Shown in pieces: positions 1 to 64,000 of a DNA stretch of 64,000 nucleotides. The translations under genes and the position numbers were made by a program. The notes beneath the pieces were generated by a model that did no database searches, was not told the origin of the DNA, and saw only the letters and a list, made by a program, of their open reading frames with translations. Source of the stretch: Chloroflexota bacterium. Lineage in GTDB: Bacteria > Chloroflexota > UBA11872. Location: contig JAJDUU010000007.1 in assembly GCA_022826485.1 (NCBI GenBank), positions 1 to 64,000 of the forward strand, read 5' to 3'. How positions within the stretch are numbered: position 1 is the first letter of the stretch; every line of letters begins with the position of its first letter.

Positions 1-78
1 CGGGGGCAGCCAGTCCCGCAGATCTGGGGGCAGCAGCAGGGTCTGGTTGGGCTCGTAGGGACGGAAGGTCGTCGGCAT
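1..78 (-). CDS. IS1182-family transposase, N-terminus only
   Basis: The 26 visible codons read MPTTFRPYEPNQTLLLPP and continue DLRDWLPP. This is the characteristic start of IS1182/IS5-type DDE transposases, which cut and paste their insertion sequence. The ATG is at position 78 and the gene runs off the window at position 1, so the catalytic DDE core is not visible. The element's upstream end must lie between 79 and the stop codon of the next gene at 138, but I could not identify a terminal inverted repeat there. Whether the transposase is intact cannot be judged here. The family call rests only on this short conserved N-terminus. Confidence 0.8.
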   Translation of the reverse strand, partial: MPTTFRPYEPNQTLLLPPDLRDWLPP

Positions 79-137
79 GGGCCACGTGCTCAGTCAACGG
101 CTTGACCGATGTTCCCATGTTTCTACGGCGCAGACTC

Positions 138-932
138 CTAGCTCGGCGTGGCCGCCCCGGCCCAGCCCGCCACCAGCGGAAAGGCGCTGTCTGGCAGTCC
201 GTCGCCGGGATCCAGACCCAGGTGGTCGATCACCGGGTGTGGCAGGTGCGGGTCGTAAACCGCCGCCGCGTCCACCATCGCCACTCGATGGGCCACGCGC
301 CACTCGTCAGTGAGATTCGGACCGGCCATGTGAAACGTATAGCCGTTGTGAAACGTGCAGTCCCCCGCCTGGAGCGGAATGGTGATGCGCGGCAACCAGG
401 CCACCTCGTCCACGTTCTGCAGAGAGCCCTTGGCGATGTCCGGCCGGTGGCCGTGCGCCACCTCCTTGGGCAGGTCCTTCCAGTGCTGGCTGCCCATGGC
501 GAAGCTCATGCAGCCCATCTCGACCGACGTGTCCTGCAGCGCGATCCAAGCCGTGAGCGCGCCAGGCGCGTTGCCGAGCGCCCACAGCGGCATGTCCTGG
601 TGCGGACGGGTCGGCCCGTCATTTTGCGGCGGCTTGGCGATGATGTCGTCGTGCCACAGGCGCAGCGGCATTCCCGCCAGCCGTTCGGCAGCCGCTCCCA
701 GCCGGGGAAGCATGGTCAGCGCACGCATGGTCTCGTTCCACTTCCACAGCTGCACTCGCTGCTGGTTCGCGCCGTCGATGTCCAATTCGCCCGTCGGCCC
801 CGCCAGCAGCAGCTTCATCCCCTCTTCGCGGTAGGCGGCGGCCTCGTCGGGGCTGATAAGTCCGGGCAGCTTGACCGCCCCGTGGACGCGGTAGAAGTCC
901 ACCATCGTCTGCGTCAATTCACCGGCTGCCAT
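138..932 (-). CDS. Phytanoyl-CoA dioxygenase (PhyH) family protein
   Basis: A 264-residue protein of the non-haem Fe(II)/2-oxoglutarate dioxygenase superfamily, PhyH branch. The facial triad is visible as H111 and D113 in PHQDMPLW and a distal H201 in HMAGPN. It is followed by the arginine region WRVAHRV that would hold 2-oxoglutarate. PhyH proteins hydroxylate CoA esters or various small metabolites, and the substrate cannot be read from this sequence. The start at 932 is preferred because GGAGG lies nine bases upstream; 15 further in-frame codons upstream lack such a site. It stands alone between the insertion-sequence end and the BrnTA module, with no obvious operon partner. Cytoplasmic, with no signal peptide. 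Confidence 0.85.
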   Translation of the reverse strand: MAAGELTQTMVDFYRVHGAVKLPGLISPDEAAAYREEGMKLLLAGPTGELDIDGANQQRVQLWKWNETMRALTMLPRLGAAAERLAGMPLRLWHDDIIAKPPQNDGPTRPHQDMPLWALGNAPGALTAWIALQDTSVEMGCMSFAMGSQHWKDLPKEVAHGHRPDIAKGSLQNVDEVAWLPRITIPLQAGDCTFHNGYTFHMAGPNLTDEWRVAHRVAMVDAAAVYDPHLPHPVIDHLGLDPGDGLPDSAFPLVAGWAGAATPS

Positions 933-1122
933 CACGCCACCCCTCCACCAGCCGCGGCGCCTAGCAGCGTCGCACACTTACGGGTCGGGAATGAACCAAT
1001 GCGCCGCTCGCAAGGATCTTCTGTAGTCGTTCCGGCACGCCCCATCCAGGCTTCCGCGTCGAGACCATCCGCGCCTTGCGTCGGCAGCGGCCAAGTTTGA
1101 GGTGCGCTATTCCGGCTTGCGG

Positions 1123-1167
1123 GCGCGCGAGTGAAATGGTGGCGCAATGCCCTCGATGCCCGGGTCC
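1123..1167 (+). repeat. Copy A of a 45-bp repeat, matching the leader of the ThDP enzyme gene
   Basis: Aligned with 1971-2015 this block differs at only about five of 45 positions, including the segment ATGCCCTCGATG that forms the start of the ThDP enzyme gene in copy B. Here no gene follows. The rest of the 933-1178 gap shows no coding signal. It may be the relic of a duplicated promoter and start region, or a member of a dispersed intergenic repeat. Confidence 0.7.
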
Positions 1168-1178
1168 GCCAAGCAACA

Positions 1179-1469
1179 CTATCGTGCTGAACGGACACTC
1201 CTGCGAACGTGCTCGCGGAGCGCGCCATTGATGTCCGTCTGGTATCCGCGACCGCCGCGAGCATGAGCCTTGAACCAGGCGATGACATCCGCGTCGAGCC
1301 TCAGCGTGATCTGCTGCTTCACCGGGCGGTAGAACACCCCACGCCTGGCGTCGGACCAGTCAAGTATCTCTGGGGCTTCGGTGGTGTCGATCTTGTCGTC
1401 GGGCAGTGCCTCCAACGTCCGAATCTGCTCTTGAACGTCCGTCGGCAGCTCAGACAAATCCTTCTTCAT
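1179..1469 (-). CDS. brnA: BrnA-family antitoxin
   Basis: A 96-residue protein ending in the ribbon-helix-helix-like region ITLRLDADVIAWFKAHA, followed by GRGYQTDINGALREHV. This is the signature of BrnA (DUF4415) antitoxins. BrnA binds and neutralises the BrnT ribonuclease toxin and represses its own operon. The chosen ATG at 1469 lies inside the 3' end of brnT, giving a 20-base overlap and the usual toxin-first order. The acidic N-terminal part (MKKDLSELPTD, then an Asp/Glu-rich stretch) fits the toxin-binding region. I see no truncation. Regulation is probably through the promoter and inverted repeats at 1755-1798. Confidence 0.88.
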   Translation of the reverse strand: MKKDLSELPTDVQEQIRTLEALPDDKIDTTEAPEILDWSDARRGVFYRPVKQQITLRLDADVIAWFKAHARGGRGYQTDINGALREHVRRSVRSAR

Positions 1470-1740
1470 ACGCCTCCCTCTCACGTCTCGTCGCCTTAGG
1501 TGCGGAGATGATGCGCCCAATCACTTCGCCAGCGTCCCTGTCGAATTCGGGCCAAGTGTGGATCACCATCACGATTTGCGTGCCCACCATGCCGACGGTC
1601 CGCCAGCGTTGCTCGGATGCATATGGGTCTGGCTGCGTCGCGGACATGGGATCGTCAAACACGAAGGCGGCCGCATCGAAACTGAGGCCGTGCGTTCGGA
1701 GATTCGCCCGGTTCTTGGGCTGATCCCACGTCCAATGCAA
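1450..1740 (-). CDS. brnT: BrnT-family ribonuclease toxin
   Basis: A 96-residue protein with the family's typical opening, WTWDQPKNRANLRTHGLSF, then AAFVFDDP. BrnT toxins are small RNases with a RelE-like fold that inhibit translation when free of BrnA. Length and order match known brnTA modules. The gene starts at 1740, about 22 bases after the inferred transcription start, and its 3' end overlaps brnA by 20 bases, so the two are translationally linked. The pair opens the accessory region that ends at the tRNA-Arg gene. Either plasmid-type stabilisation or phage-response roles are possible. Confidence 0.88.
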   Translation of the reverse strand: MHWTWDQPKNRANLRTHGLSFDAAAFVFDDPMSATQPDPYASEQRWRTVGMVGTQIVMVIHTWPEFDRDAGEVIGRIISAPKATRREREAYEEGFV

Positions 1741-1768
1741 GCGCAGACACCCTTCGTCACACTACAGG

Positions 1769-1798
1769 ATAGTAGTTACAAGAAAGTCGTGACGTCAA
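1769..1798 (-). promoter_or_regulatory. Promoter and candidate operator of brnTA
   Basis: On the minus strand TTGACG (1793-1798) and TACTAT (1769-1774) are separated by 18 bases, close to the sigma-70 consensus, and lie just upstream of brnT. The -10 box is inside a short palindrome, ACTAC-N6-GTAGT (1761-1776). A CGTCAC/GTGACG inverted pair (1755-1760 and 1789-1794) brackets the core promoter. BrnA is an autorepressor, so these are natural operator candidates. Confidence 0.55.
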
Positions 1799-1970
1799 TG
1801 CCTGGCGGCCCTTCGCGAGCGGCGCAACGTTCCTACCCGCGATCAAGCGCTTGCCCGATCCGATCGTGACGCAGCCATTGCTTGAACCGAGCGACGTCGG
1901 CACTGCGCGTAGAGCGAAGTCGGAACCATCGACGCGCGCGAGTGTGGTTCCATAGCGTGTGCGCCGGTGG

Positions 1971-2015
1971 GTGCGCGAGTGAGATGGTGGCTCTATGCCC
2001 TCGATGACCGGGTCC
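1971..2015 (+). repeat. Copy B of the 45-bp repeat, containing the ThDP enzyme start
   Basis: Partner of the copy at 1123-1167, about 89 percent identical by eye. It contains the gene start at 1995. A weaker, shortened echo of its beginning (GCGCGCGAGTG followed by TGGTTCCATA) is present just upstream at about 1933-1954, which suggests repeated local duplication. The brnTA module lies exactly between copies A and B. Confidence 0.65.
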
Positions 2016-3677
2016 CGCTTCATTGCCGAGACGTTGCACGGCTACGGCGTGACGGCCGTGTACTTCGTCCCCGGCATCTTGCAGCAGACCCTGGTGGACA
2101 TGGAGCCGCTCGGTATCAAGCGGGTCATGTGCCACACGGAAAAGGCCGCCGCCTACATGGCCGACGGTTACGCCCGCGCCGCGCGGCGCCCCGGCGTGGC
2201 CTTCGCCCAGTCGGTGGGCGCCGCCAATCTGGCGGCGGGGCTGCAGGACGCATATCTGGCCCGCTCGCCCGTGATCGCGCTCACCGGACGCTGGATGCCG
2301 GAATACCGCTATCGGCATGCCTACCAGGAGATCGATCACGGGCCACTCTTCCAGCCCGTCACCAAGTTCAGCGCGCTGGTTGACGGCGCCGAGCAGCTTC
2401 CGCTGCTGCTGCGCCAGGCATTTCGCGAGGCGGTGTCCGGTTCGACCGCGCCGGTCCACCTTGACCTTCTCGGCATCGCCGCCGAGCTGGTGGAGGAAGA
2501 CCAGCTCGACGCCGAGGTGATCGTGGACTCCTCGTTCACGGACTATCCCGCCTTCCGTCCCGCGCCCGACGACGGCCGGATTCAGGCCGCGGCAGACCTG
2601 CTCAAGCAAGCCCAGCGCCCGGTCCTGATGGCCGGAGGCGGCGTCACCGCCTCGCAGGCCGGGCCTCAGATCACCACGCTGGCCGAGAGGCTCGCGATGC
2701 CGGTCGTCACCTCGCTCAACGGCAAGGGCTCGATCCCCGAGGACCATCCTCTGGCCGTTGGCGTGCTCGGCACCTACTCCCGCTCGTGCGCCAACCAGGT
2801 GGCCTACGAGGCCGACCTAGTGCTGATCGTGGGCAGCCAGACCGGCGGGCAGGCCACGCACTTCTGGCGCGTGCCCAGGCCGGGCGTCCCCACCATCCAG
2901 ATCAACGTGGATCCCGCCGAGCTTGGTCGTAACTACCCCAGCCAGGTCGACGTGCTGGCCGACGCCAGGCTGGCGGTGCAGCGACTCATCGACGTCATCG
3001 AGCCCGGCGCGGCGGAAACCGAGTGGTCCCGGCGCGCCCGGCGGCTTGTGGCCGAGTGGCGCGCCGAGTTTAAGCCGCACCGAGACTCCGACGCCTCGCC
3101 GATCCGACCCGAGCGACTCTGTCGCGAGGTCCAGGACTTTCTTCCCGATGACGCGGTGCTGGTCTCCGACACGGGGCACGCGGGCATCTGGACCGGCACC
3201 ATGATCGATCTCACCCATCGCACCCAGAGCTACCTGCGCTGCGCCGGATCGCTCGGCTGGGGACTGCCCGCGGCCATGGGCACCAAGTGCGCCGTGCCCG
3301 ATCGGCCCGTGATCTGCTTCACCGGAGACGGCGGCGTCTGGTACCACCTGGCCGAGCTGGAAACCGCCGCCCGCTGCAAGATCAACACCGTCACCGTCAT
3401 CAACAACAACCGCTCCCTCAATCAGGGCAAGGCCGCGATCGAAGACCTCTACGCCGGACGCGACGGCAACCCGGATGAGCTCTGGGTGTTCCAGGACGTT
3501 GACTTCACCAAGATCGCAGAATCAATGGGCTGCTTCGCGATCCGCGTCACTGATCCCGGAGACCTGCCGGGCGCCCTGGCCGCCGCACTAGACGCCGACC
3601 GCCCCGCCGTGGTGGACGTGGTGACCGACATCAACGTCGCCGCGCCGTTGCCCTACGTTCCGGACCAGCAAGGCTAA
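1995..3677 (+). CDS. Thiamine diphosphate-dependent enzyme, acetolactate synthase-like
   Basis: A 560-residue protein with the three-domain layout of the acetolactate synthase/benzoylformate decarboxylase superfamily. The N-terminal pyrimidine-binding domain holds the cofactor-activating glutamate E49 in HTEKAAAYMADGYAR. A central domain follows, then a C-terminal diphosphate-binding domain with GDGG-VWYHLAEL and, about 28 residues after GDGG, NNN. It should cleave or join a 2-oxoacid, but the substrate is not evident. There is no regulatory subunit nearby, so biosynthetic acetolactate synthase is unlikely. A relative of similar size lies at 20501. Downstream genes are unrelated nucleases, so it is probably monocistronic. 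Confidence 0.85.
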   Translation: MPSMTGSRFIAETLHGYGVTAVYFVPGILQQTLVDMEPLGIKRVMCHTEKAAAYMADGYARAARRPGVAFAQSVGAANLAAGLQDAYLARSPVIALTGRWMPEYRYRHAYQEIDHGPLFQPVTKFSALVDGAEQLPLLLRQAFREAVSGSTAPVHLDLLGIAAELVEEDQLDAEVIVDSSFTDYPAFRPAPDDGRIQAAADLLKQAQRPVLMAGGGVTASQAGPQITTLAERLAMPVVTSLNGKGSIPEDHPLAVGVLGTYSRSCANQVAYEADLVLIVGSQTGGQATHFWRVPRPGVPTIQINVDPAELGRNYPSQVDVLADARLAVQRLIDVIEPGAAETEWSRRARRLVAEWRAEFKPHRDSDASPIRPERLCREVQDFLPDDAVLVSDTGHAGIWTGTMIDLTHRTQSYLRCAGSLGWGLPAAMGTKCAVPDRPVICFTGDGGVWYHLAELETAARCKINTVTVINNNRSLNQGKAAIEDLYAGRDGNPDELWVFQDVDFTKIAESMGCFAIRVTDPGDLPGALAAALDADRPAVVDVVTDINVAAPLPYVPDQQG

Positions 3678-3852
3678 TGGCCTGCATCAGGAAAGGTGCT
3701 CGTGGTTGCGAAGACCCGGGTCAGTTGTTTGCTTTGGCCTGTCTACACCTAGGGCTGCGGACAGCGGCTTCATACTTGACGTCGGTCATAATGTGTCCGT
3801 CTAGGACTTCTGGACAGCAGTGGGCATGTGTGACGAATGAAAGCACCTAACG

Positions 3853-4917
3853 ATGGCCAATAGCCGGAGTCTGCTCAGTTTGATTGCGCAATGGCATTCA
3901 AGAGGCTCCGAAGACGCGGCCACGGACGCGCTCTGTTTCATTTTGACTCGTTCGAGCTCCGCTAGACGAGCATTGTCTGAATTCCTGGCGGATGATTGCG
4001 GCCCACTGCCGATCACGAAGGCGCTGTCTCAACAAGGAATTTCACATGGGGCCTTTCCGGATTTGGTCTTACATGACTATGATGACAAAGTCATAGCGTT
4101 TGTCGAGTCCAAGTTCTGGGCGGATTTAACCGGCCACCAACCCGTCACTTACTGGCAGGAACTTCCGAGTGATCGGCCGACTCTGCTTCTGTTCTTGGCG
4201 CCGGCCTATCGTTTCGAGGCCGGCTGGCTGTGGAATGAACTGGTGAAGCGATTGCAGGATGCAGGCCACGAATTGGGTCCTGCCAGTACCGAGGCGGGGC
4301 TGACGTCAGCGCAATCCAAGTCTGGCCAGCGTCGTCTGATGCTCACGAGCTGGGAGTCTCTACTCGATGCAATGGCAAAGAGATCGAAACAAGACGGTGA
4401 TGACCAAACCTACTTCGAAATCGCCCAGCTACAGGGTCTTGCCATTGACGCTATCGAGCGCGACAATCCACAACGCGATGAACACCTGAAGCTGTTGATC
4501 GCGGACGCCGTGAAACGCCTAGAGCAGTCCGGTTGGGCCAACACAGATGGTTTATCCGTGGCATCGGGATTCAATTATTTCGGAGTAGACAAGTGTGATT
4601 ACCATGGAAGAAATCTTCGCCTGGCAGGTGCATTCGCTTGGTTCGGAATCGACTATACCGCCGCAAAGCTTGAGGACAATCCACTATGGGTGTCCTTCCA
4701 GCACGACGACTCCGCCAGTGTAGATTCAGAAGCGGTGCGCAGCAGTTTGGGCAAATTGGCCGAACCAGGACTGAAATGGCGAAGCAAAGAAGTCTGCGTA
4801 CCGATTGTCTTGCCTGTTGCAGCCGACCGAGAGTCAACTCTCGACGCCATGATTTCCGAATTGGAACGAATCGCGAAGCTCATTGACCCCGATGGACCGA
4901 CTTATCGACAAGCGTGA
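3853..4917 (+). CDS. PD-(D/E)XK-type nuclease-like protein
   Basis: A 354-residue protein. Near the N-terminus it carries the pattern PDLVL (D70), a hydrophobic strand ending VESK (E85, K87), then HQPVTYW (Q96, Y100). Together these match D-ExK-QxxxY of RecB/Cas4-like PD-(D/E)XK nucleases. The remaining 250 residues have no motif I recognise and may bind a partner or target. No signal peptide or membrane segment is seen. Codon use is visibly richer in A and T than in surrounding genes, which suggests recent transfer. It is followed 76 bases later on the same strand by an EEP-fold nuclease, then by a HEPN/MNT pair, so a defence role is a reasonable inference. I know no named family. Confidence 0.6.
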   Translation: MANSRSLLSLIAQWHSRGSEDAATDALCFILTRSSSARRALSEFLADDCGPLPITKALSQQGISHGAFPDLVLHDYDDKVIAFVESKFWADLTGHQPVTYWQELPSDRPTLLLFLAPAYRFEAGWLWNELVKRLQDAGHELGPASTEAGLTSAQSKSGQRRLMLTSWESLLDAMAKRSKQDGDDQTYFEIAQLQGLAIDAIERDNPQRDEHLKLLIADAVKRLEQSGWANTDGLSVASGFNYFGVDKCDYHGRNLRLAGAFAWFGIDYTAAKLEDNPLWVSFQHDDSASVDSEAVRSSLGKLAEPGLKWRSKEVCVPIVLPVAADRESTLDAMISELERIAKLIDPDGPTYRQA

Positions 4918-4993
4918 TGATCGAGGCAATGGCCGACCGATCGCTTGAACTAGATCGCAGCAAAGGCTCTGGAGTCGGTGACAGGGACGCGCC

Positions 4994-5842
4994 ATGATTC
5001 GAGTTGTGAGTTGGAACATCGAAACCTTGCACGAGCCGTGGCGGGAGCTCATTGCGATGGACGCGGATGTGGCCCTGTTGCAGGAAGTAGGCAGCGTGCC
5101 AGACGACATTCGTGACAGGGTGGAAGTAAGCCCCCACATGTCATGGCTGAGCTATGACCCAGCATCTGGCTATCCCCACTACGACCGGTGGCCCATGGTC
5201 GTGAAGCTGTCTGATCGAGTGAAAGTCGAGTGGTTTCGGCAAATCGGTCCAACTTGGATTGCTGAGGAACGCCCCGACGATATGGCCGTGAGCGGCATCG
5301 GCACCATAGAAGTCGCCCGGGTGATCCCAGCGACCGACCAAGAACCATTCCTTGCGGCTTCGATGTACGCCCGCTGGTTCAAACCCCATCCCAGCACGGA
5401 TGCGGACTGGATTCATTCCGATGCCTCGGCTCATCGCATCATCTCCGACCTTTCCGCATTCATCGGAGATTACGAATGCCCAGGTGAACATCGAATTCTG
5501 GCAGCCGGGGACTTGAACGTGACTTTTGAAAGCTCTGACGGATTTCGCCATCGCGCACAGACAATTCTGGATCGATTTCGAGCCCTGGGATTGGACTATC
5601 TGGGACCCCGATACCCCGCGGGTCGTCGTGCGGACCCCACTCCCGAGTTCTTGATTGAAGATTCGCTGGATGTGCCTACCTACTACCATAAGCCGTCAAA
5701 CAGCCCTGCCGAAGCCTCCGTTCAGCTCGACCACGTATTCGCCTCTCGCGGATTTCACGAGGATATTCGGGTGAAGGCGCTGAATGAGGTTGCGGAATGG
5801 GGCTCCAGCGACCACTGCCGGATCGCCATTGACATTGGGTAG
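4994..5842 (+). CDS. Endonuclease/exonuclease/phosphatase (EEP) family protein
   Basis: A 282-residue single-domain protein with a full set of EEP (DNase I-like, exonuclease III-like) active-site motifs: SWNIE (N8), LLQEV (E31), SMYARW (Y125), GDLN (D173, N175), LDHV (D246, H247) and SSDH (D273, H274). EEP proteins are Mg-dependent phosphodiesterases acting on DNA, RNA or small phosphoesters. The substrate cannot be told here. The size fits exonuclease III-like enzymes, but the sequence between motifs is unlike XthA and there is no secretion signal. It follows the PD-(D/E)XK gene on the same strand and shares its lower GC. The two could form a nuclease pair. Confidence 0.78.
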   Translation: MIRVVSWNIETLHEPWRELIAMDADVALLQEVGSVPDDIRDRVEVSPHMSWLSYDPASGYPHYDRWPMVVKLSDRVKVEWFRQIGPTWIAEERPDDMAVSGIGTIEVARVIPATDQEPFLAASMYARWFKPHPSTDADWIHSDASAHRIISDLSAFIGDYECPGEHRILAAGDLNVTFESSDGFRHRAQTILDRFRALGLDYLGPRYPAGRRADPTPEFLIEDSLDVPTYYHKPSNSPAEASVQLDHVFASRGFHEDIRVKALNEVAEWGSSDHCRIAIDIG

Positions 5843-6010
5843 CATCGCAGGAACTACCGTTAGTCGGGTCGAGGCGCAACAAAGGCCGTTGGTCCCGTCG
5901 CATCCTTGACGACTGGTGGTCATTGCGTCACCACCGTTCACCGGCGGCGGTGCGGGTCCCCGGGCCGCTAAACTCAAGGTAGACGGCGTGACCGCGAGAG
6001 ATTCGGCCGG

Positions 6011-6388
6011 ATGCAGCAATCTGCGGAGGACTCACTCCGCCTCGCTCTGGCTCACCTTGATCGGGTGCAGTCGGCGTGGTGGGATCCGACTGACTGGGCG
6101 GACCTCTCGTCGTACGGCCTCTATTGCTTGGAAGCCTGCATCGTCGCGGCGGCGCTGCATCTCAAACGGTCCCGTCCCAGAAGTCACGTCGCGAAGGCCG
6201 AGACGGCCCGTTTCCTGAGTGAGGAGCACGGCCTGCCCGAAATCGACGACCTGCTCGCGGACCTGAACGCGATGCGCAAACACCAGGCATATGGGGACAC
6301 GCAGGCCCCTGACGAGCTGGACCCGGAGGACACCGCTAGCATGATCGGGGCGTATGTCGAAGTCGTGCAGGCGATGCTCGCGCAATGA
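6011..6388 (+). CDS. HEPN-like protein of a HEPN/MNT pair
   Basis: A 125-residue, mostly helical protein whose 4-base overlap (ATGA) with a nucleotidyltransferase gene is the classical layout of HEPN/MNT toxin-antitoxin modules. The putative catalytic segment is MRKHQAYGD (R89, H91, Y94). Canonical HepT toxins have R-x4-6-H with the tyrosine two residues after the histidine. Here arginine and histidine are separated by one residue, so RNase activity is uncertain. The first helices (SLRLALAHLDRVQSA, SSYGLYCLEACIVAAAL) resemble HEPN bundles. Upstream are 168 bases without a gene. The family call rests mainly on context and the helical pattern. Confidence 0.6.
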   Translation: MQQSAEDSLRLALAHLDRVQSAWWDPTDWADLSSYGLYCLEACIVAAALHLKRSRPRSHVAKAETARFLSEEHGLPEIDDLLADLNAMRKHQAYGDTQAPDELDPEDTASMIGAYVEVVQAMLAQ

Positions 6389-7053
6389 CGCAGAGGCTCA
6401 CGACAGAGCGATCAGCAGGCCGACAGGGCGAGCTCAGCGCAACCCTGGACGCCGTTCGAGCGTGGCCAAGCAGCAGGGCGCGCCAATGGACGATCGAAGC
6501 AGTGACTTTCGCCAGGCAGAATGCGTCCATTCAGGCGATCGTCGCCTCTGGTTCAGCCGTGCGTGATGTTTCGAAAACCGACGATCTCGATCTTGTGCTG
6601 GTGTACCGCGAGCGCCGACCCAGACTTCCCCGGCCACCGATCGGCGTGGACCTTCAGCAACACGAGGAAACCGAGGTGCCACGGAAGCTGCAAGACGGCC
6701 ACGACTTCCTCTCGTGGGCCGTGCGCTTCGGCCGACCGATATTTGAGCGCGATCAGTGGTGGACACGCCTGCGAGCCGACTGGAACGACCGGCTATCGTT
6801 GCCGTCGGCCGCCGAAGCTCGCAAGCGCGCGCGCCGTGCGCGGCAACTCCACCAAGAGATGCAGTCGCTCGGCGACTACGACGCCGCTACGGAGAACTAC
6901 ATCGCTATGCTGACCCACCTCGCCAGAGCAGCATTGAGCGACGCCGGCGTCCTGCCGCGGTCGCGCCCGGAGCTCGCCGGCCAACTGCGGAGCATCGGTG
7001 ACCAGCAGCAGGCTGACCGCCTCGACGACGCGTTGGCGCACAGATTCGGATAA
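6385..7053 (+). CDS. MNT-like nucleotidyltransferase domain protein
   Basis: A 222-residue protein containing the nucleotidyltransferase signature ASGSAVRDVSKTDDLDL (G56, S57, then D67-L-D69). This is the GS-x9-DxD core of minimal nucleotidyltransferases. In HepT/MntA systems the MNT partner AMPylates and silences the HEPN RNase. After the catalytic domain the last 80 residues are helical (AATENYIAMLTHLARAALS and following) and may themselves be HEPN-like, making this longer than typical MntA proteins. It overlaps the HEPN gene by four bases and ends just before a hairpin and the tRNA-Arg gene. Confidence 0.68.
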   Translation: MTQRLTTERSAGRQGELSATLDAVRAWPSSRARQWTIEAVTFARQNASIQAIVASGSAVRDVSKTDDLDLVLVYRERRPRLPRPPIGVDLQQHEETEVPRKLQDGHDFLSWAVRFGRPIFERDQWWTRLRADWNDRLSLPSAAEARKRARRARQLHQEMQSLGDYDAATENYIAMLTHLARAALSDAGVLPRSRPELAGQLRSIGDQQQADRLDDALAHRFG

Positions 7054-7065
7054 CACGCACCAAAA

Positions 7066-7110
7066 TCGGCGCTGAGTCATCGGTAACTGTGATTTCAGTG
7101 TCAGCGCCGA
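7066..7110 (+). terminator. Hairpin with a perfect 10-bp stem after the HEPN/MNT pair
   Basis: TCGGCGCTGA (7066-7075) and TCAGCGCCGA (7101-7110) are exact reverse complements around a 25-base loop. Located 13 bases after the MNT stop codon and 60 bases from the 3' end of the opposing tRNA gene, it could end transcription from both sides. The left arm follows an A run, but there is no clear T tract on the right. Confidence 0.45.
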
Positions 7111-7170
7111 AAGCAGTCATCGCCCGAGAGCCACTCCACCGACACTCCAATGGTCTGAGATGGTCGGCGG

Positions 7171-7243
7171 CACCCCCGGCGGGATTCGAACCCACGACCG
7201 TCGGCTTAGAAGGCCGCTGCTCTGTCCACTGAGCTACGGGGGC
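7171..7243 (-). tRNA. tRNA-Arg (anticodon TCT)
   Basis: The minus strand folds as a 73-base tRNA. The acceptor stem is GCCCCCG paired with CGGGGGT, with one G-U at the end. The D-arm is GCTC/GAGC. The anticodon loop CTTCTAA has TCT at positions 34-36 and reads AGA. The T-arm is GTGGG/CCCGC with loop TTCGAAT. The outermost anticodon-stem pair is a G-A mismatch. The 3' CCA is not encoded. The accessory genes lie on its 3' side, as expected for a tRNA used as an integration site, but no second copy of its 3' end was found nearby. Confidence 0.93.
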
Positions 7244-7504
7244 GTGTGGTGGTGCCTTCAGCGTGCTGCGAGTTTCCCATAGCTCCGCGCGGCGGCGGCC
7301 AGCGTGGGCGGCCTGGGCTGCGTTGTCGCCCGGACGGCTCGCCGGGCGGCCGCCCGTCAGTCGTGTCTCAACCCTCCGGGGTGCGTACGGCTAGACTGCG
7401 GGCGATGCTCCCAACCGTTGACCGGCCGAGCGCCGTCCAATCGTGACGGCACCGCCGCTCCGGGCGCAGCGACTGGCACCCGTGCTTGCCCGAGACCGAG
7501 TAGC

Positions 7505-8671
7505 GTGAGCGCACGCGCCGCGCCCGACGAGACTCTCAACGCGACTGAGGCGTGGTTTCGCAGGCAGGGGATTCCGCATCTCATCGAGGACTACAGCACT
7601 CGGCGCGACATTCTGACCCGCACCCTGCCGTTCCTCATGGCCGTGCTGATGCTGGAATTGCTGTTCACCTTCAGCCCGGACTGGCCGTGGTGGACGAGCG
7701 TGCTCTCGGTGGTGGGGGCGATGCTCGCGGTGACGGCGGTTTGGGTGGGGATCAACGCCGTGCGCCGTCGAAAGCTGCTGTCGCTGCCGGAGCAGGTGGG
7801 GGCAGTCGAGGTGCTCGTGTTTCTGCTTACGGCGCCGGCGCTCACCGCCATCATCGTCGGCGATTGGACGTATGCGGTTCTCGAACTGGCGATCAACGCC
7901 CTGCTGCTGCTGGGGGCCTATCTCACCGTTGGCTTCGCGCTGGTGCCCATCCTGCGCTGGGGTGCGCGGCGGCTCATCCGCGATATGCTCGATGTCCTGG
8001 GGCTCTTTGCGCGGGCTCTTCCGCTGCTGCTCATGTTCCTGACCTTCCTGTTCATCAACGCCGAGGTATGGCAAATGGCGGGAACGATCGACTATGGGAT
8101 CCTCGGCGCCCTGATTGGTCTCTTCGCGCTGGTGACGGTGGCGTTTCTGGTATTCCGGCTGCCGCTCGAACTCAGCAACCTGGCGATCTTCGAACGCCCC
8201 GAACGGGTGCTGGAGCTTGTGCAGGGGACTCCCGCCGCCAGCCTGGTCGACTCGTCCGGGTCGCTGAAGCTGGACGCACCGCTCAGACGCGGGCAATGGG
8301 CGAATGTCGGACTCGTCGTGCTCGCCGCGCTGGCGCTGCGCGTCGTGTTTGTCAGCGCCCTTGTGGGAGCGTTCTTCTTTGTCTTCGGGGCAATTGCCAT
8401 GGACTCGATCACCATCTCGTCATGGACGAAGAGCGATCCACGAGTCCTGCTGGACCTTGAGTGGCTGGGAAGGGCGGTGACCGTGGAGCTGCTGCAGGTA
8501 GCCGCCTTCCTCGCCTCGTTTTCGGGCTTTTACTTCACGATCAGCATCCTCACGAACCGCGAGTACCGCGATGAATTCTTCGAGGAAGTCGTGGGCGACG
8601 CGCGGCGAGCCCTGGCCGTGCGTTCGGTCTATCTGGGCGCGCTCGCGCAGCGTGAGGAAGACCCGAGCTAA
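7505..8671 (+). CDS. Polytopic membrane protein of unknown function
   Basis: A protein of about 388 residues from a GTG start at 7505. An open frame continues upstream but is Arg/Pro-rich and lacks coding character. After a soluble N-terminus (WFRRQGIPHLIEDYSTRRD) there are about eight or nine hydrophobic segments, for example LPFLMAVLMLELLFTF, VGAMLAVTAVWVGI, AINALLLLGAYLTVGFALV and LPLLLMFLTFLFI. There is a cytoplasmic or external loop around FERPERVLELVQGTP, and the protein ends in a charged tail. I do not recognise the family. The LIEDYSTRRDILTR opening resembles conserved hypothetical membrane proteins seen in other high-GC bacteria. It stands alone between tRNA-Arg and the convergent korB. 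The role is unknown. Confidence 0.7.
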   Translation: MSARAAPDETLNATEAWFRRQGIPHLIEDYSTRRDILTRTLPFLMAVLMLELLFTFSPDWPWWTSVLSVVGAMLAVTAVWVGINAVRRRKLLSLPEQVGAVEVLVFLLTAPALTAIIVGDWTYAVLELAINALLLLGAYLTVGFALVPILRWGARRLIRDMLDVLGLFARALPLLLMFLTFLFINAEVWQMAGTIDYGILGALIGLFALVTVAFLVFRLPLELSNLAIFERPERVLELVQGTPAASLVDSSGSLKLDAPLRRGQWANVGLVVLAALALRVVFVSALVGAFFFVFGAIAMDSITISSWTKSDPRVLLDLEWLGRAVTVELLQVAAFLASFSGFYFTISILTNREYRDEFFEEVVGDARRALAVRSVYLGALAQREEDPS

Positions 8672-8725
8672 GGCCCCGACTCCCGACCTTGCCAAGTCGC
8701 TGGCGCAGCGGCGTCTCGGCCACTC

Positions 8726-8751
8726 GGACCGCTTCCTAGCGGAAGCGGTCC
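8726..8751 (-). terminator. Perfect 11-bp hairpin spanning the korB stop codon
   Basis: GGACCGCTTCC (8726-8736) and GGAAGCGGTCC (8741-8751) pair exactly around the loop TAGC. The korB stop codon is within the structure. It sits between convergent genes and may stop transcripts from both sides, although no T tract follows. Confidence 0.5.
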
Positions 8752-9677
8752 TCGAGCGAGCTGACGTCCACGCCCGGACGGGCGCTGTCGATGAGCGACG
8801 CCGTCTCAAACTCGGGTCGGCGAGAGGCCACGCCGTCTTCGAAGGTCGGCAGGTCGATCTGGTAGAGCACGCCCATGGGGATGCGCTCGCCCCACTCGTA
8901 GGATTTGGCCAGCGCGGCCTGCTGCTTGGCGACGATCTCGTCGACATTGCTCGGATCGTGCACTTTGCCGTCGTAGCCCTCGTCGGCGAGCGCGTAGGTT
9001 CGCTGATGGCCGATGTCCCGGCCTCTGAAGAAGTCGATCGTCAGCAAGTCGTTGTAGACGGGACAGGGCTGCAGGATGTCGATCAGCGCCGTCCCGCGGT
9101 GCTCCATCGCCTGCACGATCAGGCCCACCAGCTCGCGCTGCGCCATGGCGTATCCCCGCGCGATGAAGGTGTAGCCCGAGGAAATCGCCAGCCCAATCGG
9201 ATTCACGGCGTCGATGATGGCCGGCTCCGGCATGCTCTTGACCTGCATCCCGCGCTGCATCGTGGGTGAGGCCTGGCCCTTCGTGAGGCCGTACACGCCG
9301 TTGTTGTGCACCAGATAGGTGAAGTCGACGTTGCGGCGACCCGAGTTGACGAAATAGCCGGCCCCGATGCCATAGCCGTCGCCGTCGCCGCCGACCGCCA
9401 GCACCTCGAGGTCGCGGTTCGCCAGCTTGACGCCAGTGGCCACGTTCAGCACGCGGCCGTGCAGCGTGTGAAGCCCGTAGGTGCGCACGTAGTGCGGCAA
9501 CTTGCCCGAGCAGCCGATGCCCGACACCACCATCACGTCGTGCGGGGCGCGCCCGCGCTGGGCCAGGGCCTGCTTGACGGCATTGAGGATGCCAAAGTCG
9601 CCGCAGCCGCCGCACCAGTCGGGGTGCGAATCCGTGACGGCAAAGTCTTTCGCGGTTGGAAGCGTTGCTACGGCCAT
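8736..9677 (-). CDS. korB: 2-oxoacid:ferredoxin oxidoreductase, beta subunit
   Basis: A 313-residue ThDP-binding subunit of a ferredoxin-linked 2-oxoacid oxidoreductase. Visible motifs are WCGGCGDFG and GIGCSG (cysteines typical of this subunit), and GDGDGYGIG followed by VHNNGVYGLTKGQ, the diphosphate/Mg site. It partners the alpha-gamma fusion encoded 43 bases upstream. With SucCD just before them in the same direction, 2-oxoglutarate is the likely substrate, oxidised to succinyl-CoA with reduction of ferredoxin. I chose the second ATG (9677) because GAGG lies seven bases before it, whereas it directly abuts the first ATG at 9683. Cytoplasmic, oxygen-sensitive chemistry in most relatives. 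Confidence 0.92.
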   Translation of the reverse strand: MAVATLPTAKDFAVTDSHPDWCGGCGDFGILNAVKQALAQRGRAPHDVMVVSGIGCSGKLPHYVRTYGLHTLHGRVLNVATGVKLANRDLEVLAVGGDGDGYGIGAGYFVNSGRRNVDFTYLVHNNGVYGLTKGQASPTMQRGMQVKSMPEPAIIDAVNPIGLAISSGYTFIARGYAMAQRELVGLIVQAMEHRGTALIDILQPCPVYNDLLTIDFFRGRDIGHQRTYALADEGYDGKVHDPSNVDEIVAKQQAALAKSYEWGERIPMGVLYQIDLPTFEDGVASRRPEFETASLIDSARPGVDVSSLEDRFR

Positions 9678-9720
9678 AGCCATCCTCTAGTGCGCCTGGG
9701 CGGTTGCCAATCAATCACAT

Positions 9721-11580
9721 CTACGATCCTTGCGCCGCTGCCGCGACGGCTTCCGGCATTGGCACCTGCCGCCGGATTTCCTGAGCGACCTCGTCCTGGG
9801 AAAATGGGCGGCCGGTGTATTTCAGCGCCTTCTCCGCGATCTGGATCCCCGTCCGCTCGGCAACGAGCAAGCCGAGTTGACCCTCGTAGTTGTCTTCCAG
9901 CAGCAGAAGGCGATTGGCCCGCTCCAGGATCTCGCGGACGGCGTCTGCGGGGAACGGCCGCAGCAGGCGAATCTGTAGGTTGTTGACTGTGATGTCCGAC
10001 TCCCGCTCCACCTGCCGGATTGCGTCGCGGATGGGACAGCGCGTCGAGCCCCAGGAAACGATCGTCAGGTCGGCCTCGTCCGAACCGTGCAGCGCAAACT
10101 GCTCCGCCTCCGGAATCTCTTGCAGCATTATGTCAAGCTTGCCCATGCGCTTGTCCATCTGGTCGATCCGGTTGTCGATGTCTTCCTCGATCCGTCCGCG
10201 CTCGGTGTGCTCGTCGCTGGTGGTGACAAATTCACCGCCCGGCGTGCCGGGCACGGCGCGCGGGCTGACGCCCGAGGAGGTGAGCTGGTGTCGCCGATAC
10301 GGCTCCGCCCCGTTGACGTCGCCGGTCCAGACGGCGCCGCGGTCCACCGGCAGCCCCTTGAGACCGAGGCTCTCGACGGTGAAGTGCGAGTTGGCGATGA
10401 ACTTGTCCGCCAGCACCACCACCGGCACCTGGTAGCGGTCGCCCCAGTTAAAGGCCAGGTGCGTGTACTGCGCCGCCTCTTCGACGTCGCCCGGCGCCAC
10501 CACGATGTGCGGAAACTCGCCATGCGCCGGTTGCAGCGCGAACCGTAAGTCTTGCTGCGAATTCCGCGTCGGCAGGCCCGTGCTCGGACCGCCGCGTTGA
10601 TACAGCACCACCACCGGACCGGGCGCCTCGGTGATCGACGCGAACCCCATGCCCTCGGCCATGAGGGTGAATCCGGGACCCGCCGTCGAGGTGGCCGCAC
10701 GAACGCCGGCGTGCGCCGCGCCCACGGCCATGTTCATCGACGCAACTTCGTCTTCCGCTTGCAGCACCACGATCGGCCAGTCCGCCTGCAGCGCTTCCAG
10801 ATAGACGCTCTCATCGGACGCCGGCGCGATCGGGTAATAGGTCTGAAAGGCGCAGCCGGCGTGCAGCTTGGCGATGCCGATGGCCTCGTGTCCGGCGACA
10901 AGCATCCGGGCCGGCTGATCGTCACAGGGGTGCAACGTCTGGAAGAAGCCCTCGTCGCCCAGGATGTCGTGCGCAGCCTGCCAGGCGTGCTGCAGGACCG
11001 AGCGGTTGATCGGAACCAGGTTCTGGTGCCGCTCCGGCAGACGCTCGGCCACGATGGGGATCACACGATCCACGTCGAAGTCGAGCAGCGCGCAGCACGC
11101 GCCCAAGGGCACCATGTTGGCCATCACCGCATGGCGCCGCGCGTTGTATTCGAGGCCGTGCTCTTCAACGGCTGAGCGCACGATGTCGTCGTAGGGCAAG
11201 GACAGCAGTCGCACGTCGTCGCGCCCCAGGTTCTCGGCTGTGATTCCGACCTTGGCGTCCACGACAATCGCGCCGCCGGGCACCACCTCGTGCAGGTGGC
11301 CCCTATGCGACTGGTAGTCCTGGTGCGGATCGGTGCCGTAGATCGTCTCGGCATCCAGCGCCAGCAGCACGTCCACCCGATCTACGTGCGACGTCACGGG
11401 CTCATCGGCCGTGCGAATACGGAAGAAGATGTGCCGCCCGTGGATGTTGGAGTGATATTCGACGTTGGTGAACACGAAGACGCCCGCGCGCGAACAGGCC
11501 TTCATGAAGATCTCTGACGCTGGGTTCACGCCGCTTCCGGCCGGTCCGCCAATCATCAGAGAAAGATCGCTCGGGGGCAT
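9721..11580 (-). CDS. korA: 2-oxoacid:ferredoxin oxidoreductase, fused gamma-alpha subunit
   Basis: A 619-residue protein. Its first 190 residues (LMIGGPAGSGVNPASEIF onward) form the gamma domain that contacts CoA and the partner subunit. The rest is the alpha domain, beginning around GHEAIGIAKLHAGCAF and YYPIAPASDES. It contains the AGPGFTLMAEGMGFA and QRGGPSTGLPTRNSQQDL segments typical of KorA proteins. The gamma-alpha fusion is the usual form in KorAB enzymes of many aerobes. The start at 11580 is set by AGGAG five bases upstream; five codons earlier there is a weaker ATG. It is the first gene of the korAB pair and lies 118 bases after sucD. Confidence 0.93.
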   Translation of the reverse strand: MPPSDLSLMIGGPAGSGVNPASEIFMKACSRAGVFVFTNVEYHSNIHGRHIFFRIRTADEPVTSHVDRVDVLLALDAETIYGTDPHQDYQSHRGHLHEVVPGGAIVVDAKVGITAENLGRDDVRLLSLPYDDIVRSAVEEHGLEYNARRHAVMANMVPLGACCALLDFDVDRVIPIVAERLPERHQNLVPINRSVLQHAWQAAHDILGDEGFFQTLHPCDDQPARMLVAGHEAIGIAKLHAGCAFQTYYPIAPASDESVYLEALQADWPIVVLQAEDEVASMNMAVGAAHAGVRAATSTAGPGFTLMAEGMGFASITEAPGPVVVLYQRGGPSTGLPTRNSQQDLRFALQPAHGEFPHIVVAPGDVEEAAQYTHLAFNWGDRYQVPVVVLADKFIANSHFTVESLGLKGLPVDRGAVWTGDVNGAEPYRRHQLTSSGVSPRAVPGTPGGEFVTTSDEHTERGRIEEDIDNRIDQMDKRMGKLDIMLQEIPEAEQFALHGSDEADLTIVSWGSTRCPIRDAIRQVERESDITVNNLQIRLLRPFPADAVREILERANRLLLLEDNYEGQLGLLVAERTGIQIAEKALKYTGRPFSQDEVAQEIRRQVPMPEAVAAAAQGS

Positions 11581-11698
11581 CACCGCTCCTTGCAAGCTAC
11601 GAGGGACTGCGCGCGCATCGGCGCGGCATGGCGCACTGCGACAAGGTCGCGTGCGCTGGCCGTTCTAGCTCCATTATCAATGCTTCGGCCTCGCGAGG

Positions 11699-12576
11699 CT
11701 AGGAAAGTTGCGCGGCCAGCAACTCGACCGCCTCCCGCGGGGTGTCGCCAACCAGGACTCCGGCTTCCCGAAGGGCAGCCTCTTTGCCCGCGGCCGTTCC
11801 TTCCGATCCCGACACGATAGCGCCGGCGTGCCCCATGCGACGCTCCGGTGGGGCGGTCTTTCCGGCGATAAAGGCGCTGACCGGCTTGGTTACGCGCTCG
11901 TGGATGAATTGCGCCGCCTGCTCCTCATCGCCGCCGCCAATCTCCCCCAGCAGCACGATCCCGTCCGTTTCGTCGTCCTGCTCGTAGAGCTCCAGCACGT
12001 CGGTGAAGCGCGTGCCGATGATCGGGTCGCCGCCGATGCCGACCGCCGCGGACTGTCCCAGACCGCCGTCGGTCAGATGCTGCACCACCTCATAGGTCAG
12101 CGTGCCGCTGCGGCTCACGACGCCCACGCGTCCGGGCGCGTGGATCTCCCAGGGCATGATGCCCACCTTGACCTGCGCGCCGGGTACCGCGATGCCCGGG
12201 CAGTTGGGCCCGATGAGGCGGGACGACGAGCCCCGCAGCACGGGCATCACGCGAAGCATATCGATGACCGGAATGCCCTCGGTGATGCAAACGATCAGCT
12301 CCAAACCGGCCGAGATGTCTTCCAGAATCGCGTCGGCCGCGAACGGCGGCGGCACGAAAATGCACGCCACGTTCGCGCCCGTGTCCGAAACCGCCTCGGC
12401 CATCGTGTTGAATACCGGCACGCTGGGCAGGCCGTCGACCGCGGCCCCAGCGCGACCGGGCGTGACGCCGGCCACCACCGCGGTGCCGGCTTCCGCCATG
12501 CGCTGCGCGTGAAAGGCGCCTTGCCGACCCGTGATTCCCTGCACCACCACGCGCGTCGAGGCATCGAGCAAAACGC

Positions 12577-12580
<4 letters not shown>
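11699..12580 (-). CDS. sucD: Succinate--CoA ligase, alpha subunit
   Basis: A 293-residue subunit of succinyl-CoA synthetase, which converts succinyl-CoA, ADP or GDP and phosphate to succinate, CoA and ATP or GTP. Motifs are the CoA-binding opening [24 protein letters not shown] and [12 protein letters not shown], and the phosphorylated histidine H251 in GHAGAIVSG. The ATG overlaps the sucC stop codon (ATGA), showing translational coupling. The length is normal. It feeds from the 2-oxoglutarate oxidoreductase encoded immediately downstream, completing the oxidative 2-oxoglutarate to succinate step of the TCA cycle. Confidence 0.95.
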
Positions 12581-13703
<1,123 letters not shown>

Positions 13704-13707
<4 letters not shown>

Positions 13708-14165
13708 TCGCCGGAATCTTCGACAATCCAGGCGTCGAGCCCGCGCGCGTAGTCCACCAACTCCTGCGCGTCGAAGTGCAACGCGATCTCCGCCTTCGCC
13801 GTGTCGGGTCCATCGGACGCATGGATCAGGTTACGCAGCCCCGCCAGCGCGTAGTCGCCGCGAATCGTGCCCGCGGCAGCCTCGTGTGGTCTCGTCGCGC
13901 CGACGAGAGTCCGTACGACCTGAATGGCCTCCGGCCCTTCCAGCACCGCCGCGACCACCGGACCGCTGGTCAGATGCTGAACCAGACCGTCAAAAAAGAA
14001 CTTGCCTTCGTGCTCGGCATAGTGCCGGCGGGCCAGCGCTTCCTCGATCTGGACCAGCTTCAGCCCGACGAACCGCAGGCCGCGGCGTTCAAACCGCGCC
14101 AGCAGCTCCATCCCAATGGCCCGCTGCAAGGCATCCGGCTTCAACAGGACCAGCGTGCGTTCCAC
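13704..14165 (-). CDS. ndk: Nucleoside-diphosphate kinase
   Basis: A 153-residue NDK that transfers the gamma phosphate between nucleoside triphosphates and diphosphates through a phosphohistidine. The active-site histidine is H115 in RNLIHASDGPDTAKAEI, and the opening ERTLVLLKPDALQR is typical. It starts at a GTG with AGGAGG about ten bases upstream. The four-base overlap with sucC suggests coordinated synthesis, so GTP made by succinyl-CoA synthetase could be converted to ATP directly; this is inferred from layout. About ten residues longer than the usual 140-145, with an extra C-terminal tail. Confidence 0.95.
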
Positions 14166-14219
14166 GTGTGTCGTCCTCCTATCGCCAGCGGCGAATCGCC
14201 CCTAGCTGTGGTTCCACCA

Positions 14220-14555
14220 TCATGATTGGCGCTCGAGCTGCTCGGTTACCGCGTTGCGCAGCCTGTCGATGTCCGCATCGAGCGTCGCAACAATAATCGC
14301 CTGCCAGTCGCCCAAACGCACGGCCAAGCCTTGCTGCGCCCCGGTGAGGAACCACAGCTCTTCGACCTGGCCAAGCCCCACGGTCTGCACCACCTGCTCC
14401 ATGGTGCCGATTCCCGACGCCAGAAGCCCCGGCGCCACCGGGCTCACAGTCTCCGACAGCTGGCCCACGGGCGCCTCCCCGACGCGCCAGACCACCGCGC
14501 CGTCAACCTCGTCGAGGGCCTTCAGGTTAGCCAGCAAGCTCTGCAGGTCAGCCAT
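14220..14555 (-). CDS. Roadblock/LC7-domain protein
   Basis: A 111-residue protein beginning MADLQSLLANLKALDEVDGAV. It shows the alternating helix-strand pattern of roadblock/LC7 domains, including DGAVVWRVGE, TMEQVVQTVGLGQVEEL and LVGAQQ-like turns. Such proteins commonly regulate small GTPases or serve as scaffolds in bacteria. No MglA-type GTPase gene is adjacent. The start at 14555 lies eight bases inside the preceding TPR gene, so the two are probably translated together. Upstream in-frame residues are Arg/Pro-rich and belong to the other frame. The domain call is moderately sure and the function unknown. Confidence 0.65.
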   Translation of the reverse strand: MADLQSLLANLKALDEVDGAVVWRVGEAPVGQLSETVSPVAPGLLASGIGTMEQVVQTVGLGQVEELWFLTGAQQGLAVRLGDWQAIIVATLDADIDRLRNAVTEQLERQS

Positions 14556-15720
14556 CAGCCGCCTCCTGAGCACTCGCGGCGCGTAGGTAGGCCTCGGCGG
14601 CCGCCTGCGGACGGTGCGTGCGCATACGGAAGTCGCCCAGCAGGCGCCAGGCGGCCGCGGCAAGCGCCGGCGCATCCGCGGCTTCCTCGAGTAGCGCATC
14701 CACGTCCGTCTGGGACAGCTCGTCGTCCTCGACCATCTCGCGGAGAACCCGCTCCGCCTCGCGCCAGTCTTCTCGCCGAATCAGCTCCCGGGCCCAATCG
14801 ATCTGGGTGAACGCCGCGCCGTCGGGCTCCGACTCCGGCGGGACCTCGGTCTCAGCCGGTTGGGCGTCCGGCAGCGGCTCGACCGCGGCCGGCGCGGCTT
14901 CCGCGGCTGGCGTCGGCGCAGGCTCCGGCGACTCATCCGCGGGACGGAGCGACGTCGGCACATCGATTTGCGGAGCCTCCGGCAGCACCAGGCGATGGAT
15001 TTCGAGTTGCGCCAGCATCTGCCGCGCTTCCAGGTATTCCGGATCGATCTCGCCCGCGCGGCCCAGCAGGTCCTGGCCCTCGGCCATGCGTCCGCGTTCG
15101 GCCAGCACATGCGCCAGCATCACGGCGGCGCGCACGCAATCGTTAGCGCGGTCGAAGATGATCGTGCACTGCTCTTCGCAGAGGGATAGCCGATTCAGCT
15201 GCCAGAGGGCCTCGGCAAGCGTCAGGCGAATATCGATGCGGTCGGGTTCGTCATCGAGTGCGCGGCGGGCATATCGCTCCGCCGTGCCGGGCCATCCGGT
15301 GCGCAAGTGAATCCGCGCAAACACGCCGGGCGTCATGGGCAGCGCGTCGGCGTCCACGCCAAGAATGTCAAGCGCCGACTCCAGGGAATCGTTATCGGCG
15401 ACGTCCGGCACCAGCTCAACGACGCGGCGCGCTTCATCCTGCGCTCGCGCGCCGTCGTCGCGCCGCTTGAAAATTCTCGCCGTGGCCGCGGCGGCCGGCG
15501 CGTTCAGGGGTTCCGCCGAGGTCACGAACCGAAGGTCTTCCAGCGCCTGATCAAGCTCGCCGGCCGCCTCGGCAGCCAGAGCCCGGACCAGCCGAGCGGA
15601 GGCGTGTCGCGGATAGCGTTCAATGACATGCCCGGCCAGCTCCACGGCCCGATTCGCGGATCCCTCGCCAAACGCCTGGCGCGCGCGGTCGACAATCTCG
15701 CTGGGTCGCACGCGAATCAA
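14548..15720 (-). CDS. Tetratricopeptide-repeat protein
   Basis: A 390-residue cytoplasmic protein made of TPR-like helical pairs in the first 230 residues, for example ANRAVELAGHVIERYPRHAS, AERYARRALDDEPDRIDIR and AEGQDLLGRAGEIDPEYLE. A Pro/Ala/Glu-rich linker follows (around residues 240-295), then a C-terminal helical repeat region with REDWREAERVLREMVEDD. TPR proteins scaffold protein complexes. Overlaps with the M16 peptidase gene upstream (4 bases) and the roadblock gene downstream (8 bases) indicate a three-gene unit. I see no signal peptide. Partners are unknown, but the roadblock protein is an obvious candidate. Confidence 0.75.
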   Translation of the reverse strand: MIRVRPSEIVDRARQAFGEGSANRAVELAGHVIERYPRHASARLVRALAAEAAGELDQALEDLRFVTSAEPLNAPAAAATARIFKRRDDGARAQDEARRVVELVPDVADNDSLESALDILGVDADALPMTPGVFARIHLRTGWPGTAERYARRALDDEPDRIDIRLTLAEALWQLNRLSLCEEQCTIIFDRANDCVRAAVMLAHVLAERGRMAEGQDLLGRAGEIDPEYLEARQMLAQLEIHRLVLPEAPQIDVPTSLRPADESPEPAPTPAAEAAPAAVEPLPDAQPAETEVPPESEPDGAAFTQIDWARELIRREDWREAERVLREMVEDDELSQTDVDALLEEAADAPALAAAAWRLLGDFRMRTHRPQAAAEAYLRAASAQEAADG

Positions 15721-17024
15721 GCGCCCGGCGCCGCAGCGCCGTCGAAGCTGTGAGGAATGGCCGCATCATCGTCAATGGGACCGGACGCCGCCACAATCGG
15801 CCAGTCGTCGCTGAAGAGGCGGCGCGCCGCCTGGACGACACTCGCGGGGCTCACCTCGTCGTACTTGGCTATCGCGCCGTCGGGCGTGAGGGGCTCGGTC
15901 TCGAGCAGTTGTTCGCGCAGCGCCCAGCCGGCCACGGCGTAGGTGTCTTCCATCGAGAGTTGGATTTCTCCCTTGATGACCTCGCGCGCGCGATCCACCT
16001 CGTCAGCCGTGACTCCGTGGTCACGCACATCTGCCAACTCATCCAGCACGGCTTGCATGGCCTCGTTCAGCGTATCCGGCTCGGTTGCCGCTTCGATCAC
16101 CATTGCGCCGGAATCCCTCGTGGCCGTGACCGACGCCATCACCTCGTAGACGATGCCGCGTCGTTCGCGGAGCTCCTCGAAGAGGCGCGAGCCCATGCCC
16201 TCGCCGAGAATCGCGCTGAGCACGTCCACGTCATATCGCTGGGGATCGTCGCGAGACACGGCTCGACCGGCGATGCCGAAGTACGCATGATCCGCCTCGC
16301 GCGGGTCGAGGACCGCGCGCGGCGACGGCTGGCCATCGGGCGCGAAGGACGGCCACACCGCTTCACGTCCGGCGGGTCGGTCCTCGACTCCGGCCCGAAC
16401 CGCGGCTGCGCCGTCACCCGGATCGAGGTCACCGGCCAGACTGACCACCAGGTTGGCGCCCGAGAACATCCGGCGCGCATGCGCTCGCATCTGGTCGGAC
16501 GTGAACGTTTCGAGGATGGCCGCCGTGCCCGCCACCTCACGACCCAGGCCGTGTCCGTGCCACAGGCGCGAGCGCAGCGACCGCCGCACGGACTCTTCCG
16601 GCACATCGGCCATCATCCCGATCTCGTCCAGAATGACCCGGCGCTCCTTCTCGATCTCGCCGGCGTCGAATCGAGAATGACCGATCATGTCGGTGATCAC
16701 ATCGAGGGCGCTGCGCCAGTGCGGCGACGCCACCTTGGCCCAAATCACCGTCATTTCCGGCTCGGTCATGGCGTTGATCATGCCGCCGAGACGCTCAACG
16801 GAGGCGGCAATGTCCGTGTATGACGGGCGGCGTTCGGTGCCCTTGAAGAGCATATGCTCGACGAAGTGGGATATCCCTTGCTCGGCGGGCGACTCGAAGC
16901 CCGAGCCGATGCGAGTGGCCGCAATAATCGATACCGAGCGCGCGTGCGGAACCGGGGTGACAAGGACATGGGCGCCGTTGGACAGGCGCGATCGAGCGGT
17001 GCGGTGGTCGCGAAACGTGCTCAA
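15717..17024 (-). CDS. M16-family zinc peptidase
   Basis: A 435-residue single-chain M16 peptidase of the processing-peptidase/PqqL type. The inverted zinc motif HFVEH gives H53, E56 and H57. The third ligand E134 lies in ERRVILDEI, exactly 76 residues later as the family requires. The C-terminal half carries the second, inactive barrel with SRLFEELRERRGIVYEV, which includes the substrate-binding RxxxG-Y region. Such enzymes degrade or process short peptides. No secretion signal is seen. It heads the run of minus-strand genes leading to korAB, separated from the small basic protein gene by 39 bases, and its stop overlaps the TPR gene start. Confidence 0.92.
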   Translation of the reverse strand: MSTFRDHRTARSRLSNGAHVLVTPVPHARSVSIIAATRIGSGFESPAEQGISHFVEHMLFKGTERRPSYTDIAASVERLGGMINAMTEPEMTVIWAKVASPHWRSALDVITDMIGHSRFDAGEIEKERRVILDEIGMMADVPEESVRRSLRSRLWHGHGLGREVAGTAAILETFTSDQMRAHARRMFSGANLVVSLAGDLDPGDGAAAVRAGVEDRPAGREAVWPSFAPDGQPSPRAVLDPREADHAYFGIAGRAVSRDDPQRYDVDVLSAILGEGMGSRLFEELRERRGIVYEVMASVTATRDSGAMVIEAATEPDTLNEAMQAVLDELADVRDHGVTADEVDRAREVIKGEIQLSMEDTYAVAGWALREQLLETEPLTPDGAIAKYDEVSPASVVQAARRLFSDDWPIVAASGPIDDDAAIPHSFDGAAAPGA

Positions 17025-17063
17025 TGCTCCGTGAGGAGGCAGGGGGATGTGCCGGCGGAGACG

Positions 17064-17198
17064 TTAGCCGGCGTTGCGTCCGGCGCGCTGTGGACGCCGC
17101 TGCCCACCGGACGCCTCGCGCTCGGCCTTCCGGCGCAGACGACCGCGCTTGGCGGTCTTTCGCCGCTTACGCAGGGCAACCTTCTTCGGCTTGTTCAC
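17064..17198 (-). CDS. 44-residue Lys/Arg-rich basic protein
   Basis: A short reading frame starting GTG at 17198 with AGGAG four bases upstream, a strong ribosome-binding site. The product begins VNKPKKVALRKRRKTAKR and continues with further Arg/Lys, ending RAGRNAG. Roughly half of the residues are basic, as in very small ribosomal or RNA-associated proteins such as the bTHX or AURKAIP1-like group. I cannot place it in a family. It lies directly upstream of the M16 peptidase gene in the same direction. Coding status is supported by the ribosome-binding site and the biased composition rather than by homology. Confidence 0.6.
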   Translation of the reverse strand: MNKPKKVALRKRRKTAKRGRLRRKAEREASGGQRRPQRAGRNAG

Positions 17199-17318
17199 AA
17201 TGCTCCTAAGATTGCGCGAACGACGCGAATGCCGCTGGCGCCAACGTATGAATCATAGCAACGGCCCGGAATCAGCCCCCAGCGCGGTTGGGCCGCCGGC
17301 GCCCCGGCCCGAGATCTC

Positions 17319-18362
17319 ATGAGCGAACCCAAGGCTCATCGACCGGGCGCCCCCGCGCTCGAAGCTGCCCGTGTGCGCGAGATCCTGAGTCGCGCGCAGG
17401 GCTGCCGGGTGGTCGTGCTGGGCGACATGGTGCTTGACGAACACATTGTCGGCCGGGCGCAGTCGGTCGCCCGCGAGGCCCCGGTGCTGATCATCAAACA
17501 GGATGCACGCTACGCCGTGCCCGGCAGCGCCACGAACGTCGCCGCCAACCTGCGGGCGCTTCAAGCCGAGGTGAACGTCTGCGGCGTCGTGGGCGACGAC
17601 GACGCCGCCACGTCGCTCCGCGAGCAACTCGCCGAGCGGGGCATCGGCGCTGCCGGCCTGGTCGCCGACGACTCGCGAACGACGTCGATCAAGCTGCGGA
17701 TATGGGCCGGCGGCGACCGCCAGCGGCCGCAGCACATGGTGGCGCGGGTCGACACCGTGGACCGACGCGATCTGGGCGCCGCGGTCGCGGCGGAGCTGAT
17801 CGCCTATCTCGAGCAAGCCATTCCCCAGGCCGACGCCCTGCTCATCTCCGACTACGAGATCGGCGTTGTGGGCTCGGACGTGGTGGCGGCGGTGCTGCCG
17901 CTGGCGCGCGAGCATGGCCTGATCATCGCCGTGGACGCCCATGCGCGCCTGGGTCGATTTCAGGGCGCGGCGGTGGTGACGCCCAACCAACCGGAGGCCG
18001 AGGCTGAGCTCGGCTATGCCCTCGGCTCGCCCGAGCTGGCGTGCCGCGGCGCGGCCGAGCTGCGGGAGCGGCTGCAGGCGCGGGGCGTGGTCATCACGCT
18101 CGGCGCCGCCGGCATGGTGGCGGCCGCCGCGGACGCCGACCCGGTGCTCATACCCGCTGCGCCGCAGGCCCGAGTCACGGACCCCACGGGCGCGGGAGAC
18201 ACGGTGGCGGCGGCGGTCACCGCCGGCCTGCTGGGCGGCGGCTCGATCCTCGAATCCGCCCTGCTGGGCGAGCTGGCCGCGCGACTCGTGATCCGCCGGC
18301 TCGGCGTGGCCGTGGCCGGCACCGAGGACATCCTGGCGGAAGCGGGCGCCCGCGATGGCTGA
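17319..18362 (+). CDS. PfkB-family kinase, heptose-7-phosphate kinase (RfaE1/HldE domain I)-like
   Basis: A 347-residue ribokinase/PfkB sugar kinase. The N-terminal VVVLGDMVLDEHIVGRA and PGSATNVAANLRAL, and the C-terminal DPTGAGDTVAAAV with its catalytic aspartate, match the kinase half of HldE. HldE phosphorylates D-glycero-D-manno-heptose 7-phosphate for ADP-heptose synthesis. The next gene is the matching nucleotidyltransferase, and the two overlap by eight bases, so the pair is a split HldE. ADP-heptose implies heptosylated surface glycans. The other steps (GmhA, GmhB, HldD) are not in this window. Confidence 0.85.
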   Translation: MSEPKAHRPGAPALEAARVREILSRAQGCRVVVLGDMVLDEHIVGRAQSVAREAPVLIIKQDARYAVPGSATNVAANLRALQAEVNVCGVVGDDDAATSLREQLAERGIGAAGLVADDSRTTSIKLRIWAGGDRQRPQHMVARVDTVDRRDLGAAVAAELIAYLEQAIPQADALLISDYEIGVVGSDVVAAVLPLAREHGLIIAVDAHARLGRFQGAAVVTPNQPEAEAELGYALGSPELACRGAAELRERLQARGVVITLGAAGMVAAAADADPVLIPAAPQARVTDPTGAGDTVAAAVTAGLLGGGSILESALLGELAARLVIRRLGVAVAGTEDILAEAGARDG

Positions 18363-18846
18363 GGCGGCGGCGCCGACCCCGCAAACCTTCGATCGGACCC
18401 TCAATGCCGCCCGCTCCCAGGGCCGGCGCATCGTGCTCACGAACGGCTGTTTCGACGTGATGCACGCCGGACATGCCGCGGTGCTCCGCGCCGCGGCCGC
18501 CGCGGGCGATCTCCTGGCCGTCGGCGTCAACGACGACGCGGGCGTGCGGGCGCTCAAGGGTCCGGGGCGGCCCATGGCGCCGCTGGCTGATCGCCTGGCG
18601 CTCGTCGCCGCCGTGCGCTGGGTCGATGCCATCACCGTCCTGGAAGAAACCACCGCGGACGTCCTGATCGAGCGCGTCCGCCCGGATGTTTATGTCAAGG
18701 GCGCCGACTATGACCCGGACGCCGGCGGCCGTGATTTGCCCGAGGCGGCCACGCTTCGCGCCCTCGACGTGCGCGTCGTCTACGTCCCGCTGCTGGGCGG
18801 GCGATCCACCAGCGAATTCATCGAGCGTCTGCGCCGCGAGCCGTGA
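18355..18846 (+). CDS. Heptose-1-phosphate adenylyltransferase (RfaE2/HldE domain II)-like
   Basis: A 163-residue nucleotidyltransferase with the cytidylyltransferase-fold signature TNGCFDVMHAGHAAVLR (HxGH variant), then GVNDDAGVRALKGPGRPMAP and VRPDVYVKGADYDP. The end LLGGRSTSEFIERLR is typical of RfaE2. It would attach AMP to heptose 1-phosphate, using the product made by the kinase in the preceding overlapping gene once a phosphatase has acted. Its stop codon overlaps the murJ start (GTGA), tying ADP-heptose synthesis to a cell-envelope flippase gene. The length fits a stand-alone RfaE2. Confidence 0.88.
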   Translation: MAEAAAPTPQTFDRTLNAARSQGRRIVLTNGCFDVMHAGHAAVLRAAAAAGDLLAVGVNDDAGVRALKGPGRPMAPLADRLALVAAVRWVDAITVLEETTADVLIERVRPDVYVKGADYDPDAGGRDLPEAATLRALDVRVVYVPLLGGRSTSEFIERLRREP

Positions 18847-20429
18847 CCGAATCCACCGGACGGCGAATCGCCATCGCCGCCCTGCTCATCGCCGGCGGCA
18901 ACATCTTGAGCCGGCTGCTGGGATTGGTGCGAGAGCCCGTCATCGCCGCCCTGTACGGCGTCAGCGGAACCTCGGACGCGTGGGAGGTGGCGACCCGCAT
19001 CCCGCAGTCGATTCACGAGCTAGTCATCGGCGGCATGGTTTCCGGCGCCCTCATTCCCGTGTTGAGCGAGCTTGCCGACGACGAACAGGCCCTGCGGCGG
19101 ACGTTCTCGACTGTTGCCGCCATGGTGGTGGCCGTCGCCGGCACGGCCACGGTGGTCATGGTGCTGCTGGCCGAACCGCTGGTGGATCTGGCCGCCATCG
19201 GATTGCCGCCGGAAACGCGCGAGCTCGCCGTGACCCTGACCCGCATCACCCTGCCCTCGCTGCTGTTCCTCGGCATCTCCGCCGTCACGACCGCCCGGCT
19301 CTATGCCCGCGATCGCTACGCCTTCCCTGCCTTCAGCACCGCCTCGCTCAACGGCACGCTCATCGTGTTCGCGCTGGCGCTCACGCCCGTCGTGGGCCCC
19401 CCGGGGGTGGCACTGGGCTACCTGGCGGGCGCAGCCATGCACCTCTTGATTCAATTCCCCGCGCTGGTGCGCGACCGCGCGCGCCTCTCGCCGCCCGCGT
19501 GGCTCAGCGACTCGAAGTTTCACCTGATCCTGCGGCTCTACGCACCGATCGCCGCCGGCTTGGTCGTGACTCAAGTTCTCGTCGTGGTCGACGCCAATCT
19601 GGCCTCGCGCACCGGCGAAGGCAGCCTCGCGGCCATGCGCTTCGCCACGCGGCTGCAACAGTTCCCGCTGGGCCTCGTGGCAACGGCAATGTCGCTGGCG
19701 TATTTGCCAACCCTCGCTCGCGCGGCGCCCACGTCGATCCGGAGCCTGGCGTCTGCCGTGGACTTCCGCCGCCATCTCGCGATGGCCGCCAAGGTCACGA
19801 CGCTCCTGATTGTCCCCATCACGGTCGTCATGACCGTGCTGAGCTCGCCCGTCATCCACGCGGTCTATGAGCGCGGCGACTTTGATGCCCTGGCCACCAA
19901 TGTGACCGGGCCCGCGCTGCTGATCTATGCGATCCAACTTCCACTGACGGCACTGGATCAGCTATTCATCGTGGCCTTCTACGCCATGCGGAACACGATC
20001 ACGCCCGTCGCCGTGGGCATCGTGGGCGGCGGGGTGTACCTCGCCACTGCCCTGTCGCTGGTTGAGCCGCTGGGAATGCTCGGCCTCGTCACCGCCAATA
20101 CGGTCCAGAACAGCTTTCACGGGTTGGTGCTGGGGATCGGGCTCTGGTGGCTGATGCGAGGGACGGTCCAGCGCGGAAGTTGGATCTTCGCCATTAAGGT
20201 GGCGCTTGCCGGCGGCGTCATGGCATTGGTCGCGCTCGGGCTGCGCCAGGCTGTGATCGAGGGCCTCGAAGCCGACGGCCGCGGAGGCTGGCTGACTCTC
20301 ATGCTGGCCGGCGGCGGGGCGTTCGCGGTGTACGGTGCGACGCTCTTCCTGCTTCGCGTCGAAGAGCTCGCAAACCTGAAGTCCCTCATCGATCAGGTGC
20401 TCGCCCGCCTCCGAAGCCGCACCGCGTAG
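18843..20429 (+). CDS. murJ: Lipid II flippase MurJ (MviN) family
   Basis: A 528-residue polytopic membrane protein with about 14 hydrophobic segments. Family features near the N-terminus include NILSRLLGLVREPVIAALYG and ARIPQS-like ATRIPQSIHELVIGGM-SGALIPVLSE, and later LDQLFIVAFYAMRNTITPV. MurJ moves lipid-linked peptidoglycan precursors across the membrane. It starts with a GTG overlapping the previous stop codon. The link to RfaE1 and RfaE2 suggests an envelope-biogenesis operon. A related oligosaccharide or O-antigen flippase of the same MOP superfamily remains possible. Confidence 0.88.
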   Translation: MTESTGRRIAIAALLIAGGNILSRLLGLVREPVIAALYGVSGTSDAWEVATRIPQSIHELVIGGMVSGALIPVLSELADDEQALRRTFSTVAAMVVAVAGTATVVMVLLAEPLVDLAAIGLPPETRELAVTLTRITLPSLLFLGISAVTTARLYARDRYAFPAFSTASLNGTLIVFALALTPVVGPPGVALGYLAGAAMHLLIQFPALVRDRARLSPPAWLSDSKFHLILRLYAPIAAGLVVTQVLVVVDANLASRTGEGSLAAMRFATRLQQFPLGLVATAMSLAYLPTLARAAPTSIRSLASAVDFRRHLAMAAKVTTLLIVPITVVMTVLSSPVIHAVYERGDFDALATNVTGPALLIYAIQLPLTALDQLFIVAFYAMRNTITPVAVGIVGGGVYLATALSLVEPLGMLGLVTANTVQNSFHGLVLGIGLWWLMRGTVQRGSWIFAIKVALAGGVMALVALGLRQAVIEGLEADGRGGWLTLMLAGGGAFAVYGATLFLLRVEELANLKSLIDQVLARLRSRTA

Positions 20430-20500
20430 CGTCGCGGTTCCATCGCGGCGCCAATGCCCGTTACCATCCGCCTAGTCCCATTCGCACCCGGAGGTGCCGC

Positions 20501-22114
20501 GTGCCCGTGATGACCGGATCCGACGCCGTTGTGCAAAGCCTGATCGCCGAGGGCATCGACCTCGTGTTCGGGATACCCGGCTACCACTCCGAGCACCTCT
20601 ATGGCCGCCTGATGCAGCAGGACCGCATCCGCCACGTGCTGGTCCGCCACGAGCAGGGCGCCGGCTACATGGCCATCGGCGTGGCGCGAGTCACGGGCAA
20701 GCCTGCCTGCGTGCTGAGCACGGCCGGACCGGGGGCGCTCAATGTGGCCACTCCCATGGGCGAGGCCTACGGCGACGGGGTCCCCCTGCTCAACATCATG
20801 GCCGAGGACCTTTCACCCTACCTTTACCAGGACAAGGGACTGGTCCATGAGAGCAAGGACCAGTTCGGCGTGTTCAGCCGCCTCTCGCAGTGGGCCCGGC
20901 AAGCCATGTCCCCCGGCGAGATTCCCGGCGCCATTCACGAGGCGATGCGCCGCATGGAGGTCAACCGACCCCGGCCCACGGTGGTCGAGATTCCGCTCGA
21001 CGTTTTTCAGGGCGACGGGCCGGTCGAGATTCTCGACCGCGAAACCTGGGCGCGCCCGGCCGGTGACTCGGGAGACCTCGAGCGAGCCGCCGCGCTGCTG
21101 CGCGACGCCGAGCGACCGCTGATCTGGGCCGGCGGCGGCGTCATCAACTCAGGCGCGTGGGACGAGCTGCAGCAGGTGGCCGAGACTCTCGACGCCCCGG
21201 TGCTGACAACGTGCAGCGGCCGCGGCTCGATTCCCGACGACCACCCACTGGCCCTGACCAACATCTCCACCCACGGCCCGGTCACACGGCTGATGGAGCG
21301 CTGCGACGCCATGCTGGCCGTGGGCGCCGTGTTTCCCCACCTGATCACCTCCCGATGGACTCTGCCGATCCCCGCGCGCCTGATCCACATCGACATCGAT
21401 CCCACGCAGCCCGGCAAGAACTACCCCGCTGAGATCGGCATCCACGCCGACGCCAAGCTGGCGCTGACCGCGCTTGCCGCCGCGCTCGACGGCGGGGACA
21501 TCGACCGCGACGACTGGGTGGACACGGCGCGCACCGCCCGCGCCGACGTGCGCCGTGACCTGTCGCAAATGGCGCCGCTGGAGTGGAGCCTGATGCGGAC
21601 AGTGCGCGAGGCGCTGCCGCGAGAGACCATCGTGGCCTGCGATCCGCACCTCTGGGGCTACTGGGCTCGCGAGCACTTCCCGATCTACGAGCCGCGCACA
21701 TTTCTGTACGGACTCCAGTTCGGCACGCTGGGCTATGCCTATCCCGTCGGTCTCGGTGCCAAGCTCGCCGCGCCCGATCGACCGGTCGTGGCCATCGGCG
21801 GCGACGGCGGATTCCTGTTCACCGGGCAGGAGCTGGCCACCGCCGTGCAGTTGGGCATCAACGTGCCCATGGTCATCTTCAACGACGATGCCTACGGCGC
21901 CATCAAGGAAGACTTCGTGCGCGACTACGACAACGCCTACGAGGTGGATCTGGTGAACCCGGACTTCGTGCGCTACGCGGAGTCGTTCGGCGCGGTTGGC
22001 CTGCGTGCCAATCCCGACAATCTCGGCGAGACACTGCGCCGCGCGCTGGAGCTCGACCGCCCGTCGATCATTGACGTGCCCGCCAAGCTCCGCCGGCCGC
22101 TCAAGGTGGACTGA
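20501..22114 (+). CDS. Thiamine diphosphate-dependent enzyme, acetolactate synthase-like (second copy)
   Basis: A 537-residue enzyme of the same superfamily as the one at 1995. The cofactor-activating glutamate is E51 in VRHEQGAGYMAIGVAR. The diphosphate domain has IGGDGGFLFTGQELATAV and FNDDAYGAIKEDF. A GTG start is supported by GGAGG six bases upstream. It is clearly not a close duplicate of the 1995 gene, since similarity is confined to the family core and the opening MPxMTGS. The downstream SDR is joined by a CTGA overlap, so this enzyme may make or use a 2-hydroxy-carbonyl product handled by that dehydrogenase. The substrate is unknown. Confidence 0.87.
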   Translation: MPVMTGSDAVVQSLIAEGIDLVFGIPGYHSEHLYGRLMQQDRIRHVLVRHEQGAGYMAIGVARVTGKPACVLSTAGPGALNVATPMGEAYGDGVPLLNIMAEDLSPYLYQDKGLVHESKDQFGVFSRLSQWARQAMSPGEIPGAIHEAMRRMEVNRPRPTVVEIPLDVFQGDGPVEILDRETWARPAGDSGDLERAAALLRDAERPLIWAGGGVINSGAWDELQQVAETLDAPVLTTCSGRGSIPDDHPLALTNISTHGPVTRLMERCDAMLAVGAVFPHLITSRWTLPIPARLIHIDIDPTQPGKNYPAEIGIHADAKLALTALAAALDGGDIDRDDWVDTARTARADVRRDLSQMAPLEWSLMRTVREALPRETIVACDPHLWGYWAREHFPIYEPRTFLYGLQFGTLGYAYPVGLGAKLAAPDRPVVAIGGDGGFLFTGQELATAVQLGINVPMVIFNDDAYGAIKEDFVRDYDNAYEVDLVNPDFVRYAESFGAVGLRANPDNLGETLRRALELDRPSIIDVPAKLRRPLKVD

Positions 22115-22896
22115 GGCCCGACCTGACCGAACCGCCCGCCCTCACCACTCGGCTCGACGGCCAGCACGCCATCGTCACGGGCGCCGCAAGGGGCATTGGA
22201 CGAGCAGCGGCGGGCGCCTTGCATGACGCTGGGGCCAACATCACCGTCACCGACATCGATGGCGGAAGGGCCGGCACGGTCGCCGACAGTCTGAGCGATT
22301 CCGGACCGGCGTGTCTGGGCTTGCGCCTGGACGTTACCGACGACGCCTCGGTGCGCGCCGGCATCGCCAAGGCGGCCGAGCGATGGGGTCGTGTCGACAT
22401 CCTGGTCAACAACGCCGGCATTTCCGGCTACTCCACGCCCGTATGGGAGACCACCGACGCCGACTGGCAGCGGGTCCTCGACCTGAACCTCTCTGGCACG
22501 TTTCGCATGTGCCGGGCCGTCGTGCCGCACATGCGCGCGCGGGGCTACGGGCGCATCGTCAACATTGCCTCGATCTCCGCCAGGGACGGCAACGTCAACG
22601 TGGCCGCCTATCCCGCGTCCAAGGCCGGCATCCTGGGATTCACCCGCGCCCTCGCCATGGAGCTCGCCGATCAGGGCGTCCTGGTGAACGCCGTCTCCCC
22701 CGCCGCCGTCGACACCGAGACCTCGCTGGCCGCCGATCAGACGATGCGCGCGCCGCTCGTCGCCAAAATCCCGATGGGCCGCGCCGCCGAGCCCGAGGAA
22801 ATCGCCGCATTGGTGGCGTTCCTGGCCTCGCCCGCCTGCGCGTTCAGCACCGGCGCCAACTTCGACGTCACCGGCGGCCGCGCCAACATCGCGTGA
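22111..22896 (+). CDS. Short-chain dehydrogenase/reductase, probable CTG start
   Basis: A classical SDR of about 261 residues. The nucleotide-binding motif TGAARGIGRAAAG, an NNAG segment (DILVNNAGISG), catalytic serine in NIASISARDG and YPASK are all present. It should be an NAD(P)-linked alcohol dehydrogenase or ketoreductase. After the in-frame stop at 22072-22074 there is no ATG, GTG or TTG until a TTG at 22219, which would cut off the cofactor-binding motif. CTG at 22111 overlaps the previous stop as CTGA, exactly like ATGA and GTGA overlaps elsewhere, so it is taken as the start; CTG at 22123 is the alternative. Coupled to the ThDP enzyme. Confidence 0.85.
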   Translation: MRPDLTEPPALTTRLDGQHAIVTGAARGIGRAAAGALHDAGANITVTDIDGGRAGTVADSLSDSGPACLGLRLDVTDDASVRAGIAKAAERWGRVDILVNNAGISGYSTPVWETTDADWQRVLDLNLSGTFRMCRAVVPHMRARGYGRIVNIASISARDGNVNVAAYPASKAGILGFTRALAMELADQGVLVNAVSPAAVDTETSLAADQTMRAPLVAKIPMGRAAEPEEIAALVAFLASPACAFSTGANFDVTGGRANIA

Positions 22897-22904
22897 GCAG
22901 TGTG

Positions 22905-23108
22905 ATGAAATACGCCGTCGTGATCGAGCGCCGTCCCACGAGCTATGGGGCGCACGTGCCTGATCTGCCGGGCTGCGTGGCCGCTGCGGAGACCAAGGCT
23001 GAAGTGTGCGCGTTGATTCGCGAGGCTATCGAGCTCTACGTCGAAGCGCTTGAAGAAGACGGCCTCCCTATTCCGGCTCCACAGGACTACGAGCTGATCG
23101 AGGTCTAG
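22905..23108 (+). CDS. HicB-like antitoxin-type protein, no HicA partner
   Basis: A 67-residue protein, MKYAVVIERRPTSYGAHV, then PDLPGCVAAAETKAEVCALI and EAIELYVEALEEDG. This is the HicB/DUF1902-like fold, a degraded RNase-H-like domain used by antitoxins to bind HicA. HicA (a dsRNA-binding-fold toxin of about 60-80 residues) is normally adjacent, but none is found on either side. It begins nine bases after the SDR stop codon. Many bacteria carry such orphan HicB proteins of unknown role. The next 270 bases hold a decayed gene fragment. Confidence 0.8.
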   Translation: MKYAVVIERRPTSYGAHVPDLPGCVAAAETKAEVCALIREAIELYVEALEEDGLPIPAPQDYELIEV

Positions 23109-23137
23109 GCACCCGTAGCGCCGATTGGACGCGGTCC

Positions 23138-23219
23138 GCCGACACCAAGAGCGCTCAGACTGCCAATCAGACCATGCGCGCTCCACTTGTCGCCACCCTC
23201 CACAGGCCGCGCCGCCATC
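23138..23219 (+). pseudogene. Decayed fragment of an SDR gene
   Basis: Read in the frame from 23138, this stretch gives ADTKSAQTANQTMRAPLVAT. It matches the C-terminal part of the SDR encoded at 22111 (DTETSLAADQTMRAPLVAK) at the protein level and over about 55 bases of DNA. After that it loses similarity except for GGCCGCGCCGCC, which is shared too. It appears to be the relic of a second SDR or of a tandem duplication broken by the HicB gene. The rest of 23109-23380 shows no other feature. Confidence 0.65.
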
Positions 23220-23380
23220 TTTGACACGGCAGCCCGTCCTACCATTTCGCCCCCGCGCTTGCCGCGCTATGCGTTTCGCAATCGGCAATAATCGCGCCGG
23301 GCTCGGGGGAGTTCCCGGGTTGCCCACCGCTTCTCGGGCCAGTCGCCCGGCTGAAGTCGCTTCTGGGAGGCAACGACCAG

Positions 23381-25021
23381 TTGGAGATCCATGACGCGCT
23401 GTTCGCCGTCGGTCTGCTGATCGTCGTCGCCAAGCTACTGGAAGGCGTCTTCGGGCGCCTCGGCCTCAACTCGATCATCGCCTACGCCACCACCGGGGTG
23501 ATCCTGGGTCCCGTGACCGGGCTCGTGGAAGCCGGCACCGAAGTCGAGATCGTCCTGAGTATCGGGATTTTCATGTTCTTCTTCCTTATCGGCTTGGACG
23601 AGCTCGATATCCGGGGCTTCGTTTCGGCCATTCGTGGACGGCTCTTCATTGCCTCCGTCTTGTCGCTGGTCATATCGCTGCTGGTATCCCTGGCCGTCAC
23701 CACGGATTTCATCGTCGACCTGGGTTTGGGACTCAACTTCACCCAGGCGCTGGGCGTGGCCGGCGTCCTCTCGCTCTCCAGCCTCGGCGTCGTCGCCAAA
23801 GTGCTGATTGACGAGGGACGCCTGCGTGAACCGGTCGGCGTCCAGATATTCACCGCCGTGGTCATCGCAGAGCTGATCGGCCTGTTTGTCGTCGGCTTCG
23901 CCATCAGCGAGCACTTCTATGCCAGTGGCGAAGCCCAGCCGCTCAATGTGCTCAGCGTATTCGCGTTGGTGGGACAGATCGTCGGCTTCGCCATTCTGAC
24001 CTGGTTCGTTTCCACCAGGATCCTTCCCCGGGTCATCGTCTTTCTCCAGCGATTCATGCGAGTGCCCCAGCTTTCCTTTGGCTTGCTCTTGGGCGGGCTC
24101 TTCCTGGTTGTCGTCGGCGCCGAGACGGTCGGTCTGCATGGCTCGCTGGGCGCGCTGCTCTTCGGCGCGGCCCTGTCCATGCTGCCCTACCAGGTACGGC
24201 GGGACATCATGCCCGGCATGCAGGGCACGGCCGAAGGCCTGTTCGTGCCGCTGTTCTTCGCCTCGGCCGGCTTGCACCTGAGTCTCGACTTTCTGAATCT
24301 GCCCCCGCAGACCATCGTGGCCCTGGCCCTGGTGCCATTGGCGGGAAGGTTCGCCGGGGCCTTCATCAGCGCCTACGTCACCCGGCTCCAGGCGCCGCTC
24401 GCCACCGCCGCGGGATTGATGGCCAAGGGCGTGGCCGAGATTGCGCTGCTGCTCCTCCTGCTGCACACGGGCGCCATCAACGAGGGCGTCTTCTCCCTGC
24501 TGGTGCTCGTCATGTTCGGCTACATCCTGCTCACGCCCATGGGCATCAGCTTCGCCCTCAAGCGGCTCAAGCACGCCGAGGCCGTCGCTCCCCAAGCCAA
24601 CATGCCGCCGTCGCTGAATCGCTTCGCCCTGGAAGGCATCCGGGTGCGCGACGTCCTGGATCGATCGCGGAACTACCCGCAACAGACGATCACCGTCAAG
24701 ACCTTCGCCGCGCACTGGCTGCTGCCGGAGCAACAGGACTACGTGGTCATGAACAACGGTGAGCTGGCCGGCATCGTGTCGTTGAGCATGCTGCGCTATC
24801 TCCCCCGCAGCGAGTGGGGCCGCACGCCGTTGCAGCAGGTCCTGCGCGGAGATTCGCCTTTCGGCTACTCCGACGAGTTACTGGAGGATCTCTTGCAACG
24901 CATGACGGAAAACTCCATCACCGTGCTGCCCGTGGCGGACTCCGAAACCGGTGAGTTCATCGGGTCCATAGCCAGCCACGAGATCCTCGAAATGATCGTC
25001 CTGGCCGCGAAGGGCCACTGA
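23381..25021 (+). CDS. CPA2-type cation:proton antiporter with C-terminal CBS domains
   Basis: A 546-residue protein. The first 390 residues are hydrophobic with about 12-13 membrane segments, including FGRLGLNSIIAYATTGVILGP, FMFFFLIGLDELDI and GALLFGAALSMLPYQVRRDI, as in Na+(K+)/H+ exchangers of the CPA2/Kef group. The last 125 residues form a CBS pair (VRDVLDRS, DYVVMNNGELAGIVSLSML, TVLPVADSETGEFIGSIAS), an adenine-nucleotide sensor that probably gates transport. It starts at a TTG with GGGAGG ten bases upstream. Fusion with CBS instead of the more common TrkA domains is less usual. Monocistronic or first of a run with the next gene 32 bases away. Confidence 0.87.
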   Translation: MEIHDALFAVGLLIVVAKLLEGVFGRLGLNSIIAYATTGVILGPVTGLVEAGTEVEIVLSIGIFMFFFLIGLDELDIRGFVSAIRGRLFIASVLSLVISLLVSLAVTTDFIVDLGLGLNFTQALGVAGVLSLSSLGVVAKVLIDEGRLREPVGVQIFTAVVIAELIGLFVVGFAISEHFYASGEAQPLNVLSVFALVGQIVGFAILTWFVSTRILPRVIVFLQRFMRVPQLSFGLLLGGLFLVVVGAETVGLHGSLGALLFGAALSMLPYQVRRDIMPGMQGTAEGLFVPLFFASAGLHLSLDFLNLPPQTIVALALVPLAGRFAGAFISAYVTRLQAPLATAAGLMAKGVAEIALLLLLLHTGAINEGVFSLLVLVMFGYILLTPMGISFALKRLKHAEAVAPQANMPPSLNRFALEGIRVRDVLDRSRNYPQQTITVKTFAAHWLLPEQQDYVVMNNGELAGIVSLSMLRYLPRSEWGRTPLQQVLRGDSPFGYSDELLEDLLQRMTENSITVLPVADSETGEFIGSIASHEILEMIVLAAKGH

Positions 25022-25053
25022 GTCCGAATCGCGTCGCGACAAAAGAGCCCGTC

Positions 25054-26238
25054 ATGCCCAATCCCAACGTCACCCCGTTGGCCCAGGACTTCACAGTCGC
25101 GGCCCGGGTGCCCGATCCCAAGCGCTATTTCTTCCACGACCCAAACCTGGCGCGGCTCGACGACGGCACGTTGATCGTTGCGGCGCCGCTGTGGGGTCTG
25201 AAGGGCGCCGACGCGGGGCGCTCGCTGCGGATGGTCCGCAGCAGTGACGGCGGGGCGACCTGGACCGACCTGCCCACGCTGCCCTACGAGGAGGGACGGC
25301 CCTTCGTCGTCGACGGCCGGTTGCTGATGTTCGTGCAAAAGCGGACCCACCGCGACTTCCAGATCGTGACCAGCGAAGACCGAGGCGAAACCTGGTCCGA
25401 GCCGCGGACCGTCATCGAGGGGCCGCTCTGGAACATCTCGACGGCGCAGGTCGTCCGGCCCGACGCGCTCTACTGGGCCATGGACCATGACTCGGCCGGT
25501 ATCGACTACAAGGGCAAGGTGATGGTTCGCTGGGATCGGGCCAGGTCGGCGCTCGATCCCGGCGCCTGGTCAATCTCCAACATCGTTCCACTGCCGGAGC
25601 TGCCGGCGGCGCTGACGCGCGGGCTCTACCCGCCGGACGACCGGGCGAAGCTCCATCGCGGCTCGCCGTCGCCGTTCGTCTGGCTGGAACCCAACACGGT
25701 CGAGGTCGGCGGCAGGATTCGCGTGTTCGTCCGGTCGGTCATCGACAACTACGCCACGGCGAACCTCGCGGCCGTGCTCGACTACGACGAAGCGACCAAC
25801 AAGCTGCGCTTCACCCAGTTCGCCGCCTGGCCGGGCGGGCAGTGCAAGTTCTTGGTCATCGACGACCAGACGCACCGCATGTACTGGATGCTGAGCAACC
25901 TGGCGACCAACTCACAGGACATCCTGGGGTGGGGTGACCGCATACGGGAGACGGGATTCACGGGCGGACCGGGCAACGAGCGCCGCTGGCTGTTCCTGCA
26001 CTACAGCATCGACTGCCTCAACTGGTTCCCGGCGGGCTGCGTGGCGCGCTGGCCCGACGGCGTCCTCCGCAGCTTCATGTATCCCAGCGCGGCCATCGAC
26101 GGTGAGGACCTGGTCATCCTTTCCCGCACCAGCCACGACGCCGCCAACCAGCACGACGCCGACCTCTGCACCATCCACCGCGTGCGGAACTTTCGGTCGC
26201 TGGCGATGGACCTGCGGAGCGGCGGGCTGGCGGATTAG
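25054..26238 (+). CDS. BNR/Asp-box (sialidase-like) protein
   Basis: A 394-residue beta-propeller-type protein with two clear Asp boxes, SSDGGATW and SEDRGETW, and a final MYPSAAIDGEDLVILSRTS segment. Sialidase-like and exo-glycosidase-like proteins of this type act on or bind glycans. No secretion signal is visible, so an intracellular sugar-derivative lyase or hydrolase is more likely than a surface sialidase. Canonical sialidase arginines are not evident to me. It precedes two dehydrogenase genes in the same direction with 85 bases between, and they may form a carbohydrate-use cluster. Substrate unknown. Confidence 0.7.
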   Translation: MPNPNVTPLAQDFTVAARVPDPKRYFFHDPNLARLDDGTLIVAAPLWGLKGADAGRSLRMVRSSDGGATWTDLPTLPYEEGRPFVVDGRLLMFVQKRTHRDFQIVTSEDRGETWSEPRTVIEGPLWNISTAQVVRPDALYWAMDHDSAGIDYKGKVMVRWDRARSALDPGAWSISNIVPLPELPAALTRGLYPPDDRAKLHRGSPSPFVWLEPNTVEVGGRIRVFVRSVIDNYATANLAAVLDYDEATNKLRFTQFAAWPGGQCKFLVIDDQTHRMYWMLSNLATNSQDILGWGDRIRETGFTGGPGNERRWLFLHYSIDCLNWFPAGCVARWPDGVLRSFMYPSAAIDGEDLVILSRTSHDAANQHDADLCTIHRVRNFRSLAMDLRSGGLAD

Positions 26239-26323
26239 CGGACCGTTCTCGCCTCACCTCTGCGCCCGCTGGCATCATGAGCCCACCGCACCGGCGCGGA
26301 GCCGCGCCGCAGGGAGTCCACGC

Positions 26324-27352
26324 ATGAGGCGCTTGGTGAAACCGGCCGGTCGCTACAACCTGGCGTTCGAGGACGTCGCCATCCCCGATCCCGGCCCGAC
26401 GGAGGTCCGGGTCAAGGCCGTGCGCAGCCTCATCAGCCGCGGCTCCGAGATCGGCCGGCGCTACACCCGAGAGGAAGCCATCGATCCCCAGATGATGGGG
26501 TACTCCATGTCCGGCATCGTGGACGCGGTTGGCGGGGCAGTCACCCATCTCGACGTCGGCGACCGCGTCGTGATCTCGGCGCCGCACGCCGACTACGTCG
26601 TGCGCGACGCGACCGTCGACTCTCCCGAGGGCCGGCCGCTCGTCTATCCCATCGATCCGCGGGTGGACTTCGACGCCGCTCCTTACTGGTCGCTGGTGAG
26701 CGGCTGCGTCACCTGGGCCGTCGGGGAGGAAGCCGAGCCGTCCGACACCGTCGTCATCGTGGGCCAGGGCCTCGTCGGCAGCCTGCTGGTGCAGGTGCAC
26801 AAGGCCAATGGCATCCGCCGCGTGGTGGCCATCGACGCGCTCGATCTGCGCTGCGATCTGGCCCACAAGCTCGGCGCCGACGTCGTGATCAACGCCGCCC
26901 ACGAGGATCCCGTGCGGGCCGTCCACAAGCTCACCGGCGACGTGGGCGCCGAGATTGTGGTCTACGCCGTGGGCGGCCCCGCCGGACCCACGGCGTTCGA
27001 CCAGAGCCTGGACATGCTCGCGCGCGGCGGATTGCTCCACCTCGTCGGTCGCTACGAGGACGCGCCGCTCCCATTCTGGAGCCACAAGTTTGCCGGCAAG
27101 CGCATGTTCGAGGGTTATTTCGTGCGCTCCAAGGGCATGACGGAAGCCAAGCGAGGTATGGACCTGCTGGCCACGGGCGCCATCAATACCGACCTGATGA
27201 CGACGCACCGGTTTGCGTTCAGTGACGCACCCGCGGCCTTCGACCTGCTCTACAACCGCGCCGGCGAGACGCTGGGCGTGCTGCTCGACTGGACAACCGA
27301 GGACACATCGCCAAGGCCCAACGCTGGGCCGCGAGCACGGGAGACGACATGA
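26324..27352 (+). CDS. Medium-chain dehydrogenase/reductase (zinc-ligand-poor type), first of a pair
   Basis: A 342-residue MDR-superfamily protein with the GroES-like N-terminal domain (VRVKAVRSLISRGSEIGRR, GYSMSGIVDAVG) and a Rossmann domain (VVIVGQGLVGSLLVQVHKA). At the catalytic zinc positions, where alcohol dehydrogenases have Cys and GHE, it has RSLISRGSE and MGYSMSG, so ordinary zinc alcohol dehydrogenase activity is doubtful. Proteins with the same SxGSE pattern are often annotated as zinc-binding dehydrogenases linked to sugar or cyclitol use. The start is fixed by AGGGAG before ATG. It overlaps the next gene by ATGA, and the two proteins are clear paralogues. Confidence 0.8.
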   Translation: MRRLVKPAGRYNLAFEDVAIPDPGPTEVRVKAVRSLISRGSEIGRRYTREEAIDPQMMGYSMSGIVDAVGGAVTHLDVGDRVVISAPHADYVVRDATVDSPEGRPLVYPIDPRVDFDAAPYWSLVSGCVTWAVGEEAEPSDTVVIVGQGLVGSLLVQVHKANGIRRVVAIDALDLRCDLAHKLGADVVINAAHEDPVRAVHKLTGDVGAEIVVYAVGGPAGPTAFDQSLDMLARGGLLHLVGRYEDAPLPFWSHKFAGKRMFEGYFVRSKGMTEAKRGMDLLATGAINTDLMTTHRFAFSDAPAAFDLLYNRAGETLGVLLDWTTEDTSPRPNAGPRARETT

Positions 27353-28335
27353 AGCGAATGGCAAAGCCCGAAGGCCGGGGCAACGTGATGCTCGAGGACG
27401 CCCCCATCCCGGAGCCGGGCTACGGCGAAGTCCGCGTCAAGGCCGTGCGCAGCCTCATCAGCCGCGGCTCGGAAATTGGGCGGCGCTACGTCATGGAGGA
27501 GGCCATCGAGCCGGAGATCATGGGCTATTCCATGGCCGGCGTGGTGGACGCGCTGGGCGAGGGCGTGAAGCATCTCAACATTGGCGACCGTGTTGGGGCC
27601 GTCGCGCCGCACGCGCAGTACGTCGTGTGCGCCGCCATCCCCGAGGTGCAGGCAAAGCTCCCCGAGATATTCCCGCTCACGCCGGGCGTCACCTGGGATC
27701 AGGCGCCCTACTGGATGCTCGGCGCGTCGGCGGTGCGCTGGGTGGACATCGCGCCATTCGAGCGCGACAACGTCATCGTCGTCCTGGGCCAGGGCCTGGT
27801 GGGCAGCTTGATGCTCCAGGTCATGCGCGCCATCGACGCCGGGCGGCTCGTCGCGGTGGACGCCGCGCCCTTGCGCTGTGAGCTTGCCGCCGAGCTGGGC
27901 GCGGACCACGTCGTCAACGCTGCGGAAGAAGATCCAGTCGCGGCGGTCAGGCGGCTCACCAACGGCGTGGGCGCCGAGCTGGTGGTCTACGCCGTGGGCG
28001 GTCCGGCCGGCCCGCGGGCATTCGAGCAGGGCATGGACATGCTTAGCAGCGGCGGCACGCTGCACCTCATCGGTAAATACGAGCACCAAACCTTGCCGCT
28101 CACGTCCGACGTCATTCAGGGCCGGCGCATCATTGGCGGCTACTTCGGCGGCCAGTGGCATGCCGGATCGGCGCGGCGGTCGCTGGCGTTGATCGAATCG
28201 GGCGCCATCGACGCCGATCGCATGACCACCCATCACTTCCCCTACACGCGGGCGCCCGAGGCCTTCCACCTGCTGCACGACCACACGGATCAGACCCTCG
28301 GAGTCTTGATCGATTGGGACGTGGACGAGAGCTAG
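27349..28335 (+). CDS. Medium-chain dehydrogenase/reductase, second of a pair
   Basis: A 328-residue paralogue of the preceding protein, sharing PxxGxxxLEDxPIPxPG-like openings, VRSLISRGSEIGRRY, MGYSMAGVVDALG and VVLGQGLVGSLMLQV. Similarity runs the whole length, so the pair arose by tandem duplication and then diverged. Different substrate ranges or a heteromeric enzyme are both possible. The usual catalytic zinc ligands are again absent. Its stop codon overlaps by four bases the stop of the convergent transaldolase-like gene, leaving no room for a separate terminator. Cytoplasmic, NAD(P)-binding by the GQGLVG motif. Confidence 0.82.
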   Translation: MKRMAKPEGRGNVMLEDAPIPEPGYGEVRVKAVRSLISRGSEIGRRYVMEEAIEPEIMGYSMAGVVDALGEGVKHLNIGDRVGAVAPHAQYVVCAAIPEVQAKLPEIFPLTPGVTWDQAPYWMLGASAVRWVDIAPFERDNVIVVLGQGLVGSLMLQVMRAIDAGRLVAVDAAPLRCELAAELGADHVVNAAEEDPVAAVRRLTNGVGAELVVYAVGGPAGPRAFEQGMDMLSSGGTLHLIGKYEHQTLPLTSDVIQGRRIIGGYFGGQWHAGSARRSLALIESGAIDADRMTTHHFPYTRAPEAFHLLHDHTDQTLGVLIDWDVDES

Positions 28336-29105
28336 CGGCCCGGCGTCCCCACCAGGGATTCGGTCGTCGCAGGGGCGTCGACGACGCCTTCCAGCGCGCC
28401 CTTGGCCTCCATCTGGTCCCAATGGCGACGGAACGTGGCGTTCCACTCCGCCGTGCCCGGATGGAGCAGCATCTCCTCGAACGTCGCCGGCGAGATCACG
28501 ATGCCGTCGCAGCCCGCGCGAATCGCCGTATCGGCGGCGATGGTCGTCCGCACAATGCCGGCCGCCAGATAGGGCGAGTCTTCGCCGCTGCGCCCGATCA
28601 CGCGCACGATGTCGCCGATGATCTTGCCGGCATCCGCGCCGGCGTCGATCTGCGGTCCCGTGAACGGCGCGATGTAGGCCGCGCCGGCCGACGCGGCGGC
28701 CACGGCCTGGCTGGCGGAAAACGTGGTCGTGACCATGCTCAGGTGGCCCTCGGCCTTCAGGTGCACCACCGCGCGCAGCCCCCTCATGGTGCAGGGAATC
28801 TTGAGCACCACGCGCGGCGACATGGCGGTGAAGACCCGCGACACGCGCTCGATCTCCTCGGTGGTATCCCCGTCAACTTCAACCACGAGCGGTCCGTCGT
28901 GCGGCAGATTCAAATACCGCTCGATCACCCGGATCATGGGACCGTAGGAATCCGTGAGCTGATCCAGCACAATGGTGTTCGTCACCAGCCCGACTACCCC
29001 AAGCTCGAGATAGTCGCGAATCTCGGCCGGGTCTCCCCACAGCCAGATGCCCACCGGGTCGTTATGACCCCGTGGAAATCGCGGCGATATGTGAGAGTTG
29101 TCCAT
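28332..29105 (-). CDS. Transaldolase/fructose-6-phosphate aldolase-like protein
   Basis: A 257-residue TIM-barrel protein of the TalB/FSA family. The Schiff-base lysine is K102 in RVVLKIPCT. The segments GLVTNTIVLDQL and AAYIAPFTGPQIDAGAD correspond to conserved barrel strands. At the first strand the family's catalytic aspartate (IDTA-type motif) is replaced by IWLWGD, so chemistry may differ from true transaldolase. It is about 35 residues longer than FSA, with a C-terminal tail. It lies convergent to the two dehydrogenases and 29 bases from the divergent fusion gene at 29135. A genuine transaldolase is present separately at 46938. Confidence 0.72.
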   Translation of the reverse strand: MDNSHISPRFPRGHNDPVGIWLWGDPAEIRDYLELGVVGLVTNTIVLDQLTDSYGPMIRVIERYLNLPHDGPLVVEVDGDTTEEIERVSRVFTAMSPRVVLKIPCTMRGLRAVVHLKAEGHLSMVTTTFSASQAVAAASAGAAYIAPFTGPQIDAGADAGKIIGDIVRVIGRSGEDSPYLAAGIVRTTIAADTAIRAGCDGIVISPATFEEMLLHPGTAEWNATFRRHWDQMEAKGALEGVVDAPATTESLVGTPGR

Positions 29106-29134
29106 GCCCCTATCCTACGCGCGCGTTTACGTAG

Positions 29135-30985
29135 ATGAAAACCACGCCGAGCATTGAATCCGGCGGGGCGATAGCCGTGACCGCCCATCTGCGGCGCTCT
29201 CTCGGGTCGACGGCGATTTCGCTTCCGTCTGCTCCCTGGCCGCGAGCGCTGGCCGTGGCGCTGCTCGCCGCGGTGCTGGCCTTCGGCGCGACGCGGCTGA
29301 TCGTGATTCAGCCCGCGGTCGGCGCCGTGCTCCTGGGCCTCCTGGCCATGGTTGCCGCCCAGGCCGCCGCACGACCGGGCCCGGCGCTGCTCGTCGGAGT
29401 GGTCGCCGTCGTTTGGAACGATCTCGTCGGGCTGCCGCAGGCGCTGGCGGGATTCCTCGGGCCAGCTCTGGTCGTCGAGCTGTGGGCGGCGTTTCTGCGG
29501 ATCCGGCGCGGCCTGCCGCTGCCGCGCAAGGTCGTGGGAGACCTCGGACTCCTCGCCCTCGCGCTCGGCAGCCCCGTCGCCATCGGCTTCGCCACGGGTC
29601 CGGGCTACGTCGACCTCGAAACCGTCCCGGAGTTCCGCCGCTACCTCGTCGACCTGACGGCGATCGGCCTGGCCTATCTGGGCCTGCTGGCCGCGTTCGC
29701 CGTCATCCTCGGACGCGGGGTGCTGTGGCTACGCGCCCGGCGTCGGCGTCGGCGGGCGTATACCGAAGACCTGGCCGAGCAGAGCGCTCAGCGCTCGCAG
29801 CAAGCCGCGCAGACCTCGGCCAGCCTGACGGCGCGCGCCCGGGCCGGTGTCGCGATACCCTTCGTTCGCCAGCAACCGAGGCACACGCTCGTGGACCGCC
29901 CTCCCCGAACCATCGACGAGATCGACACCCCCGCCGCGATCATCGACCTGGATCTCGTCAAGCAAAACATCAAGACCCTCGAGGACTTCTTGCGTTTCCG
30001 CCCGGTGCACTCGCGACCCCACGCCAAGACGCACAAGACTCCGGCCATCGGCCGCCTGCAGGTCGAGGCGGGGGCGGTGGGACTCACCTGCGCCAAGGTC
30101 GGTGAAGCCGAGGCCATGGTCGACGGCGGCATCGAGGACGTCCTTATCGCCAACCAGGTCGTCGGCCCGATCAAGATCGAGCGCATGTGCCGGCTGGCGC
30201 ACCGGGCCCGCGTCGCGGTGGAAGTGGACGACCCCGCGAATGTCGACGAGATCTCGGCGGCGGCGCAGCGCCACGGCGTGACGATCGGCGTCGTCGTGGA
30301 AATCGACGTCGGCGGACCCCGCGGGGGCGTCCCGCCGCACGAACCCGCCCTCGCCCTGGCGCGCCGCATCATGGACCGACCCGGCCTGGAATTCACGGGC
30401 CTCATGGCCTACGAGGGCCACACCGTCGGCATCGAGGATTGGGACGAGCGAAACGAGGCCGCGCGTGCTGCCCTGGCGCCGGTGATCGAGACCCGCGAGC
30501 TGTGCGAAGCCGAGGGCATTCCCGTGCGTGAGGTCACCGGCGGCGCCACCAACACCTTCGACATCACCGGCACGATCAACGGCTGGACCGAGCTGCAGGC
30601 CGGGACCTACGTGACCATGGACGCCTGGTTCCGTCCGCACGCCGGACACGCCTTCACCCAGGCCTTCTGGGTCCTCACCAGCGTGACCAGCCGGGCCAAG
30701 CCGGGCTACGTGCACCTCGACGGCGGGCGCAAGTCGATTGCCTTCGAGCCTTCGGGCACGCCGGTGATCGACGACCCGGAGGGTCTGCAAATCGAAGTGG
30801 TGGCCGAGGAGCACCTGCACGTCAAGATGCTCGACGGCGCCCCCGATCTCCGCCCGGGCGACCAGGTGCGCGTGACGCCCTGGCACGGCTGCGGCACGTT
30901 CAACCTGCACGACACGCTCTATGTGCTCCAGGACGACGAAGTCGTGGACATCTGGCCCATCAGCGGACGCGGGCGGTTCACCTAG
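29135..30985 (+). CDS. Membrane domain fused to D-threonine aldolase/D-serine dehydratase-like enzyme
   Basis: A 616-residue protein with two unlike halves in one frame. Residues 37-205 hold about five hydrophobic segments (ALAVALLAAVLAFGATRLIVI, VGAVLLGLLAMVAAQAA, GPALVVELWAAFL, AIGLAYLGLLAAFAVILGRG), ending in a basic RARRRRRRAY stretch. Residues 255-616 are a fold-type III PLP enzyme: IDTPAAIIDLDLVKQNI, the PLP lysine K298 in RPHAKTHK, and near the C-terminus WHGCGTFNLHD, whose His and Cys form the metal site of D-threonine aldolase/D-serine dehydratase. An internal GTG at 29891 could yield the soluble enzyme alone. A real fusion, or two genes merged by loss of a stop, are both possible. 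Confidence 0.78.
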   Translation: MKTTPSIESGGAIAVTAHLRRSLGSTAISLPSAPWPRALAVALLAAVLAFGATRLIVIQPAVGAVLLGLLAMVAAQAAARPGPALLVGVVAVVWNDLVGLPQALAGFLGPALVVELWAAFLRIRRGLPLPRKVVGDLGLLALALGSPVAIGFATGPGYVDLETVPEFRRYLVDLTAIGLAYLGLLAAFAVILGRGVLWLRARRRRRRAYTEDLAEQSAQRSQQAAQTSASLTARARAGVAIPFVRQQPRHTLVDRPPRTIDEIDTPAAIIDLDLVKQNIKTLEDFLRFRPVHSRPHAKTHKTPAIGRLQVEAGAVGLTCAKVGEAEAMVDGGIEDVLIANQVVGPIKIERMCRLAHRARVAVEVDDPANVDEISAAAQRHGVTIGVVVEIDVGGPRGGVPPHEPALALARRIMDRPGLEFTGLMAYEGHTVGIEDWDERNEAARAALAPVIETRELCEAEGIPVREVTGGATNTFDITGTINGWTELQAGTYVTMDAWFRPHAGHAFTQAFWVLTSVTSRAKPGYVHLDGGRKSIAFEPSGTPVIDDPEGLQIEVVAEEHLHVKMLDGAPDLRPGDQVRVTPWHGCGTFNLHDTLYVLQDDEVVDIWPISGRGRFT

Positions 30986-31010
30986 GAAACCTCTGATTAA
31001 GCCTCCTTCC

Positions 31011-31052
31011 GGTCCCTTCTCCCTTGGGGGGAAGGTTAGGATGGGGGGGATT
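31011..31052 (+). repeat. Intergenic CCCTTCTCCC-type repeat
   Basis: The block runs CCCTTCTCCCTTGGGG, then GGAAGGTTAGGATGGGGG. It is an imperfect hairpin (CCTTC/GAAGG) followed by a TTAGGATGGGG tail. The copy at 38953 has the same plan. It lies between two convergent genes and could also act as a terminator-like structure. Confidence 0.5.
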
Positions 31053-31091
31053 GAAGCGCGGCCTACAGATTTATTCAGAGCTTCCCTAGAC

Positions 31092-31694
31092 CTACGTGCC
31101 GGGTGTTCGAATGTCCGCGGCGCGCCACATGTACCACGCGCCCACGCTGCGATAGGGCGCCCAGGGCTCGCCGATGGCCGTCGCTTCGGCCGGTGACGGG
31201 GTGTCATCGAGGCCGTAGGCAACCTGCATCCCCCGGCGCACGCCCAGATCACCCACCGGCAGCACGTCCAACCGGCCGAGCTGGAACATCAGGAACATCT
31301 GCGCGGTCCACACGCCGACGCCGCGGACGGCGGTGAGCCGCTCGATGACCTCGGCATCGTCGCCGTCGGCCAGCCCGTTCAGGTCCAACCGACCGTCCTC
31401 GACATGCTTTGCGAGGTCTCGCAGGTAGCCGGCCTTCTGCCGCGACACGCCTGCGGCGCGAAACTGCTCGTCGGTCGTCGCCAGCAGCTCCGCCGGGGTC
31501 GGGTACCGCTCGTTCGACCCGTAGAGCCCAAGCAAACGTCCCAAGATGGCGCTGGCCGCGGCTCCGGCGAGTTGCTGGAACATGATGCTGCGGATGAGCG
31601 CCTCGTAAGGATCGCCGGGTGTCCGAGGCGTGAACGGTCCACACTCGTCGATGAGTCGTGCGAGCACGCCATCCACCCGGCGCAGATGCCGCAT
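31092..31694 (-). CDS. DNA-3-methyladenine glycosylase II (AlkA-type HhH-GPD)
   Basis: A 200-residue base-excision-repair glycosylase of the helix-hairpin-helix-GPD superfamily. The hairpin is LTAVRGVGVWTAQMF (residues 120-134) and the catalytic aspartate is D149 in LPVGDLGVRRG, without the iron-sulfur cysteines of EndoIII/MutY. The front end, IMFQQLAGAAASAILGR, is the usual AlkA-like first helix (QQ..A..A). It removes alkylated purines. It is shorter than E. coli AlkA because it lacks that protein's N-terminal beta domain, as in many bacterial relatives. It stands alone between two convergent or unrelated genes. Confidence 0.88.
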   Translation of the reverse strand: MRHLRRVDGVLARLIDECGPFTPRTPGDPYEALIRSIMFQQLAGAAASAILGRLLGLYGSNERYPTPAELLATTDEQFRAAGVSRQKAGYLRDLAKHVEDGRLDLNGLADGDDAEVIERLTAVRGVGVWTAQMFLMFQLGRLDVLPVGDLGVRRGMQVAYGLDDTPSPAEATAIGEPWAPYRSVGAWYMWRAADIRTPGT

Positions 31695-31744
31695 GGCCGC
31701 GCGCGCGGTTGCGTCGGTTGACTCAGCGATGGTGCGAGGTTTCT

Positions 31745-31778
31745 AGCGGCCGAGCCGCTGGCGACCCGCGAAAGCGGG
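31745..31778 (-). terminator. Two adjacent small hairpins between the SH3 lipoprotein and alkA-type genes
   Basis: AGCGGC-CGA-GCCGCT (31745-31759) and CCCGC-GAAA-GCGGG (31765-31778) lie about 90 bases after the lipoprotein stop codon on the minus strand. The second has a stable GNRA-type loop in one orientation. There is no T tract, so termination is only a possibility. Confidence 0.3.
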
Positions 31779-31866
31779 CAAGACTAGACCGCGCGTCTGC
31801 ACCGTCAAGCCGTTCACCGGCCGTGCGCGCATGCGCCGCCGGTCACCCGGTTGCGTCCGACGACTC

Positions 31867-32628
31867 CTACGGCGCGATCTGCAGATATCGGGCCTGGACC
31901 CAATTCCCATCGTCCAACTCGCGCCACACGACGCCGTCGGCAACCTCCAGCACCCCGGTCAGGGTCACCTCGGTGTTGCCGTAAGCCACGTACTGCACCG
32001 TGCTCGTCTCGGCGCTTGGCACGTCGCGCACATTCACGCCGTCCGCGGGAATCACCACCGCCACTCCGGCGTGCTCGATGTCGGCGAAGGCGCCGCGACC
32101 CAGCCACTCCTCGGAAACCCAATTCCCGTCGGCCGTCTCGCGCCAGGCGCCGTCGGCCAGGGTCACCACCACGCCCGTGACCTCGATTTCGTCGTTCTCG
32201 CGGACGACGTACTCGACCTCGCTGCCCTCCAGGCCCGGCTGGTTGCGCACGTTCAGCACGTCCGCAATCACCAGCGCCAGCACCGGGACCACCACGGGCG
32301 TTGGTTCGGGCTCAGGCGTGGCCGCGGGCGTCGCCGTCGGGGTGAGTTCTGGCGTCGGCGTGGGACTCGGCGCCGGAATTGGCGTAGGCGAGGGCGCCAA
32401 CGTGGGAGTTGGCGCGGGGGTGTCGGTTGGACTGGGCGTCGGCGGCGGCGGCGCGACAGTCGCAACCGGCGTTGGGGTGGTCGTCTCCCCGATGACGACG
32501 ACCGTCGCGGTCGCTTCCGGCGCACTGGTGGATTCGGTGCCTGGCGCATCGCACGCGGCCAGCGCGAACACGCCGACAAGGGCCACGGCCAGGATGATCG
32601 TCCATCGCGAACGAGAGATTGAGATCAC
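31867..32628 (-). CDS. SH3-domain lipoprotein
   Basis: A 253-residue exported protein. The signal peptide [20 protein letters not shown] is followed by the lipobox LAAC, so the mature protein is lipid-anchored by Lgt and LspA; lgt is at 39137. A long Pro/Thr-rich stalk of PTPTP-type repeats (about residues 45-115) leads to two bacterial SH3 domains ([19 protein letters not shown] and [19 protein letters not shown]) with [11 protein letters not shown]-type ends. Such SH3 pairs often bind cell-wall or surface glycans. The GTG start at 32628 is chosen because AGGAGG lies eight bases upstream; earlier codons lack a site. Confidence 0.87.
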
Positions 32629-32668
32629 GACGCATGCCTCCTGGGGAATCCGTGAAGTCCAGCGCACG

Positions 32669-32705
32669 GAACAATGGTAACTGTAGCGCGTTGAACAATG
32701 GTAAC
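32669..32705 (-). promoter_or_regulatory. Two 13-base direct repeats upstream of the SH3 lipoprotein gene
   Basis: GAACAATGGTAAC occurs exactly at 32669-32681 and again at 32693-32705, 24 bases apart. Both lie 41-77 bases upstream of the GTG start. An exact pair at this distance could be binding sites for a regulator on one face of the helix. I could not fit a good -35/-10 pair. Confidence 0.4.
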
Positions 32706-32889
32706 CGCGAATTCACACGGACAAGTCCTCCGGGTACCGATAGATCGGACGGACCGCCCGCCGTTACAGGCAAGTTCGCGCAAGCCCGCCATCCCGCGCC
32801 ATGACGAGTATCGACAAGCCTCGCCTTCGGCAGAAAAGGCAAAGCGGCGGGCTGGATGGCCCGCCGCTGTCGCCGACGTCAGTTCGACG

Positions 32890-33513
32890 TCACTTGCCCA
32901 CGGTTGATCTGGCAACCACCTTCACGCCGCTGATCGTGCCTTCCACGGCACGCTGGACACGCTTGGCGGCGGTCTCGCTTACCTGGCCGGCGGCCTCGAT
33001 TGCGCCCGTGGCTGCAGCGGCCGCAGCCTCCTCAGCGCTCACGCCAAGGTCCTTCGCCACCTCGATGGCACCCTCAACTGCCCCGACCGCGGCAGCAGTG
33101 ATGTCGGCACCGACCTCGGCCGTCTCAGCAACGGCCGCGCTTGCCGTTTCCTGAACGGCCTTGACACCTTCCGTGCCTGCCTCGGCCGCGCCGCGGACGC
33201 TGCCAATCACAGCGCCCTTGGCCGTGTTTCCAACCTTGATCCCGACGCTTCCGGCGGCGTCCACCGCGGCATTGATGCTCGTGGCGGCCGTCTCGGCTGC
33301 CTCCTCGCCGATGTCGCCAACGGCGCGGATGGCGCCGCGCACCGCGCCGACTCCAACGTCGCCCACAGCGCCGGCTGTGCTCGCTGTTTCACCGAGCGCC
33401 GTCTTGGCGACGCCGGTGACGGCCTTGATGGTCTCCTCCAGAACGTCGCCAGTGCCGCGCACCACGCCAATCAGCCCGTCACGTACCCGTCGTCCGACCT
33501 CTTGCTCGTTCAA
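32890..33513 (-). CDS. Ala/Gly/Val-rich repetitive protein
   Basis: A 207-residue protein of low complexity with degenerate repeats such as GVVRGTGDVLEETIKAV, GAVRGAIRAVGDIGEEAAE, GSVRGAAEAGTEGVKAVQE and AVEGAIEVAKDLG. These read as a series of amphipathic helices with a recurring G-x-V-R-G start, reminiscent of late-embryogenesis-abundant or phasin-like proteins, but no family assignment is safe. It has no signal peptide and no cysteine. The gene is monocistronic with about 260 bases upstream of the lipoprotein gene. A role in stress protection, membrane association or granule coating is conceivable but unproven. Confidence 0.6.
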   Translation of the reverse strand: MNEQEVGRRVRDGLIGVVRGTGDVLEETIKAVTGVAKTALGETASTAGAVGDVGVGAVRGAIRAVGDIGEEAAETAATSINAAVDAAGSVGIKVGNTAKGAVIGSVRGAAEAGTEGVKAVQETASAAVAETAEVGADITAAAVGAVEGAIEVAKDLGVSAEEAAAAAATGAIEAAGQVSETAAKRVQRAVEGTISGVKVVARSTVGK

Positions 33514-33607
33514 TCAACCGCCCCTTTTGCACCGCCGCACGTATGGCCGCAGTTTACCGATTAGTGCGGATCCATAGAGTTCGCATGCCGTACAAGGGCC
33601 CGGACGC

Positions 33608-34285
33608 CTAGATCCACTCGCCGGCGCGCCGCGCTCGCGTCACCAGGGCCCGCACGCGATCGGCGTCGGTCATCAGCGGCTCATAGAAGCTCACGAACTG
33701 CGCCAGGCATTCGTCCACGCTCGCTTCCGACGAATCGATCTCCAGCTTGTTGGGAATCAACGAGGCCGCGTGCTGAGTCGCGAAACCCTCCAGCACCAAC
33801 TCGACGTCGGCCTCCTTGATCGTCTGGTTGCGATGGGGCGCCTCCCGCATGCGCTGGCGAATGACGTCGGGCGAAGCCTTGACGTGAATCTCGATCAGAT
33901 CCGGCGCCAGGTCGATGAGTCGCTGCTCCGTGTGGCGCGCGAACTCCGTGCGCTCCGCGTATTGGCCCGGCCCGCCGTAGCCGTAGTAGAGCGGGGCGTA
34001 GACCGCGTCTTCCAGATGCATGCCCACCATGATGTGGTCCGGATAGGCGAAAAACCCCGGTTGCAGGTGGTATTCAATCTGATAGCGCTGAAACATTTCG
34101 AGGAGTCTCGGTTTCAGCGCTGCGAACTGAGCTTCTTCTTCCTCGGTGAGATTCTTCTCGGGCGCGCCCTTGAAATGGTCATGGATTCCCGGCCTGCCGC
34201 CGAGCGTCTCCTCCACCCATTCGGCGATGGCTTCGGCAAGCGTCGTCGTTCCGCTGTATTCGCAACCGGCAATGATGAGCCGCAT
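33608..34285 (-). CDS. P-loop NTPase-like protein with altered Walker A
   Basis: A 225-residue protein beginning MRLIIAGCEYSGTTTLAEAI. The position and context match a Walker A loop (GxxxxGKS/T), but the invariant lysine is threonine: GCEYSGTTT. Later segments DLIEIHVKASPDVIRQRMRE and NKLEIDSSEASVDECLAQF resemble adenylate or shikimate kinase lids and final strands, so a nucleotide or small-molecule kinase ancestry is likely. Without the lysine, activity may be lost or handled by another residue. The start is supported by GGGAGAGG upstream. It is divergently transcribed from groEL. The family is unknown to me by name. Confidence 0.6.
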   Translation of the reverse strand: MRLIIAGCEYSGTTTLAEAIAEWVEETLGGRPGIHDHFKGAPEKNLTEEEEAQFAALKPRLLEMFQRYQIEYHLQPGFFAYPDHIMVGMHLEDAVYAPLYYGYGGPGQYAERTEFARHTEQRLIDLAPDLIEIHVKASPDVIRQRMREAPHRNQTIKEADVELVLEGFATQHAASLIPNKLEIDSSEASVDECLAQFVSFYEPLMTDADRVRALVTRARRAGEWI

Positions 34286-34381
34286 GGGTCCTCTCCCGCT
34301 GCGTGCGTGGATCCCAGGCCATTGGACCACATTTGGGCGCCGAAACCGGACCTTCGTTTCCAGCCTCGTGCAGACGGGGCA

Positions 34382-34410
34382 TTGATCCGGCGGCGAACCA
34401 CCCCTAAAAT
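34382..34410 (+). promoter_or_regulatory. groEL promoter
   Basis: TTGATC (34382-34387) and TAAAAT (34405-34410) are spaced exactly 17 bases, a near-consensus sigma-70 promoter and one of the best in the window. Transcription would begin around 34417, about 86 bases before the groEL ATG. Confidence 0.65.
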
Positions 34411-34429
34411 TGAGCGAAATCGAATCTCT

Positions 34430-34453
34430 CGCCGCGGCGAACGTCCCGCGGCG
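34430..34453 (+). promoter_or_regulatory. Perfect inverted repeat in the groEL leader, candidate operator
   Basis: CGCCGCGG (34430-34437) and CCGCGGCG (34446-34453) are exact reverse complements around eight bases. The repeat begins about 13 bases after the inferred transcription start and ends 50 bases before the start codon. It is not the CIRCE sequence bound by HrcA (TTAGCACTC-N9-GAGTGCTAA). It could be a repressor site or an RNA hairpin controlling translation. Confidence 0.5.
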
Positions 34454-34502
34454 GCTCTCAACCCACCTGAGACATCCGGCGCCACGCGCCCAAGAGGAAG
34501 CC

Positions 34503-36233
34503 ATGCCTAAGCAGATTGTGCTCGCCGAAGAAGCCCGCCAGGAACTTTCCGACGGCGTGGAGGTCATTGCCCGCGCCGTGCGCTCAACCCTGGGACCCAA
34601 GGGCCGCAACGTGGCGCTGGGCAAGAAATACAGCTCTCCCACCATCACGCATGACGGCGTGAGCGTGGCCGAGGCCATCGACCTCGACGACGAGTTCAAG
34701 GACGTGGGCGCGCAGCTCATCAAAGAGGCGGCCAGCCGCACGGGCGAATCCGCCGGCGACGGCACCACCACGGCCACCGTGTTGGCCCAGGCCGTGCTCA
34801 ACGAAGCGCTGCGCAGCATGGCCGCCGGCGCCAACGCCATGATGCTGCGTCGCGGCATCGAGAAGGCCACCCAAGAGGTGCAGTACGAGCTCCGACGCCA
34901 GGCGACGCCGATTCAGCACCGCAACGAGATTGCGAACATCGCCGCCATCGCGTCCGGCGACGACGAGATTGGCGAGCTGATTGCCGAGGCCATGGACACC
35001 GTCGGGCGGGACGGCGCCATCACGGTTGACGAGTCCAGGGGGCTCGACACCGAGATCGACCACACCGAGGGCATGACGTTCGACAAGGGCTATGCCTCGC
35101 CCGAATTCGTCACCGACCGCGACAACATGCAGACGGTCATCGAAGACCCGTACATCCTCGTCACCAACATCAAGCCCACGCACATCCACGACCTGGTGCC
35201 GTTGCTGGACCAGCTAAATCAGGCTGGCAAGAAGGAGTTCGTGGTCATCAGCGATGAGCTGGCGGGCGACCCCCTGGCCGTGCTGCTGGTGAACAACCAG
35301 CGGGGCAATCTCAACTCGCTCGGTGTAAAGGCGCCGGGCTACGGCGATCGCCGCAAGTACATGCTGGAAGACATCGCCATCCTCGTCGGCGGCACCTGCT
35401 TCGGACCGGATACGGGCCGCAAGCTCGAAGACGCCACCATTGACGATCTGGGGCAAGCGCGTCGCGTGATCTGCCGCAAGGAAGAGACCACCATCGAAGG
35501 CGGCAAGGGCCGTCCAGCCGCCATCCAGGCGCGCCTCCAGCAGCTCAAGGTGGAGATGGAAGAGGCGAAGTCGGAGTACGACCGCGATCAAGTCGAGGAG
35601 CGGCGGGCCCGGCTGGCCGGCGGCGTGGCCGTCATCCAGGTTGGCGCCGCCACCGAGGTCGAGCTGAAGGAGAAGAAGGCTCGCGTCGAGGACGCGCTGG
35701 CCGCCACGCGCGCGGCGCTCGAACGAGGCGTGGTCCCCGGAGGCGGCGTGGCCTTGCTCAACGCTTCCGGCGCGCTGGACGCCGTCGAGGAATCGACCTC
35801 GGGCGACGTGCAGGCCGGCGTGCGGGCGCTCCGCCTCGCGTTGGCTCAGCCCGTGCGGCAGCTCGCGGCCAATTCCGGCCTGCACGGCGGCGTTGTCATC
35901 AACAACATCCGCCGCGGACAGGCGGAGCACCAGAATCCCAACTACGGGCTCAACGTGCTCACCGGCGAATACGGTGATCTCGTCGCCGACGGCGTGATCG
36001 ACCCGGCCACCGTGACCGAGTCAGCCCTCAAGAACGGCGTCTCGATTGCCAATCTCATTCTCACCACCGAAGTCGTAGTCGCCGAGACCGGCTTCGTTCC
36101 CCAGGAGCCGCCACCCGGCGCCGACGCCGGCATGGGTGGAATGGGCGGCATGGGAGGCATGGGCGGTATGGGTGGTATGGGCGGCATGGGCGGTATGGGT
36201 GGCATGGGCGGAATGGGCGGTATGGGCTTCTAG
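34503..36233 (+). CDS. groEL: 60-kDa chaperonin GroEL
   Basis: A 576-residue chaperonin that folds proteins inside a double-ring cavity using ATP. Seen are STLGPKGRNVALGKKY, the ATP-site GDGTTTATVLA and the late VPGGGVALLNA. The tail has ten consecutive GGM units ending MGF, longer than the usual three or four. The start follows the family's MPKQIVLAEEAR. Between 36110 and 36233 only the tail is encoded. groES, normally directly upstream, is absent. The gene stands alone downstream of a strong promoter and inverted repeat. It may be one of several chaperonin copies. Confidence 0.96.
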   Translation: MPKQIVLAEEARQELSDGVEVIARAVRSTLGPKGRNVALGKKYSSPTITHDGVSVAEAIDLDDEFKDVGAQLIKEAASRTGESAGDGTTTATVLAQAVLNEALRSMAAGANAMMLRRGIEKATQEVQYELRRQATPIQHRNEIANIAAIASGDDEIGELIAEAMDTVGRDGAITVDESRGLDTEIDHTEGMTFDKGYASPEFVTDRDNMQTVIEDPYILVTNIKPTHIHDLVPLLDQLNQAGKKEFVVISDELAGDPLAVLLVNNQRGNLNSLGVKAPGYGDRRKYMLEDIAILVGGTCFGPDTGRKLEDATIDDLGQARRVICRKEETTIEGGKGRPAAIQARLQQLKVEMEEAKSEYDRDQVEERRARLAGGVAVIQVGAATEVELKEKKARVEDALAATRAALERGVVPGGGVALLNASGALDAVEESTSGDVQAGVRALRLALAQPVRQLAANSGLHGGVVINNIRRGQAEHQNPNYGLNVLTGEYGDLVADGVIDPATVTESALKNGVSIANLILTTEVVVAETGFVPQEPPPGADAGMGGMGGMGGMGGMGGMGGMGGMGGMGGMGGMGF

Positions 36234-36287
36234 GAAGCTCGGGCTGAAGTCCTTCCCGCCTTCAAGCGACCTTCGAATTCAGCTGTA

Positions 36288-36309
36288 GGGGCGGTTCGCG
36301 AACCGCCCC
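36288..36309. repeat. Perfect 22-bp GC palindrome after groEL
   Basis: GGGGCGGTTCG followed directly by CGAACCGCCCC forms an exact palindrome 54 bases after the groEL stop codon. It may end the groEL transcript or be a dispersed intergenic element. It is preceded by TGTA and not followed by a T tract. The 36234-36547 gap contains this, the REP unit at 36341 and no gene. Confidence 0.55.
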
Positions 36310-36340
36310 GCCGCCACGCATCCAGGCGCCCCAGGTTCGA

Positions 36341-36375
36341 CCGGACTGAATTCCGGCTTTCGCCGGAATGACGGA
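36341..36375 (-). repeat. REP-like unit, copy 1 (inverted relative to 43591)
   Basis: The minus strand reads TCCGTCATTCCGGC-GAAA-GCCGGAAT and continues TCAGTCCGG. It agrees with 43591-43625 at 33 of 35 positions. The stem is ATTCCGGC/GCCGGAAT. Such CATTCCGG hairpins are typical dispersed extragenic palindromes. Confidence 0.75.
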
Positions 36376-36547
36376 GGGACTACGCAGAGGTCTTTCGGAA
36401 GCGAGTCGGGTGGGATGGTGTTCAGCCGACTGACACCTTCCCCCCGAAACGGCGCAGCCTGGGGTCGAGATCAGCCCACATAGGTCGGCAGCCAACACTC
36501 CGGACCGAACCCTTCGCCCGCTCACGCCCGGTAATGGGCGCCGCCGG

Positions 36548-37504
36548 CTAGCCGACCGCCGCGGCCTCCACCGGCACGCCGGCGTCCGCGCCTTCGAGCC
36601 CGGCCACGAACTTCTCCGCCTCCATGGCGGCCATGCAGCCCTCGCCGGCGCCGGTGATGGCCTGGCGGAAGTAGTGGTCCTGCGCCTCGCCGGCGACGAA
36701 GATGCCCTCGACGCTGGTGTGCATGCGCCGGTCGGACACCACGTAGCCGTCGTCGGTCATGTCGAGCTTGCCCTCGAACATCGCCGTGTTCGGAAAGTGC
36801 CCGATGAACACGAACATTCCCTCAACCTGCAAGTCGCTGCCGTCACCCGACTGGACATCCTGCAATCGCAGATGGGTGACGCCGCGGGCGTCGCCTTCGA
36901 CCGACTCGACCACCTTGTTCCACAGAAACTCGATCTTCGGATCCTCTTCGGCTCGCATGCGCAGATAGGTCCCGGCGCGCAACTGGTCGCGGCGGTGGAC
37001 GACGGTGACCTTGGAAGCGAAGCGCGTGAGGAAGAGCGCTTCCTGCAGGGCGCTGTCGCCGCCGCCGATCACCGCCAGCGGCACATCCTTGAAGAACGCG
37101 CCGTCGCACGTGGCGCAAAACGACACGCCGCGACCCCAATATTCCTGTTCGCCCGGCACCTCGAGCTGACGCGCCGTGGCCCCCGTGGCCACGACGACCG
37201 CGCGCGCCTGGATCTCGCCGGCAAGCGTCGTCAGGGTGAAGGGCGGCCCGTCGACGTCGATCTCGGTGACGGTGTCGACCAGCATCTCGGCCCCGAACTT
37301 CTCGGCCTGCTCGCGCATTCGCATGGTGAGCTCAGGCCCCTCGATTTCGGAGAACCCAGGGTAGTTTTCGACGTCGTTGGTCGTGGCAATCTGCCCGCCA
37401 AACATCTCACCGGTGATGACCACGGTGGAAAGGTTGGCCCGCGCGCTGTAGATGGCGGCCGTGAGGCCCGCCGGTCCTGACCCTAAGATCGCGATGTCGT
37501 GCAT
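36548..37504 (-). CDS. trxB: Thioredoxin reductase
   Basis: A 318-residue FAD/NADPH enzyme that reduces thioredoxin. The FAD-binding motif GSGPAGLTAAIYSARA, the redox-active pair C130-A-T-C133 in VSFCATCDGAFF, the NADPH-binding GGGDSALQEALFLT and the C-terminal FVAGEAQDHYFRQAITGAGEGCMAAMEAE are in the usual places. The length is normal. It stands alone facing groEL's end. The reading direction opposes the divergent solute-binding protein at 37680. No thioredoxin gene is in the window. Confident. Confidence 0.95.
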   Translation of the reverse strand: MHDIAILGSGPAGLTAAIYSARANLSTVVITGEMFGGQIATTNDVENYPGFSEIEGPELTMRMREQAEKFGAEMLVDTVTEIDVDGPPFTLTTLAGEIQARAVVVATGATARQLEVPGEQEYWGRGVSFCATCDGAFFKDVPLAVIGGGDSALQEALFLTRFASKVTVVHRRDQLRAGTYLRMRAEEDPKIEFLWNKVVESVEGDARGVTHLRLQDVQSGDGSDLQVEGMFVFIGHFPNTAMFEGKLDMTDDGYVVSDRRMHTSVEGIFVAGEAQDHYFRQAITGAGEGCMAAMEAEKFVAGLEGADAGVPVEAAAVG

Positions 37505-37679
37505 CTGTCACTCATCCCGGCCGCCCCGTGCCATTCTTGGTGGATCGCCATTCATCCCATAGTCGCATGCCCGACACGCCGGTTCTAAGCCAGCGGCGGC
37601 ATACCGTCGCCTTTCCTACACGCGGGACCGCCCACCATGCCGCCGTCCGGCGGGCGCGGCGGTTGCGAGGACGATAACG

Positions 37680-38975
37680 CTGGGAATTCGCGGCAGCCGC
37701 GTCGGCAAGCGCATCTCACGCCGGAGCATGCTGCTGGGCGCGGGTTCGACGGTCGCCGCTCGGGCGCTGGCCGCCTCCGGCGCGGCATTCGTCGGCCAAC
37801 ACCTGCATCAGCCGTCGATCGCCACGACCGCTGCGGCCGACGCCGCAACGGTGCGCCTGTTGGTGGTAGGTCGCGACGAGTCGCCCTGGACTGAGCGCCT
37901 GGAGGCCGTCACCGCGCGGCGGCCCGAGATCGATCTGCACGCGACGCATGTGGCACCGTCGCCGATCGGTCTCGCCGGACTCATCGCCCGCGCGCGCCAA
38001 GGCGGCGAATTCGACGTGGTCGCCGGAATCCCCGGCACTCAGCTGGCGCGCCTCGCGCGAGAAGGCCTCGTGCTGGCGCTCAACGCCTGGCTCGGCGGCC
38101 TCGATCTGCTGCCCGCCATCGAGCGCCTGGGGCGGCATCACCAGGCCCGCATCGGACTGCCGCTGAGCGGGTATCCCGTTTACTCCTTCATCAATCCACA
38201 GGCCTTCGAGCGCGCGGGCGTCACCGAGCCCGGCGCCACCTACCAGGAGTGGCTGGACGCCGCGCGCCGCCTCACCGATCGGGAGCGATTCACCTACGGC
38301 TGGGGAGTCGTCGCCGACGTGCCGGAGATCGAGGCCGTGGCTACGTCGTCCGGTGGGCGCTTCTGGACCGGCGCCCAGGTCGCCCCGAGCGCCGGGTGGC
38401 AGTGGTATGCCGACCTCATCCATCGCGAAGCCGTTTCACCGCCGCCATACGCCTGGGATGGGCTGCTGGGGGCGCACCGCGCCCTTGTCGATGGGCGAAT
38501 CGCCATGACCATTCGGTCCGCGTGGGTGCTCAACGAGCTGCCCAACGGCGCCGCCTGGCAGGTGGTCCCGCTGCCGGCGTGGGGCGCCAACCGCCGCGCC
38601 GTGCCGGTGGCTGCGGACTACGTGGCCGTTGCGCACGACGCCGACAACGTCGAGGCCGCGGCCGACGTCGCGTCGCTGCTCGCAACCGAGGCCTGGCCGG
38701 CTCCCGGCGCGCGCGGCCTGCCGGCATGGCGGCCCGCATTCGAGCAGTTCGCTGAAACATCGGGTCTTTCGATGGAGAACCTCACCGAGTCCGCCCCCGA
38801 CTGGCGCCGCCCGTCGCTCGACGTGCCGGGCGCGGAGATCGCCCAGTCGAGGATCCTGCCGGCCATCGACGACGTGATGTCCTCGGGACAGCCGGTGGAG
38901 GCCCGCATGGCCGCCCTAGCGGAAGAGCTGCAAGCCCAGCGCGATCCGGTCTCCTCTCCCTCTGGGAGAGGGTGA
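37680..38975 (+). CDS. Tat-exported solute-binding protein, ABC sugar-type; probable CTG start
   Basis: An extracellular solute-binding protein (family 1-like). An in-frame ATG at 37728 would give 415 residues. Directly upstream the same frame encodes GKRISRRSMLLGAGS, a twin-arginine signal, and the only possible start there is CTG at 37680, with GAGG ten bases before. I prefer the longer form (431 residues). The mature part has YPVYSFINPQAFERAGV and TYQEWLDAARRLTD, typical of sugar-binding proteins. No permease or ATPase lies nearby. The last residues SSPSGRG and the stop codon come from an intergenic-type repeat. The ligand is unknown. Confidence 0.72.
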   Translation: MGIRGSRVGKRISRRSMLLGAGSTVAARALAASGAAFVGQHLHQPSIATTAAADAATVRLLVVGRDESPWTERLEAVTARRPEIDLHATHVAPSPIGLAGLIARARQGGEFDVVAGIPGTQLARLAREGLVLALNAWLGGLDLLPAIERLGRHHQARIGLPLSGYPVYSFINPQAFERAGVTEPGATYQEWLDAARRLTDRERFTYGWGVVADVPEIEAVATSSGGRFWTGAQVAPSAGWQWYADLIHREAVSPPPYAWDGLLGAHRALVDGRIAMTIRSAWVLNELPNGAAWQVVPLPAWGANRRAVPVAADYVAVAHDADNVEAAADVASLLATEAWPAPGARGLPAWRPAFEQFAETSGLSMENLTESAPDWRRPSLDVPGAEIAQSRILPAIDDVMSSGQPVEARMAALAEELQAQRDPVSSPSGRG

Positions 38976-38985
38976 CGGTGAGGGT
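38953..38985 (+). repeat. CCTCTCCC-TCT-GGGAGAGG hairpin repeat overlapping the end of the solute-binding protein gene
   Basis: An exact 8-bp stem (38953-38960 with 38964-38971) is followed by GTGACGGTGAGGG. The repeat extends across the preceding gene's stop codon at 38973-38975. The unit at 31011 has the same plan. After it, to 39136, no gene is seen. Confidence 0.6.
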
Positions 38986-39136
38986 CCGCCTGAGCAACGC
39001 ATCCGCCATGTGCATGCCAATCGCGACAATCAAGCGCCCAATCGTCGTATCGACTCCCCGCCGGCGCCCTCGCCACGGCAGGTACCATCGGGCGGCGGGT
39101 CCACTGGTGGGCCCCGTTTCGGACTGAGGCTGCGGC

Positions 39137-39988
39137 GTGTTCGCCATCGAGATCCCTTGGGACCCGGATCTATTCGCCATCGGCGACTTCCGGTTTACCT
39201 GGCATTCCCTGTGGGCGGTCATCGGCATCATCGTGGGCGTGTTTGTCGCGCGACGGTTGGCGCGCCGGTCCAGCATCACCACCGACGAGGTCACCACCCT
39301 CGCCCTCTGGGGCGTGGCCGCCAGCATCGTCGTGGCGCGTGCGCTCTACGTCATCGATAACTGGGAGATCGAGTTCGCCCACGACTTCGCCAGCATCTTC
39401 AAGCTGAACCAGGGCGGCATCACCGTGTGGGGCGCCATCATCGGTGGAACCATCGGCGTGGGCGGCGCCGCCTGGTGGATGCGTCTCCCCGTCCGCACCG
39501 CGCTGGACATCGGCGCGCCGGGAACCATCTTCGGCATGGGCATCGGACGCATCGGCGATCTCATCAACGGCGAGCACCACGCCCTGGCCTCCGACCTGCC
39601 GTGGGCGGTGCTTTACACCCACCCCAACACGCTCGGCCAGGGCCCTGTCCGGCCTCAGATCGAAGGCTTTCCCGTCCACCCCGCCACCACGTACGAGATG
39701 CTCGGCGACTTCGTGATCTTCGCCGCCGCCCTGTGGCTCGTCTTCCGCTTCATGGGCAATCTCTACACTTATTGGTTCGTCGTTGCTGGCTACAGCGCGC
39801 TGCGCTTAGGTCTGCAGTACCTGCGTCTGGACCAGAACATGCTGTTCGCCGGGCTGCAGCAGTCGCAGGTGATCGGGATCATCGGTCTCGTCGTGACCGC
39901 GATCTGGGTATTCCGTCACCTGTGGCAGAGGCGGGTTGCCGCCAAGGCGGCGACTCCGACCCCGCCGCGACCGCCGCGCCCACGATGA
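39137..39988 (+). CDS. lgt: Prolipoprotein diacylglyceryl transferase
   Basis: A 283-residue membrane enzyme that attaches diacylglycerol to the lipobox cysteine of prolipoproteins, such as the SH3 protein at 31867. About seven membrane segments are seen. The family signature is GMGIGRIGDLINGEHHA (residues 133-149), and upstream is FKLNQGGITVWGAIIGG. The signature asparagine usual in GRxGNFxNxE is aspartate (GDL), a small deviation. It starts at GTG. The stop overlaps the chelatase start (ATGA). The Pro-rich tail APTPPRPPRPR-like end is probably disordered. Confidence 0.93.
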   Translation: MFAIEIPWDPDLFAIGDFRFTWHSLWAVIGIIVGVFVARRLARRSSITTDEVTTLALWGVAASIVVARALYVIDNWEIEFAHDFASIFKLNQGGITVWGAIIGGTIGVGGAAWWMRLPVRTALDIGAPGTIFGMGIGRIGDLINGEHHALASDLPWAVLYTHPNTLGQGPVRPQIEGFPVHPATTYEMLGDFVIFAAALWLVFRFMGNLYTYWFVVAGYSALRLGLQYLRLDQNMLFAGLQQSQVIGIIGLVVTAIWVFRHLWQRRVAAKAATPTPPRPPRPR

Positions 39989-42003
39989 GCGCGACCACGG
40001 ACGCCACGGCCGACACGATCGGCGTGACCTATCCCTTCGCGGCCATCGTCGGGCAGGACCGGATGAAGCTGGCGTTGCTGGCAAATGCCGTCAACCCGGC
40101 CATCGGCGGCGTGCTCATTCGCGGCGAGCGCGGAACGGCCAAGTCAACCGCGGTGCGCGGGCTGGCGGTGATCCTCCCGGCCATCACCGTCTCCACCTGT
40201 CGCTATCGCTGCGACCCGAGCTCCGGCAATATCTGTCACGAATGCCGCGCAAAGCTCGACGCCTCCGTGTCGATCGAGACCGAGTCCCAGCGCGTGCGCG
40301 TGGTCGACCTCCCCGTCTCCGCCACCGAGGACCGCGTCGTCGGCACCATCGACCTCGAAACCGTGCTGAAGGATGGGCGGCGATCATTCGAGCCCGGTCT
40401 GCTGGCCGACGCCCACCGCGGCATTCTCTACGTCGACGAGGTCAATCTTTTGGATGACCACCTGGTCGACACGTTGCTCGACAGCGCGGCGTCCGGCGTC
40501 AATCGCGTCGAGCGCGAAGGCGTCGCCTTCCATCATCCGGCGGAGTTCATTCTCGTCGGCACGATGAATCCGGAGGAAGGCGATCTGCGCCCGCAGCTCC
40601 TCGACCGATTCGGACTCGCCGCCGAGATCAAGGGCGATCGGGATCCCAAGGCGCGGGCCGAGATCGTCCGACGCCGGCTCGCCTACGAGACCGACACGGC
40701 CGCGTTCCTCGAGCAATGGCAACCGGCGACGAACGACGTGATGGCGCTGATCGAGCGAGCTCGCGGCCTGCTGCCGACGGTGGAGGTCAGCGACCACCTG
40801 CTCGGGCTGATCACGCATATCGCCAATGCCATGGGCGTCGACGGTCACCGCGCCGACATCGTCATGTACAAGACCGCCCGGACTATTGCGGCGCTCGACG
40901 GACGGAGCGCCGTCAGCCTCGAGGACGTGCGCCGTGCCGCCGAGCTGGCGCTGCCCCACCGCCGACGCCGCGACCCGTTCACGCCGCCCGGACTCGACCC
41001 GGACGAGCTCGACCGCTCGATCCAAGCCTTCGAGGCGCGGCCCGCGCCGGCTCAGGCCACGGATTCCGCCGCCGACGCGACGGATGGGGCCGCCGGCGCC
41101 GCCGACGATTCGACGATGAGCTCGACGCCGGCTGACAACGGTCCCCCCGGGGACGCCAACGAGGCGGACCAGAGACTCGCCAGCGACGAGGCGACGACGG
41201 CGCCGCCGGTCAACGCGCCGGAGCGCATCCCATTCCAGAAGCCGCGCACGGGACGACGAACCAGCGCAGAGGTCAAGGGCCGCCGCGGCCATTCGGTGCG
41301 CAGCCGGCCCATGGTCCACGACGACCCGCCCGATATCGCCATCGTCGACACGGTGCGAGCCGCCGCCGCGCGGCGGCCCCAGAAGGGCGCCCCCGAGATT
41401 GGCGTGCAAGACCTGCGCGTGCACCGGCGCATGCGCAAGGTCGGCAATCTCATGCTCTTCGTAGTCGACGGCTCCGGCAGCATGGCCGCCCAGCGACGCA
41501 TGCAACTCACCAAGTCCGCGGTGCTCTCGCTGCTTGCGGACGCCTACAAGCGGCGCGACCGCGTGGGCGTCATCACGTTCCGCAAGACCGAGGCCTATGA
41601 GACCGTGCCGCCGACCTCGAGTCTGGACGTGGCCCACGCCCGCATGCACGAGCTTCCCACCGGCGGCCGCACGCCGCTGGCTCACGGATTGGAGCTTGCC
41701 CGCCTCGTCGTCGAGCGGGAGCGCGCGCGCGACGCCCAGCTGCGCCCCATCCTGATCCTGCTGACGGACGGCGTCGCCAACGTCGGGCTGTCGGCAGGCT
41801 CCGATCCGATCACGGACGCGCTGCAGTCCGCCGGCGCCATTGCCCGCGACCATGTGCCGGCGCTCGTGGTGGATGCCGACCGCCGCCACAACCGCAGCAG
41901 CTCGCTGGTTGAGCTCGCCAACCAGATGGCCGCGGCGCACGTGCGCCTGGACGCCCTGGCCGCCGGACAGCTGACCAGCCTCATTCGCCTCGCCGCGGCC
42001 TAA
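39985..42003 (+). CDS. Fused AAA+/VWA magnesium or cobalt chelatase-like protein (BchI-BchD type)
   Basis: A 672-residue protein joining a ChlI-like AAA+ ATPase and a ChlD-like von Willebrand A domain. Walker A is GERGTAKS (residues 47-54). A cysteine cluster CRYRC-x7-CHEC (C72, C76, C84, C87) suggests a bound metal. Walker B is ILYVDEVNLLDDHL. Residues 340-440 are an acidic, Ala/Pro-rich linker, and the VWA MIDAS motif is DGSGSM near 494. Such fusions insert Mg or Co into tetrapyrroles with a large ChlH/CobN subunit, not present here, or act as MoxR/VWA-like chaperones. It overlaps the lgt stop by four bases. Confidence 0.85.
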   Translation: MSATTDATADTIGVTYPFAAIVGQDRMKLALLANAVNPAIGGVLIRGERGTAKSTAVRGLAVILPAITVSTCRYRCDPSSGNICHECRAKLDASVSIETESQRVRVVDLPVSATEDRVVGTIDLETVLKDGRRSFEPGLLADAHRGILYVDEVNLLDDHLVDTLLDSAASGVNRVEREGVAFHHPAEFILVGTMNPEEGDLRPQLLDRFGLAAEIKGDRDPKARAEIVRRRLAYETDTAAFLEQWQPATNDVMALIERARGLLPTVEVSDHLLGLITHIANAMGVDGHRADIVMYKTARTIAALDGRSAVSLEDVRRAAELALPHRRRRDPFTPPGLDPDELDRSIQAFEARPAPAQATDSAADATDGAAGAADDSTMSSTPADNGPPGDANEADQRLASDEATTAPPVNAPERIPFQKPRTGRRTSAEVKGRRGHSVRSRPMVHDDPPDIAIVDTVRAAAARRPQKGAPEIGVQDLRVHRRMRKVGNLMLFVVDGSGSMAAQRRMQLTKSAVLSLLADAYKRRDRVGVITFRKTEAYETVPPTSSLDVAHARMHELPTGGRTPLAHGLELARLVVERERARDAQLRPILILLTDGVANVGLSAGSDPITDALQSAGAIARDHVPALVVDADRRHNRSSSLVELANQMAAAHVRLDALAAGQLTSLIRLAAA

Positions 42004-42028
42004 GCCGCCGCTCCGACGGAGACCGTCC

Positions 42029-42610
42029 GTGGGCCGACCGCCGCCGCGCCATCTTCCATGCCGGATTTCGGTTGTCGGCCTCTCGGGTTCCGGCAAGACC
42101 ACCGTCGCCCGGAAGCTTGCCGGCCTCGTGAACGCGCCGCATGTCGAGCTCGACGCCTTGCACTGGGTCAATCCCGGCTGGGTCGAGCCGCCCGACGAGG
42201 AGTTCCACGCCGCGGTGGGACGCGCCCTGGCCGGCGACGACTGGGTGGTCGAAGGCAACTACCGGAGCGCCCGCGCCGTGTACTGGGCACGAGTGGAGCT
42301 GCTGGTGTGGCTGGACCTGCCGCTGTGGCTCACCACCTGGCGCGCGCTGTGGCGCAGCCTGCGGCGCGTAGGTTCGAGCGAGCCGCTATGGGGCACGCAG
42401 CGCGAGTCCTTGCGACATTCGGTCCTGAGCCCGGTAAGCCCGTGGATCTGGAATCTCCGCGTCCACCGACTGCGGCGGAGACAGTTCACCGCCCTCGCCG
42501 CCGAGCTCGAGCATCGCGGCGGACTGGCGGTGCGCATGCGATCCCAGCGCGCGGTGGATGAATGGATGGAGCAACTGACGAATCAGGCGCCGTCACAGCG
42601 CCAGCGCTAG
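42029..42610 (+). CDS. Small P-loop kinase-like protein (adenylate kinase/FlaR-like)
   Basis: A 193-residue protein with a proper Walker A, VVGLSGSGKTTVARKLA. Next come HVELDALHWVNPGWVEPPDEEF and VVEGNYRSAR, which match the family often called DNA topology modulation protein FlaR or adenylate-kinase-like. These are P-loop enzymes of unknown substrate. Trp- and Arg-rich helices follow (WLTTWRALWRSLRRVG). It begins at GTG 25 bases after the chelatase gene. Its last 18 bases overlap the end of the convergent radical SAM gene. Cytoplasmic. Function not established for the family. Confidence 0.75.
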   Translation: MGRPPPRHLPCRISVVGLSGSGKTTVARKLAGLVNAPHVELDALHWVNPGWVEPPDEEFHAAVGRALAGDDWVVEGNYRSARAVYWARVELLVWLDLPLWLTTWRALWRSLRRVGSSEPLWGTQRESLRHSVLSPVSPWIWNLRVHRLRRRQFTALAAELEHRGGLAVRMRSQRAVDEWMEQLTNQAPSQRQR

Positions 42611-43492
42611 CTGGGCCGGAGTCGGCGGCGGACCAAGCACCGGCAACGAATCGCCCATGGCGCCGACTGTCTCTCGGACCCTCTGTGCACGCGCGTGCAG
42701 CTCGTTGGATACCGACTGATCCGCGTAGCGCGTCTCTCCGGGATATAGCCCCGAGTAGAGCGGCTCTAGGTGCGGAAAATAGCGCCGCAGGTGGTGCATG
42801 AACCAGCGCTTCGGCTCGTTGTCGAGATGCAGCATCACCACGCCCACACGACGCGCGCCGTGATCGCGCGCCCGCCGCATCACCTCTTCGATGGCGGCGT
42901 TCGAATCGGTCAGTCCCGGCAGCACCGGCGCCATGTTGACGCCCACGTCCAGATTCAACCGCGCCAACTCGGCGACCAGTCGAAACCGCTCGTCCGGCGG
43001 CGGCGTCCCCGGCTCGATGCGTCGGGAGAGATTTGCGTCGGCAATGGGAATCGACACCGTGACGGTCACGCCGCCCGCCCGCGCCAGGTCCTGCAAGAGA
43101 TCGCCGTCTCGGCGCACCAGCGTCGACTTGGTGATCAGGCCGATCGGCGAGCGCGCGGCCAGGAATTCACGCAAACATGCCAGTGTGAGCTTCAGCCGTC
43201 CCTCGACTGGCTGATAAGGATCGGTGGCCGCGCCCACGGCCACGGTCTCGCGCTTCCAGGGAGTCGATCGAAGCTGGGCCCGCAGTCGCTCGGCAACATT
43301 GACCTTGGCGAACACGACGCGCTCGAAGTCACGGCCGCCGTCGAGGTCGAAATAGGTGTGCGTCTGCCGCGCGTAGCAGTACCAGCAGGCGTGACTGCAG
43401 CCGCGATAGGGATTCAGGCTCCACGCGAACGGCATGCCGCGCACGCGATTGAGCGCGGAGCGGCACTCGATCGGACGAACGTCCACTCGCAC
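42593..43492 (-). CDS. Radical SAM protein, SplB-like (Rv2578c family)
   Basis: A 299-residue radical SAM protein. The cluster-binding motif CSHACWYC gives C32, C36 and C39, in the family's CxxxCxxC spacing, preceded by WSLNPYRG. It follows the pattern of Rv2578c-like proteins related to spore photoproduct lyase: TDPYQPVEGRLKLTLACLRE and VTVSIPIAD. The chemistry is unproven; repair of DNA photoproducts is the usual guess for SplB relatives. It ends with a short Pro/Leu tail (GPPPTPAQLALAL). It is convergent with the small kinase gene and overlaps it by 18 bases. Confidence 0.85.
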   Translation of the reverse strand: MRVDVRPIECRSALNRVRGMPFAWSLNPYRGCSHACWYCYARQTHTYFDLDGGRDFERVVFAKVNVAERLRAQLRSTPWKRETVAVGAATDPYQPVEGRLKLTLACLREFLAARSPIGLITKSTLVRRDGDLLQDLARAGGVTVTVSIPIADANLSRRIEPGTPPPDERFRLVAELARLNLDVGVNMAPVLPGLTDSNAAIEEVMRRARDHGARRVGVVMLHLDNEPKRWFMHHLRRYFPHLEPLYSGLYPGETRYADQSVSNELHARAQRVRETVGAMGDSLPVLGPPPTPAQLALAL

Positions 43493-43590
43493 GGCACGGC
43501 TGCCTTTCGCTGCCCTGCCGTGCGGTGACTATACCAAACACAATGCGAACACAATGAGGTCACAGAACCTCGGACGGTGGATCATTTTGG

Positions 43591-43678
43591 TCCGTCATTC
43601 CGGCGGAAGCCGGAATCCAGTCCGGTTGCCCGTGTGCTGCCGGCGATCCCCGGCCCTGGACCCCGGCATTCGCCGGGG
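43591..43678 (+). repeat. Double REP-like element
   Basis: Two hairpins are separated by 44 bases. The first, ATTCCGGC-GGAA-GCCGGAAT, is at 43597-43616. The second, CCCCGGC-ATTC-GCCGGGG, is at 43661-43678. The first unit is the inverted partner of 36341-36375. The element sits directly downstream of zwf (stop at 43694), between it and the radical SAM gene. Confidence 0.75.
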
Positions 43679-43693
43679 TGACGGAATGTTCGG

Positions 43694-45259
43694 CTACAAC
43701 CGCCGCCAGCGAAACCCGTCCGACGCCAGCAGATCGTCGGCGGCGTCGGGGCCCCAGGTTCCGGCCTGGTAGAAGTGCAGCGGGTGCCCCTCGTCGAACC
43801 GCCACGCGGACAGCACCGGCATCACCGCGGCCCAGGCCGCCTCGGCTTCGTCGCCTCGGATGAACAGCGTCTGATCGCCCAGCATCACGTCGAGCAGCAG
43901 CCGCTCGTAGGCGTCGGGCGATTCCTCGGCGAATCCCTGCCCATAGCCGAAATCCATCCGCACCGGTCGCACGCGCACCGACGGTCCCGGCTGCTTGGCC
44001 TCGAAGGTGATCGAGATGCCCTCGTTGGGCTGGATGCGCATCACCAGGCGGTTGGGCGGCACGCCGTCTGGACTCGAATCGCTGAAGAGCCGGTGCGGCA
44101 CGCTGCGGAACTGGATCGCGATCTCGGTGGCGCGCTTCGCCAGGCGCTTGCCGGTGCGCATGTAGAAGGGCACCCCCTGCCAGCGCCAGCTATCGATGAA
44201 CCACCGCGCCGCGGTATAGGTCTCGGTGAGCGAGTCGGCGGCCACGCCGTCTTCGCTGCGATAGGCCGTCACGTCGGCGCCGTTCATCCGCCCGGCGCTG
44301 TATGACGCCCGCACCACGTGCTTCCGCACGTCGGCCACGCTCATGCGCCGCAGCGCGCGCAGCACCTTCACCTTCTCGTCGCGAATCGCGTCCGCGCCAA
44401 AGTCCACCGGCGGCTCCATGGCCACCACCGCCAGCAGCTGCATCATGTGGTTCTGCATGATGTCGCGCAGCGCCCCGGCCTCTTCGTAGTAGCGGCCGCG
44501 GCCCTCGACGCCCACCTCCTCGGCCACCGTGATCTGCACGTGGGAGACGTAGCGTCGATTCCACACCGGTTCGAAGATGCTGTTCGCGAAGCGAAACACC
44601 AGCACGTTCTGCACCGTCTCCTTGCCCAGGTAGTGGTCGATCCGATAGATCTGGGACTCGTCGAACACGCTGTTGGCAATGGCGTGCAGCGCGGCGGCGG
44701 ATTCGAGATCGCGTCCGAACGGCTTCTCGATCACGATGCGGCAGGTTCCGGGGCAGTCAGTCAAGCCGGATGCGCCCAGACGCCGGATGATCTCGGGAAA
44801 CAGGCTGGGCTGCGTGGCCAGATAGAAGATTCGGTTGCCACCGGTCCCGTGCGCCTCCTCCAGGCGCGGGAGCTCCTCGGTGAGCCGGTCGAAGCCCTCG
44901 TCGTCGCTGGAGTCGCCCCTCAGGTAGTGCACACGCTGCGCGAATTCGTCCCAACTCTGTGGCTCGGGCGCCCCGCTGCGGGAATACTTCGACGCCGCCT
45001 CGAGCAAGGTCGTGCGATAGGAGGCGTCGTCCATGGGACGGCGCCCTTGCCCCGCGACCACAAAGCGGTCCGGCAGCAGGCCGTCCCGCTCCAGGTTGTA
45101 GAGCGCCGGTATGAGCTTGCGTCCGGCCAGGTCACCCGAACCGCCGAAGATGATGAGCGCCTGCGGGTCGCCGGGCTTGGGCGCATCGTCGCTCCCGCGC
45201 GCCGCCTGGCCGTCGGACGCGACCGCCGTGGCCGGCGCCACTTCCTGCGCGGCGCTCAC
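43694..45259 (-). CDS. zwf: Glucose-6-phosphate 1-dehydrogenase
   Basis: A 521-residue NADP-linked enzyme that oxidises glucose 6-phosphate to 6-phosphogluconolactone, the first step of the oxidative pentose-phosphate route. The coenzyme-binding FGGSGDLAGRKLIPALYNL and the active-site signature RIDHYLGKE are present, as is DIMQNHMMQLLAVVAME. An extra N-terminal stretch of about 30 Ala-rich residues precedes the fold. The start overlaps the pgi stop by four bases. It is last in the tal, pgi, zwf block, so it shares their promoter. The companion enzymes Pgl and Gnd are not in this cluster. Confidence 0.95.
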   Translation of the reverse strand: MSAAQEVAPATAVASDGQAARGSDDAPKPGDPQALIIFGGSGDLAGRKLIPALYNLERDGLLPDRFVVAGQGRRPMDDASYRTTLLEAASKYSRSGAPEPQSWDEFAQRVHYLRGDSSDDEGFDRLTEELPRLEEAHGTGGNRIFYLATQPSLFPEIIRRLGASGLTDCPGTCRIVIEKPFGRDLESAAALHAIANSVFDESQIYRIDHYLGKETVQNVLVFRFANSIFEPVWNRRYVSHVQITVAEEVGVEGRGRYYEEAGALRDIMQNHMMQLLAVVAMEPPVDFGADAIRDEKVKVLRALRRMSVADVRKHVVRASYSAGRMNGADVTAYRSEDGVAADSLTETYTAARWFIDSWRWQGVPFYMRTGKRLAKRATEIAIQFRSVPHRLFSDSSPDGVPPNRLVMRIQPNEGISITFEAKQPGPSVRVRPVRMDFGYGQGFAEESPDAYERLLLDVMLGDQTLFIRGDEAEAAWAAVMPVLSAWRFDEGHPLHFYQAGTWGPDAADDLLASDGFRWRRL

Positions 45260-46935
45260 GACAGCGTCTCCACAACCGCCACAAGCTCGTCGAGCCCGGA
45301 TGCCGGATCGCTCGTCACCAGCCGCAGCACTCGACGCTCCTTGTCGCGCAGCGACCGCAGGTCGCCCTCGGCCTGCGCGTCGATCAACGTGGCGAAGCCA
45401 TATGCCTCGCCCGGAATCGGTACATCCTCGCGGTGGTCGCCAATGATCTGCATGAATACGCCCCTATTCGGTCCACCCTTGTGCAGTTGGCCGGTGGAGT
45501 GAAGAAACCGCGGGCCGAATCCCAGGGTTGTGGCCCGCTTGGTGCGGTCGCGTATCGACGTTTGAATTCGTTGCAGCGGCGTCTCATGCGCCGGTGTTCG
45601 GTCGAGATAGGCGTGGATGGACACGTAGTCACCCGGCGATGTGTCGCCGAGGAACGTCGTCACCGCCTGGGCCACGGTCATGCCGGACGCGCCGGATACT
45701 CCCAGAGCTTCTCCGGTCTCCGTGCCGGTCCGATCCCGCAGCGGTTGGGCGCCGTCGGCCACGCCCTCCAGCACCCGCGCCGTGTTGGCCTTGCTCTCCT
45801 CGACGTTCGGTTGGTCGAACGGGTTGATTCCCAGCACCCATCCGGCAACAGCCGTGGCCAGCTCCCACCGCAGGAACTCGGCGCCCAGATCGTGGACGTT
45901 GCTCAGCGTGAGCCGGATTACCGAATGGCCCGCATTCGCCAACGCATCCAAGCCGTCGAGCGACTCATCGCCCACGGATATGCCCACGAACACCCGGTCG
46001 TCGCCGTAGACCGACGGGTCGCCGAGCGCCTCGCCGTCGACCGGCACGATGCCCAGCCCCTGCTTGCCGGTGCTCTCGGCGACGAGTTGCTCGATCCAAG
46101 CCCCCAGCGGCCCCGTGGTCGGTGAAAGCGCCAGGGTCAGCTTGTCGCGTCCGCGCCGTGACAGCTCGCCCAGCGCCAGTCCCAAGCGAACGGCCGAGTT
46201 CTGATCGATGTCCGTTTCCGCCAGCGTCGATTGCCCGAATTCGACCGCTCCACGCAGGACCCCCGCGATATCCAGACCTACCAGCGCCGCCGGCACGAGC
46301 CCGAAGTACGACAGGGCCGAATAGCGTCCGCCGATCCGGGGATCGTTCAGAAACGCGCGGGCGAAGTCGTCGTCCGCCGCCCGTTGGGCCATTGAGGTCC
46401 CCGGATCGGTGATCGCGATGAAGTGCGACCCCGCGTCGGGAATCCCGCGTTCCGCGTACTGCGCCCGAAACATCGCATACAACGTCGCCGTCTCCAGGGT
46501 CCCGCCGGACTTGCTCGCCACGATGAACAGCGTGCGTCCGAGCTCGATGGCGTCGCTCACACGCCGCACGGTTGCCGGGTCGGTGGAGTCGAGCACCGTC
46601 AGGCGCGGCCGCCCTGCGTCCGCCGGCAGCATCGCCGCCATCACCTCCGGCGCCAGGCTGCTGCCGCCCATGCCCAGCAACACCACGTCGTCGATCCCTG
46701 TCGAGATCCGGGACGCCCACTCCGAAATCGCGTCGGTCTCCGGCTCGATCCGCTCCGCAATGCGCATCCAGCCCAGCAGATTGGCAATCTCGGCCTGCTG
46801 CCCAGCCTCGTCGGACCAGAGCGACGCGTCCTCGCCGGAGAGCCGCGAGACCAGCCGTTCCGCGCCCGCCCGAGCCTCGGCGTCGGAGATGTCCAAGGTC
46901 GTGGCGTGCATCGCCAGCCGCGGCATCGTGGACAT
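45256..46935 (-). CDS. pgi: Glucose-6-phosphate isomerase
   Basis: A 559-residue isomerase interconverting glucose 6-phosphate and fructose 6-phosphate. SIS-type motifs are visible: LLGMGGSSLAPEVMAAML near residue 90 and FIVASKSGGTLETATLYAMF for phosphate binding. The length is typical of a long bacterial version, with a C-terminal extension around HSTGQLHKGGPNRG, the region carrying the catalytic base. The start at 46935 is two bases after the tal stop codon, and its end overlaps zwf. The order tal, pgi, zwf places hexose and pentose phosphate interconversion in one unit. Confidence 0.93.
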   Translation of the reverse strand: MSTMPRLAMHATTLDISDAEARAGAERLVSRLSGEDASLWSDEAGQQAEIANLLGWMRIAERIEPETDAISEWASRISTGIDDVVLLGMGGSSLAPEVMAAMLPADAGRPRLTVLDSTDPATVRRVSDAIELGRTLFIVASKSGGTLETATLYAMFRAQYAERGIPDAGSHFIAITDPGTSMAQRAADDDFARAFLNDPRIGGRYSALSYFGLVPAALVGLDIAGVLRGAVEFGQSTLAETDIDQNSAVRLGLALGELSRRGRDKLTLALSPTTGPLGAWIEQLVAESTGKQGLGIVPVDGEALGDPSVYGDDRVFVGISVGDESLDGLDALANAGHSVIRLTLSNVHDLGAEFLRWELATAVAGWVLGINPFDQPNVEESKANTARVLEGVADGAQPLRDRTGTETGEALGVSGASGMTVAQAVTTFLGDTSPGDYVSIHAYLDRTPAHETPLQRIQTSIRDRTKRATTLGFGPRFLHSTGQLHKGGPNRGVFMQIIGDHREDVPIPGEAYGFATLIDAQAEGDLRSLRDKERRVLRLVTSDPASGLDELVAVVETLS

Positions 46936-46937
46936 GG

Positions 46938-48065
46938 CTACGCGCCCAGCGCGGCTGCCTTCGCGTCTAGATCGGACAAGAGCTCGTCGTAGGAATCCAC
47001 GAACTTCTGGACGCCCTCGTCCTCCAGCTGATCCATCACCGCGTCCAGGTCAATGCCCAGCCGTTGGAGCCGCTCGAGCACCTCGTCCCAGAAGTCCATG
47101 TCGGCGCGAACCGTCTCCTGCACCTCACCGGTATCGCGGAACGCCGTCATGGTGTTTTCGGGCATCGTGTTGACAGTGTCGGGGCCGATCAGCTCGTCGA
47201 CGTAGCGCGTGGGCGGATACGCCGGATTCTTGGTGCTGGTGCTGGCCCACAGCGGCCGCTGCCGGCGCGCGCCGCGGGCCGCCAGTTGCTGGAACCGCTC
47301 GCCGCCGAAGATCTCCTCGAAGATCCGATAGCAGGCCTTGGAGTTTGCAATCGCCGCCTGCCCCAGCAGGTCGCGGGCCTCCGCCGCCGCGTCGGGACGG
47401 CTGGCCGCGAGCGCTTCGAGCTGGTCGTCGACGGCCGTGTCGATGCGACTCACAAAGGTGCTGGCCACGGACGCCACGTCATCGAGCGATTCGCCGCGCC
47501 CGGCGCGCGCCTCGAGCGCGTTCAAATAGGACTCCGCCACTGCGCGATAGACCTCCTGGGCGAATATCAGCGTGATATTGACGTTGATGCCCTCGCCCAG
47601 CAGCGTCTCGATGGCCGGCAGTCCCTCGCGCGTGGCCGGCACCTTGATCATCAAATTTCGATAGTCGACGCGATCCGCCAGCCGACGCGCGGCCGCCACC
47701 GTGCCGTCCGTGTCGCGCGCCAGATGCGGCGAGACTTCGAGGCTCACAAAGCCGTCGCGGCCCTGGGTAGCCTCGTAAACCCGCAGCAAGATGTCGCACG
47801 CGGCGCGAATGTCCCCGATCGCCAGGCTCTCGAAGGACTCCTCGGCGTCCAAACCGCTGGCCGCCAGCGACGCGATCTCCTGGTCGTAGGTATCGCTGCC
47901 GGAAATGGCCCCGTGGAAGATCGTTGGATTCGACGTAATGCCGCGCAGGCCGTCGGTCGCGATCATCTCTTCGAGGCGTCCCGAGCGGATCAGGTCGCGG
48001 CTCAGGTAGTCCAGCCAGACGCTCTGGCCCTGGTCGACGAGCTCCAGCAGCGGGTTACGCATCAT
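46938..48065 (-). CDS. tal: Transaldolase
   Basis: A 375-residue transaldolase of the long bacterial (type-2/TAL-C) form. The opening VWLDYLSRDLIRSGRLEEMI and ITSNPTIFHGAISGS are typical, with the aspartate of the first barrel strand in place. The Schiff-base lysine is K141 in YRNLMIKVPATREG. NKAKDDQRP-type insertions are absent. The start at 48065 is supported by AGGAG nine bases upstream. It transfers dihydroxyacetone units between sugar phosphates. It heads the tal, pgi, zwf unit and lies 124 bases after rpiB. Confidence 0.94.
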   Translation of the reverse strand: MMRNPLLELVDQGQSVWLDYLSRDLIRSGRLEEMIATDGLRGITSNPTIFHGAISGSDTYDQEIASLAASGLDAEESFESLAIGDIRAACDILLRVYEATQGRDGFVSLEVSPHLARDTDGTVAAARRLADRVDYRNLMIKVPATREGLPAIETLLGEGINVNITLIFAQEVYRAVAESYLNALEARAGRGESLDDVASVASTFVSRIDTAVDDQLEALAASRPDAAAEARDLLGQAAIANSKACYRIFEEIFGGERFQQLAARGARRQRPLWASTSTKNPAYPPTRYVDELIGPDTVNTMPENTMTAFRDTGEVQETVRADMDFWDEVLERLQRLGIDLDAVMDQLEDEGVQKFVDSYDELLSDLDAKAAALGA

Positions 48066-48189
48066 GAATGGCGACTCCTTTGTCCGCACACACCGCAAGG
48101 GACATCGAGGTCGGACGATTCCCTACGAACCGGACCACCTGTTCCTTGGGAAGCGTAGCAGCGGCGGGGATCCCGCCATGATGGTTTCT

Positions 48190-48651
48190 CTACGGCGCGA
48201 TCCGCTCGCCGCGCTCGAGCGCCTGCACCTTGTGCAGCCGGCGCACATAGCGCTCCTCCGAGTCGGCGAATTCGGCGCTGAGAAACGACGCCACGATCTC
48301 GGTGATCAGCGACATGCCCACGATCGCCGAGCCCAGGCAGAGCAGGTTCATGTCGTCATGCTCGACGCCCTGGTGCGCCGAGTAGGTGTCGTGGCACGTC
48401 GCCGCACGCACGCCGGCAATCTTGTTGGCCGCCACGCACGCGCCGACCCCGCTGCCACAGACCACGATGCCGCGGTCGGCCTCGCCCTCCACGATGGCCT
48501 GGCCCACGGCCGCTGCGAAATCGGGATAGTCGACCGACGCGTCGGAGTCCGTGCCGAGGTCCAGCACCTCGTGACCGGCGTCCACGAGCAGCGCCAGCAG
48601 CTCGTGCTTGATCTCAAAACCGCGATGGTCGACGCCGACCGCAACGCGCAT
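48190..48651 (-). CDS. rpiB: Ribose-5-phosphate isomerase B
   Basis: A 153-residue RpiB/LacAB-family isomerase that interconverts ribose 5-phosphate and ribulose 5-phosphate. Key segments are VGVDHRGFEIKHEL (phosphate-binding), VDYPDFAAAVG, and the catalytic cysteine C65 in GIVVCGSGVGACVAANK. The ending YVRRLHKVQALE is typical. AGGAG six bases upstream fixes the ATG at 48651. It is the first of the four pentose- and hexose-phosphate genes, though 124 bases separate it from tal, so a separate promoter is possible. AllS- or sugar-acid-specific LacAB relatives are less likely. Confidence 0.94.
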   Translation of the reverse strand: MRVAVGVDHRGFEIKHELLALLVDAGHEVLDLGTDSDASVDYPDFAAAVGQAIVEGEADRGIVVCGSGVGACVAANKIAGVRAATCHDTYSAHQGVEHDDMNLLCLGSAIVGMSLITEIVASFLSAEFADSEERYVRRLHKVQALERGERIAP

Positions 48652-48738
48652 GCGTGTCTCCTGTCGCACCGGCACCGTCGCCGGCATGGGCCTCACCGCT
48701 AAGGATACGCAAGCGGTGCCGCGCCAGGTTGATGGTCA

Positions 48739-48818
48739 GTCATTCAAACGCAGTGAGGAATCTAAGGACGCTGTGCCTTCTCCCAGCCCCTTAGATTTCT
48801 CGCTCCGCTCGAAATGAC
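48739..48818. mobile_element. MITE-like inverted-repeat element
   Basis: About 29-30 base imperfect terminal inverted repeats face each other. The left arm (48739-48767) reads GTCATTC... and ends AATCTAAGG. The right arm (48789-48818) begins CCTTAGATTT and ends AAATGAC. The centre is about 21 bases. No gene is present. It lies between rpiB and the FGGY kinase gene. The right arm resembles widely scattered CTTAGATTTCTCGCTC-type repeats of other bacterial genomes, by memory only. It may be a small non-autonomous element or a large REP-type hairpin. Confidence 0.55.
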
Positions 48819-48860
48819 AATGGTGAGGCGCAATCGCCGTCAATGTTTGCTGGAGCGGCC

Positions 48861-50399
48861 TCAGCCGAGCGTGTCTCCGTCCGCCAGATCTCCCGCTCCG
48901 GCCATTCGGCGGTAGAGCCGCTCCTGCCGTTCCATGGCCTCGCGGTAGACCGCCCCATTGACCGCGTCCGGCTCCAGCGTCTCGCCGCCAAGCGGCTCGA
49001 CCGCGGCCCAGGACTGAATGGCGCCCAGATGAGCCAGCGCCCACAACGCCGCGCCCCGGCTGGTGGCTTCGACTGTCGCCGACCGTGTCGCGGGCTGGCC
49101 AAACGCGTCGGCCACCATCTGCGCCCAAACTCTCGACCGTCGGAATCCCCCGCCCGAAAGCGTGACCGAATGCGCGGACGGCAACTCAGCCGACAGCAGG
49201 TCGTAGATCCGGGTGAGGCGATAGGTCACGGCCTCCATGCCCGCGAGCAGCAGCTCCTCCGCCCGCGTGTTCCGTCGCAAGCCGTGAATGGTTGCCCGCG
49301 CCCGGTCGTCCCAGCCGGGACTGCGCTCGCCGCTGAGAAACGGGAGCAGGGTCACGCCGTGTCCGTCGGGCCGCAAGTCCTCCACCAGCGCATCCCAGCC
49401 CTTGGCGGGACCCGAATTGGTCAACTCCGCCACCCAACGCACCATGTTGCCGCCGTCGGTCAGGGCGCCTCCCAGGAGCGATCGGTCCGGCGCGATCCGG
49501 TACTCCCACAGGCCCCGCGGCACCACCGCGACCGGTCCGGGCACGATGTCCCGCACCGCCGCGCTGGTTCCCAGGTTGACCACCACCTCCGGGGCGTCGG
49601 TGGGGACCGTCCCCACGTTGCTCGCCACACCGTCGCCCACGGCTGGAAACCACGCCGCCTCGGCAAGGACCGGCCAGCGTTCCGCCCACGCGGGCGCCAG
49701 TCCGCGCAGGGGAGCGTTTGCGGTGTCGATCCGCCCGAGGGCGTCAGCATCGAGTCCCAGGGCGTCCAACGTCGTCCGATCCCAGCCCATCGTCCGCCGG
49801 TCGAGCAGACCGCTCCACGCGGCCGCCGACACGCCGAGCCCGCAGGCCCGGTCGAATAGACGCCCGTAGAGGTATTCGCCAAACGAAACCCAGCGATGCA
49901 CGCGTTCCAGGAGCTCCGGCTGCGTGCGCGCCAGCCAGCGGAACCGCGGCGCCAGGTAGCTGGCGTGGAGTGGGCACCCGGTGCGGTCATAGAGCGCCGC
50001 CGTGTCCCACTCGTCACGCAAGGCGGCGGTATCGGCGGCGTTTCTGACGTCGGCGTAGGTATACACCGGCGTGAGCGCCTCGCCCGCCGCATCCACGCCG
50101 ACGATGCTCGACGCGAACACACTGCATCCAACTGCCGCAACGTCATCCGCCCGCGACCCGGCCCTGGCCATGGTTTCGTCAATGGCTGCGACGACGCAGC
50201 CCGCCAAAGTCGCGGCGTCCGCGGTGACGCCACCATCGGTGGTCGAGAGGAACCGGTGTCCAATCTTCGCGCCCGTCTTGCGCACCCGGCGGCCGCGGAC
50301 GTCGTATAGCGCCGCACGCGCCGACGAGCTGCCGATGTCCAGGCTGAGCACGAGCGGAGGCGCGGCGTCAGCCAATTTGACCCTGCTCATCGCCGGCAA
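48861..50399 (-). CDS. FGGY-family carbohydrate kinase, gluconokinase- or xylulokinase-like
   Basis: A 512-residue sugar kinase. The N-terminal phosphate-1 motif LSLDIGSSSARAALYDV and later ALTDGGNMVRWVAEL, PFLSGERSPGWDDRARA (a conserved gluconokinase/xylulokinase segment) and TLSGGGFRRSRVWAQMVAD fit the FGGY group. FGGY kinases phosphorylate pentoses, gluconate or glycerol. Position next to rpiB, tal, pgi and zwf favours gluconate or a pentose, but the sequence alone cannot decide. A gluconate product would feed 6-phosphogluconate metabolism, whose dehydrogenase is not here. The gene is separated from rpiB by the MITE-like element. Confidence 0.85.
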   Translation of the reverse strand: MPAMSRVKLADAAPPLVLSLDIGSSSARAALYDVRGRRVRKTGAKIGHRFLSTTDGGVTADAATLAGCVVAAIDETMARAGSRADDVAAVGCSVFASSIVGVDAAGEALTPVYTYADVRNAADTAALRDEWDTAALYDRTGCPLHASYLAPRFRWLARTQPELLERVHRWVSFGEYLYGRLFDRACGLGVSAAAWSGLLDRRTMGWDRTTLDALGLDADALGRIDTANAPLRGLAPAWAERWPVLAEAAWFPAVGDGVASNVGTVPTDAPEVVVNLGTSAAVRDIVPGPVAVVPRGLWEYRIAPDRSLLGGALTDGGNMVRWVAELTNSGPAKGWDALVEDLRPDGHGVTLLPFLSGERSPGWDDRARATIHGLRRNTRAEELLLAGMEAVTYRLTRIYDLLSAELPSAHSVTLSGGGFRRSRVWAQMVADAFGQPATRSATVEATSRGAALWALAHLGAIQSWAAVEPLGGETLEPDAVNGAVYREAMERQERLYRRMAGAGDLADGDTLG

Positions 50400-50506
50400 G
50401 CGTGACGCGTCATCGCTTCACCCCTCCCTAGCCGTCTGGAATCAACCGCCCGCCCGCCGCGCTCGCCAGCATCCCATTGATTATGTCAACGGATGGGCTT
50501 TGGGCG

Positions 50507-50956
50507 CTACGAGCCGTCCGACTCCTTGGGCGGCTGCTTCTCGTCCTCCGCCGCCGGCGGGCGCAAGCGCTCAGCGACGTCTTCGATTACCGACTCGACC
50601 TTCCGGCGCAACTCTTTAGCCTCGGGACGCTGCACGGCGGCATCCACCGCCTGGCGGGCCTTTTCGCCAATCTGCTGCACGTCGTCGCGAGCCAACGTCT
50701 CCTCGACCTGGGTGCGAGCCCTGGCGCCCAAGGCCTTGGCGTCCTCGCGCAGGCGCTTGGCCTGGTCGCTCGCCAGCGCCTCATCCACCGCCTCCCGTGC
50801 CTCACCAATCCGCTGCTGCACACGCTCGCTCTTCAACTCGGCCTCGGCCTGACGCGCCAGATCTCGCGCCTTCTCCTGCCAGGACTGCTTGTCCGTCAAA
50901 TCTCCGACCCCCAATACCAGAAGCTTCTCTACCGCAAGCCTACCCCTACGGTGCAT
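50507..50956 (-). CDS. Coiled-coil protein of unknown function
   Basis: A protein of up to 149 residues that is almost entirely charged helix: SWQEKARDLARQAEAELKSE, RQAVDAAVQRPEAKELRRKV and EDVAERLRPPAAEDEK. The heptad pattern suggests a coiled coil or amphipathic bundle similar to YtxH- or apolipoprotein-like stress proteins. It has no cysteine or signal peptide. The start is uncertain: ATG at 50956 or TTG at 50914 or 50899. It is divergent to the Gfo/Idh/MocA gene with little space between. A second repetitive helical protein is found at 32890. Confidence 0.6.
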   Translation of the reverse strand: MHRRGRLAVEKLLVLGVGDLTDKQSWQEKARDLARQAEAELKSERVQQRIGEAREAVDEALASDQAKRLREDAKALGARARTQVEETLARDDVQQIGEKARQAVDAAVQRPEAKELRRKVESVIEDVAERLRPPAAEDEKQPPKESDGS

Positions 50957-50993
50957 GGTACGGTCCGATACCCGCGCATACCTGTGATGCTGC

Positions 50994-51992
50994 ATGCCAA
51001 TTCCGCGGCGCATTGCCGTAACCGAAGTCAATCACTGGCACTCGTCCTACGACGCCGCCTACTTGCAGGTGCTGCGCGACCTCGACGTCGACATCGTGGG
51101 CGTGTCGGATGCGGACGCCGCACTCGCCGAGGACCGGGCGCGACGCTTCGGCGGCCGAGCCTTCGCCGACTACCGCGCCATGATCGACGAGACCAAGCCC
51201 GACTTCGTCGTGGCGCTCGGCCGGCATATCGACATGCCGGCCATCGCCCGCTTTCTCATCGAATCCGGGATTCCCTTCATGATGGAAAAGCCGATGGGGA
51301 CCACCGCCGAGGACGTGAACGCGCTGGCGGACCTTGCGGAAGCGCGCGGGGCCTGGGCGGCGGTGCCGTTCCCGAATCGCCTGCTGCCGTGGGCGGTTCG
51401 GGCCAAGGCCATGATCGAGGCCGGCGAGTTCGGGCGAATTTCACACGTCGTAATGCGCCTCATCCGCCCCACCATGCAGCGCTATGTCGAATGGGACTCG
51501 CCCTGGATGTGGGACCGGGAGCTCGCCGGTGGCGGCGCGCTGCTCAACCTCGGCGGCCACGGCATGGACCTGGCTCGGATGCTGCTGGGACCGGACGTGT
51601 CGGTTGCCACGGCGGTCATCAGCAACCGCGTGCACCAGGCCCAGGTCGAGGACTACGCCCTCGCCACGCTGCGCAACGGGGACGGCGCGTTGATTCACGT
51701 CGAGGTTGGCTACACCTGGCCGACGTGGCCCGCCAACGAGAGCGACCTCGAGTTCAAGGTCGCGGGCGAGAAGGCGGCGCTGCGCGTCGTGCCGGGCGGA
51801 CTACAAGTTATTGCGCCGGGACGCGACGACCGGTATCCCGGCGCGGCCTCGGCCGCCGGCAACTATCCGCCGCTGATCCGAGACATGCTCGAGCGCGCGG
51901 GACGCGGCGAACCGCCAGCGATCACCGCCAGGGACTGCGCCAACGCCATGCAATTGGTCCACGACGCCTACCGGCTGGCCGGACGCATCTAG
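50994..51992 (+). CDS. Gfo/Idh/MocA-family oxidoreductase
   Basis: A 332-residue NAD(P)-dependent sugar or inositol dehydrogenase-like protein. The N-terminal Rossmann domain holds RIAVTEVNHWHSSYDAAYL and VGVSDADAALAEDRARRFG. The catalytic-lysine motif EKP is in PFMMEKPMGTTAEDV. The C-terminal alpha/beta domain contains GGGALLNLGGHGMDLARMLLG, which carries the active-site histidine. The substrate is probably a sugar, cyclitol or related compound and is unknown. It is divergent from the coiled-coil gene and convergent with the hypothetical gene at 52004. Cytoplasmic. Confidence 0.88.
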   Translation: MPIPRRIAVTEVNHWHSSYDAAYLQVLRDLDVDIVGVSDADAALAEDRARRFGGRAFADYRAMIDETKPDFVVALGRHIDMPAIARFLIESGIPFMMEKPMGTTAEDVNALADLAEARGAWAAVPFPNRLLPWAVRAKAMIEAGEFGRISHVVMRLIRPTMQRYVEWDSPWMWDRELAGGGALLNLGGHGMDLARMLLGPDVSVATAVISNRVHQAQVEDYALATLRNGDGALIHVEVGYTWPTWPANESDLEFKVAGEKAALRVVPGGLQVIAPGRDDRYPGAASAAGNYPPLIRDMLERAGRGEPPAITARDCANAMQLVHDAYRLAGRI

Positions 51993-52003
51993 CCCAACCC
52001 GGG

Positions 52004-52408
52004 CTAGTCCGGCAGCGGCAGGTCGATCCCGAGCGGCTCGAGCTCCGCGGCCAACTCGATCAAGTCGTCAACGGCCTTCTCCAGTCGGGCCGCGATTCGT
52101 TCCGCCGCCTCGTCGGCGCCACTCTCACCCTCGGGCAAGTCAATCTCGCGCGAGTAGCACCCGGCGAACGTGCAAGCGCCGGGAAAGAATCGCGACGCCC
52201 TGACCGGCGTGAACCCCATCACCCGCAGCGCGTGGCTTTCGCGAAAACGTCGCGACATGCTCTTGATGGCCGGTGCCGGCTGCACGTGCAGCCACCAGCC
52301 GCCGTCGCCCTCCCGCGCGATCACGAAGCCAAACCGGCCGGACGACCGCCGCGCCGCCTCCACCACGGCTTCCGAGTGGCCTGGACCGGAGAACGGATCA
52401 CGCATCAC
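52004..52408 (-). CDS. Hypothetical protein
   Basis: A 134-residue protein, MMRDPFSGPGHSEAVVEAAR onward, with a tryptophan pair in EGDGGWWLHVQPAP, two cysteines in GACTFAGCYSRE and an acidic helical C-terminus (EAAERIAARLEKAVDDLIELA). No domain or family is recognised. The composition and codon bias are normal for the region, so coding is likely. It is convergent with the Gfo/Idh/MocA gene, from which it is separated by 11 bases, and divergent to the rhodanese gene. Function unknown. Confidence 0.6.
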   Translation of the reverse strand: MMRDPFSGPGHSEAVVEAARRSSGRFGFVIAREGDGGWWLHVQPAPAIKSMSRRFRESHALRVMGFTPVRASRFFPGACTFAGCYSREIDLPEGESGADEAAERIAARLEKAVDDLIELAAELEPLGIDLPLPD

Positions 52409-52457
52409 GGGCGCTGCTCACGGTTGAAGTTTTCCTGTTGTAAGGTCGCGAGTTCGG

Positions 52458-52477
52458 CTGCCAAGATACATTGGCAG
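52458..52477 (+). promoter_or_regulatory. Hairpin in the rhodanese gene leader
   Basis: CTGCCAA (52458-52464) and TTGGCAG (52471-52477) form a perfect 7-bp stem, extendable to GGCTGCCAA/TTGGCAGGTAGCC with a bulge. It lies 45 bases upstream of the start codon. The right arm contains TTGGCA, a possible -35, so it may be an operator. Confidence 0.4.
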
Positions 52478-52522
52478 GTAGCCTGACAAACTTAACAACG
52501 GCACCACGCAGGGAGAATCTTC

Positions 52523-53365
52523 ATGGCTGAGTATGCGAATCCCGACGCCCTCGTCGACGCCGATTGGGTCGCCGAGCACGGCGCCGACCCGAACGTCCGG
52601 CTCGTCGAAGTGGACGTTGACACGACGGCCTACGAGTCGGGTCATATCGCCGGCGCGGTCGGCTGGAACTGGCAGTCGCAGCTCTCGGACCAGGTCCGCC
52701 GCGACATCGCCACCCAGTCCCAGTGGGAAGAGCTGCTGGGCGCATCCGGCATTGCCAACGACTCGCACGTCATCCTCTACGGCGACAACAACAACTGGTT
52801 CGCCGCATTCGCCTACTGGATCTTCAAGCTCTACGGGCACGAGTCCGTGAGCCTGATGAACGGCGGGCGCTTGAAGTGGGAGAAGGACGGACGCGCGCTG
52901 ACGACCGATTCTCCGTCAATCACGTCCACGTCCTACCAGGCCAAGGCGCCCGACGCGGCCCTGCGGGCCTTTCAGCACAACGTGCTCGACGCGCTGGGCG
53001 ACAGCGAGTCGGTGATGATCGACGTCCGCTCGCCGGCGGAGTTCAACGGCGAAATCATGGCGCCTCCGGGCCTGCCCGAGACCGCGCAGCGCATGGGCCA
53101 CATTCCCGGCGCGCATAACGTGCCCTGGCTCACGGCGGTCAACGAGGACGACGGCACCTTCAAGTCGGCCGACGAGCTGCAGGACATCTACGGCGGCAAG
53201 GGCGCCAGCGCCGACAAGGACATCATTGCCTACTGCCGGATCGGCGAGCGGTCCTCGCACACGTGGTTCGCGCTCAAGGAGCTGCTCGGATTGCCCAACG
53301 TGCGCAACTACGACGGCTCGTGGACCGAGTGGGGCTCGATGATCGGCGTGCCGATCGAGAAGTAG
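52523..53365 (+). CDS. Thiosulfate sulfurtransferase (two-domain rhodanese)
   Basis: A 280-residue tandem rhodanese. The first domain (residues 13-125, LVEVDVDTTAYESGHIAGA) is inactive. The second (150-280) has the active cysteine C238 in YCRIGERSSHTWF, a CRxGxR-type loop typical of thiosulfate sulfurtransferases. It transfers sulfur from thiosulfate to acceptors such as cyanide or thiols. GGGAG before the ATG gives a good ribosome-binding site. A hairpin is in the leader at 52458. It is convergent with the TIM-barrel gene at nine bases' distance. No signal peptide. Confidence 0.92.
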   Translation: MAEYANPDALVDADWVAEHGADPNVRLVEVDVDTTAYESGHIAGAVGWNWQSQLSDQVRRDIATQSQWEELLGASGIANDSHVILYGDNNNWFAAFAYWIFKLYGHESVSLMNGGRLKWEKDGRALTTDSPSITSTSYQAKAPDAALRAFQHNVLDALGDSESVMIDVRSPAEFNGEIMAPPGLPETAQRMGHIPGAHNVPWLTAVNEDDGTFKSADELQDIYGGKGASADKDIIAYCRIGERSSHTWFALKELLGLPNVRNYDGSWTEWGSMIGVPIEK

Positions 53366-53374
53366 GCCAGCGGC

Positions 53375-54145
53375 CTACGCCTGGGCCATCACCCGCTTGA
53401 GAATCTCGAAGCTGCGGACCATCGCGTCGCGGGGGTCCGGCAGCGTCGGGTTCATCTCGATTGAAATCTGCCCGTCGTAGCCGTGACGGCGCAGTGCCCG
53501 CACGGCGTCCACGAGGTCCTGCTCCTGCTGGAGCCCGTCCAGCAGCGCCAGGTGATCGTCCAGCTCGCCACGATTGTCGTCGAAGTGGACGAATGTCAGC
53601 AGGTCGCCCAGCGCGGCGACGGCGTCCGGCACGCTCTCGCGGCTGATCTGGGCGTGGCCGATGTCGAGCAGGATGTACAGGTTGGGATGCGCCACATCTT
53701 CGACGAAGGCCAGGGTCTCCGCCACGCTGGGCAGCGCGTAGCCGGGAAAGTGCTCGATGCCGAACTTGAGGCCCAGGCGCGCGGACTCCTCGGTGAGCGC
53801 CACCACGGCCTCGCGAAAGCGCGCTCGCGACGCCGGATCGGTCGCCGACTCCGACGCCGGCGGCAAGTAGACGAACTCGGCGTTCAGCTCCGCCGCCTCG
53901 GTCATGCCGGCGCGCACGTGATCGAACGCTTGCTTCCGCGCCGTGTCGTCGGCGGCCTCGAGGGCCGCGCCATCCGGAATAAGGTGGGCAATGGCCAGGC
54001 TGGCCACCGGCAATCCGCTCGCCGCGTCCCACCCGGCGGCGAACCCCGGGTCCACGTCGATCGCCTCGAAGCCCACGTCCTTGGCCCAGGCCGCGGCCTC
54101 ATGAGGGTCTTCAGGCAGGGACCACAAGCAGGCGCCGATCCGCAT
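53375..54145 (-). CDS. Sugar-phosphate isomerase/epimerase-like TIM-barrel protein
   Basis: A 256-residue xylose-isomerase-like (AP endonuclease 2) barrel. Metal-ligand positions are visible in FGIEHFPG, LLDIGHAQ, VHFDDNRG and ISIEMNP. Relatives include hydroxypyruvate isomerase, OtnI, tagatose epimerase and myo-inosose dehydratase, and the exact activity cannot be fixed. It is the last gene of the minus-strand run that includes cupin, epimerase, acetoacetyl-CoA ligase and FGGY kinase genes, and the context favours use of a sugar acid. The start at 54145 follows the cupin stop codon by 39 bases. Confidence 0.85.
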   Translation of the reverse strand: MRIGACLWSLPEDPHEAAAWAKDVGFEAIDVDPGFAAGWDAASGLPVASLAIAHLIPDGAALEAADDTARKQAFDHVRAGMTEAAELNAEFVYLPPASESATDPASRARFREAVVALTEESARLGLKFGIEHFPGYALPSVAETLAFVEDVAHPNLYILLDIGHAQISRESVPDAVAALGDLLTFVHFDDNRGELDDHLALLDGLQQEQDLVDAVRALRRHGYDGQISIEMNPTLPDPRDAMVRSFEILKRVMAQA

Positions 54146-54184
54146 TTCGAACTCCTTAGGCAGGTGCGATGTTTCGCGTGCGTG

Positions 54185-55351
54185 TCAAGCGGGTTGCAGT
54201 GAGGCCTCGAGCAGGAGGCACTCACCATCGAGCCCACGCAGGGTAGCGCGTAAACCTGCGGGGATGCCCACGTGATCCCGCGGACCAAGCTCCACTGAGA
54301 TCCCGGCCATCGAGAGCCGTGCCCGTCCCTCTCGCACCGAGAGGACGTGAAACTCGTCGAAGCTCAGCGCCATCGACTCCTCACCCACGTGCATCGCCGC
54401 CAGTTCCAACCCGCCGGTGGCGGGCCGGGCCGTTCGCTCAGCGTCAATGAGCACGCGCCGCTCACCGGCCGGCGCCTGCCGCATCGCGGCAAGCGCCGGA
54501 CCCAGGAAGACGGAGCCGTTCATGCCCGCCGACTCGAGCGGCGTCTCCGGCCAGTCGTGCGTGGGCGACGGCCGCGGCTCGACATCGAAAAACACGCCCC
54601 AGCCATCCAGCGTCCGCGAGCCGAATACGAACGGCACGAAATGGTCGTGCCCGCTGAGGTTGTCGAACCCATGGTCGAGCAGCGGCGGAATGGGCATGGC
54701 GTAGGGCTCGGTCACCGTCGCCGCGCGGCCGTCGAGCAGCGTCCGTCCGTGAACGCCCTCGTACCCCAGGTGAATCTCGACCTGCCGCGCGTGCCGGTGC
54801 GTGGTGGCGCCGCCGCTGGCCGCGGTCACGAACGCCGTGTTCCATGAAATGTGATCGCCGTAGACCAGCGGCACGATGACGACCTCGATGCCCGGTACCT
54901 TGTAGCTCGCCTGCTCCGGGAGGTCGTCGTCGCGCTGGGGGACGATGCCGTCGGACGTGCGAATGGCGTCGATCACGTCCTGAAACCGATCCCGAATCGC
55001 ATGCGCCTCCGCCGGCGCCTCGGGATCCGTGAGCGCGGCGAGCACCTCGTCGCTCCAGGCGTGATACCAGGCCAGCGTCGGCGCCGCCGCGCGCAGGTCC
55101 GCCGGCACCGGGCGCATCGCCAGGGCCTGCAAGTCACGCAAGCGGCGCTGCGCCGCTTGGACGGCGGACGCGTCGCTGAATGGGTCCAACGCCAGCCGGG
55201 TCGCGTGAAACGCCCCCACGGTCTGCGTGCGGTAGGCATAGGCGTAAAGGCGCGCCAGATCGATGTCCGCCGACGTCAGTTGCGACACGTCGCGGCGACC
55301 GTCGATCGCCGCCTGCGCCAGCGCGGCCAGGTCGCGGTAGCGAGGGTTCAT
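54185..55351 (-). CDS. Cupin-fold protein, unknown
   Basis: A 388-residue protein whose middle and C-terminal parts carry two cupin-like regions. The metal-binding motif of the first reads ATTHRHARQVEIHLGYEG, with histidines and a glutamate spaced as in cupin motif 1, followed by YAMPIPPLLDHGFDN. The second covers ESMALSFDEFHVLSVREGRARL. The N-terminal 130 residues are helical. Cupins of this size include sugar-phosphate isomerases and dioxygenases. No better assignment is possible. It lies 19 bases after the epimerase gene in the same direction. Confidence 0.7.
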   Translation of the reverse strand: MNPRYRDLAALAQAAIDGRRDVSQLTSADIDLARLYAYAYRTQTVGAFHATRLALDPFSDASAVQAAQRRLRDLQALAMRPVPADLRAAAPTLAWYHAWSDEVLAALTDPEAPAEAHAIRDRFQDVIDAIRTSDGIVPQRDDDLPEQASYKVPGIEVVIVPLVYGDHISWNTAFVTAASGGATTHRHARQVEIHLGYEGVHGRTLLDGRAATVTEPYAMPIPPLLDHGFDNLSGHDHFVPFVFGSRTLDGWGVFFDVEPRPSPTHDWPETPLESAGMNGSVFLGPALAAMRQAPAGERRVLIDAERTARPATGGLELAAMHVGEESMALSFDEFHVLSVREGRARLSMAGISVELGPRDHVGIPAGLRATLRGLDGECLLLEASLQPA

Positions 55352-55370
55352 CGGCGCTGGTGACTGCGAC

Positions 55371-56312
55371 CTAGGCCGGCGCGCCCAGGGCGTCCAGGTT
55401 GGCGGCGGTCATGCGCTCCAGGTCGAAGCGCGGCTGCCAGCCCCAATCTGCGCGCGCCGCCGAGTCGTCCATGCGCGACGGCCAACTCTCCACGATGTCC
55501 GCACGCACCGGATCGATGTCGAATCGCAGGCGAGCCTCGGGCAGCCGCGCCTGCACCGCGTCGACCATCTCCCGGACGCTCGGACCGGCCCCGATGATGT
55601 GATAGACGCGGCGCGACAAGCTCGCTTCATCGGCGTCGCTCAGCAGCTGCAGCGCGCCCACCACGTCGTCCACCCAGACGATCGGCACACGGGTGTCTGG
55701 ATAGACATAGAGGTCGTACCTGCCCTCGCGCACGGCATTGACGAAGAGATCGCACACGAAGGCGCTGGCCGCCCCGCCCGCCGGAGCGGTGGGAGCCACC
55801 ATTGCGGCAAGCCTCACGGCCCGGAAGTCCAGCCCGAACCGCTGGTGGTAGTACACGCCCAGACGCTCGCCGAGCACCTTGGTCACGCCGTAGAGCCCCG
55901 CCGGCCACTGCGGCACGTCCTCCGTGATCGGCTCGGGCAACCCGGCGCCGTAGGTCGCGACCGTGCTCGTGAACACGACCTTCGGCGTGCCGAACCTGCG
56001 CGCGGCCTCCAGCACGTTGCGCGTGCCGTCCACGTTTACCCGCCAAGCAAGCTCGGAATCGGTTTCCGCAAGCCCGGACAGGATCGCCGCAAGGTGAAAA
56101 ATCACGTCGGGCCGGAAATCCGTCACGGCCTCGTCCACCGCCGCCGCGTCTTGAACGCTGCCGATGCGGGCGTCCACCTGGCCGAAGGCATCGGACGGCA
56201 CCACCGGCTCGGCGCTAACGTCCAGCGAGAGCACCTCGTCGCCGCGAGTGACCAGCGCCGCCGATAGACGCGACCCAATGCTTCCCGCGCCGCCCATGAT
56301 CAGTGCCCGCAT
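55371..56312 (-). CDS. NAD-dependent epimerase/dehydratase, D-erythronate dehydrogenase-like
   Basis: A 313-residue extended-SDR protein. GGAGSIGSRLSAALV binds NAD, and STVATYG with YGVTK gives the Ser-Tyr-Lys centre. VRLAAMVAPTAPAGGAAS is characteristic of DenD-like and UDP-sugar epimerase-like relatives. DenD oxidises D-erythronate in C4 sugar-acid pathways, which would suit the neighbouring isomerase and kinase genes, but epimerase or threonine dehydrogenase activities are possible. The start at 56312 is the first ATG of the recognisable fold; 50 upstream codons are of other-frame character. It lies 53 bases after the acetoacetyl-CoA ligase gene. Confidence 0.8.
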   Translation of the reverse strand: MRALIMGGAGSIGSRLSAALVTRGDEVLSLDVSAEPVVPSDAFGQVDARIGSVQDAAAVDEAVTDFRPDVIFHLAAILSGLAETDSELAWRVNVDGTRNVLEAARRFGTPKVVFTSTVATYGAGLPEPITEDVPQWPAGLYGVTKVLGERLGVYYHQRFGLDFRAVRLAAMVAPTAPAGGAASAFVCDLFVNAVREGRYDLYVYPDTRVPIVWVDDVVGALQLLSDADEASLSRRVYHIIGAGPSVREMVDAVQARLPEARLRFDIDPVRADIVESWPSRMDDSAARADWGWQPRFDLERMTAANLDALGAPA

Positions 56313-56364
56313 GTCTGTGAACCCTTCGATCGAAACTCGCGCCACGGCGTCCTGATCATGATAT

Positions 56365-58326
56365 TCACTTCGCGGAAGCCGCCAGCAGGTTGTCGCGCGC
56401 GCGCTCGAAGGCGTCCAGGCACTCGGGGTTGGCCAGCGCCTCGCGGTTCGGCACGCCCTCACCGCGCAGAACTCGGGTCACCGCCATCTCGGCCAGCTTG
56501 CCGTTGCGGGTGCGCGGCACGTCCGGTACTTCCACAATCCGCCGCGGCGCGTGCCTCGGCGAGGCCTCGCGGCGGATCACCGTACGCAGCTCGTTCACTC
56601 GCGCGCGCGACAGCCCCTCGCCATCGGCCACGACCACGAACAGCACGATCTCCTCCGACGCCCCACGCACCATGCCGGCCGCCAGCGCATCGGCCACCCA
56701 GTCGATCCGCTCCAGCGGGCGATAGATCTCGGCGGTCCCAATACGGACGCCGCCGGGATTCAGCGTGGCGTCGCTGCGGCCGTACATGATCACGCCGCCC
56801 CGTGGCGTGATCTCGATGAAGTCGCCGTGATGCCACACGTCGGGATACGTCTCGAAGTAGGCGCGGCGATATACGCTTCCGTCGGGGTCATTCCAAAACC
56901 GCACCGGCATCGAGGGGAACGGACGGCGGCACACGAGTTCGCCTTGCGTACCGACCACGGGTTGCCCGGCGGCGTCGAACGCCGCCACGTCCATGCCGAG
57001 ACCGAGACACTGGATTTCGCCCGCGTAGACCGGAAGCAGCGGATTGCCCAGGACGAAGCAGGAGACCAGGTCGGTGCCGCCGGCGATCGACGAGATGCGC
57101 ACGTCCGCCCCGGCCGCCGCCTGCGTCCAGCGGAACGCCGCCGGCGACAGCGGCGATCCGGTCGAGAGAACCGCTCGCAAGGAGGGATGCGCCCAGGTTG
57201 CCGTCCGCCGCCGCATGCAGGTTTCGAGAAACGGCGCGCTGGTGCCGAAGATCGTTATGTCAAGATCGTCGATCAGCCGCCACAGCGTGCCCAGGCTCGG
57301 ATGGGCCGCGCTCCCGTCGTACAGCACCAGCGTGCAGCCCGTCGCCAGGCCCGTCACCAGCCAGTTCCACATCATCCACCCGCAGGTGGTGACGTAGAGC
57401 AACACGTCGTCGGGGGTCACGTCCGTATGAAGCTGGTGCTCCTTGCGGTGCTGGATCAGGCTGCCGCCCGCGCCGTGGACCATGCACTTCGGCGGACCGG
57501 TCGTGCCCGAGGAATACAGGATGTAGAGCGGGTGATCGAACGGCAGCGGCGCGAACGCCAACGGCGCCGCACCGGGGCGATCCACGAATGCGCTCCACGC
57601 GACCCAACCGGGGTCGGCCACCGCTTCGCCCTCCGGAGCCACGACCACGACCTTGCGCAAGCTCCGCAGCTCCTTGGACACCGTGCGCACGGTGTCCAGG
57701 CAGTCGTAGTAGCGCCCGCCGTAGCGATAGGACGCGCTGGCGATGAGCAGCTTGGGCGATATCTGGCCCAACCTGGCCAGGGCCGCCTGCGCGCCGAAGT
57801 CCGGCGAGCACGCGCTCCAGATCGCCCCAATGCTCGCGCTGGCCAGTAACGCCACGATGGCCTCGACGCCGTTGCTGACCATGCCGGCCACTCGATCGCC
57901 CGTCGTGATTCCGGCCTCGCGCATGGCATCGGCGCAGCATTCAACCTGGCGTTGAAGCTGCCGGTAGCTGACCCTCGCGGTCACGCCGTCCTCCGTGACG
58001 GCGATCAGGGCCGTGTGGTCGTCGCGACGCCGCAGGAGATTCTCGGCGTAGTTCAGGCGCGCACCCGGAAACCACGCCGTGCCCGGCATCCGGTCGGGCC
58101 CCTTCACGCGCTCGGCCGGCCGGTGGAACCGAATGTCCGCAAACTGGGCGTAGAGGCCCCAAAACGCCTCCCGCTCATCCACCGACCAGCGGTGCAACGC
58201 GGCGTAGTCGGCAAACGTCCGTCCCGCGCGCGCCTCCGTTTCTCGCCAAAACCGCCCAAGCTGGCTGTGCTTGGGGGCATCCGGCGATGGCCGCCACAAC
58301 GGCTCGGGGTGATTCATGTCGTTCAC
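56365..58326 (-). CDS. Acetoacetate--CoA ligase
   Basis: A 653-residue adenylate-forming enzyme. ATP/AMP motifs are YSSGTTGPPKCMVHG and YGRSDATLNPGGVRIGTAE, and the C-terminal lysine region is VPRTRNGKLAEMAV. FWRETEARAGRTFADYAALHRWSV and the helical insert with HRKEHQLHTDVTPDDVLLYV-TTCGWMMW are family marks of acetoacetyl-CoA synthetase. It activates acetoacetate or a similar beta-keto acid for entry into central metabolism. The GTG at 58326 overlaps the kinase stop (GTGA); ATG at 58317 is the alternative. It lies in the middle of the sugar-acid-like operon, an unusual association. Confidence 0.9.
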   Translation of the reverse strand: MNDMNHPEPLWRPSPDAPKHSQLGRFWRETEARAGRTFADYAALHRWSVDEREAFWGLYAQFADIRFHRPAERVKGPDRMPGTAWFPGARLNYAENLLRRRDDHTALIAVTEDGVTARVSYRQLQRQVECCADAMREAGITTGDRVAGMVSNGVEAIVALLASASIGAIWSACSPDFGAQAALARLGQISPKLLIASASYRYGGRYYDCLDTVRTVSKELRSLRKVVVVAPEGEAVADPGWVAWSAFVDRPGAAPLAFAPLPFDHPLYILYSSGTTGPPKCMVHGAGGSLIQHRKEHQLHTDVTPDDVLLYVTTCGWMMWNWLVTGLATGCTLVLYDGSAAHPSLGTLWRLIDDLDITIFGTSAPFLETCMRRRTATWAHPSLRAVLSTGSPLSPAAFRWTQAAAGADVRISSIAGGTDLVSCFVLGNPLLPVYAGEIQCLGLGMDVAAFDAAGQPVVGTQGELVCRRPFPSMPVRFWNDPDGSVYRRAYFETYPDVWHHGDFIEITPRGGVIMYGRSDATLNPGGVRIGTAEIYRPLERIDWVADALAAGMVRGASEEIVLFVVVADGEGLSRARVNELRTVIRREASPRHAPRRIVEVPDVPRTRNGKLAEMAVTRVLRGEGVPNREALANPECLDAFERARDNLLAASAK

Positions 58327-59798
58327 GCGTCCGGCTCCTCGGCGGGCGCCCAGGATCGTGCTCGATCGACGGCGGCGTGCCAGGTGTCGCGCGAGACCGC
58401 GCCCAAATCGCCGCGCGGTTCGACCACTCGATCGGGCGGACGGTGACGCCGAATTTCCTCCGCCGAGTCCCATACGCCCGCCGCCAGACCGGCAAGAAAG
58501 GCCGCGCCCAGCGCCGTCGTTTCCAGTTGGTCCGGGCGAATCACCGGGCGCCCGGCAATCGCGGCCTGCAGCTCCAGCAGCAAGTCGCTGGCAGCCGCCC
58601 CGCCGTCCACGCGCAGCGGCGCATCGCTGGGATCCATCACGTCCAGCACATCCGCGATCTGGTGCGCGATGGCCTCCAGCGCCGCGCGGCAGAGGTGATC
58701 GGCCGTGACGCCGGCCGTCAGACCCACGATCACGCCGCGCGCCCGCGGATCCCAGTTGGGCGTGCCCAGGCCGGCAAACGCGGGCACGATCACCGCTCCC
58801 CTCGAATCCGGCACGCGGCTCGCTCGGACTTCGCACCCCGAGGCCTGCGAGACCAGCCCCAAGCCGTCGCGGAGCCACTGAATCAGCGCGCCGGCCACGA
58901 ACACGCTGCCCTCCCGGGCAAACGTCACGCGATTCTCGCGGCGCCACGCGACGGTGGTGAGCAGCCCCTCGATGTCTGCCGGACGTTCCTCGCCGGCGAC
59001 CTGGAGCAGAAACCCGCCCGTCCCATAGGTCACCTTAGTGTCGCCGGGGGCATGGGCCAGGTGGCCGAACAGCGCCGCCTGCTGATCCCCGGCCAGTCCG
59101 GTGATTGGAACACCCGCCGCGAGGCCGGAGCCTTCGCCGGTGCGGGCGATGTCCCCGGCGGAGTCGACGATCGACGGCAGCGCCTGGCGCGGCACGCCGA
59201 ACAGCTCCAGCAACTCGTCGCTCCACGCGTGCGTTCCCAAGTCCATCAGCATCGTGCGTGAGGCATTCGAGACATCGGTGACGTGCGCGCCGCCGGCGAG
59301 GTTCCACAGGATCCACGCGTCTACCGTGCCGAGCCGCAGGCTGCCGCGCGCCGCCGCATCACGCACCGAATTATGGTTGGCCAGCAGCCACTCATAGGCC
59401 GTGGCCGAGAAATAGGGATCGACGGTCAGCCCCGTCAGGGCCTCGATGCGGGCGCCCCAGCCGGACGCTCGAAGCTCCTCGCAGCGCGGCGCCGTGCGCC
59501 GGTCCTGCCAGACGATCGCGGGCGCCAGCGGGCGGCTCGACTCGGCGTCCCACGCCACCGCCGTCTCCCGTTGATTGGTGAGACCAACGGCCGCCAGCGG
59601 TGGATCGCCGGCGTCGGCGAGCGCAAGCTGCACCGCGCGCTGTACGCTGCGCCGGATCTCCGCCGCATCCTGCTCGACCCAGCCGGGCCGAGGATGCCGG
59701 GCGGCGATCGGGACACGTCCCTGACCCGCCACGGTCGCATCGGGCGCCACGACCAGCGCCGCGGTGCCGCTGGTTCCCTGGTCGATCGCAAGGATCAC
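58323..59798 (-). CDS. glpK: Glycerol-kinase-like FGGY kinase
   Basis: A 491-residue FGGY kinase closest to glycerol kinase. The opening LAIDQGTSGTAALVV, VGLTNQRETAVAWD, the catalytic-aspartate region with GLAGDQQAALFGHLAHAPGD and YGTGGFLL, and LRVDGGAAASDLLLELQA all match GlpK. The R83-E84-type glycerol-binding region NQRETAV is intact. Some non-glycerol kinases share these features. It is the first gene of the minus-strand run with acetoacetyl-CoA ligase, epimerase, cupin and isomerase. The gap to the divergent dcd gene is about 60 bases and probably holds both promoters. Confidence 0.85.
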   Translation of the reverse strand: MILAIDQGTSGTAALVVAPDATVAGQGRVPIAARHPRPGWVEQDAAEIRRSVQRAVQLALADAGDPPLAAVGLTNQRETAVAWDAESSRPLAPAIVWQDRRTAPRCEELRASGWGARIEALTGLTVDPYFSATAYEWLLANHNSVRDAAARGSLRLGTVDAWILWNLAGGAHVTDVSNASRTMLMDLGTHAWSDELLELFGVPRQALPSIVDSAGDIARTGEGSGLAAGVPITGLAGDQQAALFGHLAHAPGDTKVTYGTGGFLLQVAGEERPADIEGLLTTVAWRRENRVTFAREGSVFVAGALIQWLRDGLGLVSQASGCEVRASRVPDSRGAVIVPAFAGLGTPNWDPRARGVIVGLTAGVTADHLCRAALEAIAHQIADVLDVMDPSDAPLRVDGGAAASDLLLELQAAIAGRPVIRPDQLETTALGAAFLAGLAAGVWDSAEEIRRHRPPDRVVEPRGDLGAVSRDTWHAAVDRARSWAPAEEPDA

Positions 59799-59861
59799 GG
59801 CAGTGCCTGAGTCCGAAGGGTCGGGTACGGTAGCATGACGTTCAACAGGGGTTGCGCACGA

Positions 59862-60461
59862 GTGGTTCTCAGCGATAGGAGCCTACGCGAGGTCATCGCC
59901 GCAGGGCGCCTCCGCATCGACCCGTTTGACGATGCCGCGGTCCAGCCGTCCAGCATCGATCTGCGGCTCGGCAACATCATGCGGGTGTTCCTGAACCACA
60001 CCGACACGCACATCGACCCACGCATAGATCAGGAAACGTTAACTGAGCAGGTCGCCATTAGTCCCGGTGAACCGTTCGTGCTGCATCCCGGCGAGTTCGT
60101 GCTCGGCGGCACGATCGAGTACGTGGCTATGCCCGACGACCTGGTGGGTCGGATCGAAGGCAAGAGCTCGCTGGGCCGGCTGGGGCTGATGGTGCACAGC
60201 ACCGCGGGCTACGTCGACCCCGGGTTCGAGGGAAAGTTCACGCTCGAGCTGGCCAACATCGCCACCCTGCCGATCCTCCTGTGGCCCACCATGAAGATCG
60301 GCCAACTCTCCATCATGCATCTGACCTCGCCCGCCGAGCGGCCCTACGGATCTCCCGGTCTCGGCAGCAAGTATCAGGGCCAGCCGGAATCGACGCCCAG
60401 CCGGGCGCACCTGGGATTCAACGACGTCCCGAGCCAGAGTGGAGGCAATGAATCAGGATGA
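59862..60461 (+). CDS. dcd: dCTP deaminase
   Basis: A 199-residue trimeric deaminase/dUTPase-fold enzyme that turns dCTP into dUTP. Family segments are VVLSDRSLREVIAAGRL, AAVQPSSIDLRLG, the nucleotide-binding GRIEGKSSLGRLGLMVHSTAG with YVDPGFEGKFTLELAN, and GQLSIMHL. The GTG at 59862 matches the usual MVLSDRS beginning and has AGGGG about ten bases upstream; ATG at 59835 is less likely. A bifunctional deaminase/dUTPase cannot be excluded. Its stop overlaps the Nudix gene start (ATGA), linking two house-cleaning nucleotide enzymes. Confidence 0.93.
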   Translation: MVLSDRSLREVIAAGRLRIDPFDDAAVQPSSIDLRLGNIMRVFLNHTDTHIDPRIDQETLTEQVAISPGEPFVLHPGEFVLGGTIEYVAMPDDLVGRIEGKSSLGRLGLMVHSTAGYVDPGFEGKFTLELANIATLPILLWPTMKIGQLSIMHLTSPAERPYGSPGLGSKYQGQPESTPSRAHLGFNDVPSQSGGNESG

Positions 60462-60943
60462 CTTCCGAACCGCAGCAACCGACCGCCGTCAACAAGGACG
60501 ACGAGCCGTATTTGGAATCCTCCGGCGGCGTGGTCTATCGCGTGCGCCGCGGTCGCATCGAGGTGGCGCTGGTGCAAACGCAGCGCGGCGCCTGGGTGCT
60601 GCCCAAGGGCGCCGTTGAGCGTGGCGAGGCCCCCGACGACGCCGCCGTCCGCGAGGTCCTCGAGGAGACCGGGATCGTCAGCGACGTGCAGGAGAACCTC
60701 GGCGAAATTCGCTATGAGGTTCGGCCGGACCTCTGGACCGGGTTCGTGCCCAAGATCGTGCACCAGTACCTGCTGCTGGCCCGCGGTGGCAACATTCGGC
60801 CGGACCCCGCCGAACACGTGGAAGCCCGCTGGGTGAGCGTGTCCGACGCGATTCGCATGCTGCATCACGCCAACGAGCGCACGGTGATGGTGCGCGCCGA
60901 GGAGAGCCTGCGCCGGACGGTGCCCGAGGGCGCGGCGACCTAG
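60458..60943 (+). CDS. Nudix hydrolase
   Basis: A 161-residue Nudix protein with the full box GAVERGEAPDDAAVREVLEE plus TGI (residues 51-73), whose REVLEE glutamates bind the metal. Family members hydrolyse nucleoside diphosphates linked to another moiety. SSGGVVYRVRRGRIEVALV and WVLPKG are as in ADP-ribose/MutT-like or diadenosine-polyphosphate hydrolases. It overlaps dcd by four bases, so a nucleotide sanitation role is likely. The substrate is unspecified. It ends 13 bases before the probable CTG start of the first solute-binding protein gene. Confidence 0.9.
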   Translation: MTSEPQQPTAVNKDDEPYLESSGGVVYRVRRGRIEVALVQTQRGAWVLPKGAVERGEAPDDAAVREVLEETGIVSDVQENLGEIRYEVRPDLWTGFVPKIVHQYLLLARGGNIRPDPAEHVEARWVSVSDAIRMLHHANERTVMVRAEESLRRTVPEGAAT

Positions 60944-60956
60944 GAGACCGGCCTCT

Positions 60957-62558
60957 CTGAAACGCCGCGACGTCCTCAAGCTTGGCGCGGCGGCGATTGG
61001 GGCGCTGGCCGCGACCGGAGGGCGATCGGTCACGCGCGCCGGTGCGGCGGGCGGCACGCTCCGGCTGGAGACCATCACGCCGGAAACCATCGACCCGGCA
61101 ATCGTGCGCGACGCCGGCTCCGCCGGCTACGCAATCGAGGTCTTTGCCGGACTCACGCGCGTGAACGCGCAGTTGCGGCCCGAGCCGGCGCTCGCCCGCG
61201 CCTGGGAGGTCACGGACGGCGGGCGCCGCTATCTGTTCGAGCTTCGCGACGGACTCCAGTTTCACGACGGGCGGCCGCTCACAGCCGACGACGTGCGCTG
61301 GTCATGGGAGCGCGCGCTCCATCCCAGCACCGGATCGCACACGGCCGGCGTAGCCTTGGGAAACATCGAGGGCGCCCAGGCGCTGCAGAGCGGCGCAACC
61401 GACACCCTGACCGGCGTGCGCGCGCTCAGCGACCGGCTGCTCGAGGTGCGCCTGGTGCAGCGCGCGGCGTACTTTCCGGCGCTGGTCGCGCAGGGGGCCA
61501 GCCTGGTCGTCGACCGCGAGAACGTCGCGCAGGGACCGGATTGGTCCCTACGCCCCAACGGCTCAGGTCCCTATCGGCTCACGTCGTTCCAGCGGCGGTC
61601 GGAGGTCGTGCTGGAGTCGGCGCCGACCTACCATCCGCGGCAATCCGGCCCGGCGATCGTCCGCCTCGCCGAGCTTGCCCCGGGGGAGGCGTTGCTGCGC
61701 TACGAGCAGGATCAGCTGGACGTCATCCGGGTCGGCGGCGCCAACGTCGATAGATTCTCGGACCCGCGGGAGCCGCGCGCGGGCGAGCTGCGCCAAACGC
61801 CGACGCTCGCGCTGGCGTATCTCGGCTTCAACACGTCGCGACCGCCCTTCGACGACCACCATGCCCGCCGCGCCTTCGCGCACGCCATCGACCGCCCGCG
61901 CATCAATCGCGTGACCCTGCGGGGCCACCACGCCGAAGCTCGCGGCATCCTGCCGCCCGGCATGCCCGGATTCCGCGCGGACTACGCCGGGTTGCCGTTC
62001 GATCTCGACGCCGCGCGGCGCGAACTCGAGCTCTCGCGGCATGGCCCCGTGGACGGGTGGCCGGAGCTGATTGTGGCGACGCCGGGAGCCGGATTGAGCG
62101 CCGGCCCAATCACGCGCGCCGTCGTGGAGCCGTGGCGCGACCAGCTCGGCGTCGACATTTCGGTCGAGCAGTTCGACTTCCAGGAGTATCTGAACGTTGT
62201 GGAAGATCTCGCGACAGCCGCCAGCTCGCATCACGCCTATCTGGTGAGCTGGATCGCCGATTTTCCCGATCCGTTCGGCTTCCTGGATATGCTCTTCGGA
62301 TCGAACCGCCCGGACAACTACGGTGGATTCAGCGACGGCTTCGTGGACCTGCTGCTGGCGTTGGCGAGCAGTGAGCCGCGGCACGAGCGCCGGCTCGCGC
62401 TGTACCGGCTGGCCGAGTCGCGCATCGTCGAGCGCGGGGCCGTTGTCCCCATCTATCACAGCGTGTCGCACGAGCTCGTGCAACCATGGGTGACGCAGTA
62501 CCCCGGCCAACCCGTGGTGCGTGAATGGCTCACCGACGTTGAGATTGCGGCCGGCTAG
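60957..62558 (+). CDS. ABC transporter substrate-binding protein, family 5; Tat signal, probable CTG start
   Basis: A peptide- or nickel-type (SBP_bac_5) solute-binding protein of about 533 residues. The frame upstream of an internal GTG (61104) encodes LKRRDVLKLGAAAIGALAAT, a twin-arginine signal peptide. No ATG, GTG or TTG precedes it, so CTG at 60957 is the only start that keeps it, with GGAG ten bases earlier. The mature part shows RLETITPETIDPAIVR, LFELRDGLQFHDGRPLTADD and DVRWSWERAL, then LVSWIADFPDPFGFL near the end, typical of the family. The ligand is probably an oligopeptide or small polar compound. No permease is in the window. Confidence 0.85.
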   Translation: MKRRDVLKLGAAAIGALAATGGRSVTRAGAAGGTLRLETITPETIDPAIVRDAGSAGYAIEVFAGLTRVNAQLRPEPALARAWEVTDGGRRYLFELRDGLQFHDGRPLTADDVRWSWERALHPSTGSHTAGVALGNIEGAQALQSGATDTLTGVRALSDRLLEVRLVQRAAYFPALVAQGASLVVDRENVAQGPDWSLRPNGSGPYRLTSFQRRSEVVLESAPTYHPRQSGPAIVRLAELAPGEALLRYEQDQLDVIRVGGANVDRFSDPREPRAGELRQTPTLALAYLGFNTSRPPFDDHHARRAFAHAIDRPRINRVTLRGHHAEARGILPPGMPGFRADYAGLPFDLDAARRELELSRHGPVDGWPELIVATPGAGLSAGPITRAVVEPWRDQLGVDISVEQFDFQEYLNVVEDLATAASSHHAYLVSWIADFPDPFGFLDMLFGSNRPDNYGGFSDGFVDLLLALASSEPRHERRLALYRLAESRIVERGAVVPIYHSVSHELVQPWVTQYPGQPVVREWLTDVEIAAG

Positions 62559-64000
62559 CTCCAGGCTGCCGCGCCGGCGCTTCCTTGCCGGGCTCGGCGC
62601 CGCGGCGGGCGCCTCGGTGCTGGCTGCCTGCGGCGAGCCCGACGACGGGCGGCCCTCCGCCGACGCAGGCAAAATCGAGCTCTGGCTGCGCGAACCGCTC
62701 ACGCTCGATCCGGCGCTGGCGTCCTCACCCAACGAATTCACGGTGCTCAACGCGCTCTTCGAGCCGCTGATCAGCGTGAGCGGCGATGGGCTGCCGACGC
62801 CGGCGGTGGCCGAGAGCTGGGAGGTGAGCAATGCCGGGCACACCATCACGTTCACCCTGCGTCCGGAAGCCCGGTGGATGACCGGCGAGCCGGTGACCGC
62901 CGACGCCTTCGAGTGGGCCTGGCGCCGGAATCTCAGCCCGCGGATCGGCGGCGCGTTCAACTACCTCCTGTTTCCGGTACGGGGCGCCCGCGACTACGCC
63001 TACGGGCTTTACAAGGACCCGGAAGTGGTCGGCGTGGGCGCGCCCGACGACTTGACGCTCCGCGTCGGCCTCGCCGAGCCATCCCCCGGCTTTCCGGCGC
63101 GAGTCGCCGCGCCGATCTTCTATCCCCTCCCGGAGGGTGAGATCAGGTCCTACGGCGCCGCGTGGACGCAGCCGCGACGACTGCGCGGCAACGGCCAATA
63201 TCGGTTGGTGCAGTGGGACCAGGGCCTGGGTCTCACGCTGTTTCGCAACGAGCACTATTGGGGCGATCCGGGCGGCTTTGGCGAGGTGGTGGTGCGGTTC
63301 CCGGAGGAGGATGGCTCGCCGTTGCTGGCGTTTCGCAGCGGCGCCGTGGACGTGGCGCCGGTGGGAGGGTCTGCCTATCGCTCGGCGCGCGGCGACGACC
63401 AATTGCGCGATCGCCTGCGCCTATTCGAGCGCGGGGGCAGCTGGTTTCTCGTCTTCAATACCGCCAAGCCGCCCTGGAATCGAGTCGAGGTTCGGCGGGC
63501 GCTTAGCCTGGTGCTCGACCGCGAAGCCATGGCGGCGGCCGTGTTCGAGGAACCGACCCTGCCGGGATGGACGATCGTGCCGCCCAGCACGCTTCCCCGA
63601 GAGATTGCCCAGCCGTCTCCCAACGTCGAGTCCGCGCGCGGCCTGCTGAGCACCGCCGGATTCCCGAACGGCGAGGGCTTGCCGACCCTGCGGTTCACCT
63701 ACCACGCCACCGACACCTGGAAGCGCTTGGCGGCATACCTGGCCACAACCTGGCGCGAGGCGCTCGGCATCCAGGTCGAGGCCGACGAGCGCTCGTGGCG
63801 CGACTTTCTGTCGTTCACCGACGACCCGGGCGACTTCGACCTCTATCGCGCCGGGTGGACGTCCGAGTTTGCCGATCCCGCGAACTGGTACGACACGTTG
63901 TGGCTCTCGGACGCCGACTATCTGGGCGCCGGCTGGCGAAATGCGACGTTCGACCGGCACGTGCAGGACGCGGCAGCGTCCGCCGACTCCGAAGCTCGGC
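62545..64000 (+). CDS. ABC transporter substrate-binding protein, family 5, 3' end outside window
   Basis: A second family-5 solute-binding protein. It begins at TTG 62545, or possibly at CTG 62566, and reads PRRRFLAGLGAAAGASVLAAC. This combines a twin-arginine signal with a lipobox cysteine, so it should be a Tat-exported lipoprotein. Typical elements follow: LDPALASSPNEFTVLNALFE, EVSNAGHTITFTLRPEARW and WAWRRNLSPRIGG. About 477 residues are visible before the window edge, close to full length. It overlaps the previous gene by 14 bases. The pair probably serves the same transporter encoded beyond the window. Confidence 0.88.
   Translation, partial: MRPASSRLPRRRFLAGLGAAAGASVLAACGEPDDGRPSADAGKIELWLREPLTLDPALASSPNEFTVLNALFEPLISVSGDGLPTPAVAESWEVSNAGHTITFTLRPEARWMTGEPVTADAFEWAWRRNLSPRIGGAFNYLLFPVRGARDYAYGLYKDPEVVGVGAPDDLTLRVGLAEPSPGFPARVAAPIFYPLPEGEIRSYGAAWTQPRRLRGNGQYRLVQWDQGLGLTLFRNEHYWGDPGGFGEVVVRFPEEDGSPLLAFRSGAVDVAPVGGSAYRSARGDDQLRDRLRLFERGGSWFLVFNTAKPPWNRVEVRRALSLVLDREAMAAAVFEEPTLPGWTIVPPSTLPREIAQPSPNVESARGLLSTAGFPNGEGLPTLRFTYHATDTWKRLAAYLATTWREALGIQVEADERSWRDFLSFTDDPGDFDLYRAGWTSEFADPANWYDTLWLSDADYLGAGWRNATFDRHVQDAAASADSEAR

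Follow-up and report, generated by a model that had tools for sequence, protein, structure and literature searches.

Several described systems bear on the locus reported here. Proteins of the PD-(D/E)XK superfamily, such as those of families PDDEXK_4 (PF14281) and VRR_NUC (PF08774), carry the motif E...PD...ExK...Q. The endonuclease/exonuclease/phosphatase (EEP) superfamily (PF03372) includes DNase I as well as the exonuclease III and APE repair enzymes. PDC-S11, a DUF4268-containing candidate, is a single restriction-nuclease-like gene found in defense contexts. In Hachiman (HamAB) and other nuclease-effector systems, as described in PMC12278908, a nuclease effector is accompanied by a second protein. 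Class II HEPN/MNT modules consist of a PF05168 HEPN protein that lacks RX4HXY and has a conserved tyrosine, encoded beside a PF01909 MNT protein with the motif GSX10DXD (PMC7641770). Restriction-modification, CRISPR, and toxin-antitoxin genes are reportedly overrepresented in the genomes of sponge symbionts (PMC5649159, PMC8163846). No system combining a PD-(D/E)XK protein with an EEP protein was found in the literature searched; the "EEP" of PMC8092258 is the name of a phage and not a nuclease system.

We analyzed a stretch of 64,000 nucleotides, hereafter the window, from an uncultured Chloroflexota bacterium whose closest relatives are inhabitants of marine sponges (contig JAJDUU010000007.1). 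It contains adjacent genes for a PD-(D/E)XK-like protein, DExK, and an EEP-fold protein, EEP1. DExK has the motif of the PD-(D/E)XK superfamily and its core fold as predicted, whereas it passes no Pfam model and has an extra C-terminal domain. EEP1 shares the fold profile and catalytic residues of the EEP superfamily but forms a subfamily of its own, fused to or beside a PD-(D/E)XK protein. Like PDC-S11, DExK is a single restriction-nuclease-like gene in defense contexts, yet the protein families differ and the DExK profile does not detect PDC-S11. In contrast to Hachiman, both partners of the DExK-EEP pair are nuclease-like, and the pair includes no helicase or ATPase. Finally, unlike in type II restriction-modification, no DNA methyltransferase gene is linked to the pair between the conserved edges of the locus in either the window or the same-genus genome G005.

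Gene content of the locus and its hotspot

The first-pass annotation had described a four-gene nuclease and HEPN/MNT cassette. Indeed, four ORFs lie on the plus strand: DExK (3853-4917; 354 amino acids), EEP1 (4994-5842; 282 amino acids) after a spacer of 76 bp (4918-4993), a HEPN gene (6011-6388), and an MNT-type nucleotidyltransferase gene (6385-7053; 222 amino acids), the last two sharing 4 bp. The two nuclease genes are AT-rich, as had been noted, with GC contents of 54.3% for DExK, the minimum of the window, and 57.1% for EEP1, compared to 67.6% for the window as a whole. At 64.9%, HEPN-MNT is much less AT-rich than the nuclease genes.

Across the genus, the genes are found in a hotspot that is bounded on the left by a gene for a ThDP-dependent (acetolactate-synthase-like) enzyme (1995-3677, plus strand; 560 amino acids) and on the right by tRNA-Arg/kor genes. 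The tRNA gene at which the cassette was said to end is tRNA-Arg(TCT) at 7169-7243; it is encoded on the minus strand and thus faces the four genes. It is followed by a conserved gene (7304-8671, plus strand) whose homologues begin near 7505. The BrnTA genes placed just upstream are likewise real, with BrnT at 1450-1740 (toxin, PF04365) and BrnA at 1179-1520 (antitoxin, PF14384), but both are on the minus strand and beyond the ThDP-enzyme gene, in a conserved flank outside the module. In G002, G003, and G005, this flank likewise contains homologues of BrnA, BrnT, or both. Integration of a mobile element at the tRNA gene was considered and rejected, since a search of 3600-7300 for direct repeats of at least 14 bp, such as a copy of the end of the tRNA gene at the opposite edge, found none.

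The content of the hotspot varies. It holds DExK-EEP1 and HEPN-MNT in the window, DExK-EEP1 in G005, EEP1 and HEPN-MNT in G003, and HEPN-MNT in G001. In the sister species G004 (L095), where the left edge is not reached, it holds Avs2 and a type ISP restriction enzyme as well as HEPN-MNT; in G002, it is split by contig ends. HEPN-MNT is therefore present without DExK in three genomes of the genus (G001, G003, G004), and the pair is present without HEPN-MNT in G005. Because the two come apart within the genus, they are separate modules. The close spacing of the four genes on one strand of the window had favored a single cassette; given the clean separation in G005, G001, G003, and G004 and the difference in GC content, this reading is very improbable. 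The earlier proposal that the genes act together held up against its own refuting conditions for the nuclease pair, as described below, and is unsupported for the set of four.

Judged from its sequence features, HEPN-MNT is an independent module and probably an ordinary one of class II, although both proteins score below the Pfam cut-offs (HEPN, 19.9 bits for PF05168 with a cut-off of 22; MNT, 13.8 bits for PF01909 with a cut-off of 21). RX4HXY is missing from HEPN, which excludes class I, and is replaced by MRKHQAYGD in four of four relatives. The HEPN tyrosine (Y94) is conserved and, as in class II, the adjoining MNT has a GS...DXD motif, but its spacing is GSX9DXD; the length of the MNT, 222 amino acids, is a further difference. 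Relatives of MNT were found in G001, G003, G004, G007, and G035.

Features of DExK and EEP1

DExK was characterized using its ORF, an alignment of 23 relatives (A1), an AlphaFold model, and Foldseek. In the alignment, E20 and Q96 were invariant and P69, D70, E85, and K87 were conserved in at least 90% of sequences. These residues make up the motif E20, PD(69-70), ExK(85-87), Q96 in the N-terminal, nuclease-like core. The model had a mean pLDDT of 86.6, and DSSP yielded a core order of alpha-beta-beta-beta-alpha-beta: helix 19-33, strands 56-59, 71-74, and 80-86, helix 98-103, and strand 110-116. The C-terminal domain, approximately residues 205-350, is predicted to be alpha/beta and has no recognized family. 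Foldseek returned weak matches, the best being YaeQ (E = 0.014), followed by DrdV and the C-domain of TnsE. No Pfam profile exceeded its cut-off for the window DExK. For PDDEXK_4, one relative came close to the cut-off of 22.3 with 22.0 bits, and VRR_NUC matched other relatives below threshold. Against PHROGs, the window DExK had a single weak match (E = 4.5e-4), and the matched family has no assigned function. The motif and the predicted core fold argue that DExK is a PD-(D/E)XK-like protein, in line with the identity first assigned to 3853-4917.

The EEP fold proposed for the second gene was borne out, EEP1 scoring 29.3 bits for PF03372 against a gathering score of 24.5. Its catalytic set, taken from the columns of an alignment of 23 sequences (A2), comprises N8, E31, D173, N175, D246, D273, and H274. 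Asn175 was absent solely from solo EEP1 copies of the C26/C10 type. Searches with the DExK profile and the EEP1 profile (A2, E ≤ 0.01) found no sequence relatives in the PDB. Both genes are under purifying selection: between the window and G005, dN/dS was about 0.25 for DExK and about 0.14 for EEP1.

Further copies of these genes occur elsewhere. The genome of the window contains one distant DExK paralogue and two further EEP1 copies, which are not adjacent to each other, and G005 has six EEP1 copies. In L003, L111, L112, and L215, an EEP1 subfamily without the catalytic Asn (GDW/GDLS) is found beside large genes.

Pairing and fusion of DExK with EEP proteins

In other genomes, the two nuclease genes co-occur far above chance and are in several cases fused. 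Among 350 sampled Chloroflexota, there were 20 carriers of DExK and 22 of EEP1, with an overlap of 14 and an odds ratio of 94, a value that is not corrected for phylogeny and that kinship inflates. DExK and EEP1 were at most 3 kb apart in 10 of the 14 genomes having both, compared to 0.08 expected by chance.

DExK and EEP1 are separate neighbors in the window and in G005 and constitute one ORF in G023, G008, G018, and G013; in G020, the fusion is interrupted by stops. The 76-bp spacer of the window can be aligned to the linker that joins the two parts in frame in the G023 and G020 genes, differing from the fused form by a stop and small differences in length. According to the dN/dS analysis, the linkers of fused genes are under weaker constraint. 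In G008 and G018, the stretch from the end of DExK to the catalytic Asn of the EEP protein contains no ATG, GTG, or TTG, so the EEP half is most simply made only within the fusion. In the G013 fusion (L041:2014-3054), the DExK half is without its motif (AEM, ESI) and EEP1 is intact; some copies may thus have a single working nuclease. At L213 and L215, EEP1 is surrounded by a longer open frame; these two were also considered and are not DExK fusions.

DExK genes of the same clade are also paired with a second EEP subfamily, EEP2 (49.8 bits for PF03372). The gene orders observed were DExK-EEP2, DExK-EEP2-EEP1, and EEP2-EEP1-DExK, and in G009, G012, and G014 the EEP2 gene is between the DExK and EEP1 families. 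Based on these data, 3853-4917 and 4994-5842 are a real two-gene module, the unit being two genes and not four.

Phylogeny and distribution

Because relatedness inflates counts of co-occurrence, trees were built for DExK (91 rows) and for EEP1. On the DExK tree, the EEP label required 6 changes, 5 of them forced by well-supported branches, as compared to a mean of 16.7 for shuffled labels. Most EEP-linked rows were within one 20-row clade. EEP linkage was also found on three other DExK branches: L144 (Vicinamibacteria), L154 (an unclassified bacterium), and the divergent L176 (Gemmatimonadota). On the EEP1 tree, 14 of the 15 DExK-linked genes were in one 20-row clade, which included those of L144 and L154 even though the DExK genes of these loci are distant. 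These trees suggest that one and the same EEP lineage was combined with more than one DExK lineage.

Neither EEP nor WPHEY, a small protein described below, was encoded within 1.2 kb of 58 of the 91 DExK homologues, and 16 of the 31 EEP1 genes had no DExK nearby. The partnership is accordingly optional. That each family also occurs alone fits two independent nucleases collected by the hotspot without a joint mechanism, as does the fact that the variable islands also gather restriction-modification genes, Avs2, PDC-S11, and HEPN-MNT. Nevertheless, we consider this explanation unlikely, as it does not account for the tight spacing, the fusions whose second half has no start codon of its own, the pairing of one DExK clade with two EEP subfamilies, or the repeated EEP linkage on other branches.

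In a search of the contigs of the GTDB set, a single-protein query returned 0 relatives and an alignment query returned 156. DExK occurs in Chloroflexota, Pseudomonadota, Acidobacteriota, Actinomycetota, Rhodothermota, and other phyla. For 30 of 79 loci, the names of the metagenome-assembled genomes (MAGs) pointed to two published sponge sets: we read the prefixes APA, CAR, COS, IRC, and RHO as host genera of PMC8163846 and the MP* accessions as those of PMC5649159. The best reading is that the nuclease pair is common in sponge symbionts. The gammaproteobacterial locus L115, whose contig is 3.1 kb long and may be misbinned, was not used as key evidence.

Defense context and proposed function

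Copies of the pair adjoin restriction-modification genes or are in the hotspot that holds Avs2, in keeping with the phage-defense setting suggested for the individual genes at the outset. Restriction-modification genes adjoin the copies in G020, G019, and G006. Specifically, the G020 pair is next to an AspBHI-type restriction endonuclease, a C5-methyltransferase, and a HATPase-type restriction endonuclease; a methyltransferase gene is also beside the G019 copy. A gene of the PADLOC candidate PDC-S11 is inside the G008 cluster, and another is beside the copy in G007. At E ≤ 1e-20, the neighbors of 12 loci (93 proteins) had matches to 86 PADLOC families, and control stretches with a comparable number of genes (90 proteins) had matches to 18. 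This is an indication only, as the numbers count families and not proteins, one protein can match many families, and a few loci contribute part of the difference. PADLOC profiles did not match DExK, EEP1, EEP2, HEPN, or MNT. Similarly, no match was found in the plasmid and phage collections, the query for the latter being a single protein, the distant DExK homologue encoded at L192.

The recurrent adjacency and the fusions, found beside anti-phage genes, suggest that the pair is probably an undescribed two-nuclease defense module. On balance, we favor DExK-EEP1 being a two-component nuclease module, most likely directed against phages or other mobile DNA. The defense role is suggested by context; DNA as the substrate and the division of labor are likewise proposals. 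DExK would recognize DNA, probably through its C-terminal domain, and cut or nick it, and EEP1 would probably process the cut ends or cut the same DNA once more. Since the window module has no methyltransferase, self DNA would have to escape in another way, for instance if cutting depended on modification or if the proteins became active only upon infection.

A housekeeping role in DNA repair or recombination, in which an end-processing nuclease serves alongside a PD-(D/E)XK nuclease, would be in line with the repair enzymes of the EEP family and with some paralogues found among metabolic genes in the same genus (the C41 copies). It is difficult to reconcile with the pair's patchy occurrence within the genus, its low GC content, its variable hotspot, its restriction-modification neighbors, and its scattered phyletic distribution, and we regard it as quite improbable. 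If the favored reading, a nuclease module against mobile DNA, is correct, the combination is one that is absent from the defense-system profiles and papers searched, and the natural fusions indicate that the two activities belong together. The pair would then also be a testable candidate from sponge symbionts, and the conserved chromosomal hotspot is a place in which further defense genes can be sought.

Other partners and neighbors of DExK

In several phyla, distant DExK genes often follow, at a distance of a few tens of bp, a conserved gene for a protein of approximately 120 amino acids, WPHEY (named after its motif; alignment A4; L190:7621-7989 and at least 13 other loci). It is fused to DExK in L183 and is also present on the viral contig L192. 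No match to WPHEY was found in Pfam or PADLOC, none that was significant in PHROGs, and none that was structurally meaningful in a fold search.

The position of WPHEY upstream of DExK, its fusion in L183, and its occurrence on a viral contig speak for a toxin-antitoxin-like or abortive-infection pair in which DExK is the effector and its neighbor, EEP or WPHEY, exerts control; partner exchange is also typical of such modules. However, the EEP proteins have a full set of catalytic residues, which is not typical of a plain antitoxin, fusions to neutralizers are uncommon, and many DExK genes are solo. Control of this type is thus somewhat unlikely. A broader form of the favored two-nuclease module is possible, and we put it forward tentatively: a new anti-mobile-element system that would spread horizontally among sponge symbionts, in which a PD-(D/E)XK protein has an interchangeable partner (EEP1, EEP2, or WPHEY) and the two nucleases, assembled in a complex or fused into a single enzyme, would share one DNA substrate.

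Other arrangements of DExK genes were also observed. In the Caldilineaceae loci L134, L137, L141, L147, L152, L153, L158, and L159, DExK genes are mostly in tandem and encode truncated forms, full forms, and forms with a duplicated C-terminal domain. Other nuclease-like genes directly adjoin DExK genes at L142:6988-7980 and L168:8983-10176; judged by inspection, one is DUF4268-like and lies at -1 bp, and the other is NucS-like.
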